Assembly: GCA_003602485.1 (NCBI GenBank)
Contig: QQSD01000014.1
Location: 1-46,389, forward strand
Direction of reading: 5' to 3'
Origin: Candidatus Poseidoniales archaeon
GTDB taxonomy: Archaea > Thermoplasmatota > Poseidoniia > Poseidoniales > Poseidoniaceae
DNA: 46,389 nucleotides
Part shown: positions 1 to 46,389 of the stretch, piece after piece
Layout of the letters: each line of letters begins with the position of its first letter
How positions within the stretch are numbered: position 1 is the stretch's first letter
Notes under the pieces: generated by a model
The model's input: the letters and a program-made list of their open reading frames with translations, nothing else
Told to the model about the DNA's origin: nothing
Database searches by the model: none
Position numbers and translations under genes: made by a program

Positions 1-37
1 ATTCCTGACGCTTGGTATTGTGTTAATTCTTGAAGGA

Positions 38-52
38 TTGGATATAATTTAG
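38..52 (-). promoter_or_regulatory. Possible TATA box for a gene beyond the left edge
   Basis: An A/T-rich tract here reads AAATTATATCC on the minus strand, which resembles an archaeal TATA element. It lies downstream of the acyl-CoA ligase stop and points out of the window, so it could drive a leftward gene whose start is not included. Nothing downstream can be checked, so this is only a candidate. I see no gene in bases 1-194. Confidence 0.25.
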
Positions 53-97
53 CGAAGGATAGATGGTTCTTTCATTGATGTAATTTGAGGAAGCAAC

Positions 98-179
98 AAA
101 AAATCTGTTCACAAGGGTTCCCGTTGTATACGCATACGAACACAGGGGTGCCCACGGAAACGGGCTTCAGTACCCGTTT
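98..179 (-). terminator. Candidate terminator region after the acyl-CoA ligase
   Basis: About 16 bases after the ligase stop, the minus-strand transcript would contain a perfect 7-bp inverted repeat (AAACGGG / CCCGTTT at 158-164 and 173-179, 8-base loop). Further on there is a run of six T at 103-98. Archaeal RNA polymerase commonly terminates at T-runs, with or without a hairpin, so the T-run is the more credible signal. The hairpin is seen directly; its role is inferred. Confidence 0.35.
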
Positions 180-194
180 AACGATGCTTCAAAT

Positions 195-2102
195 TCAAGC
201 GATTGCTTGAATCTCTTCATCGTGCTTGGCTAACAAGTTTCGCAGCTTGACCTTCATCGAAGGTGTCAACATGTCGTTGTCCGTGGTCCACTCTTCTGAA
301 TCAAGAATGAGTGTACGAGCCACTTCGTAGCCTTTCCAATCAGGTGCTTTCATGTTGTTGGACTTGAGGTTCTCAAGGACAAAAGAGCGGACTTCTGCAT
401 TTCCACAGAGAGCAGCATCGTCTTCAGGAGCTGAGATGCCAGCCTTGTTGAGAGCAGCTCGAAGCGCATCCATGTTCGGGTGAGCGACGAGGAAGGTGTT
501 CAGCATGTTACGTCCGTCAAGAACGCACTGTTCGATCAGCGGGTTGAGTTTGATCGTTTCTTCAAGCGAAGATGGAGAGACATACTTGCCGTTTTCCAAC
601 TTGAATTGCGACTTCACACGACCGGTGATTGAGAGGTAACCATTGGTCAACTTACCCAAGTCGCCAGTGCGGAAGGTGCCAGGTTCAATGATGACTTCCT
701 TGGTCGCTTCTTCGTTATTCCAATATCCCATCATGACGTTGGGTCCAGTGACGACGATTTCTCCTTCGTCAAGTCGGTCTGGGTCGTCCCATGCATCTGT
801 GTCAATGGTGACGGTTACTCCGTTAGCAACGAGACCAACGGTGTTGAGTTTGCTGGTGCCTGGCCCGGACCAACCGTTAGCGGAAACAAGCGGAGAGGTC
901 TCGGTCAAACCGTATCCTTCGTAGCAGTTGAAACCGACCATCTGGATGAAGGCCGCCACATCGGGCGAGAGTGCCGCAGCACCGGACATACAGAAGCGGA
1001 TGTTGCCACCGAATCGGGCACGTACTTTGGCCCAAACGAGTTTGTCCCAGAGCTTGTCAAAGAATCCGCTTGGAGGAACAGCATCACATTCGACACCGGC
1101 TTTGGCGATACGCTTAGCTGCTGACTTCTGTGCCTTGTTGACAAAGACTTTCTTCAAACCAGTTGCGCTTTCGAACTGTGCGTTCACACGGTCGTAGAAC
1201 TTGTTCCACACACGGGGCACGGCAAGCAGTACTGCGGGTTTAATCTCGATACATTCATCCGCAATGCGGGTGAGGTCGGAGATCAGATTGATGTGGACGC
1301 CACATCGAATCATCCAGTGCAGGTCAAAGGTTGAACCAAAGGAGTGCGCCCACGGAAGGAAGGCAGCATTCTTGTCACCCACGTAGATGGTAAAGGCTGA
1401 TTGAACGCAAAGAATGTTTGACAGCGTATTCCAGTTGGACAACATAACTCCCTTTGGGTTCCCTGTCGTACCTGAGGTGTAGATGAGGGTGTTGAGGGCA
1501 AAGGGGTCGTCTGCAATTTCGAAGTCATCGGCCTTGCGACCTGCGGCTACGAATTCAGCCCACTTGTGCACGACTACTCCCTCGGGAGGGATTTCGTTGG
1601 CTGGTTCTTCACCGAGCAACAAGATGCCACAAGAAGGCCATCCGCTTGCATCTGATGGCATATTTGCGACGAGTTTGTCGAGGACTGTGGTATCTGCGAC
1701 AGCAAGAAGGGAGGGTGTGGAATCGTTGAGGATGTAGGCCCACTCTTGTCCGTGCTGATGGGTGTACATGGCAGTGTAGGCTGCTCCGATGCCGTTTGCT
1801 CCGTATGCAACTGCTGCCCATTCCACGGAATTGTTGAGAATCAAGGCTACACGGTCGCCACTTTTGACGCCAACGGCATTGAGTTGCTTACCAACAGAGG
1901 TGGCGAGTTCGCCAAATTGGTTGTAGTTAATGTGGGTACGGGGCATGTCCTTTTCAGGGATGAAACCGAAGCACGGTAAGTCTCCAAAACGGTTCACGCT
2001 CGTCATGAGCATTTGATACAGCGTACGAGGGTCATCACCTTCGGGCTTCTTCCATTGTCGGTCATTCGGCTGGCGGTCCCACGCGAGTTCAAAGGGTTCC
2101 AT
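195..2102 (-). CDS. fadD: Long-chain acyl-CoA synthetase (AMP-forming)
   Basis: This is an ANL-superfamily adenylate-forming ligase that activates a fatty acid with ATP and CoA to acyl-CoA. The phosphate-binding motif YTSGTTGNPKG is near residue 210, GYGLTETSP near 395 and the hinge-side FRTGD near 480. At about 635 residues the length matches bacterial and eukaryotic long-chain acyl-CoA synthetases. The chosen start is the ATG at 2102. An in-frame GTG at 2117 is possible, but the AGGTG that could serve as ribosome-binding site overlaps it. It follows the SMUG1 gene by about 32 bases on the same strand and may share its transcript. The EtfD-like oxidoreductase elsewhere in the window fits a beta-oxidation role. 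Family is certain; chain-length preference cannot be read. Confidence 0.92.
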   Translation of the reverse strand: MEPFELAWDRQPNDRQWKKPEGDDPRTLYQMLMTSVNRFGDLPCFGFIPEKDMPRTHINYNQFGELATSVGKQLNAVGVKSGDRVALILNNSVEWAAVAYGANGIGAAYTAMYTHQHGQEWAYILNDSTPSLLAVADTTVLDKLVANMPSDASGWPSCGILLLGEEPANEIPPEGVVVHKWAEFVAAGRKADDFEIADDPFALNTLIYTSGTTGNPKGVMLSNWNTLSNILCVQSAFTIYVGDKNAAFLPWAHSFGSTFDLHWMIRCGVHINLISDLTRIADECIEIKPAVLLAVPRVWNKFYDRVNAQFESATGLKKVFVNKAQKSAAKRIAKAGVECDAVPPSGFFDKLWDKLVWAKVRARFGGNIRFCMSGAAALSPDVAAFIQMVGFNCYEGYGLTETSPLVSANGWSGPGTSKLNTVGLVANGVTVTIDTDAWDDPDRLDEGEIVVTGPNVMMGYWNNEEATKEVIIEPGTFRTGDLGKLTNGYLSITGRVKSQFKLENGKYVSPSSLEETIKLNPLIEQCVLDGRNMLNTFLVAHPNMDALRAALNKAGISAPEDDAALCGNAEVRSFVLENLKSNNMKAPDWKGYEVARTLILDSEEWTTDNDMLTPSMKVKLRNLLAKHDEEIQAIA

Positions 2103-2134
2103 GCGACGGGTGTGCACCTAAGAGCATTTGAACA

Positions 2135-2953
2135 TCACCCCGTCATTTCTTTGAGCACCTTTGTAACATTTTCACGCCAATCAGCCCCTTCGTTTCGGTT
2201 TGCGAGTGGGCTGGCCGGGCTTGGATGCCAGCAGGTCGTAATCTCGATTTGACGTCCATCAGCGGTTTCTCCAGGTCCTGATTTACCTGCCCCAAAGGCG
2301 CGTCGTGCTCGCTTTTCAGCATAGGCTCCTATCCCCACAATTCGGTTGATGCCCATGATGTTAACAACCTCCCTCAGGTGGTCGTCGCAGGCTTCCAACA
2401 CAGGTTCAATCAGAGCCTTAGGTAACTTGTCGGGAGTGATATTTTGGCCACGTTCACCAAGCAAGAGAAGCGGGCAATGATTGACTACGAACAGGTTTGA
2501 AAATGTCATCTCAGGCGTCCCGTACAAAGTTCGCATCAGCTCCCAGAGACGTCGGCCTGAGACTTCCTGTCGTTCCAGACTCAATCCGACAATCGGTCGC
2601 TTAGGATGGGCATTGGGTGGTGTCTCGAGATGGCGCGCCTCTATGTTCAGAAAGGTCTTGGCCATCTCAGTTGCTCCAAAAGGTACCCCGCTTTGCGCCA
2701 TTCCCCACGGGCCAGGGTTCATGCCCAACAGTAAGGTCTTGGCTCCCAACCCACCCCACTGTTCGATGTATTGTTCATGATGAGGCCAGGCATAATTCAA
2801 CGGGTTGGTTGCATGTGCGGTGTGACCACCCTTCTCAAGACCGGGAATAGCTCGGTCACAAACCGAGGACAATCGTTGGGCGGCGTCCTTTAATTGCTCA
2901 ACGACGCTCACACTTCTGCGACCCATTAGGGTTTGATAGTGCTTCGTACTCAA
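2135..2953 (-). CDS. SMUG1-type uracil-DNA glycosylase
   Basis: This is a base-excision repair glycosylase that removes uracil and oxidised pyrimidines from DNA. The SMUG1 signature GMNPGPWGMAQSGVPFG lies near residues 78-94, NHCPLLLL near 158 and HPSPASPLAN near 245. These are the active-site Asn, the wedge/pocket and the catalytic-His loops of that family. The open frame can start with TTG at 2953, whose codon forms a TTGA overlap with the stop of the upstream surface-protein gene. The first ATG is at 2926 and has no obvious ribosome-binding site. Length (272 aa) is close to animal SMUG1. SMUG1 is best known from animals and scattered bacteria, so its presence here is worth noting but not unprecedented. 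Family assignment is strong; the start is uncertain. Confidence 0.88.
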   Translation of the reverse strand: MSTKHYQTLMGRRSVSVVEQLKDAAQRLSSVCDRAIPGLEKGGHTAHATNPLNYAWPHHEQYIEQWGGLGAKTLLLGMNPGPWGMAQSGVPFGATEMAKTFLNIEARHLETPPNAHPKRPIVGLSLERQEVSGRRLWELMRTLYGTPEMTFSNLFVVNHCPLLLLGERGQNITPDKLPKALIEPVLEACDDHLREVVNIMGINRIVGIGAYAEKRARRAFGAGKSGPGETADGRQIEITTCWHPSPASPLANRNEGADWRENVTKVLKEMTG

Positions 2954-5900
2954 TCATCTTGGCGACGGCTGAGACCCACACCGAAGGCGATGGCAACCAA
3001 GGTCCCCATCATGCTGAGTGAGGGAAGGAGCCCACCTGCGTCTTCGACAACCTCATCAGAACCTGATGGAAGAATAATGGTTGTCGAGATAAATGGTGAG
3101 CTTGAGGCAGCGCCATCGTTTGCAACAACCGAACAGGTAACGGTTTGGCCCACGCCGAAACCACCGGAGAGGGTATCTGAACCAGCCGAGATAATGCTGC
3201 CGTTCACAGCCCATGTGACGATTGTCGTCACTGCATCGCCATCTGAGTCGGTCGTTGAATAACCACAAGTGAGCGTGTCGTCCACGGTGGCAATCAAAGG
3301 TGTGATGATCACATTGGTCACTTCAGGAGGGTTGTTGACGGGTTGAACGCTTGCCTCACATCCGGTTGAGTCAACACTCGCACCGGGGGTTGAGTTCGGG
3401 CAGTAATCATCTGCGTCAAGCACACCATCACCGTCTGCATCAAGGATGGTATTGTTTCCACCAGTATTGTTGCCAGTGCCGTTACCGCCGGTATTGTTTC
3501 CACCAGTATTGTTGCCAGTATTGTTTCCACCTGTATTGTTTCCACCAGTATTGTTGCCAGCGTTGTTTCCACCAGTATTGTTGCCAGTGTTGTTTCCACC
3601 ATTGTTATTGGCGACAATATCGAAAGCATCCGATTCAACGTTCGCTAGCCAGAGGCCATCCAGTTCGAGTTCACCATGCAAATGGTAGCCTACAACTGCG
3701 TCGGGTAAGGTCCAATTCAACGTCATAACTGATACTTCTTGAGTTGCGGTCCAATTCCACCACCCAGAATCGTAGCTTGCTCCGGCATCAATCCAATAGC
3801 GCAATTGATAATTTTCTCCTACCACAGTACAATTCACATAGAAGGTGCCGTATGTTGTTTCGCCCAAAACATATTCAGTTTTGTCCGTCCAAATGGAGAG
3901 TTCTGTGAGGTAACCAGTGGATGTCGTATTGTCAAGACAATCATTTGCGTTGTTTCCACCAGTATTGTTGCCATTGCCGTTACCGCCGGTATTATTTCCA
4001 CTCATGGTCACGTAGGTGAACTGGTGAGATAGACTTGAATTCATCGAATTCGGGCAAGCATGGTATCCATTCGGTCCACAGTTGAGAATCGTGGCGCTAA
4101 AATTCAATGTTACCAACGTGTTATTTTGGACTGATTGATTGAACGATAATTGCCAACCTGAATTGTAGGTGCCGTTTGCCCAAAGAAGGTACCACCAAGT
4201 ATCGGAGAGACCTGAAACTCCGGGAGTATTGGTTGAGGCATTGATTCCGGGGTAATTGATATCAATGCTGCAACTGTTCTCGAGGTCGACAGAGACATAA
4301 TATGAGGAATCAACACTAATATTCCTGAGTTGCAGGCAATGTGCAACGTTGTGCATGCTGTTGTTGCCGCCGGTGTTGTTACCGCCAGTATTGTTACCGC
4401 CGGTATTGTTGCCCATCTGAATCATAGTAGTGTCCGAAGCGATATGTGAACCTTGGTTCACCAATGTTGCATGGAAATAATATACTCCATCAGCTAACCC
4501 GCTTATTGTGCTATTTTCTTGGCTCGTTGTGGAGGAGGCATTCCAGTAGACATTACCTGAGCCATAGACATCAACATTGTATGTTGAATCTGACAAGTTC
4601 CAAATCAGTTGATAATTTTCACCAACCACTAGGTTTCCGCTGGTAAATTCAACATGTACGTCGGTACCTGAATCCCAAACCTCCAGCATGTTGGAAGTTT
4701 CGTAGGCATAGCCCGAATGGTCGATATCTATGTATTCATTAGTATTGTTACCGCCAGTATTCCCTCCGCCACCGCTGGTGTTGCTCAACACGGGGAAACT
4801 GTCGCTATCACTGGTAACGAAGGTGCCGTTTGAATAGAGTTCAACATGGAAGGTGTAATTCCCAGATGGTAGCGAGGTAGCATTCCAAGAGTGCGTGGTT
4901 CCGTTGGACGAAGCCGTCCATGAGTAATTTCCAGAGTCCAAGGTGACGTTGTTGCCATCGTAAATCCAGTAATTCAGCAACATTGTAGAATTGTAAATAG
5001 GACATAGGACATACATCATCGTGTCAATGGATTGGTTCACATTCCCGTAAGACGGTGCGTAAGCAGATAGATCGGTGTAGGCGAGGTCGTAGCCGCAACC
5101 GAGGCTGCCTGGACCGCTGTTGGTATTGTTGTGGACGAAGAAGGAATTCGAGTCGGTATCCAGTACTTCCCACGACATTGACGAGTTGTTGTACCAGGAC
5201 AAAGTAACCTCGAAACTGTAGTTGCCAACACCCACAGATGCGAGTGATGTTGACGTAACATTGTGCCCGTCGTAGGTGTAGAGGGCGGTCCAGTTGAACG
5301 AACCACTGTCAATTGATGAGTTGGTCGCCACTGAGTGAATTGTCCAATCAAGTACCATCGTGGAGTTGGTAATGGAACAGTACGTCGAGATGCTTCCAGT
5401 GAAATTAGAACCGATTTGGTAACCTGATTGGTGAGAATACGCATAAACTGAGGCGGAATTCGGGTCCACTCCACACGGATTGGCGGCTGGAGTGCTGATG
5501 GTGAAATTGACGGTGTCCGTTTCAATTGTTGTCCAAGTTGAACCATCATAGTACTGCAATGTGGCGGTCAAGGTGTAATTGCCCGCTCCGAGTACAGAGG
5601 CTGGACCGGCCCAATTGCCGCTGTAGGACGCATTGGTTCCGCTGTAGGACGCGTTGAGGATGCTGTATGTTGAACCGTTATTTTGATTGGTGAGGGAGGC
5701 AGTGAGGTACATTGAGGTGTTCAAGAGGTCACAATAGGTCGTGACCAAGACACTGACATAATCACTTGTAGAGATGGAGCTGGCCGTGTAGGTATTCATG
5801 GTTGTGTAATTGACGTCGTATCCGCAACCTGAGGTCGAATTGTTTGACCGCGCACCGCTTTCAAAAACAGGACCCTGCCAGTCTTCTTGCTGGTGTTCCA

Positions 5901-5979
5901 CCGGCATCACATAGAGGGCAGCAGACATTGCTTGTACGAGAAGAAGAAGGGCCAATCCACATGCAGTACGGTTGTTCAT
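2950..5979 (-). CDS. Large secreted, sequon-rich surface protein with C-terminal anchor
   Basis: A 1009-residue exported protein of unrecognised family. The N-terminus (MNNRTACGLALLLLVQAMSA) is a signal peptide. It is followed by at least three ~120-residue Ig-like repeats, each opening with CG-Y/V-D and carrying a second Cys about 35 residues later. Gly/Asn/Thr linkers built of NNTGG units join the later domains. Near the C-terminus is a thrombospondin-3-like acidic motif (DADGDGVLDADDYCPN), a PKD/Ig-like domain, and a hydrophobic segment ending in RRQDD that resembles an archaeal sortase-type or simple membrane anchor. The start at 5979 was chosen because the signal peptide begins there; an extension to 6036 is unlikely. 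Dense N-x-S/T sequons imply heavy N-glycosylation (inference). Function unknown; adhesin or S-layer-associated stalk is plausible. Confidence 0.8.
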   Translation of the reverse strand: MNNRTACGLALLLLVQAMSAALYVMPVEHQQEDWQGPVFESGARSNNSTSGCGYDVNYTTMNTYTASSISTSDYVSVLVTTYCDLLNTSMYLTASLTNQNNGSTYSILNASYSGTNASYSGNWAGPASVLGAGNYTLTATLQYYDGSTWTTIETDTVNFTISTPAANPCGVDPNSASVYAYSHQSGYQIGSNFTGSISTYCSITNSTMVLDWTIHSVATNSSIDSGSFNWTALYTYDGHNVTSTSLASVGVGNYSFEVTLSWYNNSSMSWEVLDTDSNSFFVHNNTNSGPGSLGCGYDLAYTDLSAYAPSYGNVNQSIDTMMYVLCPIYNSTMLLNYWIYDGNNVTLDSGNYSWTASSNGTTHSWNATSLPSGNYTFHVELYSNGTFVTSDSDSFPVLSNTSGGGGNTGGNNTNEYIDIDHSGYAYETSNMLEVWDSGTDVHVEFTSGNLVVGENYQLIWNLSDSTYNVDVYGSGNVYWNASSTTSQENSTISGLADGVYYFHATLVNQGSHIASDTTMIQMGNNTGGNNTGGNNTGGNNSMHNVAHCLQLRNISVDSSYYVSVDLENSCSIDINYPGINASTNTPGVSGLSDTWWYLLWANGTYNSGWQLSFNQSVQNNTLVTLNFSATILNCGPNGYHACPNSMNSSLSHQFTYVTMSGNNTGGNGNGNNTGGNNANDCLDNTTSTGYLTELSIWTDKTEYVLGETTYGTFYVNCTVVGENYQLRYWIDAGASYDSGWWNWTATQEVSVMTLNWTLPDAVVGYHLHGELELDGLWLANVESDAFDIVANNNGGNNTGNNTGGNNAGNNTGGNNTGGNNTGNNTGGNNTGGNGTGNNTGGNNTILDADGDGVLDADDYCPNSTPGASVDSTGCEASVQPVNNPPEVTNVIITPLIATVDDTLTCGYSTTDSDGDAVTTIVTWAVNGSIISAGSDTLSGGFGVGQTVTCSVVANDGAASSSPFISTTIILPSGSDEVVEDAGGLLPSLSMMGTLVAIAFGVGLSRRQDD
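3450..3612 (-). repeat. Imperfect 15-bp tandem repeats encoding NNTGG linker
   Basis: About ten copies of a degenerate 15-base unit (on the plus strand roughly ACCAGTATTGTTGCC / ACCGGTATTGTTTCC) encode tandem NNTGG, NNTG and NGTG units. Smaller clusters of the same unit occur at about 3949-4000, 4363-4413 and 4738-4765 in the same gene. All copies keep the reading frame, so the array is protein-coding. It is also a likely site of copy-number change. Confidence 0.85.
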
Positions 5980-6057
5980 GGATTTATGGGAGGGCCTGAG
6001 GGTCTTTGTTCTATCGGGCGTGCTTGAAAATAGCAATAACTCACATTGAATGCGCTG

Positions 6058-7848
6058 TTATTCATCCTGCATATCGGCCGAGAAAAAGGGTTCGAAGGAG
6101 TCTTTGTAGGGTATATTCGCTGTATTGAACCAGTCTTCTACGCAACTGTAGGGAAAAGGGTCGCCCTTTTTTCGCTGTGTCCGTACACGGGTGCTGATGA
6201 GGTTCCACGCTGATTTATCCCCAATTCCCGGAATAGCGGCTAGTTGCTTTTCCGTGATGTTTTTCGGATTGAGTCCAAGTTCAACACCGGTAATTGAACG
6301 GGCACCATGGCCCGTGATAACGATGTCAGATTGTGTTTCGAGAGGAATTTTGTACTTCACTCCAACGAGGATTGGATAGGCTCCAATTTGCCGACCAAAG
6401 GTGATTCCTGCTTTCCCGTGGACGGCCAATTCTCTATGGGCGCTTCCGTGATGTGCTGGTAGGCGAGTGCGACCGTCGTGTGCTTCCCAGTGAATGTCAC
6501 GCAGGGTTCCGCCAAGGGGAAATAATTCTTGGAGCAACGGACGGTCAATCTCTTCTCTGCATTCTGCCTTGAAAGCCGTGAATGCATCAGGGGGAATCTC
6601 CTGAAAGCCCTCCCCTTCTACTTGACGAATATTGATTCGACGAAGCAAAAGGCCTTCAGAGCGTATGTCACGTAACAGGTCCATGTTCATACTGTAGGTG
6701 GCCTTTGTTTCACCGTTGAGGCCAGCGATAAAGTTGAGGCCAGGCAGGAGTTTTGGCAAACCTCGTTCACCGCGTTCTCGTCCGTATTGATTGATCAAAC
6801 GAATGGCCGCTTTCAATTGGGCCGGGTCGCAATTCAACCAATTCGCTTCATGGACGCTCGGGTCGGCAGATTCCAGCCCAAAGGACAACACTGCACCATC
6901 GGATAAGGTTTCAACAAGCGTCTTGGTGATCGCTTCTGACTGCTCGAGATTCTCTGCGATAATGGATGGATTCCCATTGTCGGTATGGAGAATTCCCAGT
7001 CGTTCATCATCTCTCAAACCATGGAGGAGCTGTGCGATGGGCTCAGGGTTTGGAATGGGGTATTCAAGTTCCTTCACACCCTCTGCCATGTAGGTGTAGG
7101 TGTCGGTCATACCGCCCAGACGTACGTGCTGTACTCCAGAATCGTGGGCGAGTTTGACTTCTTGGATGATGTCTTCAGGCGTCCGCCAAATTGGAACACC
7201 TTTTTTTGGTTCAATGCAGAACTTACAACCACGTTTGTAGCGCACACATCCCTGGTAGACTTCAACTTCGTAGGTAAGTGGGCCAGGCCGTTCAGGAGTC
7301 GCTAAATCGGGATGAAGGGTCACAGCCTGACTGGTAGCGCCAGCGTGAGCCCACGCAGTCCACTGTTCCGCAGTTCGTCGTTGATGTTTCCATTCTTGTT
7401 TGGTGAGGTAGTGGTTGAGCGTTGCATCCGTGTCTTGAACGGCGAGGAAAAGATTGGCTCGTAGCGGAGTCCATCCTTGTTGCTTCCAGCCTCGAATGGC
7501 CCATCCTCCGAAAAGGGCAGGCATGCCAGAAGGAAGGCTGCGAATGAACTCCTGAGTTTCCCGCAGTGAAATCGGAGCGCCTCGCAGATATTTCCCCGGG
7601 ACAACCGCACCTGCAATGCAGATGCAGCCAAGTTGAGTGCTAATCCATCGGTTCATCCCCTCAGGGTCTTGTCTTTTTTGCTGTCTGAACTGGTCGATGG
7701 TCATGTAGGTGTAGGGGACGTTGTGTTGTTCAAGTACACCGCAGACATAGCGGATGTGGAAGCCAACGTAGGGCGGTACACCGAAGGCCGCAGGCTCATC
7801 TTCATATCCGTCCAAGACCAACCACGTCGGTTCGGAGGGTTCAACCAT
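6058..7848 (-). CDS. Radical SAM protein with C-terminal helix-hairpin-helix (COG1031 type)
   Basis: A predicted Fe-S radical-SAM enzyme of unknown substrate. The N-terminus (LDGYEDEPAAFGVPPYVG) matches the start typical of the COG1031 family. The cluster motif near residues 200-210 is C-V-R-Y-K-R-G-C-K-F-C, a CX6CX2C spacing rather than the classic CX3CX2C. It is followed by EP and a Gly-rich HVRLGG strand. A helix-hairpin-helix (AAIPGIGDKSAWNLIS) lies close to the C-terminus and suggests nucleic-acid contact. I chose the ATG at 7848 because the conserved fold begins there; the longer frame to 8115 would overlap the upstream Csl4-RRM gene. The 25-base gap to that gene suggests cotranscription, and thus an RNA-linked role (inference). 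Confidence 0.85.
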   Translation of the reverse strand: MVEPSEPTWLVLDGYEDEPAAFGVPPYVGFHIRYVCGVLEQHNVPYTYMTIDQFRQQKRQDPEGMNRWISTQLGCICIAGAVVPGKYLRGAPISLRETQEFIRSLPSGMPALFGGWAIRGWKQQGWTPLRANLFLAVQDTDATLNHYLTKQEWKHQRRTAEQWTAWAHAGATSQAVTLHPDLATPERPGPLTYEVEVYQGCVRYKRGCKFCIEPKKGVPIWRTPEDIIQEVKLAHDSGVQHVRLGGMTDTYTYMAEGVKELEYPIPNPEPIAQLLHGLRDDERLGILHTDNGNPSIIAENLEQSEAITKTLVETLSDGAVLSFGLESADPSVHEANWLNCDPAQLKAAIRLINQYGRERGERGLPKLLPGLNFIAGLNGETKATYSMNMDLLRDIRSEGLLLRRINIRQVEGEGFQEIPPDAFTAFKAECREEIDRPLLQELFPLGGTLRDIHWEAHDGRTRLPAHHGSAHRELAVHGKAGITFGRQIGAYPILVGVKYKIPLETQSDIVITGHGARSITGVELGLNPKNITEKQLAAIPGIGDKSAWNLISTRVRTQRKKGDPFPYSCVEDWFNTANIPYKDSFEPFFSADMQDE

Positions 7849-7873
7849 AGTTGAAGCGAGGCAACGAGCCCCT

Positions 7874-9289
7874 TCAATCCTTCTTCGGGCGAGAGCGGCG
7901 TTTTCGCTTCTTTCCACCCTCTTCTTCTTCTCGGAGAGCTTGCATTTCTCGGGAGGACTTTCCACCCTTGTTTCCGTCTCGGCCACGGTCTCCGCCTTTG
8001 CCACCTTTGGCTTTGGCAATGTCGACCTTGATGCGTCGGCCATTAATTTCGCTGTTGTTGAGTGCACCGACGACTGCTTCGCCCTTGTCTTTTTCTTGGA
8101 TGAATACAAATCCAAAGCCCTTGGGTTTCCCGCCTGGACCGGTTGCGAGGATTACTTCGTTGACAGTAGCATGATCTCCAACCATTTTGGTGAGTTGCTC
8201 GCTGGTGGTCGTAAAGGGCAGATTACCGATGTAGAGTTTGAGGCCTTGAGGCTCTTTTCGTTCTCGCTTATTACCCTTCTTTTTGTCGTCGTCAGCATCA
8301 CGCACACCGATACGACGGCCGTTGATGCGATGTCCGTCAAGAGCGCTGGTGGCTGCTTCTGCCATGGCCTTGTCAGCGTAGGTGACGAAGCCAAAGCCCC
8401 GGTTCACGCCAGCATCATCCGTGAGTACGATACAGTCGGTCATGTCGCCGTGCTTGGTAAAGAGGTCGCGTAGTTCATCGGTTCCTATCTCACGAGGGAG
8501 TCCACCGACGAAGAGTCGTGTACCCGGCGCTGCACGTTGTTGACGTCCACGTCCTCCACCGGTTTGACCTTCAAACCTGAAGTAGGTACGTTCACGACCG
8601 TCTTCTCGAACATCTGCTGCGATGAAGGTTGCACGACCTGCGGGTCCTTTTGCAAACATGGCTTCAGCAGCAGCTCCCCATCGCTTTCCAGAATTGTTGA
8701 GGCTGCTTGCTCCTTGGTCAAGTTCAGCCCAACCTGCTCCAAAATTGTCGGCAAGAGCACGATACGATTGATAGCCACATGTTGGGCAGAGAACGTTCCA
8801 GTCTCCGTCGAGGTGGGCCTCGAGCGTATCACCACAAGGCGGGCAAATAGCGTGAAGAACGCCACAGTCATCACGTTCTCGGAAATCGAGACGAACGACC
8901 GGTTCAACTTCTTTGATGACTGCACGGCAAACGTCACGACGACGGAGTGCGTCGGATGTTTGGTGCATGAATCGGTCAACCAAACCGGTGACGAAGAATT
9001 GGCCGTAGAGGTGTTGGGGTTGGATAGAACCGGGTTTTCCTTCAATGCAAAGGACCATTGCCTCACCGTGCTTCTCGTTGAGTTTCACAACTTCACAAAG
9101 AACGGTGTCGCCAACCTCAGGCGAAACGATGAGCTTCGAGGCAGTGACGTTGATGGTACCTTCGTTGACATGGACGTAACCTACCACCGTTGAGATGATG
9201 TTTCCGTCATGAACTGAGGTACCCTCGCCTTGTTCGTGTTGGCCTTCCTGGCCGATGATGCTTCCTGGGGTGACGAGGCTCGCCGTCAT
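7874..9289 (-). CDS. csl4: Csl4-like exosome subunit fused to two RRM domains
   Basis: Residues 1-175 look like archaeal exosome Csl4: an N-terminal beta domain (TPGSIIGQ...GEGTSV), an S1-like barrel, and a zinc ribbon with C-P-P-C near 149-152 and C-P-T-C near 168-171. After a ~75-residue linker come two RNA-recognition motifs. The first has RNP2 LFVGGL near 259 and RNP1 RGFGFVTY near 297; the second has LYIGNL near 352 and KGFGFVFI near 390. A Lys/Arg-rich tail ends the 471-residue protein. Archaeal Csl4 is normally about 180-200 residues and caps the RNA-degrading exosome, so the RRMs more than double it. The ATG at 9289 has AAAGGA eight to nine bases upstream; an ATG at 9298 abuts that site and is less likely. 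Frame is continuous, so this is a genuine fusion. Confidence 0.88.
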   Translation of the reverse strand: MTASLVTPGSIIGQEGQHEQGEGTSVHDGNIISTVVGYVHVNEGTINVTASKLIVSPEVGDTVLCEVVKLNEKHGEAMVLCIEGKPGSIQPQHLYGQFFVTGLVDRFMHQTSDALRRRDVCRAVIKEVEPVVRLDFRERDDCGVLHAICPPCGDTLEAHLDGDWNVLCPTCGYQSYRALADNFGAGWAELDQGASSLNNSGKRWGAAAEAMFAKGPAGRATFIAADVREDGRERTYFRFEGQTGGGRGRQQRAAPGTRLFVGGLPREIGTDELRDLFTKHGDMTDCIVLTDDAGVNRGFGFVTYADKAMAEAATSALDGHRINGRRIGVRDADDDKKKGNKRERKEPQGLKLYIGNLPFTTTSEQLTKMVGDHATVNEVILATGPGGKPKGFGFVFIQEKDKGEAVVGALNNSEINGRRIKVDIAKAKGGKGGDRGRDGNKGGKSSREMQALREEEEGGKKRKRRSRPKKD

Positions 9290-9388
9290 TGTAATCATTC
9301 CTTTGCGTCGTGGCTCGGTATGAGTCGCACGCTGTTTCGCTAATTGTAGGCGAGGGCTCCTTCCTTTTCAACCCCCCTTACGGGTGGG
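9290..9388. other. Intergenic gap between METTL5-like and Csl4-RRM genes
   Basis: About 100 bases separate these two minus-strand genes, the largest gap inside the left cluster. It contains a weak C-rich/G-rich inverted stretch (CCCACCCGTAAGGGGGG on the minus strand) just after the METTL5 stop and an AAAGGA ribosome-binding site near 9300. No convincing TATA box is visible, so I cannot say whether Csl4-RRM has its own promoter. Confidence 0.4.
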
Positions 9389-10048
9389 CTAGGATTCTTC
9401 TTTGGGCAGGCGGGCATCACCGGGTCTGTGAAAACGCCAGCACATGACATCGGTATCTCCGCGTCGCTGGCTATGGTGCATGTAGGTAGGAGGCAATCTG
9501 AATACAGTGCGTATGATGTGTTCCCACTCCCACCCTCGGTCCTTCGCAAGGGGTTCAATGTGGGCTGCTTTCTCGCTATGCAGAACGTGGATAGCAGAGG
9601 CATCTGAACGAAAAGCGAGTTCCAAAAACGGGCGGTCGGCTTTGGCTGTTTGAACGCCCCAAGGGGGGTTCATGACGAGCAGGTCAACGGACTCAAGTTC
9701 AACCTCGTCACGGCCAATGTGTGCGTTGACGACTTCGGCTTGTGCCATCAATGCTTTATCGAGAGTGTTGAGATTCGAATGTAAAATCTCCAGGGCGTCC
9801 TTGTCCGTTTCCACAAAGGTTACTTTCCGTGCGCCCAAAAGGAGAGCAGCAATTCCTAAAATGCCATTTCCGCTTCCTAAGTCAACAACGTGCCGGTCTT
9901 CAAAACCATCAGTTTGGTCAATGGCGAGCATCCAAAACGCTGCAAGGTCGCCTTCTGTTGCGTATTGCTCAAGCTCAACGCGCAAGCATGGGTGCGGCGC
10001 TAAACGGGAGAGTTGAATCGCCAGATGCTTTGGACGCATGCACCTCAC
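9389..10048 (-). CDS. METTL5-like RNA N6-adenine methyltransferase
   Basis: A class I SAM-dependent methylase of the COG2263/METTL5 group, which in eukaryotes methylates one adenine of small-subunit rRNA. Motif I is VVDLGSGNGILGIAA near residues 68-82. The amino-methylating motif IV is NPPWG near 131-135, and the family-specific LEQYATEGDLAAFWM lies near 26-40. Length (219 aa) is normal. The GTG start at 10048 forms a GTGA overlap with the stop of the upstream zinc-ribbon gene; an ATG at 10039 is the alternative. The coupling to a zinc-binding microprotein is notable because human METTL5 needs the zinc protein TRMT112 for stability. rRNA as the target is inferred from family. Confidence 0.85.
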   Translation of the reverse strand: MRCMRPKHLAIQLSRLAPHPCLRVELEQYATEGDLAAFWMLAIDQTDGFEDRHVVDLGSGNGILGIAALLLGARKVTFVETDKDALEILHSNLNTLDKALMAQAEVVNAHIGRDEVELESVDLLVMNPPWGVQTAKADRPFLELAFRSDASAIHVLHSEKAAHIEPLAKDRGWEWEHIIRTVFRLPPTYMHHSQRRGDTDVMCWRFHRPGDARLPKEES

Positions 10049-10233
10049 CAGCGACGTTGCTGATAGGGGTTGCCTTGTTGTTGAGCCTGCATTTGTAGGC
10101 GAATGGCATGAATTTGTTGTGCTTCAATTCGCAGGCGTTGTAGCAAAGGCTCGCCTGGTTGTTGGTTGCCACAGAAGCGGCAGAATCGGGTGCCATCATG
10201 ATGTTGCTGTCCACAGTTGATACAAAATCCCAT
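10045..10233 (-). CDS. 62-aa zinc-ribbon microprotein
   Basis: A small protein opening with M-G-F-C-I-N-C-G and then F-C-R-F-C-G, i.e. two CxxCG knuckles about ten residues apart that should bind one zinc. The rest is a Gln-rich helix ending QQRRW. An SD sequence GAGGGAG lies just upstream of the ATG. Its TGA overlaps the GTG start of the METTL5-like gene, so both are probably made together. The knuckle pattern is that of generic zinc-ribbon proteins, not of Trm112. A partner or nucleic-acid-binding role is possible but unproven. Confidence 0.75.
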   Translation of the reverse strand: MGFCINCGQQHHDGTRFCRFCGNQQPGEPLLQRLRIEAQQIHAIRLQMQAQQQGNPYQQRRW

Positions 10234-10274
10234 GTCGCTCCCTCATGCTTGCTATGGCCTCTTCATCTTCAAAC

Positions 10275-11327
10275 TTATTGGCCCATGGCAGTCATTTCCA
10301 ACAAGATCGGCCATGTTTCAAGATTTTCAGCAAGGGCGCGTTCATTGAGGTCTTCCCAACGAGCATCATCCATGAATCCACTTGGTTCAACACCAGCATC
10401 AATCAGTTCTTGGAAGAAGGAACGCAATTCAACCTCGAGGTCACTCCGGTCGGGTTCAGGTTCAGGGACTGTCTCGGGCAGTGCAACATCCTCGGTCGGT
10501 TCGTTGGGGATTTCTTCTCCAGAAGGTGAGCCTTCTGCTTGTGGAGGGAGCGGAACCTGTTCAGCATCGTCTTCGACAGCTGGTTCTGGCACCGGGCTCG
10601 CAGAGGGTGGCAAGGGTACGGCAACTTCCTCAGCCTCTTCGGCAGGTTCAGCTGCAGGAGGAGCAGGTTCCTCGGGCGTCTCAACTGCAACTGGTTCTTC
10701 CTCCACCTTTGGTGCAGGTGGCTGTGGCGGAGCAGGTTCGGGTTCCGGAGTAGGTTTTTCAAGACGGCCGATTCCTAAGACCTCGGCTTGCTGGCGAGCC
10801 ATTTCCGCAGCAGCCCTGCGTGGCAGGCTGACAAAGCACTTGCCGGGTAGTGATTCCACGGGGAAGGGCAAGAAATACTTCTCGAGTGCTGGTAGTGAAG
10901 GATGGCGGAAGTAGAGTGTTCGTTCCGTTTCAAAAGGCCGTTGGGTCGGCAACCCAACGGAGAATGGAGTTGATGCAATTTCAATCGAGCCACGAATCCA
11001 GCCTTCATTGGTGACCATGTGTTGCATCCACGGGCCAAGGTCGGGTGTTGAAATGTCAACAAATTGGAAGGATGCAGCCCGAGTGTCAAATCCTTGTTCC
11101 TCGAGAAGAGGGGCTTCTGCTCTCGGTCGATGGAAGACTGCCATCACCGGTTGGCCGTGCTCGACCATGTCTCCGTGCAGTTCCATCATTTTCCTCTCTT
11201 TGCGCGGGCAAAGTAGGAGAATGCGCATTCGGGTAGCATTTGGGTCCCAGATTTCACCCCACCGAGTGGATGCCTCTTGGGTCAACTGCCCAATGGTCAT
11301 GTCCGGTATCATCGCAGTGATTCCCAT
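10275..11327 (-). CDS. Unknown protein with Pro/Glu-rich linker
   Basis: I do not recognise this 350-residue protein. It has a folded-looking N-terminal region (about 1-195, mixed alpha/beta, beginning near IGQLTQEASTRWGEIWDP). A long disordered Pro/Glu/Ala segment (about 200-295, with PEPEPAPPQPPAP) follows, then an acidic helical C-terminal domain of about 50 residues (LEVELRSFFQELIDAGVEP). No signal peptide or membrane helix is present, so it should be cytoplasmic. It lies between asd and the zinc-ribbon gene on the same strand, with gaps of about 40-55 bases. The acidic, extended linker suggests a scaffold or tethered two-domain protein. That is inference only. Confidence 0.65.
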   Translation of the reverse strand: MGITAMIPDMTIGQLTQEASTRWGEIWDPNATRMRILLLCPRKERKMMELHGDMVEHGQPVMAVFHRPRAEAPLLEEQGFDTRAASFQFVDISTPDLGPWMQHMVTNEGWIRGSIEIASTPFSVGLPTQRPFETERTLYFRHPSLPALEKYFLPFPVESLPGKCFVSLPRRAAAEMARQQAEVLGIGRLEKPTPEPEPAPPQPPAPKVEEEPVAVETPEEPAPPAAEPAEEAEEVAVPLPPSASPVPEPAVEDDAEQVPLPPQAEGSPSGEEIPNEPTEDVALPETVPEPEPDRSDLEVELRSFFQELIDAGVEPSGFMDDARWEDLNERALAENLETWPILLEMTAMGQ

Positions 11328-11381
11328 TGGCGCACCAGTTCAATGGAAGGGGAACGGTGTTTTAGGCATGCCGAATTGAAA

Positions 11382-12479
11382 TCACGAAGTATTGGCGAGC
11401 ACAAATTCCGCCAAATAGACGACCCCTCCCGCTGCCCCGCGCACGGTGTTGTGGGAGTATGCGCTGAAGCTAATCTCGCAACCATTCACCGAGAGATTAC
11501 CTACCACAACGGCCATACCCGTTTTCAGGTCCTCACTTGGGTCGGGGTCGTCATTGAATGAGGTTCCATCACTCCACAGGTGGCGGTCAACATCGATCTG
11601 CTCAACGAGGTGAATGGCTTGGTTTGGGCGACTGGGCAATTCCCCACCCAATCCCAACATACGAAAGGCCTCAATGATTTGGTCGTGATTCAGCGGTTGA
11701 CTGGTGACAAGTTCAACGAATACCTGGTGGCCATTGGGTCGTGCGACACGCTCACAATGAATCTCAACATCCATGCCTGCGGGAGTGACCAATTGGTTGG
11801 AGCATTCGCCCATCACGTGGAGGAACTCAGCAGCCGTCTTTTCGGCCTCACCTTCAATAGAAGGGTTGACGCGACCGGCCAGCGCATCTTGGTCGAACAA
11901 GAGTGACCATCCTGCCCCTGACAAGGCCTGTTCGCTTCGCATCTTGACCGACCGGATTTCAGTGGCCTTGGCAAGAGCGGCCACGGGAAGGACAAGGGGG
12001 ATGAGCGTACAGTTCGTGGCGCAATAGTGGCGAGATTCATGATAGTGCTGAGGATTGATTTCTGGAATGAGAAGCGGAACGCTCTGCACTCTTCGATAGG
12101 AACTAGCGTTTGAAAACACCGTGATGCCAGCGTTCACCAAGGCTTTCTCAACATCGGTTGCAATGGATGACGGCAAGGCTGAAAAAGCGTATTCGATGTT
12201 CATGGAGCGGCACAGTTCACTCAAATTTTCAGCATTCGAATCAACCACCACCATCTCGGGAAGTGCTGGGCGTGGTTCATCCAATCGCCATGCAATCTCA
12301 CTGAGTTGGCGTCCAGCAGAAGAAGGGCTACCCGCAACGGCAGCAATTTCGAACATTGGATGGTTCACGAGTCGCTGTTGGAGTCGTTGACCCACCAGTC
12401 CACCTGCACCGAGGACAATTGCTTTGTGCCGGTGCATGGCTTTCGGATTTACCTCAATGTTTTGAGGTCTTGGATTCAT
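11382..12479 (-). CDS. asd: Aspartate-semialdehyde dehydrogenase
   Basis: Converts aspartyl-4-phosphate to aspartate-4-semialdehyde with NADPH, on the route to lysine, threonine and methionine. The Rossmann motif VLGAGGLVGQRL follows the start. The catalytic Cys sits in CATNCTLIPLV near residue 156, and SHNTVRGAAGG near the C-terminus is the usual terminal signature. The overall form is the archaeal/fungal rather than the E. coli branch. The ATG at 12479 overlaps the stop of the GT2 gene by one base (TGATG), which supports that start. An internal ATG at 12437 would begin right at the Rossmann fold and is an alternative. There is no obvious functional link to the glycosyltransferase upstream. 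Confidence 0.92.
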   Translation of the reverse strand: MNPRPQNIEVNPKAMHRHKAIVLGAGGLVGQRLQQRLVNHPMFEIAAVAGSPSSAGRQLSEIAWRLDEPRPALPEMVVVDSNAENLSELCRSMNIEYAFSALPSSIATDVEKALVNAGITVFSNASSYRRVQSVPLLIPEINPQHYHESRHYCATNCTLIPLVLPVAALAKATEIRSVKMRSEQALSGAGWSLLFDQDALAGRVNPSIEGEAEKTAAEFLHVMGECSNQLVTPAGMDVEIHCERVARPNGHQVFVELVTSQPLNHDQIIEAFRMLGLGGELPSRPNQAIHLVEQIDVDRHLWSDGTSFNDDPDPSEDLKTGMAVVVGNLSVNGCEISFSAYSHNTVRGAAGGVVYLAEFVLANTS

Positions 12480-13219
12480 CACAGGGTAGGTTCGGGTAGA
12501 ATGCGACGGGTGACCAATTTGCGTAGAATCTTCCACCCGTCTGCTGTAGAGCCGAGTTTTGCCTCTCCTATTCGTGGGCCATAAGAAATAGGACGATAGC
12601 CGAATGAAATGCTTTGATGAACCATGTTCGCATACATCTCTGCCTCGATTTCAAATGAGACGCTGTTCAGAATGAGGGTCTCAATACTTCGCTGGCTGAA
12701 TGCCCAATATCCGGAGCAGACATCTTTGGTGGGTACGCCATAAATTGCGGTTGCAAACCACGTGAGAAGGTGGTTGCCGACGAAATTCATTCGTGTCATG
12801 GCAGTTGGTGCAATCTCGCCACTCAAACGGTCGCCTATTACTACATCATAGCGGTCAAGGCGAGCGATGAGCTTGGTCATTTCAGCTGGAGCATACGTCC
12901 CATCAGCGTCCAACATGACCACAACGTTCGCACCCATGTTGAGGGCTTCGCGGAAACCATGGCGAATTGCACTTCCCTTCCCATGGCCTTGTTGTTCAAG
13001 GAAATGGACGCCATGTTCTGCTGCCACAGCACTTGTTTGGTCGGTACTGTGGCCGTCCATCACGAGGACCGATACGGAGAATCCCATGCTCTTGAGTGCA
13101 TCATTGGGTAAGCGTTTGAGCACCCAATCCAACCCGAGTGCTTCATTGAGCACGGGAAGGAGAACAACGAGGTGTTGCATGGTGGTGCTAAGGTGTATGT
13201 CTTCATGGCTTTTGCTCAT
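12479..13219 (-). CDS. GT2 glycosyltransferase (dolichol-phosphate mannosyltransferase-like)
   Basis: A family 2 glycosyltransferase likely to transfer a sugar from a nucleotide donor to a polyprenyl phosphate at the cytoplasmic face. VVLLPVLNEALGLDWVL opens the GT-A fold. VMDGHSTDQT follows and the metal-binding DAD sits in MLDADGTY near residue 100. There is no C-terminal transmembrane segment, unlike many archaeal DPM proteins. The ATG at 13219 forms an ATGA overlap with the stop of the GT-C-like gene, strong evidence for coupling. The pair would make a lipid-linked sugar and then use it on the outer face (inference). The donor sugar cannot be told from sequence. Confidence 0.88.
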   Translation of the reverse strand: MSKSHEDIHLSTTMQHLVVLLPVLNEALGLDWVLKRLPNDALKSMGFSVSVLVMDGHSTDQTSAVAAEHGVHFLEQQGHGKGSAIRHGFREALNMGANVVVMLDADGTYAPAEMTKLIARLDRYDVVIGDRLSGEIAPTAMTRMNFVGNHLLTWFATAIYGVPTKDVCSGYWAFSQRSIETLILNSVSFEIEAEMYANMVHQSISFGYRPISYGPRIGEAKLGSTADGWKILRKLVTRRILPEPTL

Positions 13220-15519
13220 GAACTCACGTCCTGCCATTCAATCCAGTGAAACTTGACACCCGTACGATCAATCAATACGGTATCTCTGCCAGACAGACCG
13301 AGAGGGTTGACCCAACGCGTGGGCTCGTCTGCCTTCCATGAAATATTGAGATGCTCGATCGTGGCATCAGCATCGAGGTCAAAACATCCCTGATGGTAGC
13401 CAGCATCTTGCCTGAGGGCGTGGAAGGGTCGTTCAAGGCCGTTGCTGGATTGGAGATACAAACCATTGACCTCGCCGACGACTTCGTAGGTCATGCAGAG
13501 CTTCCCTGCCGTTGTTGGCGAGGAGACCTTCACCTGCGCTTTGGTTCCCTCAGCAAGGAATGGGCGTTCGTCTCCAAGATTCATCGGGTCTCGAAACCGG
13601 TGATCTCGCCAAGGGTCAAGGCGGGAAACGCACGCAAGACAATCCTCGCTATCAACGCCTGTTAGGATACTCACTCCTGCATCTCCCTCTGGAACAAGCA
13701 CCCACAATGCAGCGCCGTCCACCTCAATAAGCCGCTCCCAATATGGGGAAGTGGCTAGAGCCCACTGAATGCTGCCAAGTGGAGACGTAAGGGCATGGTT
13801 CATGTTGTTGGAACTGAAATAACTGACATTATCAGCGTAAATTGCTCGTGTGGCATTGTTTTGCTCCCCCGCCGTCAAGTAAACGAGACCCAGTGTCGGA
13901 ATTGAGGTCGTTTGAACACTTTCGGGAGCATTCCAAACATAGCCCCAGTGCATGTTTTCCGTGTAAATGGCACCCTCGATTTCACCAAGGCGTTCTCGCA
14001 ATGCATGGTCGCCGGGAGCAACGGCTTGCAATTCGTCGTGCTGTGCTAAACTCAATGCGATGGATGGTGCGAACAGAGCACCGAGCAGTACGCAACTCAG
14101 TGCTACAAGACCAACTGGTTCTGGCATGGAAGGCCACCTAATTTCAACATCTTCACCAACGGGTGTCAAGTTGGTTTTTGGTGACCACCAAAGGGCCACT
14201 AAGAGGGCGAGCGGAACATGGAAGGCGTGCAGAGCCATGGAGTAAAGTGTGTATGAGAGGAGCGAGAGAATGGGGATGTTTTGCAAACCTTCAACCAAAT
14301 GTACAAAACTCAACAACCAAAGACACGCCACCCAAGTCGTGATGATTCTTGCCTCCAAGGTCGCTCTCAAGCCGATGGCTGCAAATCCGGCTGCGAAGAG
14401 GACAAATCCGTTGTACACCAAAAGGGGGCGACCTCCTTGCCATCCGTATTCCGAAAATACGGCCTCCTCGAAGAGACGTGGAGCGATGACGAGCAGTGCG
14501 AGGGCGAACCCGAAGGTGATGAAGGCGGAGACAACATAAGCAAAGCGACGTACCAATTCTTGATGCTCCTCGTCATCCAGTTTGAAGCCATGAATCACGT
14601 GACTGAGCATGAAGAGTGCCAGATAAATGGCTCCTGTGGGATGAATCATAGCGACGCATAGCAAGGCCATGCAGAGACCCAGCGTGTGATGTCGTTGTCG
14701 CTCGCTACTCGGGCGCAGGAGCACCAAGACACCGACGATGAGCCCAAGTTGACTCGCTACGCTAGGGTAGCCAGAGTCGAAGGTCTTGGCAAATAATCCC
14801 AAACCCAACCCCATGGATAGGATGGCATATGCTCCAGCACCGTGACGGTCAAAAGCTCCCATGAGGCCAATGAGGAGGGCAAAAAGCGTGTAGTGTCCCA
14901 AATGGAACACTGCTTGCCCCGCATCTGCCCCGGTGATCAAAACCACCCACGATGCAAGTGAGGGGAAGGCAGGAGGATAGGTCCAAAACCCTTCATTGGT
15001 TCCACTCAACATCAAGTTTCCATCCACTGCAATTTGTTGACTCAGCACGGCGAAACCAATCCAGTCCACTCCGAACGGATAGTTTTGAAGAAATGGACTG
15101 AGCAAGGCGATAGAGGCCACTACGATGCTTACCACCATCAACGGGAGGTGACGGTTACTCTGGAATTCTAATTGCACACCGGCTTCTTCGCTGATGGTGG
15201 AGGTAATGGTTTCACTGACCTCTCCGTGCATGGCTGCTTCAAGCCGTTGCCAATGGCTACGCTGGGCAACCTCTTCGTGGCGAACAGAGACCAGTCTCCA
15301 GGCGGCTGCATTGAGGGCGATGAAGGCCAGAAGCATGGTCCAAAATGACCACAGATTGAGCAAAAGAAGACCTCCCGATACACCGTAGAGCAGTAACAAT
15401 CCAAGTGCAGGTGAAAGCAAGCCCTTTCGTAACCGATCCCCACTTCCATCGAGTATCGATGCAAGAGCCCAACCCGGCAGCAAACTTGGTGCCAAAAGCA
15501 CAACAATGCTACCGAGCAT
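13216..15519 (-). CDS. Multi-pass membrane protein, probable GT-C glycosyltransferase
   Basis: A 767-residue protein with about a dozen hydrophobic helices in the first ~490 residues and a soluble C-terminal part, predicted outside the cell. The loop after an early membrane segment holds YPFGVDWIGFA, and a later loop holds GFWTYPPAFPSLASW. An Asp in the first large outer loop and the YPPA turn are typical of polyprenyl-phosphate-sugar-dependent GT-C enzymes. I do not see an STT3-type WWDYG motif, so it is not the oligosaccharyltransferase itself. It is first in the minus-strand cluster and coupled to the GT2 gene, which supports a glycan role. The family call is by topology and context only. 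Confidence 0.6.
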   Translation of the reverse strand: MLGSIVVLLAPSLLPGWALASILDGSGDRLRKGLLSPALGLLLLYGVSGGLLLLNLWSFWTMLLAFIALNAAAWRLVSVRHEEVAQRSHWQRLEAAMHGEVSETITSTISEEAGVQLEFQSNRHLPLMVVSIVVASIALLSPFLQNYPFGVDWIGFAVLSQQIAVDGNLMLSGTNEGFWTYPPAFPSLASWVVLITGADAGQAVFHLGHYTLFALLIGLMGAFDRHGAGAYAILSMGLGLGLFAKTFDSGYPSVASQLGLIVGVLVLLRPSSERQRHHTLGLCMALLCVAMIHPTGAIYLALFMLSHVIHGFKLDDEEHQELVRRFAYVVSAFITFGFALALLVIAPRLFEEAVFSEYGWQGGRPLLVYNGFVLFAAGFAAIGLRATLEARIITTWVACLWLLSFVHLVEGLQNIPILSLLSYTLYSMALHAFHVPLALLVALWWSPKTNLTPVGEDVEIRWPSMPEPVGLVALSCVLLGALFAPSIALSLAQHDELQAVAPGDHALRERLGEIEGAIYTENMHWGYVWNAPESVQTTSIPTLGLVYLTAGEQNNATRAIYADNVSYFSSNNMNHALTSPLGSIQWALATSPYWERLIEVDGAALWVLVPEGDAGVSILTGVDSEDCLACVSRLDPWRDHRFRDPMNLGDERPFLAEGTKAQVKVSSPTTAGKLCMTYEVVGEVNGLYLQSSNGLERPFHALRQDAGYHQGCFDLDADATIEHLNISWKADEPTRWVNPLGLSGRDTVLIDRTGVKFHWIEWQDVSS

Positions 15520-15542
15520 GAAAGAACCACATCACAGGCATG

Positions 15543-15569
15543 ACTTGAGTATTCTGCGAAACCTCAAGT
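15543..15569. promoter_or_regulatory. Inverted repeat in the divergent promoter region
   Basis: A perfect 7-bp inverted repeat, ACTTGAG and CTCAAGT, separated by 13 bases, lies between the divergent GT-C-like and M23 genes. The spacing would place the half-sites on the same DNA face about two turns apart, as for a dimeric regulator. No TATA box is obvious beside it. Operator function is inferred. Confidence 0.3.
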
Positions 15570-15591
15570 AGAAACCCCCCGTCTGCAGAGC

Positions 15592-16212
15592 ATGGATGAC
15601 CCTTCATCACCTTTTCATCCAACGCTTATTTTTGATGAAGCATATTGGGTTCATGATTTCTCCCGCCCCTCTCCAGAGGGATGGCAAGCCCCGTACAGGT
15701 ATTCTGTGGGACGCTACGACGAACATCGTCCGATGATGTATACCACTGAATTGTTTGAGGGTGAACGCACACACCACGTGGGTTTGGATCTTGGCGCACC
15801 ACACGACACTCCCGTACACGCCTTTGGTGCAGGAAAAATTTTCGCCATTGCTCTCAACGATGAACCAGGCTCTTACGGCCCGACCCTCATCACAGAACAC
15901 CACCTCTCCTTACCCGATGGGGTGGGAGGCCAACACACACAACCTGTACGCACATTTTGGGTGCTCTATGGGCATTTGAGTTGGAACAGTCTCCAACATT
16001 GGACGGTAGGTGACTCATTTGAAGCGGGCGACGTGATTGCACGCTTGGGTCATGAAGATGAGAACGGCGGCTGGCCTCCTCACGTACACGTGCAGATGGC
16101 ATGGGAACCTCCAGAAAACGGGGATTTGCCAGGCGTTGTAAGGCCGAGTGACCGAGAGGATGCTCTTCAGCGCTTTCCAGATCCACGGCTTATCTGCGGG
16201 CCGCTTTATTGA
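15592..16212 (+). CDS. M23-family metallopeptidase-like protein
   Basis: A LytM/M23-type zinc peptidase fold. The metal-ligand motif HVGLDLGAP is near residues 61-69, followed by TPVHAFGAGKI. YGHLS is near 130, and the second ligand motif HVHVQM (HxH) follows ENGGWPPH near 166. No signal peptide or membrane helix is seen, so it seems cytoplasmic. To my recollection the GGWPPH-x-H-x-Q and downstream GDLPGV...PDPRLI segments resemble the central M23 domain of bacterial phosphotransferase/M23/aminotransferase fusions, rather than secreted murein hydrolases. Archaea lack murein, so the substrate is unknown. Its last 7 bases overlap the convergent isomerase gene. Confidence 0.8.
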   Translation: MDDPSSPFHPTLIFDEAYWVHDFSRPSPEGWQAPYRYSVGRYDEHRPMMYTTELFEGERTHHVGLDLGAPHDTPVHAFGAGKIFAIALNDEPGSYGPTLITEHHLSLPDGVGGQHTQPVRTFWVLYGHLSWNSLQHWTVGDSFEAGDVIARLGHEDENGGWPPHVHVQMAWEPPENGDLPGVVRPSDREDALQRFPDPRLICGPLY

Positions 16213-17303
16213 ATCGAATTCAAGTGTGCTTTCAGTGAGGATATTGGCGTAATTGCGGCTGGGTCCTTTCCTCGAAGCAAGGCCAATGTCGTCGATAACC
16301 AATCCATTACCAAACAATGGTACAGCAAGACCTCGAGCAGTGTTTCACCCTCTCCGGTGAGGTTCCATGCGGTTTCGGTAGAGGCGTGAGCAACCATCCA
16401 ATCGAGTCGCTGGCGGACGCGGGGAAGCATCCCCTCCCAGGTCAAGAGCAACAGAGCTTGGTTACCAGCCTCAGGGTCGGCATCTTCTCCGATTCCGCCC
16501 CATGCAACACTCTCGTTGTGATTCATTTCAGGCAACACTCCAGTTCGGACAAAACGGGCAGCATTTTCATTCATTTGATTCTTGAAACGCGTGAGTACGG
16601 GTGACAATTCTTTGGGGCCAATGACGGCGATGGGTTGCTCCATCAAACTCGAAGCAAGCAATGCAATGTCACCTTCAGGGTTTTTCAGGATGTCAAAATG
16701 TTCGTTATGTTGTTGAAGACGTAGAAGCATCCCATCCCGATGAGTATCGGTCATAGTTGGGAGAAGGCCGAGCGCTTCCAGGCAAGCAAGTTGGCGGCTA
16801 AAGATGTGACCAAAGGCCGTTCGCGGAGGTTGGCCGCCAACGGTTGGAATCAAGTAGCAACGGTCTGAAATTTCCGGAAGGCCTGCGAGGTGACCTCCGG
16901 ACGCGATGACGACCACCGTCGCCCCCTTTTCGAGTGCAGTTTGTGCTGCTGAAACTGTTTCTTCGGTATTGCCACTGTGGCTGGTAGCGAGAACCAACCA
17001 CGTTGCATCAAACCAGGCCGGAAGGCTGTAGCCTCGTGACACGAGAACAGGACAACTGCCCTTTGAATCGGTGAGTGTACTCAAGAAATCGCCGCCTGCG
17101 CCACTGCCACCCATGCCGAGGCAAATCACGCCCGACCATGGTGCCTGACGGAGCGTTGTCAACCACGGGAAGCGTTCAGCATTGACGGCTTCAAAGCCAC
17201 TTCGCAAATCACTGACAAAAGAGCGAATAAATCCGATGATGTCTTCTGAATCGTAGCGTTGTGCCAAGTCAACGAGCGTTGGTTCGTGTTCAGGCTCCAT
17301 CAT
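16206..17303 (-). CDS. Bifunctional phosphoglucose/phosphomannose isomerase
   Basis: A SIS-domain isomerase interconverting glucose-6-P or mannose-6-P with fructose-6-P. GMGGSGAGGDFL is near residue 62 and SHSGNTEETVSA near 109; both bind the sugar phosphate. GGQPPRTAFG, near 155, is characteristic of the archaeal/bacterial PGI/PMI family. Length (365 aa) fits. Its ATG overlaps the NMD3 stop as ATGA, so it is translated after NMD3. The product links glycolysis to mannose and to GlmS, whose substrate is fructose-6-P; GlmS is also in this window. Dual specificity is inferred from family. Confidence 0.9.
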   Translation of the reverse strand: MMEPEHEPTLVDLAQRYDSEDIIGFIRSFVSDLRSGFEAVNAERFPWLTTLRQAPWSGVICLGMGGSGAGGDFLSTLTDSKGSCPVLVSRGYSLPAWFDATWLVLATSHSGNTEETVSAAQTALEKGATVVVIASGGHLAGLPEISDRCYLIPTVGGQPPRTAFGHIFSRQLACLEALGLLPTMTDTHRDGMLLRLQQHNEHFDILKNPEGDIALLASSLMEQPIAVIGPKELSPVLTRFKNQMNENAARFVRTGVLPEMNHNESVAWGGIGEDADPEAGNQALLLLTWEGMLPRVRQRLDWMVAHASTETAWNLTGEGETLLEVLLYHCLVMDWLSTTLALLRGKDPAAITPISSLKAHLNSIQ

Positions 17304-18379
17304 GATTCCTCCGGGGGCTGAGGCAGGTCAATCGCAAAATGAGGAAGGGATAGCCATGCATCATCGTTGCGCACGAGCAACCCCTTTCGTCCCACTTCGT
17401 GATCGTATGGAAGGCGAACGGACTCCATTCTCCAGTTTGAGGGGTCCAGAAACTCTCCTACAGAGGCATCTTCTGTGACAAAGTCGACTTGAACCAATTC
17501 ATGTAATTGTGCAAGGACCTTGGCCTGCTCGAGGTCTCTCCAAGTCGCACCGGTACGTTCTCGCCGATCCACTCGTTCCATGATGGCTCCATCCTTTGTC
17601 CAAGACGAGGGGCGCCATGTATGCCCTCTCCAAGTAATTACATCTCCAATTTCATACCCAGGTTTTCGGTACAAAAGGGTCAGTCGTGTCACATCGACTC
17701 CATCCTTGCGCCCCACGGTTGAATTGGTTTCAATGACCATGCCGCCATATTCTGAAATGAGATGTCGCCCCCATGCGCGAGCAAGCCCTTTGCTTCCGAG
17801 AACGACATCATATCCTCCTGTAACGGGTCCTTCTGAAGTGATGAAGAACATAGGGTCGTCTGACAGTTTTTCAAGAACGTCATCAAGTGTTTTTCGCAGT
17901 CTCGTGAACTCTTCTTCAGAGAGTCTACGGGCACTGGAACGCAACTGAACAGTGGCTTCGAAGTAATTGCCTGCACGGCGTGTGCATGTGAGGCAAACGC
18001 CATTTGCCATTCGGGCACGCATGGTGTGTTCTTCTTGGAAGAGAAGATTGTCAATTACGCCTTCGATTTGAATGTACAAGAGTGTGTGACGGTCCGAGAC
18101 TGTTTTCGATTCCATACCTAATTGAATCGACTCTGCTCGTTCATGAACGACAAGATTCCGGTGCAGCAACTCATCCCAGACTTCGTTATCCGTGGTGTTT
18201 TCCCACTTTCCGTCGATTTCTACGATTCCACATCGTGCACAACGAACCCATGGGACATTTTCGGGCACCTTCGCCAGTGTTGTACGGGCACGCATGCACG
18301 GTTCGCACATCCGGTCGCCAAAGAGGGGTGGATCAGCACCACAAACCAGACAAAACTCACCTCCGAGACGTCCAGACAT
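17300..18379 (-). CDS. nmd3: NMD3 family ribosome-associated protein
   Basis: Homologue of the eukaryotic 60S subunit export adaptor. The archaeal form is thought to act in late large-subunit maturation or tRNA-site occupancy. The N-terminus has the family's zinc cysteines: CLVCG near 10-14, CEPC near 25, CARCG near 47 and CLTC near 129. The EIDGKW segment follows the second pair. The rest shows the OB/SH3-like NMD3 core, including SKGLARAWGRHLISEYGG. The usual eukaryotic C-terminal export signals are missing, as expected. A GGGAGA motif precedes the ATG. It lies between ccmD and the isomerase on the minus strand; no functional link to heme export is obvious. Confidence 0.88.
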   Translation of the reverse strand: MSGRLGGEFCLVCGADPPLFGDRMCEPCMRARTTLAKVPENVPWVRCARCGIVEIDGKWENTTDNEVWDELLHRNLVVHERAESIQLGMESKTVSDRHTLLYIQIEGVIDNLLFQEEHTMRARMANGVCLTCTRRAGNYFEATVQLRSSARRLSEEEFTRLRKTLDDVLEKLSDDPMFFITSEGPVTGGYDVVLGSKGLARAWGRHLISEYGGMVIETNSTVGRKDGVDVTRLTLLYRKPGYEIGDVITWRGHTWRPSSWTKDGAIMERVDRRERTGATWRDLEQAKVLAQLHELVQVDFVTEDASVGEFLDPSNWRMESVRLPYDHEVGRKGLLVRNDDAWLSLPHFAIDLPQPPEES

Positions 18380-18467
18380 GTATCTCCCAGTTGAAGGGGC
18401 TCGCTTACAACCTTTGAACGTGTTCGCTTGAAGAGAGAACAGAAGACCTCTTTTGGGAGCTCAGGTT

Positions 18468-18611
18468 TCATTCGTTTTCGAAGCGGCCTGACATCGCCAC
18501 TTCAAGTGCTTCGAGTCGTTGGTTCAAGCGTCTACTGCGCTGCACCACCGTGTAGGTCCAGAGAGCAATGGCGACAAGCATTCCGAAGTATGCAACTGCC
18601 AGGTACGTCAT
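18468..18611 (-). CDS. ccmD: CcmD-like 47-aa membrane protein
   Basis: A short gene easily missed by length filters. It encodes 47 residues starting MTYLAVAYFGMLVAIALWTY, one membrane helix, followed by a basic helix QRSRRLNQRLEALE. This is the CcmD pattern: a YL-AY start, one helix, then an Arg-rich segment. CcmD stabilises the CcmABC heme transporter and its handover to CcmE. A GGAGG motif lies directly before the ATG, and the gene begins 10 bases after the ccmC stop. This context strongly supports the identification despite the small size. The stop is at 18468-18470. Confidence 0.8.
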   Translation of the reverse strand: MTYLAVAYFGMLVAIALWTYTVVQRSRRLNQRLEALEVAMSGRFENE

Positions 18612-18621
18612 CCCCTCCACG

Positions 18622-19323
18622 TCAAATCACCTTGTCCATGTTCGCTTGAAGCTGTTCAAGCCTCTGCTCAAGTAGTGTCACACGCATGGAGTTCATGATA
18701 TGACCGATGATGAATACAGTGAAGGAAATTGCTCCGACAAGAAGTACAAGCCCCATATCGCCATTGATGGAGCCGTCATCTCCAGTCCCCACGACGGGAC
18801 CGGGATGGCGAATGGACCAGATTCGTGTGGCAACATAGGTGATTGGCACCAATACAAATCCGTAGAGTCCGAAGGCAGCAAAGGTATCTCTCGTCTCAAC
18901 GCCGTCGGGTTGGCTTGCACGGCCTAAGACCAAGTAAATGGCGAGGAGTGTGAGTAATCCAAATGTATTGAGTCGGACATCCGTCCAGTCCCACGGAGTG
19001 CCCCATTCTGCTGCACCCCATACACATCCTGACCATACGGTCATCAAGCCAGTTGCGAGACCTGCTTCTGCACCAGCGGTGTGGAGGCGCCACATGACTT
19101 CCGACCGTTTGAACAACCATCCCGCCGAACCGATGAACAATGCTCCAAATGCGATGAATGCCGCCCATGCAGCGGGTACATGCCAGTAGAAGATTCGTTG
19201 TGCAGCCGGTGATTCAAAAGCATCAATGGAGACGCTTGGAGCCCATAGCAAGGCGAGTAAAAGTGTTGATGCAATTCCAGTAAAGCCGATAAAAAGCAAG
19301 CCTTCGCCCACCTTCTGCTTCAT
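18622..19323 (-). CDS. ccmC: Heme exporter permease CcmC
   Basis: An integral membrane protein of system I cytochrome c maturation that delivers heme to CcmE. Six hydrophobic segments are visible. The heme-ligand His is in FYWHVPAAWAAF near residue 46. The external tryptophan-rich signature reads WGTPWDWTDVRLNTFG near 108, a small variation on the usual WGxxWxWDxRLT. The C-terminal LEQRLEQLQANMDKVI is helical. Length (233 aa) is normal. It lies 40 bases after the fused CcmA/B gene and 10 before ccmD. The companions ccmE, ccmF, ccmG and ccmH are not in the window. Confidence 0.9.
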   Translation of the reverse strand: MKQKVGEGLLFIGFTGIASTLLLALLWAPSVSIDAFESPAAQRIFYWHVPAAWAAFIAFGALFIGSAGWLFKRSEVMWRLHTAGAEAGLATGLMTVWSGCVWGAAEWGTPWDWTDVRLNTFGLLTLLAIYLVLGRASQPDGVETRDTFAAFGLYGFVLVPITYVATRIWSIRHPGPVVGTGDDGSINGDMGLVLLVGAISFTVFIIGHIMNSMRVTLLEQRLEQLQANMDKVI

Positions 19324-19363
19324 GAATTAAGGCGGTGAGTCGCCCTTCTTGAAGGTGGTTGTC

Positions 19364-20581
19364 CTACCGGCTCAGAAGGTCGAGAAGTAGGGCGTAAGGG
19401 AGGATGAGAATCGGGGTTAACAATCCGACAAATACGGCTCTGGGGCGCGCCAACCGGTTGGTTGCTTCCTGGAGGAGTCGAATGGTGTGCCAGGTGATGA
19501 AGGTTACAAATCCGCCGACCATGACGATGCTCGGTTCAACAACGAGTGTAAAACTAAGGGTGCTGAGAAGGGTCAGCAAGCAGCCGAGGGCCAAGGGCAG
19601 GATACCACTGTGTGGGTTGGCATTTGCGACTGCTCGCCACCACGCATTGGTGCGTTCTTCCCGTGACGCCTGAACCATTGCCTCGCCGCACAAGCCTGCT
19701 GCGAATGCAGGTGCGAGAAGAAATCCGTATCGCTGCATCTCGTCAAGGTCGTCAAGGAGATCCCCAAAGGACAGTAAAACACCCAGTGTCAGCAAGGAAG
19801 CCACAGCATTATGATTCAACCAAGCCAAGGTCCGCCATTGCATCGTCCATCCAAAAGCGGTAGGTGAGATTGCTTTGACTGGCTGTGGCTTGGTTTCGAG
19901 TTTGGATGTTGGTTCATTTGGTGTTACAGTTGTCACTTTTGTTGTGCTCACATCAACGTGGGTCGTGGCACAGGTAGAGAGGCGTTGGTCGTGAGTGCAT
20001 ACCATCACGGCATGGCCAAGAGTTCGCAGTTGAGCAATCCATTCACACAGTACAGATACCGACGCATCGTCCATTCCAGCAGCAGGTTCATCGAGCAGAA
20101 TCAGGGCTGGTTGTTTGCTTGCAAATGCAGGTAGGAGGGCTGCTAGTACGGCGATTTTACGGGCTTGGCCTTGGGAGAGGTGGGCAATCAAATCCTTGGC
20201 GCGGTGCTCCATGGAAAACGCTGCGAGGAATGGCAGTGGGTCGATGCTGTGTCCGCTCATCGACATGGCTGTCTCAAGGTGTTCAATCACATATTCACTG
20301 CCCATCATCCCGTTCTTTTGGAGGGCTAATCCAATGACGAGCGGGGTGGGTCGCCTGCGGCCTTCGTGGTCGGCTACGACCACATCTGAATGAAGAATCT
20401 GACCTTGCTCAAGGGGCAATAATCTGGCGCATGCTTCCAGAAGGGTCGATTTTCCTGCACCGTTTTCTCCTGTCAGGGCTAGTACCTCTCCTGAATGCAA
20501 GGTAAGGTTGAATCCCTTCAAAACGACATTCATGCCACGTCGAACTTCGATGCCATCAACGGCAAGAAGTGGCTGCGCCAT
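19364..20581 (-). CDS. ccmA: Fused CcmA-like ATPase and CcmB-like permease
   Basis: The first ~210 residues form an ABC ATPase: Walker A GENGAGKST near 39-47, signature LSQGQARK near 140-147, Walker B LILLDEPAAGMDD and a switch His in CTHDQ. After a Thr/Pro-rich linker, about 170 residues form four to five membrane helices, ending in PILILPYALLLDLLSR. That last segment resembles the end of CcmB, which is normally a separate protein. The neighbours ccmC and ccmD make a one-piece CcmAB of the heme-export ABC transporter the best reading. The start at 20581 (MAQPLLAVDG) was chosen where the ABC fold begins; 20629 is an alternative. The CcmB half is divergent and is called on topology and context. 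Confidence 0.8.
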   Translation of the reverse strand: MAQPLLAVDGIEVRRGMNVVLKGFNLTLHSGEVLALTGENGAGKSTLLEACARLLPLEQGQILHSDVVVADHEGRRRPTPLVIGLALQKNGMMGSEYVIEHLETAMSMSGHSIDPLPFLAAFSMEHRAKDLIAHLSQGQARKIAVLAALLPAFASKQPALILLDEPAAGMDDASVSVLCEWIAQLRTLGHAVMVCTHDQRLSTCATTHVDVSTTKVTTVTPNEPTSKLETKPQPVKAISPTAFGWTMQWRTLAWLNHNAVASLLTLGVLLSFGDLLDDLDEMQRYGFLLAPAFAAGLCGEAMVQASREERTNAWWRAVANANPHSGILPLALGCLLTLLSTLSFTLVVEPSIVMVGGFVTFITWHTIRLLQEATNRLARPRAVFVGLLTPILILPYALLLDLLSR

Positions 20582-20670
20582 GAAACGGGGACAGGCACAT
20601 GAAGAATGAACCCTCCTGTTTCTTCCCATATTTCCAGCAAGTCAAAAGGGGTCCACCTTAACCGACTAAC

Positions 20671-21717
20671 ATGCCCTTCGCCATGAGTGTGTTTGACACG
20701 GCGGAATGGGGTGTACTTCTCCTGTGGTTCGCAGCGGTCCTATCTCCGATGATCTATGCTGTTCGAACAAAAACATCGCTTGCTATGGGCATCACCGTGA
20801 GCGTACTTCTGGGTGCAGTCGTTCAAGTTCTATGGGCCGTTTTTTATTCCTGGGGTTGGGTTGAATATTGGGTTTGGTACGATTTTGTCCTCATCCCGGT
20901 CAGAAGCACCATGCCTGAATTTTGGCACACGCTGATCTCAGCAGGCTTTCTCCACAGTCAAAATGACATGATGCACGTTTTGGGGAACGTCATCATCCTT
21001 GCCCTCGTAGGCGTTCCTCTTGAACAACGTTTGGGAACCAAACGGTTTGGCATCATCTATCTGCTTGGCTTAGTGGGTGGTTCAATCGGTTGGATTGCAT
21101 TCAACGCTGGTTCATACACTCCTGCACTGGGTGCTTCGGGGGCTGCCTTTGGCCTCCTGGGCGCGTACCTTGCGGGTTGGCCCAAAGATGAGATTCCTTT
21201 CCCGCTTCTGTTGATTCGCCCTTGGCCGGTTGTATTCATCGCCCTCCTTTATTTTGGTCTTGAGTTGATACGTGCCTTCACGACGATGGAATCGGGCGTC
21301 TCAAGTGGTATTGCACACATGGCGCACATCGGTGGCTTCGTGGCAGCTTATGCCCTTCTTCCATTGGTTGCAAAGGGCGGTCCTGTCGAACTTGGAGTGG
21401 TTGATGGAGGCCCGAGTGGGCGAGATGCGGTGACTGCTGAGCGCCGCCGAATGAAATCACAGATGGTGGATATGACGACTCTCCAAGACCCTTGGACTGA
21501 GCAAGGCATGGCTATTCCCAAGAATCTGCGCAGTGCTTTGAAGAATCTCATGCAGGCAAGTGATGAGCCAGAAACTCGAACGGCTTGGATGGAACACATT
21601 GCAAATGTAGGGGTGTGCCCGCATTGTGATGCACCTTTGGGCATGGTCGAGCGTTCCAGTGGGCCGAGATTGCAATGCTCAGCCAACGCTGAACATCTTG
21701 AATGGCCGAAGGCCTGA
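20671..21717 (+). CDS. Rhomboid intramembrane serine protease with zinc-ribbon tail
   Basis: A rhomboid-family protease with about seven hydrophobic segments in residues 1-240. The nucleophile Ser is in GASGAAFG near 151-158. The catalytic His is in AHMAHIGGF near 214-222, and HVLGN near 105 supplies the conserved His/Asn of the second helix. A cytoplasmic-looking ~115-residue tail ends in a putative zinc site: C-P-H-C, then a single Cys about 20 residues on, with a His after it. Rhomboids cleave single-span membrane proteins within or next to the helix. The next gene on the same strand, 86 bases on, encodes such a protein. The ATG at 20683 is a second possible start. Confidence 0.9.
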   Translation: MPFAMSVFDTAEWGVLLLWFAAVLSPMIYAVRTKTSLAMGITVSVLLGAVVQVLWAVFYSWGWVEYWVWYDFVLIPVRSTMPEFWHTLISAGFLHSQNDMMHVLGNVIILALVGVPLEQRLGTKRFGIIYLLGLVGGSIGWIAFNAGSYTPALGASGAAFGLLGAYLAGWPKDEIPFPLLLIRPWPVVFIALLYFGLELIRAFTTMESGVSSGIAHMAHIGGFVAAYALLPLVAKGGPVELGVVDGGPSGRDAVTAERRRMKSQMVDMTTLQDPWTEQGMAIPKNLRSALKNLMQASDEPETRTAWMEHIANVGVCPHCDAPLGMVERSSGPRLQCSANAEHLEWPKA

Positions 21718-21803
21718 ATCAACGCCCTAAATGGGACACCTCGTAGACGAAGGGTGGATAGAATGAAAGGTAGCGGTGCACTGCAAACTTATGCGGGGTG
21801 GAC

Positions 21804-24800
21804 ATGATGGTTGGTAATCAGCGTACGTCATTGCATTTTCAAGCCCTTCTTTTCGCCTTTCTTTTCCTCTTTGCAAGCATGAGTGGAATGGTTCTTGCTC
21901 AAGAGCCACAGCAGAGTCAGTATTCGGAGTATGACGCTCCAATTTTGATTGAGGGTTTGCCTCCTTTGCTGTGTGACGAGGTGTTGTGCGAGCGCCCAAC
22001 CCGCCTCATCGACCGAGACGGACGCGCCTCCGCTGAACCCCCAATGTGGTGGCTTGGTTACGGTCCCGACTTGGATTGGAACGGAATGGACGACCGCCTT
22101 CAACGCGTTCTCGCCGGGGAGTCTTCTGTTTCTCCAACCGCCATCATCGGCCCGGACGGGCGAAAAACTGTGGCTATCGTGGTTGATTACGCCTGGCACC
22201 CTGGTGAATCCGAAATCTCCGCTCTACGAAGTGTCCTTGATGACCACGGATGGGTTGGAGAAGAAGGAAATGCTTGGTTCCAAGCGATGGATTCAATCGA
22301 TGCTTTGGTAGTTGACAAAGTTCCAGTCAGTGCCCTCATGGACATTTACCATCAGGAAGGTGTCGTTGTGATTGAAATGCAAAATGTCATGATTCCCTTC
22401 AACGGCATAGCCAGCGAAGCGACCCGTTCAATGCCGTCTGAAGACTATACTGCGAGTGCATACGAGCGCGGCTACACTGGCGAAGGAGTGGTCATTGCCA
22501 TTCTGGATACGGGCGTGGACAATGAACACCGTGCTCTGAATGATTTCGATGACATCGATGACGAACCCGATAGTGATGCTAACAGTTACAACGACCAAAA
22601 ATGGGTTGCTGGGTTTGATGCTACATCTTCCGCTTCAAATCCGGACGGCACGGTCGACCCCGATGACGGTCAAGGCCACGGCACACACGTTGCGGCAACT
22701 GCCCTTGGAACTGGAGGTTCAAGCCGTGTTCATACGGGTTCAGGTATGGGCGCATTTTTGGTTGACATCAAGGTCCTCACAGATTCTGGTGGCACCAATT
22801 CACAAGCCTCTCTCAACGGCATCCAATGGATGATCAACAACAAAGACACGGACTGGGGAAACAACGACTCGAGCCGCGGCATTGATATTGCTTCCATGTC
22901 ATTTGGTTCATTCAGTTCGCCGCTCAACCCAGACGATGAAGGCGACAACGGCTCAGGTGCAGAGGCTCGTCTCGTCAACGACGCTCGTGATGCCGGCATT
23001 GTCTGCGTCGTTGCTATGGGCAACGATGGCAGTAAACGTGTGCCGTCTCCTGCAAGCGCTGATGGAGCCATCTCTATCGGTTCTGTGGACGACCGCAATT
23101 CTGTGAACCGGACCGACGACATTCTCGCATCATATACCAATTATGGACCACGTCTCGATGATGGAGACGATGATGAATGGGATGAATTGAAGCCGGATAT
23201 TACTTCATACGGAACCGGTATCACCTCAGCGTCTGCTGCAACAGGGCCTTCCTTCCCGGGGCAACCTGAACGCCCTCTTGCTGACAATGATTATGATTCC
23301 AAAGACGGAACCAGCATGGCCACCCCGCTCGTATCTGGAATCGTCGCCACGCTGCTTCAAGCAGATGATACCCTCGAACCCGAGGAGATTCGAAACATTT
23401 TGAGGAATTCTTCTGAAGAACGAGGTTCAGCTTCTGAACCAGGTGTGTCCAACCGCTGGAACGACAAATGGGGCTTCGGCTTAGTAGACGCATCCTGTGC
23501 TCTTGACCGCGTGCTTGACCGAGCGTGCACTCCCTTCGAAGGCGGAGGAGGTGTCATCGTGGATCCTCCGCCCGGTGGTGATGGCCTAGGGGACGATGTA
23601 ACCATGTCATCGCCGATCAATCAATCGCTCTACCTCTCAGGCAACACTCTTTCAATTGAAGGGGTGACTGATTTGGATGAAGAAGATTACCTCGAAGTCC
23701 AAATTAAAGTTGAGCAGTTTTACGACGACGGTGACAGCACTGAATTAACCAATTGGTTGGGTGCTGACGGCACCGTCGAACAGTGGTATTACGACCTCAT
23801 TATCGATGATGACTGGATTGACCAAGATGAAGCATATACCTTGGTCTATGCACGTGCACTCAACGCTGCAGGAGACGCCTCAGCGGTTGACGTTCGAATC
23901 GTGTATTTGACTCGTCTGTCCATCTCCATTACAGAACCAGGCATTGGAACTGATTTGATTGGTTTTGTTGATTTCAGCGGCATCGTTGAAGGCCCAGAAC
24001 ACGACCGTGTTGAATACAAAATTAACAACGGTGACTGGATTCTCGGCGACACGCTCTCTGAGCAGGATGAAGGAACGCAAAGCTGGTCCTTTACGTGGGA
24101 CTCTGCAAGTGTTGCTGATGGTTCACATCGAATCAGCGTTCGAACGATCAATGCATCTGAGGTTTCCAGTGATGTGCTGCGGCGAACCTACGAGGTAGAC
24201 AACCTACCAGCAGCACCTGATTTTGCCTTTTCAGGATCGGTTGAAGTGTATGATGCAGGCCTGCCAGTCAACAATGCAGTTGCTGGAACCGTTCTGGAAG
24301 TACGTTTTGGTCTTCGTAACATTGGTGACCTTGATGCTAACGAGGTATTTTTGCAACTCGATGGACCCGGTGATGCTTCCTCAACATACCCCTCGGTGGG
24401 CAAGGTATCATCTCTAGAAGAGGGTGAAAGCGTTCGTGCCACACTGTACTGGTGGGCGACAGAAGCTGGCACCCATGAAGTCACCTTGTCCCTTGACCCG
24501 TCTCAACAATACGAAGATGCTAACAGGGACAACAATGTCTACACGTTCACGTTCCAAATCGACCCTCGGCCGGTTGAACCCATGCTCCGTTTCTTGGCGG
24601 GCTCTTCCCGAACTCAGCCAGAAATACCTGCTCCTGGGACACCCTTTGACATTCAAATCAGATTGGACAACCTCGGTCAGTCCGACGCTACAAGTCTCAA
24701 CATTGGCCTCGAGCGTTGGTTGGATGACGTTGGTAGTTGGACGCGTATTGATGACAGAAGCATCAACATCGTCCCTGGCTCAAGTACAACATCGGGTTAC

Positions 24801-26681
24801 GCCTTCACACGATTTGCAGACATTGTATACGAACCCGGAAATGTTGCCTACAAGGTAGTGCTCAGCGGGTCAGGTGTCGAACTTGAACACAGTCAATCAC
24901 GGTTTAATGTGACCGTGGCAGATTTGTATATTGGGGCCAGGGTAGGCGTCTCTTTAGCAACGGGTGAAACACCGGTGGAATTCGTTGGTCTTGAGGATGG
25001 AGGACTCCTCTTCACAACCATCGATGGTGAATTGCATGCTCGGACGATCACCTCAACACTCAGCATGCCGGGAGGCGTTGTCATCGAAGAATCATGGGGC
25101 GGAGAACTTGCCGTTCATGAGCGTGATGATGGCCTTGTTCAGCTCGCATGGACTCGTCGCACATTGAGTCTTGAAGGCTATGTCCTCACCGATATCGCGA
25201 TGACCTCAATTTCGGCTGCTGGGAAAACTACTCCGAAGCACTATCACATGCCCGCACTCAAACTCTCCGAAGGTTCCTATTACGGCTTTACTTTTGACCA
25301 ATATGATGGCACCATGGTCCTCGCAGGATACCATCGTGACCTTTCGACAGGGGGTTCCTGGCAGGACCTCACCTCAATCTTTGTTCTCTCTTCGCCCACT
25401 CCTGACCGTGGTCCTTCTTGGGGCAACGCCGTGACTGTCCTTGTTGACATTGACATTCAACCTGCAGACGCCCAACCGCTTGCCGTTGGCCTGGGTGAAG
25501 AATATCTTCACATATTTTACCAGGAATACAGGGACGACGTTACTGGATTGGAGCGCGTGGGCCTCATGTACACACACGGGCCTTTGAACGAACCATCTTG
25601 GAGCTTCCAGTATTCAATCGGTGATGATGCCACCTCTCCTCAACTCAACGTCCTTGTTGATGATGGCTCAGACCGACTGGTTGGCGCTTGGATTGAAGGG
25701 CAGGGGAAAACTGCTACTGTTGCGAGCATCTCAACCGATTCGATTTGGTCAAACGATAACGTGTTTCACACTTCCACACCCGGAGTGACCAGCATCGCTT
25801 TGTCTCATCAAGAAGACGGCGTCTATCTCTACCACGATGAGATCAACGTTTACGGACCAATATCGAGAATGGGCCTTATTGCGGATGAAAACGGTGAAGC
25901 AACTCCCGGCCTCTCCAACATGCTGTTTGAGGGCTACACCTTCGGTATAGGGGCGATGGGAGATGATACCGTTGTTTGCACGGTGACACCTGCTGGAGTT
26001 TATTCGCTGACCAAGGTAGTTTCCTTGGGCAGCTCACAAGACGAAATTAAATCGCCCGGACCCCTCGAAACACTCCTTGAGTATCTCCCCGGAGAATCGG
26101 AAGAATTCAAGATTCGCTTATTGGGCATCATCGCCCTCGTCTTTGTATCCTTCTTGGCCTTCGTGATTGTTAGCGTACGACGCTCTCACGCTGAACTGGA
26201 GGGATTGGAAGCCGTTCTCACAGAAGAAAAAGATACTGTTGAAATCATGGTCAACGTTGAGTTGGATGAAGGCCCTCTTCTGTTGATTGATGAGAGTGAA
26301 GATGAACTGGTCGTCAGTGAATCTACGGTAGCAGTGATTGTCGAAGAGGAAGAGACACTTGCAGAGGAACTCGAAAAGAAACTCGTGGACGGTGAAGGTA
26401 ACGCCCGTCTTGAACGCCGTATGCAACGCAAACAGCAACGAGAAATGGGCGAAATGGCAGCCGCACTTCAGCAGGGCCTACCCCCTCTTCCTCTGCCAGG
26501 ACAACTACCCCCGCTCCAAGGCATTCCTCTTCCAGTAACACCGATTCAACCTGCAGTTTTGCCCCTTCCGGATTTGAAGCGTGACGTTCAATGTCCAGAA
26601 TGCCAAGCAAGTTTCAGTGTGAAGGATTTGATGTTGAAGCGCACCAATTGCCCAGTATGCGGATCAGCCTTTGATTTGTGA
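21804..26681 (+). CDS. Giant membrane-anchored subtilisin-like protease
   Basis: A secreted S8 protease of about 1625 residues. The signal peptide ends near VLAQEP. A propeptide-like region precedes the catalytic domain, with Asp in AILDTGVD near 235, His in GHGTHVAA near 292 and Ser in DGTSMATPLVSG near 504. The oxyanion Asn is in VVAMGNDGS. Beta-sandwich domains follow, including CARDB-like segments (VRFGLRNIGDLDA, IRLDNLGQSDA), then a propeller-like region. A single membrane helix (LLGIIALVFVSFLAFVIVSV, near 1436-1457) precedes RRSH, so the tail faces the cytoplasm. That tail has acidic and Pro-rich parts and a final zinc ribbon C-P-E-C ... C-P-V-C. The start may be ATG 21804, ATG 21807 or GTG 21798. 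It probably digests environmental protein for uptake; the tail's role is unknown. Confidence 0.92.
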   Translation: MMVGNQRTSLHFQALLFAFLFLFASMSGMVLAQEPQQSQYSEYDAPILIEGLPPLLCDEVLCERPTRLIDRDGRASAEPPMWWLGYGPDLDWNGMDDRLQRVLAGESSVSPTAIIGPDGRKTVAIVVDYAWHPGESEISALRSVLDDHGWVGEEGNAWFQAMDSIDALVVDKVPVSALMDIYHQEGVVVIEMQNVMIPFNGIASEATRSMPSEDYTASAYERGYTGEGVVIAILDTGVDNEHRALNDFDDIDDEPDSDANSYNDQKWVAGFDATSSASNPDGTVDPDDGQGHGTHVAATALGTGGSSRVHTGSGMGAFLVDIKVLTDSGGTNSQASLNGIQWMINNKDTDWGNNDSSRGIDIASMSFGSFSSPLNPDDEGDNGSGAEARLVNDARDAGIVCVVAMGNDGSKRVPSPASADGAISIGSVDDRNSVNRTDDILASYTNYGPRLDDGDDDEWDELKPDITSYGTGITSASAATGPSFPGQPERPLADNDYDSKDGTSMATPLVSGIVATLLQADDTLEPEEIRNILRNSSEERGSASEPGVSNRWNDKWGFGLVDASCALDRVLDRACTPFEGGGGVIVDPPPGGDGLGDDVTMSSPINQSLYLSGNTLSIEGVTDLDEEDYLEVQIKVEQFYDDGDSTELTNWLGADGTVEQWYYDLIIDDDWIDQDEAYTLVYARALNAAGDASAVDVRIVYLTRLSISITEPGIGTDLIGFVDFSGIVEGPEHDRVEYKINNGDWILGDTLSEQDEGTQSWSFTWDSASVADGSHRISVRTINASEVSSDVLRRTYEVDNLPAAPDFAFSGSVEVYDAGLPVNNAVAGTVLEVRFGLRNIGDLDANEVFLQLDGPGDASSTYPSVGKVSSLEEGESVRATLYWWATEAGTHEVTLSLDPSQQYEDANRDNNVYTFTFQIDPRPVEPMLRFLAGSSRTQPEIPAPGTPFDIQIRLDNLGQSDATSLNIGLERWLDDVGSWTRIDDRSINIVPGSSTTSGYAFTRFADIVYEPGNVAYKVVLSGSGVELEHSQSRFNVTVADLYIGARVGVSLATGETPVEFVGLEDGGLLFTTIDGELHARTITSTLSMPGGVVIEESWGGELAVHERDDGLVQLAWTRRTLSLEGYVLTDIAMTSISAAGKTTPKHYHMPALKLSEGSYYGFTFDQYDGTMVLAGYHRDLSTGGSWQDLTSIFVLSSPTPDRGPSWGNAVTVLVDIDIQPADAQPLAVGLGEEYLHIFYQEYRDDVTGLERVGLMYTHGPLNEPSWSFQYSIGDDATSPQLNVLVDDGSDRLVGAWIEGQGKTATVASISTDSIWSNDNVFHTSTPGVTSIALSHQEDGVYLYHDEINVYGPISRMGLIADENGEATPGLSNMLFEGYTFGIGAMGDDTVVCTVTPAGVYSLTKVVSLGSSQDEIKSPGPLETLLEYLPGESEEFKIRLLGIIALVFVSFLAFVIVSVRRSHAELEGLEAVLTEEKDTVEIMVNVELDEGPLLLIDESEDELVVSESTVAVIVEEEETLAEELEKKLVDGEGNARLERRMQRKQQREMGEMAAALQQGLPPLPLPGQLPPLQGIPLPVTPIQPAVLPLPDLKRDVQCPECQASFSVKDLMLKRTNCPVCGSAFDL

Positions 26682-26690
26682 GGAATAGAG

Positions 26691-28514
26691 ATGTGCGGAA
26701 TTTTCGGATACATAGGAAAGAGGTCTGCCATTCCTGTACTGGTCGAAGGTCTACGCCGCCTTGAATATCGGGGCTATGATTCAACGGGCGTTGCCATCCA
26801 TGATGGGGACAGTATTACGGTGCACAAAACCGTCGGTAAGGTCCAAAATCTTCAATCTATTTTGCCTGAAGAAGTGCCTGGAACAATGGGCATTGCCCAT
26901 ACCAGATGGGCCACTCACGGTGGTGTAACCTTCGTTAATACGCATCCACATGCCTCACACGACGGTAAGATACATCTTGTTCACAATGGAATTATTGAGA
27001 ATTTCAGGTCACTCTATCGACGTGTTAAATCACATGGCATCGACTGTGTTGGCGAGACTGATTCTGAGGTTCTGGTCCACTTGATGAGTATTGAACTCGC
27101 AGCGGGCGCCACGCCACAAGAGGCAGTAGAACGAACCCTCGCCCTTGCTCGCGGGACGTGGGGATTGTCCATCCTCTTCTTAGACCATGACATTCTGATT
27201 TGTGCTCGCAACGGTTCACCTCTCATCATCGGCCAAGGCGATGGAGAAATGTTCGTTTCAAGTGACCCGCATCCTCTTTCAGCGCACACCCAACGAGTGG
27301 TTTACATGGAAGATGGAGACCTTGCAATTCTCACACGTGACTCCATGAAAATTGTGACGCCGAAGGGTCATTCTGTCGACCCGACGGTCACCGTTCTCGA
27401 AGATTCATGGTCGGAATCTGACCTTGGTGACTCGCCCCATTTCATGCACAAGGAAATCTACGAGCAACCCGAAGCGCTTCGTCATTGCATCGCAGGCCGA
27501 GTTGACAGAGAGATGGGTTCGGGCCGTTTAGGCGGAATGCGTTTGGGACATTCAACCATGGTTCAAGCGCCTCATGTGAGATTGCTTGGTTGTGGGACAG
27601 CAAATATAGCCGCAGAGATTGGTCAGATGCTGATTGAAAAAATGGCACGAATTCCTGCAGTGACACACATCTCCAGTGAATTCCGAAACAACGACCCGGT
27701 CATCAATCCGAAAGCCATCTACCTTGCAGTGTCCCAATCTGGGGAGACAGCAGACACAATTTCAGCTGTGAAGGAAATCAAACTAAAGGGCGGCCAAGTA
27801 TTTGGCGTGGTCAACGTCGTTGGTTCTACCATCGCTCGCCTTTGCGGTCAAGGTGTCTACATCCACTCAGGCCCCGAACAATCCGTGGCGTCAACCAAGG
27901 CCTTCACAAATATGGTGGCAGCGTTGACGATCTTTGCAACCCAATTAGGTAGAACTCGCCATCTTTCAAAAGCCAAAGGTCGAGAAATCATTGAACATCT
28001 TCAACAAGCACCTCATTTGATGGAATCTTATTTTGAGAATCCCGGTCCCATTGACGAAGCAGTGGCTCTTCTTGCAGAGGCGAAATCGGTCCTCTTCCTG
28101 GGCCGTGGACTCTCAGCCCCAGTCGCAAAAGAAGGGGCATTGAAACTCATGGAATTGGCCTACATCCCCTGTCTTGCCTACCCTGCAGGCGAGATGAAAC
28201 ATGGGCCTATCGCCCTGTTAGAGGAGGGCAGCCCGGTAGTCATCGTTGCTCCTAACGACCACTTGAAAGAGAAAACCCTCTCTGCCTTGCACGAATGTCG
28301 CGCTCGAGGTGCGAAAATTATTCTCATCCACGAAGAAGGAGACACCATTGCGTCAGAAGGTGATGTTTCGATTGCCGTTCCACCTATCCATCCGTGGTTA
28401 ACGCCATTGTTGACGGTGGTTCCACTCCAGTTGATTGCCTACAATACCGCACTGCATTTGGGTAAAGACGTCGACCGTCCTCGCAACCTCGCCAAGTCAG
28501 TGACTGTCGAGTGA
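26691..28514 (+). CDS. glmS: Glutamine:fructose-6-phosphate aminotransferase (isomerizing)
   Basis: Makes glucosamine-6-P from fructose-6-P and glutamine, the entry point to amino-sugar nucleotides for glycans. The catalytic Cys2 opens the class II amidotransferase domain (MCGIFGYIG), with HTRWATHG near 69-76 as the next signature. Two SIS domains follow, marked by LLGCGTANIAAEIG, SQSGETADT and SVASTKAFTN. The terminus PRNLAKSVTVE is the standard end. Length (607 aa) is typical and the frame is intact. It starts nine bases after the subtilase stop with GAGGAATAGAG before the ATG, so the two are probably cotranscribed. Its stop lies one base from the stop of the convergent KaiC-like gene. Confidence 0.96.
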   Translation: MCGIFGYIGKRSAIPVLVEGLRRLEYRGYDSTGVAIHDGDSITVHKTVGKVQNLQSILPEEVPGTMGIAHTRWATHGGVTFVNTHPHASHDGKIHLVHNGIIENFRSLYRRVKSHGIDCVGETDSEVLVHLMSIELAAGATPQEAVERTLALARGTWGLSILFLDHDILICARNGSPLIIGQGDGEMFVSSDPHPLSAHTQRVVYMEDGDLAILTRDSMKIVTPKGHSVDPTVTVLEDSWSESDLGDSPHFMHKEIYEQPEALRHCIAGRVDREMGSGRLGGMRLGHSTMVQAPHVRLLGCGTANIAAEIGQMLIEKMARIPAVTHISSEFRNNDPVINPKAIYLAVSQSGETADTISAVKEIKLKGGQVFGVVNVVGSTIARLCGQGVYIHSGPEQSVASTKAFTNMVAALTIFATQLGRTRHLSKAKGREIIEHLQQAPHLMESYFENPGPIDEAVALLAEAKSVLFLGRGLSAPVAKEGALKLMELAYIPCLAYPAGEMKHGPIALLEEGSPVVIVAPNDHLKEKTLSALHECRARGAKIILIHEEGDTIASEGDVSIAVPPIHPWLTPLLTVVPLQLIAYNTALHLGKDVDRPRNLAKSVTVE

Positions 28515-28515
28515 T

Positions 28516-29235
28516 TCAAAGAATTGTGAAGCGCTGTTCTTCAGGCTTCCATGTGAAAGGTTTGTAGCCCAAAATGTGGTTGGTATGTCGCATCTTAACA
28601 ATACCGAGTTTACGCATAACATCGTCACCATGGCGTTCCATAACGAGATGAACAACGCCGTCTGAAAGATAATCCTCAACACCGTATTCACCGAATTGTT
28701 TGTTGTCTTCTCCTGTCATTTCACAGATAAAAAAGGAGGTCAATTCCAATCGTCGAACCGCTTCGAAGAGACGGAAAATTTCATCTCGTGGATTTTCCAT
28801 CTTGGTTAAGGTGAAAAAGGCCCCAAGAGAGTCAAAGACAAGGAGTTCAAAGCCAATGGATTGGCGGTAGGAAGTCAACTGCTTGATGAGTTGACCCATC
28901 CAGTCAACTCTGTTGCTCATGCCTTGTTCGTCAAGTTGAACGCGAAGGTCAGCCAAATCAATGATAGCAATTCGGTTTCGCACACGTGGGTCGTCAACGT
29001 TCATTCCCATATTCGCCATGTGTGAGCGGAGCGAATCCTTACCCTGTTCAAGCGTCACGTAGATTCCACTTGTTTCACCGTAGAGGACGGCGTTGTAGAG
29101 CATTGAGAAGGTCAGACTTGACTTCATGGCACCCGAGGCACCAGCGACGATGCTGATGTGACCTTGGGGGATACCTCCCTGCATGTTTTCATCCAGGCCT
29201 TCGATATGGGTGGGGATTCGTTCCAAGGTTGACAT
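28516..29235 (-). CDS. Single-domain KaiC/RadA-like ATPase
   Basis: A RecA-superfamily ATPase of the KaiC group with one domain (239 aa). The P-loop is GASGAMKSS near residue 28, lacking the Gly that usually precedes Lys. YVTLEQG follows, where KaiC has two adjacent Glu. The Walker B region is LLVFDSLGAFF near 128. The family is thought to work as ATP-dependent oligomeric regulators or sensors in archaea; none of the partners can be deduced here. ATG 29235 is preferred. A GTG at 29244 is possible, and both lack a strong ribosome-binding site. It diverges from maf and converges on glmS. Confidence 0.85.
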   Translation of the reverse strand: MSTLERIPTHIEGLDENMQGGIPQGHISIVAGASGAMKSSLTFSMLYNAVLYGETSGIYVTLEQGKDSLRSHMANMGMNVDDPRVRNRIAIIDLADLRVQLDEQGMSNRVDWMGQLIKQLTSYRQSIGFELLVFDSLGAFFTLTKMENPRDEIFRLFEAVRRLELTSFFICEMTGEDNKQFGEYGVEDYLSDGVVHLVMERHGDDVMRKLGIVKMRHTNHILGYKPFTWKPEEQRFTIL

Positions 29236-29322
29236 TCGGCTCACTCACGCTTCGCTATACCTTCCGATTCTTCAAGGTCACCCCTGTTCAAGATGAAGCG
29301 GAATCTCCTTGACCTGCCGCTC

Positions 29323-29329
29323 AAAGGAG
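29323..29329 (+). promoter_or_regulatory. Shine-Dalgarno site deciding the maf start
   Basis: AAAGGAG lies five bases before the ATG at 29335. This ATG is also where the Maf fold begins. The site therefore rules out the longer in-frame start at 29293. Confidence 0.7.
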
Positions 29330-29334
29330 TATGC

Positions 29335-29904
29335 ATGAAGCTCTGGTTGGCCTCGGCCTCACCTCGTCGGGCTGCTATGTTACTGCCGATGTACCCTTCA
29401 CTGTACCAAGAAGGTCTTGCTGGTGTTGATGAGTCGCCACCAACCGGCACGGTTGAGTCTCAAGTTCTGAGTATCTGTAAGCGCAAGGCTGCAGCACTCA
29501 AGGAATCAAATGAATTTGATGCTATTCTTGTGGCCGATACGATGATCAGCGACCCCGATGACCACTCCCTAAGCATCGGAAAACCCACCGATAAAGCCCA
29601 TGCAGCGGTGATGCTTCACCGACTTTCTGGACGCCACCACCAAGTTTGGACAGCGACTGGCCTGTATTGGAATGGAAGTTGGACCTTCTGGTGTGAACAT
29701 GCAGTCGTGGCTTTTCCGGAATTTTCTGATGAGATTCTATCCGAGCTCGTCGAATCTGGTTCATGGAAGGGTAAAGCCGGAGGATATGACCTCCATGGTG
29801 CCATGGGAGCGCATGCTCAACTCATCGAGGGTACGGAATCAGTTGTACTCGGTCTTGCTTCTGGGGCCTTGGAGCATCTTGGCGCTCTCGCATCGCTTCT
29901 CTAA
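29335..29904 (+). CDS. maf: Maf-family nucleotide pyrophosphatase
   Basis: A house-cleaning nucleoside triphosphate pyrophosphatase that hydrolyses modified or canonical NTPs to NMPs. The start MKLWLASASPRRAAML carries the SxSPRR substrate loop. VADTMI near residue 75 supplies the metal/catalytic Asp, and SIGKPTDKAHA is the next conserved block. GKAGGYDLHGAMGAH near 145 replaces the more usual GxAGxYxxxG. Length 189 aa is typical. It overlaps the convergent sepF gene by four bases. Which nucleotide it prefers cannot be read. Confidence 0.88.
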   Translation: MKLWLASASPRRAAMLLPMYPSLYQEGLAGVDESPPTGTVESQVLSICKRKAAALKESNEFDAILVADTMISDPDDHSLSIGKPTDKAHAAVMLHRLSGRHHQVWTATGLYWNGSWTFWCEHAVVAFPEFSDEILSELVESGSWKGKAGGYDLHGAMGAHAQLIEGTESVVLGLASGALEHLGALASLL

Positions 29905-30461
29905 GACCGCAACAAGGGCGTCAAACCCAATTCGCGCTTCTGCATGTCAACAACGATGTCAAGGCCGGGGATCATCAGTAACTTATCCTCCGTATCAAGT
30001 GCGAAAATCTCGACACCCGCCTGGTCTCCCATGTGTTTGAGTTCTCTTCTGCATGCCATTTGGTGACTGTCCATGTGGACAAGAGGGCGGAGGTCAACGA
30101 TGACAGTATCGCCTTGAACCACTCTCTTGAGAATGGATTGGGTGTGAATCCGTTTCATTTCATCTGGTGCAACGTACCGCAAGGCTTGCGTCGGGACGGG
30201 CAAAGGTGGGGATTTGACCATGCCAAGGTCGTGAAACGGCTCACCATCTGGAGTGAGGGGTCCTGTCCATCCAAGAGGGACGGGTCGTAGTCCCGAGCTC
30301 TTGGTCGTCACCGTTGCTGGTCTTGGTTTGCTTTCGACACTGACCGTTGGAGCGGCATCAAGAGATACAGGTTGCTCAGCAGGGGTTGCAGCCTGTCGTC
30401 GAGGCAAGGGAGCATTCCCCTCGGGGTCGGGTAATCCGAAAAAATGCCACAAATTGACCAT
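29901..30461 (-). CDS. sepF: SepF-like cell division protein
   Basis: The C-terminal ~80 residues match the SepF/DUF552 fold: VVQGDTVIVDLRPLVHMDS, then a helix, then IFALDTEDKLLMIPGLDIVV. Archaeal SepF tethers FtsZ to the membrane. The first ten residues (MVNLWHFFGL) can form a membrane-binding amphipathic helix, as in other SepF proteins, and a Pro-rich linker of about 80 residues joins the two. That linker is longer than in many archaeal homologues. A GAGG motif overlapping the upstream gene's stop codon serves the ATG. It is last in a run with two giant surface proteins. FtsZ is not in the window. Family moderately certain; sequence is divergent. Confidence 0.78.
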   Translation of the reverse strand: MVNLWHFFGLPDPEGNAPLPRRQAATPAEQPVSLDAAPTVSVESKPRPATVTTKSSGLRPVPLGWTGPLTPDGEPFHDLGMVKSPPLPVPTQALRYVAPDEMKRIHTQSILKRVVQGDTVIVDLRPLVHMDSHQMACRRELKHMGDQAGVEIFALDTEDKLLMIPGLDIVVDMQKRELGLTPLLRS

Positions 30462-30470
30462 GCATGTGCC

Positions 30471-33400
30471 TCAGAAGTCTAAATCGTCCAATAACGACCT
30501 CAACTGGTCTGTGGCAGGGGCGGGAGGTGTTTGTGAAACTATGGGTTGAACGGGGGCTGGTGCTGGCTGATTTGCGGCCAACCACTGCTCACCGTAGTAA
30601 TTCCACTGTTCCATTGTCCAGCCCGCAGGCAATCCACTTGCTGGCAGGGGTGGTCCGGCATTGTAGGCCGCTTCTTGAGGTGCAGGTGATGCAAGTGTCG
30701 GTGCTGCTGAAACGACAGCAGGTGCCACCGCAGCAGGTGCCACTGCAGCAGGTTCAGCAGCAGGTTGCGGCATTTCCATCACAGGTAATCCGCTGCTCAT
30801 CTGCTGTCCAAAGGAAGAAAAATCATCGTCCTTTGAACTGCCTTGGCGTGTAAAGAGCAGGAAGACAACGAGTCCGACAATCACAAAGCCAAGCACAACA
30901 ATGGCCAGTGCTGTAGTGGTTCCGACCGATGCACTGATGGTTTCGAAGAACCCTTCAGCAGGTGCTTCTGCAACCAGAATTGTGATCTCGCTTTGTCCCG
31001 ATTCTCCGTCGTCATCAATGACTGTCAAAACGATGGTCCAGGTTCCGGCAGGAAGGTCTTCGATAATCCATGTTGGACCAGAGAAGTCAACGTCCCCGAC
31101 CTTTTCTCCGTCAAGGTCAGTATCGAGGTGAGATGCGTCCCACTGGTAGGTAAGAATGGCCTTGTCGCTGGGGGAATCAATGGTTTCAAATCCGCTGATT
31201 GTGAGATTATCGCCCTCTGTGAGGTTGTCAAGAGCGAAGTTTTGGTAAGAGATTTCAGGAAGAGGTGCTCTGTTGATGACGCTGATGTTCATCGATTGTT
31301 GTGCGCTTTCTCCATCGTCATCGGTCACGGTGACCGTGATCCATTGCATGCCAACACTCGTCCATGATTTTGAAACAGATTGACCCTCCATTTCACAGTC
31401 ATTGTCCATCACTCCGTCGTTATCAACATCCACATCGCGGTCAAAGTCCCAGCATACCTCGAGGGAATCCTGGTCCGATGCGGTATCCTCAACCGTCACT
31501 GAGAGGTTATATTTTGTATCCTCGTCAATGGCTTCGAATACAGGTAGACCTGTCACGGTAGGAGCAACGTTGTGAATCATGACGTTGGCTTGCAGAGGGT
31601 CAGAACTCGCACCGTCCGCATCAATAGCACGCACTTGGATGATGTGCGGACCTGCAGTTGGCCATGAAACGGGCTCTGAGGAACTGATGCCAACGCTGGT
31701 GATGGTCCAATCTTGGTCTTCGACAGATGGGTACCATTCAATGATGAGCGTTCCAGCATCGTTGGCCGAATCGGTAGCCGTGGCGCGCAAGAGAGCAACC
31801 TCATCCTCATTCAGATGCCAGGTGCCGTTCTCATCGAGAAGGAGTTCTTGTCCACCTTGCCACAGCTGAGGATAGTCTAATGTCGGAGCAATGTTAAGAA
31901 CATCAATGGATGAATAAACGGTGGTTTTAGCCCCATCATCGTCTGTAGCAACGGCAGTAATATTCACAGGACCTTCAAACATTGGCGTAAAGGTGCAGGT
32001 AGGTTGTGTCAATCCCTCGTTACAGTCGAGGGTTGGCCACGCTATGGACACTTGTTGGCCGGAGGGCGAGGATGTGTCAACATCGAGAATATCAACCGCC
32101 TCAACGGTGACGGTAGATTCAACAAAGACCGATTCTGGGTGTGTGATATTGAACGCTGGTGGCCGATTGAGAACGATGACTTCCATTTGAACTTCGTCCG
32201 TATCCAATTCCTCGTCAACGATGAGAACTTTGACCGTCCATGAGCCACTGTTTGACCAATTCCACTGCGTCCAGCAACCTGGAGCCTCGATAACGTCGAC
32301 GAGGCCGAGGCGAGACTCGATTTCAAAGACACAATCTACTGAACCTCCGTCCTCGTCAAAGCTTGCGGTAGCGTTCAAAGTCACATTTTCAAAGGTGTAT
32401 TTCCCTTCATCAACCACCAAATCTCCAGTAGGTGCACGTCCAATAAACACGGTGAGTGTTGCATCGTTGTTGCTACGGTTTGCATCTGCTGTTACATTTT
32501 GGTCGGGGTCAACGGTGAATTGCATGGTTTTGAATCCGACAGCCAACGTTTCAGGGACTGTCCAACTAACCTGTACTCGCTGCTCGCTGTAGGGTTCAAT
32601 GGCTGGAATCACAGCACGGATGGTCGACTCATCGGGTGTCTGAATTTCCATGTGTGTGGGCGGTGAAGTCAGTACGCCACGGTTTTGAGCCGGTAGTGAG
32701 AAGGAAATGGAATCGCCGGGGAGGGCATTGAATCCAATCGATGAACTGAGAGTTGTTGTGACGCCATTTCTGGTTCGTTCAACGATGGCAGAATTCGCCT
32801 GTGCGACAAGATCAATTCCGACGACGCTCAAATCAACAACGACGGTCGTGGCACCAACGATTTTGTTGGCAGGGTCATAGACTACCACTCCGTTGCTGGT
32901 GTGGTCATCACTGCTGGGCGTGTCATCAATTTCAGTGGAGACGTTGAGCGGGACTTGGGCAAGCCCGTTGTTGTCCGTGGTCGGATTGTGAATGGTGTCC
33001 GCTAATTCATATCTCAGCTGGAGGTTTGTGTTCTTAATCGGTATTGATGGTGAGCCTGCAATGGAATAATCGATTGATAGTTGCTCCATTGAATCGGGAA
33101 GAGTCGCGGAATAAGCGGTATAAACCTCAATCTGTGTATTTCGGCCTCCGGGCGAGGAACTCGCAACGACACTGTTGGAATCCGTGGGATTGTAGGTCTT
33201 GAGAATCCAGTCGATGGTAAACCCAGCCGAGTTAATGATGCGGTTCCAGACACTTCCACGCACGGCAGGGCAGTACCAGTTGAATCCAGTATTTACGCCA
33301 GTTTCATTCCACTCTGCAATCTTGTAGGAATCGTCACAACCCGTGTATTGGGGGCTTGCTCCGTCTTCAACAGGGGCTTCATTCTTGATGACTTGCCAAG

Positions 33401-34082
33401 AATTGTTTTCATCTTCTTCTGAGTCGAACTCTGAGGGGTCGAAGTAATCAGAGGAACCTGTGACTTCAGTTTCCGCGGTGAAGGGCATGTACCATTGGTC
33501 TCCGTTTCTCAACGGGAAGTCATGACGCTCTTTGGCCGGAGTATAGGTGTTATCAAAGGTCACAACGCCCAAATTTTGGTTGAGGAATCCAAGGTTCAAG
33601 GGTGCGAAGTTCACGTCGAGCGTGAAGTCGCTCGTGATGGTTGCTAGGTCCCGTGCCCGCAGGATATCAACACCCTCGTAATCAATTGTCAATCGGCCGG
33701 TGACCCCTTCGAGTGTAGCGCCACTGTTACCTGAACTGAAACTTCCGTCAATTTCAATTTCATATGCCAATACGGTGTCTCCGTTTGTATCGGTCTCGTA
33801 AAAGATGTCGGTCACTTCGTTGCTCGTATCTCCGGTGAGTGTATTGAGGGAAGCTGAAACATTGGCCTGTGCGAGGAGTTGAGCCACGTCAAATTTCGTA
33901 TCGTAGACCCATCGGTCCCCAATACGGTGCGTAGGAACGTCGACGACTCCAGTCGCTCCGCTTTGTGTTTCACGTATCGCTTGTTCATCTTCAAGTTGGA
34001 TGGATGATTCAACCATGGCCATGGCTGAGGTCATCACGAAGAGTGCGACGAGGAGGACTGCCTTCACGGAGGCTCTGTTCAT
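30471..34082 (-). CDS. Giant secreted surface protein B (CARDB/PKD-like repeats)
   Basis: A 1203-residue protein with a signal peptide (MNRASVKAVLLVALFVMTSAMA). Its N-terminal domain has GDRWVYDTKFD and a paired-Cys loop (CDDSYKIAEWN ... FNWYCPAVR). CARDB-like and several PKD-like beta domains follow, with acidic turns such as DRDVDVDNDGVMDNDCE that may bind calcium. A membrane helix (ALAIVVLGFVIVGLVVFLLF) sits near residue 1080. The cytoplasmic tail is Pro/Ala-rich, carries GWTMEQWNYYGEQWL and ends in an acidic LLDDLDF. The start at 34082 was chosen for the signal peptide. It is clearly paralogous to the gene immediately upstream. Function unknown; envelope or receptor-like role likely. Confidence 0.82.
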   Translation of the reverse strand: MNRASVKAVLLVALFVMTSAMAMVESSIQLEDEQAIRETQSGATGVVDVPTHRIGDRWVYDTKFDVAQLLAQANVSASLNTLTGDTSNEVTDIFYETDTNGDTVLAYEIEIDGSFSSGNSGATLEGVTGRLTIDYEGVDILRARDLATITSDFTLDVNFAPLNLGFLNQNLGVVTFDNTYTPAKERHDFPLRNGDQWYMPFTAETEVTGSSDYFDPSEFDSEEDENNSWQVIKNEAPVEDGASPQYTGCDDSYKIAEWNETGVNTGFNWYCPAVRGSVWNRIINSAGFTIDWILKTYNPTDSNSVVASSSPGGRNTQIEVYTAYSATLPDSMEQLSIDYSIAGSPSIPIKNTNLQLRYELADTIHNPTTDNNGLAQVPLNVSTEIDDTPSSDDHTSNGVVVYDPANKIVGATTVVVDLSVVGIDLVAQANSAIVERTRNGVTTTLSSSIGFNALPGDSISFSLPAQNRGVLTSPPTHMEIQTPDESTIRAVIPAIEPYSEQRVQVSWTVPETLAVGFKTMQFTVDPDQNVTADANRSNNDATLTVFIGRAPTGDLVVDEGKYTFENVTLNATASFDEDGGSVDCVFEIESRLGLVDVIEAPGCWTQWNWSNSGSWTVKVLIVDEELDTDEVQMEVIVLNRPPAFNITHPESVFVESTVTVEAVDILDVDTSSPSGQQVSIAWPTLDCNEGLTQPTCTFTPMFEGPVNITAVATDDDGAKTTVYSSIDVLNIAPTLDYPQLWQGGQELLLDENGTWHLNEDEVALLRATATDSANDAGTLIIEWYPSVEDQDWTITSVGISSSEPVSWPTAGPHIIQVRAIDADGASSDPLQANVMIHNVAPTVTGLPVFEAIDEDTKYNLSVTVEDTASDQDSLEVCWDFDRDVDVDNDGVMDNDCEMEGQSVSKSWTSVGMQWITVTVTDDDGESAQQSMNISVINRAPLPEISYQNFALDNLTEGDNLTISGFETIDSPSDKAILTYQWDASHLDTDLDGEKVGDVDFSGPTWIIEDLPAGTWTIVLTVIDDDGESGQSEITILVAEAPAEGFFETISASVGTTTALAIVVLGFVIVGLVVFLLFTRQGSSKDDDFSSFGQQMSSGLPVMEMPQPAAEPAAVAPAAVAPAVVSAAPTLASPAPQEAAYNAGPPLPASGLPAGWTMEQWNYYGEQWLAANQPAPAPVQPIVSQTPPAPATDQLRSLLDDLDF

Positions 34083-34129
34083 GAACGGAGGTGGATGTTC
34101 TGCTACAAAAGAGAATGTCCCTCGTCGTA

Positions 34130-37100
34130 TCAATTCTCTTGGGAATCTAACCACTGTTGCCCGTAGTATGTCCACTGTTCAGTGGTCCATCCTTCTGGCA
34201 ATCCTTCCTCTGGTACAGGAGGTGGTCCCTGATTTGGATTGCCGAGTGAATTGGAGTCGAAGAGGTAGCCCGGTGGGGGACCTTCCGGTCGCTTGCGGCT
34301 TACATGGTCATCGCGGTTTTCTTGCTGTTCTCCCGCAAGAGCGGTTGACACTTGGTCCCAGACATCGGTTTCTTCTGCTTTGGGTCGCTTGCGACGAGTC
34401 AGCAGCGTCAGGATGAGTAGAAGGGTGATGAGCAGACCGATTTGAGCAACAGGGTTTGCCTCCTCACCAACCAAGGTGGCACCCATGTTTTCCAAAGGTG
34501 TGCGGTCTGCAGGTAAAATAGCGAAGGTGATGACCTTGGAGCCGGGTCGTTCAGGATCTTCATCCCATGCCATGACTCGCACAGATTGAACGCCTTCTGT
34601 TCGGAAGGTATACGTCACCGTTTTACCCACAAGGTCAGCATCATTATCGGTGATTCCATCCTCGTTGCTATCGTCGTTGATATCAATATCCCACACCACA
34701 GTGAGACCTTGGATATCATTGAGAGCATCGATGGTCGAACTTGCATCCAGAAGACAGGGCTCGTAGGCGGTGCACTTCATAGCCGTCGTTCGGACGATTG
34801 GGGGCGTGTTGAGGACTTGAACGATCAAGACTTCACTGGTGTGGGCTCCGTCGTTATCTGTGACGTGGTAGACCAGCTTGTGGGTGCCGCTTCGATTCCA
34901 GGAAATAGTGAGGTTATCGCCAACAACATCACAGTCATCGTCAGCACTGCCGATGTCATTGGAATCCATGCTTGGGTCAATATCCCAGCATTTGACCAGT
35001 GTTTCAGCATCTGAGGGTGTATCCGTTGCCGAACCTGAAACGCTGATGGTCTGCCCTTCGGCTATTGGCAATACGGATGGAATGGGGTCGATGACGGGTG
35101 GCACATTTCGCACGCTGACCCAACGTTCCTCAACACCGCTGGTTGCCCCCTCGCTATCGGTAACTTCCAAACGCATTTTGTGAAGTCCTGCCTCGTGCCA
35201 CACCATGTCAAATTCTGAAGTACGGCCGTCAAAGACACGAATGAGGGAAGGTTGGGCATCATCAGGCCACCAGGTATGAGTGAGGTCCTCAATATCATCG
35301 ACTGAGTCTTGGGCTTGACCTCGTACGCTCACATCTTGGTCTTCGTCGACGTGCCACGTATTCTGTGCGTCCATGATGACTGGACCGTTACCATCGACGA
35401 GCTGGATATTGATACTGTGGGGTTGGATGTTGGTAAAGCGGACGTCAAAGGTCGCACTGGCTGTTGCCCTGTCATCGTCAGTCCCGATTGCAGTGAACGT
35501 TTTCCAGCCCTCCGAGGTTGATGTGGTCGTGCACACACGTGTGTAGTATCCCTCCTTGCAGTTGGCCCCTGGCCAATATATGTCAACAACGCCCGGCCAG
35601 ACTTCTTCAGAGTCAGAGTCGTTACCGTAAGCGTAGAGCGTGATGGGTGATTCGACCTTTGCTTCTGTTCGCTGACTTCGGACTTCAATTTGAGGTGCTC
35701 TGTTGGCAACACTCACATTCAGCATGATAACGGTCTGGTCTCGTTCTTCATCCTCAACGGTAAGTTCGATTGGATAGGTGCCATCATCGATCCATGTGTA
35801 ATTGAGAAGGCATGAGGGAGAAACAATTCGTTCGTAGTCCCAAGTTCGGGTACCATCGTCAAACGGGATGTAAAATTCGCATGAAACATCTCCTCCATCT
35901 TCATCATAACTTTCACTCGCATCGATGAAAATGTTCTCTCGTGTGAGTCCAGAAACTTCTGTGGCCACGGGAGTTGGCAGCCGTCCGACAAAGAGTTCAA
36001 TGCTACCAAGGTTGTTCTGCAGGTTTGCATCAGCAACGTTTACACCGCTTATATCTGCCTCCCATAGGAGTTGCAGTGACCCGATAGGAGTCTCAAGTGG
36101 CACCTCCCAAATTCCTTGCTCTTTGTGGGATTGGTATGTTTGGAGAGCAGGAAGTTGAAGGGTGCTGGTCACGCCATCAGGGGTCGTGATACGTGCATCG
36201 GTCGCAGCGGAGGTTGTAATGCCCCGGTTGTTGAACGACACCTCGAAATCAAGGAGATCACCAGGCAAGACATTGTATCCCGAAAGTGCGTTAAGTGGCG
36301 TCATGACACAGAGGTCAAGTGTACACCTGGTTCGCAAAATTTCAGCAGATTCCTCGTCTGCAAAGACATCTAAACCCACCAGATATTCATCGAGAGTCAC
36401 GGTGGATGCTCCGACGTAATTGCCTGATTTGGCAACCAAGCCATGACTGGCATAATCCAGTTGAGTTGCAGATGAATCCAGAGCGTCGCCGATGTCCATG
36501 GTAGTCCATGCGCTCCCGTTGGCTGCGGTGGTGAGCGATGCAAGGAATCCCTCCACTTCGTGATGGAGGTCGAGTGAAAGTCCTGCTGGGTTAGAAAAGC
36601 ATGACGACGACGCATTAACCCAGACTCCCATCGGGGTGTTGAGGGCAGTAATGCTTCGTTCAGGGACGACTTCAAGGCATTCAGAGCGGGTGCCAGGGTT
36701 GGTGTATGATTGAACACCAGTCGCTCCCACTGGGTCGTAGCGTTTGAGTTTGAAATCGATGGTGAGGCCGATATCGTCAGCTGTATGGAGCCAGGCGTAG
36801 TTGCGAACTTCTGGGCAATACCAGCGGTAGCCCTCTGAGATTCCATCGCTGTTGAAGGATGTCATTTCGTAGGATTCATTGCACCCACCGTAGTCGATTG
36901 TTTGTCCAATGCTGTTGGATGGCCTTCCGACATCCGAAACGACCCAGGTAGTGGTATTGGTGTCGGTTTCGGGAGGTGGGAATGGCGTGATGTAATCGCT
37001 CTGTCCCGACCATTGAGAATACGATGTGGTCGTTGTCGTCCATCGCTCGTCAATGCGAATCGGGAAATCATAATTTTCGTTGACGGGTGAATATGTTGTG

Positions 37101-37648
37101 GTGATCGTGATGTCGCCAAGGAGTTGCTCGAGGAAGGAAATCCCACTTGGAACGAATCGGATGTACAAGTCCAACTCGCTTCGAATGGGTGAAAGGTCAC
37201 TCACTCGGAGGTATTCAGTTTGCGTAAATTGAATGTAGACGTTACCCGCATATCCTTCAAGAGAAACTCCTGATTTGTCAAAATTTGCCGAAGTGCGAAG
37301 GGTGTAGGCAAGCACGGACATATTGTCCACATTCTGCATTGAAATTCCCGTCACTTCAACAGTGGTGTCACCTTGAATTTCACCAACTGTTGCTTGGACA
37401 CCCGTGTCAGTAACCAGAATGGTTGGGTCAAAGGTTCCAGCGTAGATCCATCGGTCACCGATGCGCCATGTGGGTACGTCGGATACGCCGGGGTCTTGAC
37501 CCGAATTTAAGGCGACGAGGGGCGTTTCCTCCAAGACAGGATGGCTGGCGGGGACGAGGCTAAGAAGCAGTAAAAAAACGAGGCTGGTGGCGGCGAGGCC
37601 ACCTCCACGGCTGCTTCCCATGCTGAAGGCAGGTCGGAAGGGGGACAT
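34130..37648 (-). CDS. Giant secreted surface protein A, paralogue of B
   Basis: A 1172-residue protein built like its downstream neighbour: signal peptide (LAATSLVFLLLLSLVPASHP), GDRWIYAGTFDP, a paired-Cys loop (CNESYEMTSFN ... YRWYCPEVR), then CARDB-like and PKD-like beta domains. The calcium-binding-like turn is DINDDSNEDGITDND. One membrane helix (IGLLITLLLILTLL) precedes RRKR, and the cytoplasmic tail ends GWTTEQWTYYGQQWLDSQEN, matching the motif in B. The ATG at 37648 follows AAGGAGAAG at 37654-37662; a TTG at 37651 also lies in frame. Only 47 bases separate it from B and 36 from tbp upstream. Role unknown; the conserved tail suggests a common cytoplasmic partner. Confidence 0.82.
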   Translation of the reverse strand: MSPFRPAFSMGSSRGGGLAATSLVFLLLLSLVPASHPVLEETPLVALNSGQDPGVSDVPTWRIGDRWIYAGTFDPTILVTDTGVQATVGEIQGDTTVEVTGISMQNVDNMSVLAYTLRTSANFDKSGVSLEGYAGNVYIQFTQTEYLRVSDLSPIRSELDLYIRFVPSGISFLEQLLGDITITTTYSPVNENYDFPIRIDERWTTTTTSYSQWSGQSDYITPFPPPETDTNTTTWVVSDVGRPSNSIGQTIDYGGCNESYEMTSFNSDGISEGYRWYCPEVRNYAWLHTADDIGLTIDFKLKRYDPVGATGVQSYTNPGTRSECLEVVPERSITALNTPMGVWVNASSSCFSNPAGLSLDLHHEVEGFLASLTTAANGSAWTTMDIGDALDSSATQLDYASHGLVAKSGNYVGASTVTLDEYLVGLDVFADEESAEILRTRCTLDLCVMTPLNALSGYNVLPGDLLDFEVSFNNRGITTSAATDARITTPDGVTSTLQLPALQTYQSHKEQGIWEVPLETPIGSLQLLWEADISGVNVADANLQNNLGSIELFVGRLPTPVATEVSGLTRENIFIDASESYDEDGGDVSCEFYIPFDDGTRTWDYERIVSPSCLLNYTWIDDGTYPIELTVEDEERDQTVIMLNVSVANRAPQIEVRSQRTEAKVESPITLYAYGNDSDSEEVWPGVVDIYWPGANCKEGYYTRVCTTTSTSEGWKTFTAIGTDDDRATASATFDVRFTNIQPHSINIQLVDGNGPVIMDAQNTWHVDEDQDVSVRGQAQDSVDDIEDLTHTWWPDDAQPSLIRVFDGRTSEFDMVWHEAGLHKMRLEVTDSEGATSGVEERWVSVRNVPPVIDPIPSVLPIAEGQTISVSGSATDTPSDAETLVKCWDIDPSMDSNDIGSADDDCDVVGDNLTISWNRSGTHKLVYHVTDNDGAHTSEVLIVQVLNTPPIVRTTAMKCTAYEPCLLDASSTIDALNDIQGLTVVWDIDINDDSNEDGITDNDADLVGKTVTYTFRTEGVQSVRVMAWDEDPERPGSKVITFAILPADRTPLENMGATLVGEEANPVAQIGLLITLLLILTLLTRRKRPKAEETDVWDQVSTALAGEQQENRDDHVSRKRPEGPPPGYLFDSNSLGNPNQGPPPVPEEGLPEGWTTEQWTYYGQQWLDSQEN

Positions 37649-37653
37649 CAAGA

Positions 37654-37662
37654 CTTCTCCTT
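37654..37662 (-). promoter_or_regulatory. Shine-Dalgarno site for surface protein A
   Basis: AAGGAGAAG on the minus strand, with the AGGAG core about eight bases from the ATG at 37648. It supports ATG over the TTG at 37651. It also shows that this gene, though just downstream of tbp, is translated by its own initiation. Confidence 0.65.
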
Positions 37663-37684
37663 ACGGAGAAGCCGGTCTTCACCC

Positions 37685-38299
37685 TCAAAGAAGGTCAGCG
37701 AGTTCGTCCTTGATGATCTCAACTGCTTCGAGAATCTCGTCCTTGTGACGAGCGCCAGTGATGACCATTTTTCCTGAACCGAAGATAAGGCAGACAACCT
37801 TTGGGTCGTCGAGTCGGTAGATGAGGCCTGGGAATTGTTCTGGCTCATATTCGACCTTGTCAAAGGGCAGGTGGAAGGTAAGGTGGTTAAGATTCAGTTT
37901 ACGGGGGACGCCTGCTTGAGGCTCGCCTGTAAATTTGTCAACACCGTCGTAGTCTTCAGGGTAATGGAGGGCGTAGGTAGCAACCATGTTTTGGACTTCG
38001 ATGGTGACATCTTTGAGGTCCCAGGTTTCAATGCCAGCAGCGCGCAAATCCTTGATCATGCGGTCAATACCCGTATGGATGTTGTCTTCGTCCTTTCCAC
38101 CAGTGCACACAGCACGGCCGGAGCGGAACATTAGGATGGCGAGTTTAGGTTCGGTGACACGGTAGACGACACCAGGGAATTGCTCAGGTTCGTATTCGCA
38201 ATTGAGTTGAATCGCAATGTCGGGGAGGTCAAGTTCTTCGGCAACACGGGTGCTGGCGACGACGTTTACTACAGTAAGGCGTTCTTCATCGGTGGTCAT
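37685..38299 (-). CDS. tbp: TATA-box binding protein
   Basis: The general transcription factor that binds TATA boxes and recruits TFB and RNA polymerase. Two direct repeats are obvious: EPEQFPGVVYRVTEPK with LMFRSGRAVCTGGK, and EPEQFPGLIYRLDDPK with LIFGSGKMVITGAR. Together they form the saddle. Length (204 aa) is slightly longer than the usual ~180, with extra residues between the repeats near 125-140. The ATG at 38299 is preferred over 38317 because the TATA box at 38321-38330 places transcription start at about 38300. No acidic tail is present beyond the ordinary end. It is the first gene before two surface proteins and sepF. Confidence 0.97.
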   Translation of the reverse strand: MTTDEERLTVVNVVASTRVAEELDLPDIAIQLNCEYEPEQFPGVVYRVTEPKLAILMFRSGRAVCTGGKDEDNIHTGIDRMIKDLRAAGIETWDLKDVTIEVQNMVATYALHYPEDYDGVDKFTGEPQAGVPRKLNLNHLTFHLPFDKVEYEPEQFPGLIYRLDDPKVVCLIFGSGKMVITGARHKDEILEAVEIIKDELADLL

Positions 38300-38320
38300 A
38301 TAAAGACGCAAATACATTTA

Positions 38321-38330
38321 CTATATAAAA
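38321..38330 (-). promoter_or_regulatory. TATA box of the tbp gene
   Basis: TTTTATATAG on the minus strand, in an otherwise mixed sequence, is the clearest archaeal TATA box in the window. With start 25-27 bases downstream of its centre, the tbp mRNA would begin at or one base before the ATG at 38299 and be leaderless. No ribosome-binding site is present there, which agrees. Because TBP binds such sites, self-regulation is possible. Confidence 0.65.
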
Positions 38331-38372
38331 GGAATTTCTGCAGCAAATGTCAACTCTCCGGCAAAACATGCC

Positions 38373-39356
38373 TCAATCAGTCCCTGCTCCAGCGTTCCCT
38401 ATACGGGATACGAGGGTGCGTCCACCTGCCAATTCAATGGCTTCAGCAGTCTCTTTCGGTTGACGAGTTAGTGCCACCATGCACCCGCCTCCGCCAGCTC
38501 CGGTTAACTTGACGCCCAGCGAGGTCGGGAGTGCTGCTTGGATGAGGTCCTCAAGTTCGTATGATGAAACGCCAAGATTTCGTAGCAGAACATGATTCTC
38601 ACTCATGGCGTGGCCAACAGCGGTGTAATCACCTCGCTTCAGCGCATCAAGGCCACGTCGAGAAATAGTTCCCATGGCCTTGATTTCTTGCATTCGTTCT
38701 GGTGATTCTTCCAAGGCTGAGGCAACCAAGGCAACCTGTGCAGATGTCGGGGCGTGAATGCCGGTATTGCCGAGGACGAGGTAGATGTCGTCATCCCGTT
38801 TCAAATCAAGACTGTGAACCTCCCAAACTCGTTCCCCTGTAGGGACTGCCAATGTACGGGTGTAAAGCCACGTGCAGAACTCCTCCTTCTTGTCTGAGAG
38901 GACAACAATGCCTCCTTCAGTGCTCGTTGAGGTGTCAAGAGGTGACGCTAATCCGCCTTGGGCTTGTGCTTCGGCTTGGTGTGCGAGCGTACTCAATGCC
39001 TCGTTCGTGAAGTCCTGCTGTTGAGTCAAGGCGGCAAAGGCACGACCTACGGCCGCACTGAGCGCAGCACTTGAACCAAGTCCGGAGGCCCGAGGAATAT
39101 CACTGCTGATGTGAATCGACATTGGGGGTATTGAGTCGTCGAGGAGAGCGGTTTTGAGAGCGACGATATGGGGATGCCGATCCGGATGAAGGGGGCTGCC
39201 TCCAACGCTCCATGTCTTTGAGGGTCTGAGTTGAACATGAAGGCGTTGTTCGAGTGCGACCGCTACGGCAGGCTCGCCATAGACGACCGCGTGCTCGCCG
39301 AAAAGAATGCATTTGGCGGGGGCACTCGCCTTCTGTGGTCCTGCTTCAACCCCCAT
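38373..39356 (-). CDS. mvk: Mevalonate kinase
   Basis: A GHMP-family kinase that phosphorylates mevalonate in isoprenoid (archaeal lipid) biosynthesis. APAKCILFGEHAVVYG near residues 13-28 is the N-terminal motif. IPRASGLGSSAALSAAVG near 103 is the ATP-binding loop, and KLTGAGGGGCMVAL near 288 is the C-terminal motif. The ATG at 39356 begins the fold; an extension to 39434 has no family counterpart. Length 327 aa is standard. It precedes tbp on the same strand with 73 bases between, where tbp has its own promoter. Other mevalonate-pathway genes are not present. Confidence 0.92.
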   Translation of the reverse strand: MGVEAGPQKASAPAKCILFGEHAVVYGEPAVAVALEQRLHVQLRPSKTWSVGGSPLHPDRHPHIVALKTALLDDSIPPMSIHISSDIPRASGLGSSAALSAAVGRAFAALTQQQDFTNEALSTLAHQAEAQAQGGLASPLDTSTSTEGGIVVLSDKKEEFCTWLYTRTLAVPTGERVWEVHSLDLKRDDDIYLVLGNTGIHAPTSAQVALVASALEESPERMQEIKAMGTISRRGLDALKRGDYTAVGHAMSENHVLLRNLGVSSYELEDLIQAALPTSLGVKLTGAGGGGCMVALTRQPKETAEAIELAGGRTLVSRIGNAGAGTD

Positions 39357-39487
39357 GACACGAACACGGGCTTGGCCTTCATATTCCTTCTCACAGGAAG
39401 GTGAATTTCCGTTGGTTTTTGACGGTGGTTTCAAAGTGCGTCTCCGCTTGGACAGAACAACGCCCCTGTGCGTTCTTGGTGAAAACG
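39357..39487. other. Divergent promoter region of mvk and the EtfD-like gene
   Basis: These 131 bases separate two divergently oriented genes and must hold both promoters. A short inverted repeat (CCTTC, six-base loop, GAAGG, near 39385-39400) is visible. No TATA element like that of tbp can be found on either strand. I can name no regulator. Confidence 0.35.
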
Positions 39488-41536
39488 ATGGAACACCCTC
39501 TGTTTATGGATTATGGTCCGCTACCTGGCTGGGTCCTCCTGCTCGTTCTCTTCGGCGTTTCAGGAGGATTTTTTCTCTATCAAGTTGTGAAAGCCAGTCG
39601 CTTGGTCCTCAAAGGCAAGCCCGAGAATCGATTTGATAACTGGGGCACACGAATCAAAGAAGTTCTCACCGGATGGCTCGGTCAGAAGAAAGTTCTGAGA
39701 GACCGTGTGGCAGGTGGTATCCACGTGCTCATGTTTTGGGGTTTCCTCATGCTTTCAACCGATATGTTTGACCTCGCTACCGGCAACCAATTCTCACAAA
39801 AGGTACTACCTGAAGTGATGCGTGGTCCCTGGAATTTGATTGTAGAAACTGGTTACGCCATCGCCTTTGTCGGTTGTGTTGCAGCCTTACTGCGACGTGT
39901 GGTGTTCACTCCAGAGAAACTCAAGGGTAAATCTCAACTGGAAGGCAACGTCATTCTTTTGCTCATCATGACCATCACGACCACCTCCTTCGTTGTGGAG
40001 GCAGGAGAATCAACCATCTCAAGCACATGGGAGCCGATTGGATACTGGGTGTATGCGACCCTCGTTCCAAGTACCACTCTTGTCGTTGCAGCCTATTGGG
40101 CGCACATGGTGGCCATCTCGGTCTTCCTTTTCTTAATTCCACTCTCCAAACACATGCACTTGGTGATGGCCTTCCCCAATGTGTTCTTCCACGACCTTAG
40201 GCCCATGGCTACCATGGAGCCTCTCGCACGTGGAGCGGACGGCAAAGCAGTCTTGTTGGACGAACTCGACATCGACTCCTTTGGAGCCGTGAACTATACC
40301 GACTTCACCTGGCGTGATCTCATCGACGGATGGGCTTGTACCTCCTGTGCCCGCTGTCAAGACGTTTGCCCTGCCTATGCAAGCGGTAAAGCGCTGAACC
40401 CCATGGAAATCATTCACGATGTCCGTCATTATGCCAACGATAACGCCAGCACCCTCCTCGCCGGAGAAACTCCAGAAGAAGACATCATTGCACGCTTCGG
40501 TGAAGATGCAATTTGGGCGTGCACAACCTGCCACGCATGCGTTGAAGCATGTCCTATTTACATCGACCACGTGCCCAAACTCACAGACGCTCGCCGCCAC
40601 CTCATGATGGAACGAATGGAATTCGACGCAAGTGTTGAGGACACGGTCATGCCTCTAATGGCGACCATCGAGAATCTTGAATCCGATTCAAATCCATACG
40701 GCTTGCCTTCCCATGAACGAGGTGATTGGGCGGAGGGACTGGATGTAAAAGTGGCTGAACCTGCTGAATACATCTACTTCGCAGGCTGCGCTGCCTCCTT
40801 TGACGAGCGCAATAAGAAAGTGGCACGAGATACCATCAGCATCATGAAAGAAGCGGGTCTTGATGTCGGTATTCTCGGCATGCAAGAAGGCTGCAGTGGA
40901 GACGCTGCACGGCGTGCTGGTAACGAATACCTGTTCCAAATGCTTGCCGAAACCAATTTAGCCACCTTTGAGGAGATTGGGGTCAAGAAAGTCGTTGCTT
41001 CATGCCCGCACTGTTTCCATACGCTCGGAAAGGAGTACAAAGACTACGGTGGGGAAGACATTGAAGTCATGCACCATTCGCAACTCATCAACCATCTGCA
41101 ACAAGAAGGCAAGTTACCCGAACCAGCCCATGACGGCAGTGTGACCTATCACGACCCGTGCTACCTTGGCCGCATTGGCGGTGAGCTCGACGCTCCTCGT
41201 GACGCTATTGGTGGCGTCGATGTTGAAGCGGAGAGACACGGTAAGGATTCATTCTGTTGTGGCGCCGGTGGGGCTCAAATGTGGATGGAAGAGCACGTCG
41301 ACGATGGATACGACCGTGTCAACGTCATCCGCTCCAAGGAACTCGCTGAAACAGGAGCTGACACCGTCGCTGTTGGCTGTCCTTTCTGTTCAACCATGGT
41401 GACCGACGGGTTGAGTGCTATCGGTTCTGAGATGGAAGTCAAGGACATTGCTGAATTGGTTTGGGAACAAATCAAAGCCAACGATGCAAAAATAGAGGCT
41501 AAGAAAGCCGAAACGTCCGAAGCAGTTGAAGCATGA
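39488..41536 (+). CDS. EtfD/HdrD-like membrane Fe-S oxidoreductase
   Basis: A 682-residue membrane electron carrier. The first ~250 residues have about five to six helices of the nitrate-reductase-gamma type, with His residues likely to hold heme b. Then come two [4Fe-4S] motifs, CTSCARCQDVCP near 290 and CTTCHACVEACP near 345. Two CCG-type domains follow: GCSGDAARRAGNE with CPHC in the first, and DPCYLGR, CCGAGGAQMWMEE and CPFC in the second. This layout is that of bacterial EtfD-type ETF:quinone oxidoreductases and other HdrD-like proteins. It may pass electrons from acyl-CoA dehydrogenases to quinone (inference). The ATG at 39488 starts the conserved region; 39401 is less likely. Its stop overlaps mutY by ATGA. 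Confidence 0.85.
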   Translation: MEHPLFMDYGPLPGWVLLLVLFGVSGGFFLYQVVKASRLVLKGKPENRFDNWGTRIKEVLTGWLGQKKVLRDRVAGGIHVLMFWGFLMLSTDMFDLATGNQFSQKVLPEVMRGPWNLIVETGYAIAFVGCVAALLRRVVFTPEKLKGKSQLEGNVILLLIMTITTTSFVVEAGESTISSTWEPIGYWVYATLVPSTTLVVAAYWAHMVAISVFLFLIPLSKHMHLVMAFPNVFFHDLRPMATMEPLARGADGKAVLLDELDIDSFGAVNYTDFTWRDLIDGWACTSCARCQDVCPAYASGKALNPMEIIHDVRHYANDNASTLLAGETPEEDIIARFGEDAIWACTTCHACVEACPIYIDHVPKLTDARRHLMMERMEFDASVEDTVMPLMATIENLESDSNPYGLPSHERGDWAEGLDVKVAEPAEYIYFAGCAASFDERNKKVARDTISIMKEAGLDVGILGMQEGCSGDAARRAGNEYLFQMLAETNLATFEEIGVKKVVASCPHCFHTLGKEYKDYGGEDIEVMHHSQLINHLQQEGKLPEPAHDGSVTYHDPCYLGRIGGELDAPRDAIGGVDVEAERHGKDSFCCGAGGAQMWMEEHVDDGYDRVNVIRSKELAETGADTVAVGCPFCSTMVTDGLSAIGSEMEVKDIAELVWEQIKANDAKIEAKKAETSEAVEA

Positions 41537-42567
41537 GCGTGGTTGCCTTGAGCAGGCTTTCGCAAACGAACCTGCTCGACTGGTATGATGAACACAAGCG
41601 CGACCTTCCTTGGCGAAACACCAACGACCCTTGGGCGATTTTACTGAGCGAAATACTTCTTCAGCAAACTCAGGTCAGTCGCGGAATTGTCTACTGGCAA
41701 CGAATGATTGAAACATTTCCAACGATTGAGTCAATGGCGAATTCTCACGTTGACAAGGTGCTCAAAGCATGGGAGGGCGCAGGCTACTACAGCAGGGCAA
41801 GGCGCCTTCATGCATTGAGTCAATTGGTTATGCTTCCATCATCAGAGGGTGGCTTTGATGGGTCCCTCCCGTCATCACACGAATCTCTCTTGTCGCTTCC
41901 TGGAATCGGGCCGTATACCTCTGCAGCGGTCGCAAGTATTGCATTTGGTCAACCCTTTGCTTGTGTTGACGGGAATATCAAGCGGGTCATGGCGAGGCAA
42001 CAGCGGGTGTCGGAACCGTCGACAAAGGACCTTCAATCATGGGCCGACGAGCATTTGGTTCGACAGAGGCCTGGTGATTGGAATCAAGCCCTCATGGAAC
42101 TTGGAGCGACCGTATGTACTCCACAAAAACCTCAGTGTCACCGCTGTCCAATCCAATCTTCCTGTGAGGGAAAAGACACACCTACGGCTTATCCTATACC
42201 CAAGAAAACCACTGTCAAAAAAGCCACGCTATGGACGTGTGTTGAATTTGACCGTCAGGGCAACCCAATCATCTCGCAACGAAAGCCAGATGGTTTGTTC
42301 GGAGGTTTGTGGGGGCCTCAACTCCATGAAGGAGAGGTTCCAGATATGAAGTCAGAACAGATGTTCGTTGGAACTGTTGAACACAAATTGAGCCATCGCT
42401 CCTTGACGGTTCATGTGTATATGTCGACTCGGTTGAGTTCCCAAGTAGGTCGCCACCCGTCTGGGGTTGCCATGTCCGTGTTGGATCAAAAAATCATTGA
42501 AATCGTTCGAAAATCTGGTCATGAACAGACCTCTTTTGGCAAGAAGGATGATATGGCTCACCGCTGA
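41533..42567 (+). CDS. mutY: A/G-specific adenine glycosylase MutY
   Basis: Removes adenine mispaired with 8-oxoguanine. The start has LLDWYDEHKRDLPWRNT. SEILLQQTQV near 40 includes the catalytic Glu. The helix-hairpin-helix LPGIGPYTSAAVASIAFG near 117 precedes VDGN with the catalytic Asp. The Fe-S loop is C-x6-C-x2-C-x5-C (CTPQKPQCHRCPIQSSC) near 193-210. A C-terminal NUDIX-like domain, with LFGGLWGPQ, follows and recognises 8-oxoG. All key residues appear present. The ATGA overlap with the upstream oxidoreductase means the pair is translationally coupled, perhaps linking respiration-derived oxidation and repair by chance or selection. Confidence 0.93.
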   Translation: MSVVALSRLSQTNLLDWYDEHKRDLPWRNTNDPWAILLSEILLQQTQVSRGIVYWQRMIETFPTIESMANSHVDKVLKAWEGAGYYSRARRLHALSQLVMLPSSEGGFDGSLPSSHESLLSLPGIGPYTSAAVASIAFGQPFACVDGNIKRVMARQQRVSEPSTKDLQSWADEHLVRQRPGDWNQALMELGATVCTPQKPQCHRCPIQSSCEGKDTPTAYPIPKKTTVKKATLWTCVEFDRQGNPIISQRKPDGLFGGLWGPQLHEGEVPDMKSEQMFVGTVEHKLSHRSLTVHVYMSTRLSSQVGRHPSGVAMSVLDQKIIEIVRKSGHEQTSFGKKDDMAHR

Positions 42568-42576
42568 CCGTCACAT

Positions 42577-43218
42577 GTGGAATGGGCGGTTCTTGGGTAT
42601 CTGCTCACTCTTCTCGTAGTTGGAATGGCTGTTCCCGGGCCCAGTAATTCCACGTGTGCTGCACACGCATCTGTCCACGGACGACGCTCGAACATCCCCT
42701 TAATCATCGGACTCGGAGTTGGATTTTTTTGTGTCAACGTCATTTGTGGCTTAGCAGTTAATCTTTTTGAGCCAGAAAGTTTTGTTGGAAAGACACTCCA
42801 TTATCTCGGTTCTTTTCTCATGATTCTTCTCGCAATATTGCTTATTTTTGTCGCACGTTCAAAACGAACGGTGAATATTGCTGAAACGATTCCTCGGCTC
42901 GGATTCAAGACCGGAATTTCCATTCAAATCGTCAATACGAAGCAATGGATGATCATTTTTTCCCTGATGTCTGTCTTCCTTGCGGAATTCGAATCATCCC
43001 CCGGAGGTATCCCAGGAGGAGTTGGAGGTACACTCGCCATAGCGACCATCAACACCACTTCTGGGTTTCTAGCAATGGCAGTTTGGACCAATGTTGGGCA
43101 TCATGTCCAACATCGCTTTTCAGATCCAAAATTTGGAAGGATTGTGATTTTAGGTCTCGGTATCATCTTGCTGATCCTGAGTGTTTTGATACTTCTCAGA
43201 TACCACTTTTCGAACTGA
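42577..43218 (+). CDS. LysE/RhtB-type exporter
   Basis: A 213-residue, six-helix membrane protein of the LysE superfamily that usually exports amino acids. GMAVPGPSNSTCAAHASVHGRR, close to the N-terminus, is the typical PGP motif region followed by a basic loop. The remaining helices (IIGLGVGFFCVNVICGLAV, LGLGIILLILSVLILL) fit. The only plausible start is GTG at 42577, since the MutY stop lies in the same frame nine bases earlier; the next Met is within the first helix. Cotranscription with mutY is likely. Substrate unknown. Confidence 0.78.
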   Translation: MEWAVLGYLLTLLVVGMAVPGPSNSTCAAHASVHGRRSNIPLIIGLGVGFFCVNVICGLAVNLFEPESFVGKTLHYLGSFLMILLAILLIFVARSKRTVNIAETIPRLGFKTGISIQIVNTKQWMIIFSLMSVFLAEFESSPGGIPGGVGGTLAIATINTTSGFLAMAVWTNVGHHVQHRFSDPKFGRIVILGLGIILLILSVLILLRYHFSN

Positions 43219-43235
43219 TTGCTCTCGATTGAGGT

Positions 43236-43811
43236 TCAGGAACCTTCATTCCAACCAGTGAGTGGGTCAAAAACGGCGGTTTCAGTTTCATCCCAGGTGT
43301 TTTGAATCAGTGTCAAGTTCTCACGTTTTCCAATCTCAACTTGGTGGACGTAACCTTGAGAATTAACGTAGACTGCATGAGGGATACCATAGACTCCAAC
43401 TTCTTCAGCGAGGGTCGGGTTGAGGAGTATTGGGCGGTCAAGGGTTCGGTTTAGATTGGTCTCGAGTTGTTCATGCCACTCTGTCATATTGGCGTATTCC
43501 TCATTTGCATCTTTTGAGAAGATGACGAGCTGCCCTGCTGGAATGACCTGTTCGTAAGCATTGATGGTTGCCTCACAATGGGTGCACCAAGGCGTGGAAA
43601 AATAAGCCATGTAGGATGTATTCTCCAATGCGGTATGATTCAATGATTCGTTCAGGTGCGTAGTGCCCTTCCAATCAGGAAAGGATGTAACCGAGAATTG
43701 AGGTTCTTCTTCGGCAGGTAGGGGTTCAGCATCTGGAGACGTACACCCTGCCAGGACCAACATCATGACGAGGCACACAAGAAACGAGCGTTGTAAGTAC
43801 GTTGTTGGCAC
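43236..43811 (-). CDS. Thioredoxin-like lipoprotein
   Basis: A secreted thiol-disulfide protein. The signal segment ends in a lipobox, LVLAGC, near residue 22, so it should be lipid-anchored outside the membrane. STPWCTHCEATINAY near 74-88 is the CxxC redox site, and GIPHAVYV near 145 holds the cis-Pro. Several N-x-T/S sequons are present. The start is a GTG at 43811. Length 191 aa. It could serve cytochrome c maturation (a CcmG-like role) or disulfide exchange on the surface proteins, but the ccm genes are about 24 kb away. It follows the membrane protein by 27 bases. Confidence 0.8.
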   Translation of the reverse strand: MPTTYLQRSFLVCLVMMLVLAGCTSPDAEPLPAEEEPQFSVTSFPDWKGTTHLNESLNHTALENTSYMAYFSTPWCTHCEATINAYEQVIPAGQLVIFSKDANEEYANMTEWHEQLETNLNRTLDRPILLNPTLAEEVGVYGIPHAVYVNSQGYVHQVEIGKRENLTLIQNTWDETETAVFDPLTGWNEGS

Positions 43812-43838
43812 CGGTTTACCATCTCATGCGGGGTCTTA

Positions 43839-44585
43839 TCATGATTCCTCAGGCAGGGAATCGGTGCGTGACGAATCGTGATTCTCACCGCTCTTTTCTG
43901 AGTGTTGTTTGACGAGGTCGTAATGGAAGGATGCCAAACAAACCATCAGTCCTGCTACGAGAATATATTCTGCAGGAGCGGCAATATCAATGCCTGATTG
44001 AGCACGGTCGAGGAATTCTTCAAGGGTCATACCTGTGGAATCAAAGCTGTTCGCTACCGGTTGAAAAGCGGCAATCATGATGACAAAGCCAAGAAATGCC
44101 ATGGCAAAACCCGTGGTTCGAAAACGGTGCCCCATCGGAGCGGCAAAGGCGCCCAAAGAGGGAATGGCCAACATCGCCCACAAGACACCTCCCCCAAATG
44201 CAAACATAGCGGTGAGGATGTGAGGGTCGATGAAATCGTACATGTCAAAATGAGCCACGAGTATGGCGTTAAGGCTTGAAAATATCCCGATTAAGGACGC
44301 AATGAACCAAAGCCTTGGTCGTTGCGCATCAAGGGCATGATAGAGGTGCCACGCGAAGGCCATCTGGCACAGGCCACCGAGGGTTAATCCCCAACTGAAG
44401 ACATGGTCTTGGAGTCCATAATTATCTGTCTCGGAGATGAAAAATGGTACGTCTCTCGGATCCCCCAAAAGATGGAGCAAGGAAGAAACGATGACGGTGA
44501 GCGTTGGAATGCTCCAACTCAGACGGGCTAAGAGCAGCCCGTTTTGGTGGCTCAAAGGAAGGCGTCGACCGTATCTTGGATACAT
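43839..44585 (-). CDS. Six-helix membrane protein, unknown (Frag1/DUF998-like)
   Basis: A 248-residue protein with six predicted helices. DVPFFISETDNYGLQDHVFSWGLTLGG, near residues 45-70, recalls the N-terminal loop of Frag1/DRAM/Sfk1 proteins; this is a weak resemblance and I do not claim a function. The tail is hydrophilic and His/Ser/Glu-rich. GGAGG at 44596-44600 lies ten bases before the ATG at 44585, supporting that start although it overlaps the upstream dehydratase/epimerase gene by 34 bases. A TTG at 44555 overlaps that gene's stop as TTGA and is the alternative. Confidence 0.5.
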   Translation of the reverse strand: MYPRYGRRLPLSHQNGLLLARLSWSIPTLTVIVSSLLHLLGDPRDVPFFISETDNYGLQDHVFSWGLTLGGLCQMAFAWHLYHALDAQRPRLWFIASLIGIFSSLNAILVAHFDMYDFIDPHILTAMFAFGGGVLWAMLAIPSLGAFAAPMGHRFRTTGFAMAFLGFVIMIAAFQPVANSFDSTGMTLEEFLDRAQSGIDIAAPAEYILVAGLMVCLASFHYDLVKQHSEKSGENHDSSRTDSLPEES

Positions 44586-45571
44586 GTGTCAAAATCCTCC
44601 CACTCCATACCGAGCACCCTCTCGGCCTTTTCACTCGAATAATTGGTGTCTCCCGTCATCAAATTGCGAGCCACCGCTCGCGTTAGGTAACGGTTCTTGC
44701 CAAAGAGCCCCCCCAGCCAGTCTTGGAATACGGCCACCGGGACAAGTATGTTGGGAAGGGCTCGGCGTGGTGATTTTGTAGTGGGATTCAGGTCACGGAT
44801 TCGTCGGCAAATCGCCGAGAGCGTCAGGTTGGCGTGAGGTGCGAGAATGAATCGTCCCTCAGCCTCGTCCACCTCAAAGGCACGTCGATGAGCACGAGCA
44901 ACATCACGAACATGGACCACTGCCATCGGGAATTTTGGTGCAATTGGATAACTGCCTTTGATAGCATCATCAAAGAAATTGACACTTGGGGTTGGGCGGA
45001 CGAAGCCTCCACCCAGAACTGCGGTAGGGTTGATGACGCGTAGGTCCAATTGCAGTTCTTTAGCCAACCTCCAAGCGAGTCGTTCAGATTGTGTTTTAGC
45101 CGTACTGTAAGGTAATGACGTGTCCTTATTCCATTGCTCTTCCGCCTTCAATACCCCTTTGGGTGAAGTGCCAACAGCGGCAGTGCTTGAGGTATACACA
45201 ACCCGCGTGATTCCACATTCTTTGGCAGCATGTAAGAGGTGGGTCGTTCCTTTGTTGGCGGTGTCAAGAATGAGTTCTGCGTTGCCTTGTGTAGAATAGA
45301 CGGTTGCGGTATGGAACAGGCCGTCACAGTCGCTGAGGAGTTGAGTCCAGCCATCGGCATCCAGGACATCACCCTCGACCAGTTCAAGGCGGTCCTCGCA
45401 TCCCAGGTCCTTTGCATGTTGGCGGACATGAGCGGTCTTTTCCGGGTTGTTGAGGTCGCGAACCGAGCCTCGCACAGCATAGCCGTGTTCAAGCAAATCC
45501 CGAACGATATGGTTGCCGATGTGTCCGTTGACACCCGTGACAAAAATCCGCCCTGTCGTAGCGTCCGCCAT
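44552..45571 (-). CDS. NAD(P)-dependent extended SDR (epimerase/dihydroflavonol reductase type)
   Basis: An extended short-chain dehydrogenase. The Rossmann motif VTGVNGHIGNHIVRDLL follows the start, VEGDVLDADGW binds the adenine, and YSTAKTQSERLAW near 150 has the catalytic Tyr and Lys with YTSSTAAVG before it. The C-terminal part (PNILVPVAVFQDWLGGLFG) is more hydrophobic. It most resembles dihydroflavonol-4-reductase/NAD-epimerase-like enzymes acting on small alcohols, ketones or sugars. The start at 45571 (MADATTGRIFVTG) is where the fold begins; the frame stays open to 45796, but that stretch covers the start of the divergent cysS. Substrate not readable. Confidence 0.85.
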   Translation of the reverse strand: MADATTGRIFVTGVNGHIGNHIVRDLLEHGYAVRGSVRDLNNPEKTAHVRQHAKDLGCEDRLELVEGDVLDADGWTQLLSDCDGLFHTATVYSTQGNAELILDTANKGTTHLLHAAKECGITRVVYTSSTAAVGTSPKGVLKAEEQWNKDTSLPYSTAKTQSERLAWRLAKELQLDLRVINPTAVLGGGFVRPTPSVNFFDDAIKGSYPIAPKFPMAVVHVRDVARAHRRAFEVDEAEGRFILAPHANLTLSAICRRIRDLNPTTKSPRRALPNILVPVAVFQDWLGGLFGKNRYLTRAVARNLMTGDTNYSSEKAERVLGMEWEDFDTCIQDTVDAFL

Positions 45572-45640
45572 ATGGACTGGCCAACGGCGGGTCCCGTATG
45601 AACCTTCAAGTGGGATACCTCCAACGGTGCGTTGTATCCC

Positions 45641-46389
45641 ATGCCAATCCGCGTCCATGATACCCGTCGGCGAGAAAAAGTGGACTTCACGACCCTTGAG
45701 CCGGGTAAGGTTTCGATGTATGTCTGTGGTGTCACCGTTTACGACCGATGTCACTTGGGGCATGCACGATGTTACTTGGCCTTTGATTTGATTCATCGTT
45801 GGCTAGAAGTCAGTGGATATGACGTGAATTACGTTCAAAACTTCACTGATATTGACGATAAAATCATTCAACGGGCGAGTGATATTAACGGGGACTGGAA
45901 AGCCTTGGTTGACCAAAACATCGAAGGCTATTACGAAGATATGGACGCACTGAACATTCTACGAGCAGACCATTACCCTCGCTGCACTGAATATGTTGAC
46001 GATATGATTCGAATCACTGAGGACTTGATCGAGAAGAACAACGCCTACGTTGCCGACGATGGCGTCTACTTCCACGTAGATTCAGCGCCAGAGAAATTTG
46101 GTCAATTAACTGGCCAATCCATCGAGGCTGTACGTTCAGGAGCGGGAGGGCGCGTTGACCGTACGGGTTCAAGCAAGCGAGATCACAAGGACTTTGCATT
46201 GTGGAAAGCGGCCAAACCTGGTGAGCCCACTTGGGATTCACCTTGGGGGCCAGGACGCCCAGGTTGGCACATTGAATGTACTGCGATGTCACTGGATTAC
46301 TTTGACCGTGAATTTGACATCCACGGAGGAGGACACGACCTTCGCTTCCCACACCATGAGGCTGAAATCTTCCAAGGGGAATGCCATAC
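45641..46389 (+). CDS. cysS: Cysteinyl-tRNA synthetase, 5' part (cut by window edge)
   Basis: A class I aminoacyl-tRNA synthetase attaching cysteine to tRNA-Cys. It is truncated at the right edge after about 249 of the usual ~460 residues. The N-terminal zinc Cys and HIGH-like motif read [18 protein letters not shown] near 26-43, with Val in place of the usual Pro after [14 protein letters not shown] follows. GWHIECTAM and [14 protein letters not shown] provide the other zinc ligands. The frame is open throughout. ATG 45641 is used; a TTG nine bases upstream is possible. It diverges from the SDR with 69 bases between, in which I see no clear TATA box. Confidence 0.96.

Follow-up and report, generated by a model that had tools for sequence, protein, structure and literature searches.

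Fusion of the exosome cap protein Csl4 to RRM domains in Poseidoniales archaea and its probable role as an RNA-capture arm

The window, by which we mean the whole stretch of 46,389 nucleotides that was analyzed, is one contig (C6; GenBank QQSD01000014.1) of a draft genome of Candidatus Poseidoniales archaeon (GCA_003602485.1; 1.78 Mb, 97 contigs, 79.8% complete). A gene joining csl4 to two RRM domains lies on its minus strand between two conserved neighbors. The genes and the parts of the fusion, in window coordinates, are as follows.

9389-10048, minus strand: METTL5-like methyltransferase gene, the conserved upstream neighbor (PDB matches, synteny)
7874-9289, minus strand: csl4-RRM fusion gene, 471 amino acids plus stop codon (profile matches and alignment of relatives)
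9125-9289, minus strand: Csl4 N-terminal domain, residues 1-55, the expected Rrp41/Rrp42 ring anchor (Pfam ECR1_N)
8870-9124, minus strand: Csl4 S1 (OB-fold) domain, residues 56-140 (NF034126 match; models match 2ba1_A)
8741-8869, minus strand: Csl4 zinc ribbon, residues 141-183, with cysteines 149, 152, 168 and 171
8525-8740, minus strand: linker, residues 184-255, with the motif LNxxGKRWGxxAE...GPxxR...ADxRxDG; its C-terminal part is Gly/Arg-rich and of low model confidence
8288-8521, minus strand: RRM1, residues 257-334, with RNP2 LFVGGL and RNP1 RGFGFVTY (297)
8009-8242, minus strand: RRM2, residues 350-427, with RNP2 LYIGNL and RNP1 KGFGFVFI (390)
7877-8008, minus strand: basic tail, residues 428-471, with a conserved SSRExxAxxEE and a short predicted helix at 446-457
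6058-7851, minus strand: radical SAM protein gene, the conserved downstream neighbor in fusion-bearing genomes

An earlier note on this DNA had described Csl4, two RRMs and a basic tail in one unbroken frame, and this description was borne out by an uninterrupted ORF and by profile matches. The frame is open from position 9298 to the stop codon at 7874-7876 (ORF list), and the ATG at 9289 is the likely start, since relatives align from the same methionine. From the N terminus, the protein consists of Csl4, with its N-terminal domain, S1 fold and zinc ribbon; the linker, which is conserved; RRM1 and RRM2; and the basic tail. The likely ATG of the radical SAM gene lies 22 nucleotides past the fusion's stop codon, and the product of the METTL5-like gene matched PDB entries 1wy7 (E = 1.2e-26) and 6h2u, METTL5 (E = 3e-19). 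Beyond the radical SAM gene, at 2950-6036, is a 1028-amino-acid ORF rich in Asn, Thr and Gly, in which NNTGG stretches recur and the C-terminal end is hydrophobic; it probably encodes a surface protein.

Residues 5 to 183 matched the NCBIfam Csl4 equivalog NF034126 at 94 bits (cut-off, 90 bits), a model against which some relatives score just under the cut-off (e.g., 85.1 bits in genome G166), and residues 5 to 41 matched Pfam ECR1_N at 39 bits (cut-off, 27 bits). The zinc ribbon cysteines are intact in the motif CPPC...CPTC, which spans residues 149 to 171. A profile of the Csl4 part matched Archaeoglobus fulgidus Csl4 (2ba1_A; E = 3.3e-40) ahead of human Csl4 chains. Structure prediction of this part, which the earlier note had proposed, again led to archaeal Csl4: 2ba1_A was the top Foldseek match in the PDB for both AlphaFold models (E = 1.9e-15 and 1.3e-14), and the full model also matched the tandem RRMs of Sex-lethal, HuD and HuR. 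The Csl4 and RRM folds were predicted with confidence (pLDDT mostly 75 to 93); low-confidence regions were residues 220-255 (pLDDT below 50), 335-345, 427-444 and 457-471. A. fulgidus Csl4 (AF_0206, PDB 2BA1 chain A) thus has the same domain order as residues 1-183 of the fusion, whereas the fusion has some 290 additional C-terminal residues, comprising the linker, two RRMs and the basic tail. Both RRMs were recognized by profile (two stretches matching Pfam RRM_1, PF00076, at E = 1.6e-31), by RNP1 and RNP2 motifs and by fold. The nearest NCBIfam family to RRM1 was NF058537 (Rbp_regulator), a family of small stand-alone RRM proteins, to which RRM1 scored 93.9 bits, under the cut-off of 100. 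Unlike those proteins, the RRM of the fusion is part of a larger protein, is tandem in the window's family and stands apart in the RRM tree described below.

To survey the distribution of the fusion, Csl4 and RRM profile searches took in 293 genomes of the class. The window's family and its sister family both belong to the order Poseidoniales (Marine Group II), and a sister order served for comparison. In both Poseidoniales families, the listed Csl4 places lay in long open frames, mostly of 424 to 615 amino acids, so that the fusion is conserved in the clade, which the earlier note had named as support. In the sister order, Csl4 is a separate gene, mostly of 185 to 214 amino acids (two stop-to-stop frames were of 235 and 294), which fits the note's statement that Csl4 is usually under 200 residues. 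Two RRMs were found in nearly every genome of the window's family and one in nearly every genome of the sister family, in frames of fusion length, and each genome of the sister order had one RRM in its own frame of 85 to 105 amino acids. The window's draft genome has one Csl4, and its RRMs are confined to the fusion protein. In the phylum as a whole, Poseidoniales were the only order in which fused RRMs were observed, and the other listed RRMs lay in frames of 81 to 158 amino acids. The note's remark that RRMs are rare in archaea holds insofar as they are uncommon; free-standing RRM proteins of small size are nonetheless present in the sister order and scattered through the phylum. Among 38 high-quality genomes, only G042 had no RRM; it also gave no match of Csl4 strength, the pattern expected of an assembly gap. 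A separate, divergent RRM protein was encoded in one genome of the window's family (L060:1795-2097; G080:C15), possibly on a eukaryotic contaminant contig.

A fragmented and incomplete draft such as the window's genome leaves room for an assembly chimera or contamination, but the architecture recurs in two families, in genomes independent of one another, among them the one-contig genome CM001443 and probable single-cell genomes, and the short exceptions inspected in these families stop at a contig edge or hold ambiguous bases. A chimera is refuted by this recurrence, and an artifact of either kind is exceedingly improbable.

A separate full-length Csl4, which the earlier note held would speak against an exosome role, was looked for in 11 well-assembled Poseidoniales genomes carrying the fusion (one of them a single contig) and was not found. 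Each gave a single strong Csl4 match, located in a frame open for 423 to 598 amino acids. The next-best place for the Csl4 profile, considered as a hidden second Csl4, was identified in all 11 as Rrp4 by its own model; two of the genomes also gave a very weak, S1-only match. The METTL5-like gene lies directly upstream of the fusion in both families and directly upstream of stand-alone Csl4 in the sister order, which indicates that the fusion is the positional counterpart of an ordinary Csl4.

The remaining exosome genes, Rrp4, Rrp41 and Rrp42, are present in relatives carrying the fusion, and psmA, SBDS, rrp4, rrp41 and rrp42 follow one another in the one-contig genome. Rrp41 and Rrp42 were not found in the window's draft, in which the contig breaks after psmA, SBDS and a partial rrp4, so that their absence is probably an assembly gap. 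Besides Rrp41 and Rrp42, a third gene with an RNase PH domain is usual in fusion genomes (L036, G000:C76:22980-23369, and relatives), and only two such genes were present in the four genomes of the sister order that were searched. The third gene was considered as an exosome ring subunit, and this was ruled out because it is a bacterial-type RNase PH (TIGR01966, 247.7 bits against a cut-off of 141.5). DnaG was found in 31 of 33 genomes searched, including the window's, and weak matches to the DnaG C-terminal region were obtained in many. This retention rules out that the RRM arm replaces DnaG; the arm would instead add to a known RNA-binding platform.

Selection on the fusion was examined by codon comparison of the window gene with seven relatives, and values are given where synonymous change was unsaturated. 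Every segment is under purifying selection. The dN/dS ratio was about 0.01 to 0.15 for the S1 domain, zinc ribbon, linker, both RRMs and tail, with 0.04 to 0.10 for the linker where calculable and 0.007 to 0.08 for RRM1. The N-terminal domain gave 0.07 to 0.30 and, of the folded parts, was in several comparisons the one conserved least. Its identity to A. fulgidus Csl4 is 26% in the window protein versus 44% in the sister order, and the motif EYxxGxGVYE, which A. fulgidus and the sister order retain, has been lost. In the window protein, the fold and the glycine skeleton of the domain are preserved and ECR1_N is matched above its cut-off, yet the domain has diverged; a match to ECR1_N was absent from proteins of the sister family and was below the cut-off or absent in several relatives. 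The N-terminal domain of Rrp4 in the one-contig genome has also diverged (ECR1_N, 13.7 bits), and the whole cap may therefore have coevolved, with the divergence of the anchor as one part of that process. We take the divergence as a reason to test complex membership, not as evidence that membership was lost.

The diverged anchor nonetheless bears on an alternative that the earlier note had raised, namely, that the protein has left the exosome and acts as a free RNA chaperone or regulator, with the exosome capped by Rrp4 only, as in DPANN cluster 2. Archaea of that cluster have no Csl4, and exosomes without Csl4 occur in some archaea (PMC7414124). In Poseidoniales, however, no genome examined has a Csl4 other than the fusion, and the better-assembled relatives encode the complete set of other exosome genes as well. 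Its S1 domain, zinc ribbon and anchor fold are kept and constrained, and it stays next to the METTL5-like gene, as ordinary Csl4 does. DnaG, which in Sulfolobus needs Csl4 for exosome binding (PMC4227792, PMC7667871), is also retained. We therefore regard departure from the exosome as unlikely. As for the exosome role itself, the conserved fusion and the lack of a separate Csl4 speak for it, and the divergence of the N-terminal domain, though its fold is kept, may count against it.

The fusions of the two families differ in layout. That of the window's family comprises Csl4, linker, RRM1, RRM2 and the tail with SSRExxAxxEE; that of the sister family comprises Csl4, a similar linker, a CxxC-x17-CxxC zinc finger (PF23477), a single RRM and an Arg/Gly-rich tail. 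The finger was present between linker and RRM in 12 of 12 proteins examined from the sister family (loci L034, L042-L044 and L048-L055), compared with 0 of 22 from the window's family. In one fusion of the window's family (L059, genome G080), the CxxC pairs of the Csl4 zinc ribbon have been lost. Both families have the linker motif in common, and stand-alone Csl4 of the sister order does not have it; this comparison of sequences favors a single origin of the C-terminal extension, before the two families separated. In the RRM tree, RRM1 of the window's family and the RRM of the sister family fell on a common branch (100/97), with four RRM2 copies also inside, and the free RRMs of the sister order and the phylum formed one side of a branch (99/96) apart from the fused RRMs. 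As to the ancestry of the tandem pair, RRM2 copies did not form one group and several long branches met. The fused RRM may or may not derive directly from the free RRM.

Taken together, these data make it probable that the Poseidoniales exosome has the fusion as its true and sole Csl4 and that this protein bears a flexible C-terminal arm for RNA capture. The N-terminal domain, which is the main anchor of Csl4 (PMC4227792), would hold the protein on the Rrp41/Rrp42 ring, with the S1 domain at the RNA entry; the linker would let the RRM pair and basic tail extend outward, where they would catch single-stranded RNA and pass its 3' end to the pore. With such an arm, the natural fusion would have the layout of a protein that has been engineered. 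In Csl4-NT of Sulfolobus solfataricus (PMC4227792), Csl4 likewise carries an RNA-binding domain at its C terminus, the end distant from the ring anchor; Csl4-NT, however, is laboratory-made and joins full-length Csl4 to the N-terminal domain of DnaG, with its poly(A) preference, whereas the Poseidoniales fusion is natural and uses RRMs. The engineered protein gained poly(A) binding, and exosomes built with it broke down A-rich RNA more rapidly than did the Csl4 exosome, whether or not DnaG was present (PMC4227792, PMC7667871).

What such an arm would do can be read in two ways. It might be a general, sequence-blind clamp that raises exosome affinity and processivity, for example on structured RNA at low temperature, without choosing transcripts; this is a narrower version of the capture arm, and confidence in the two overlaps. 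We consider the clamp a serious possibility, at somewhat below even chances. The basic tails and Gly/Arg-rich stretches fit nonspecific binding, the number and type of extra domains vary between the families, and added affinity alone speeds decay in the engineered Csl4 fusion (PMC4227792). The constraint on RRM1 (dN/dS, 0.007 to 0.08), on the other hand, exceeds the need of a sticky patch, though it is no proof of sequence choice. Alternatively, and tentatively, the exosome might be transcript-selective, with the RRM pair (in the sister family, the zinc finger and the RRM) reading defined RNA sequences and sending those transcripts to decay. Sequence choice and a sequence-blind clamp appear about equally likely.

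Some RRMs bind proteins. The RRMs of the fusion might accordingly serve for docking, tying the exosome to a second machine (for instance, the ribosome or an RNA helicase), and not for RNA binding, a reading to which the altered RNP1 of RRM2 in some genera (KAFAFVTI) lends weight. The RNP1 phenylalanines of both RRMs were nevertheless invariant in an alignment of 20 sequences, and docking seems rather improbable.

RBM7 of the NEXT complex is an RRM protein that targets the eukaryotic exosome as a separate cofactor. The capture arm proposed here resembles it in that an RRM would deliver RNA to the exosome; it differs in that the RRM is covalently part of the cap. If the Poseidoniales exosome is selective, archaea would have in it an integral equivalent of the separate RRM cofactors of eukaryotes, one that arose when an RRM gene was joined to Csl4. 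To our knowledge, substrate choice by archaeal exosomes is largely uncharted. Full-text searches of a literature collection with few subscription papers returned no report of a Csl4-RRM fusion, which is weak evidence of novelty. Common uncultured archaea of the surface ocean thus appear to hard-wire an RNA-binding module into the exosome cap, while their relatives keep two genes. This contrast of fused and free forms, with one testable protein, offers a means of asking whether the specificity of an exosome depends on the RNA-binding domains added to it. By the usual logic of gene fusions, small RRM proteins that stand free in other archaea may also act together with RNA decay. In the sister order, the ORFs around the free RRM gene at three loci included no exosome gene; the product of that gene scored 110.9 to 116.4 bits to NF058537.
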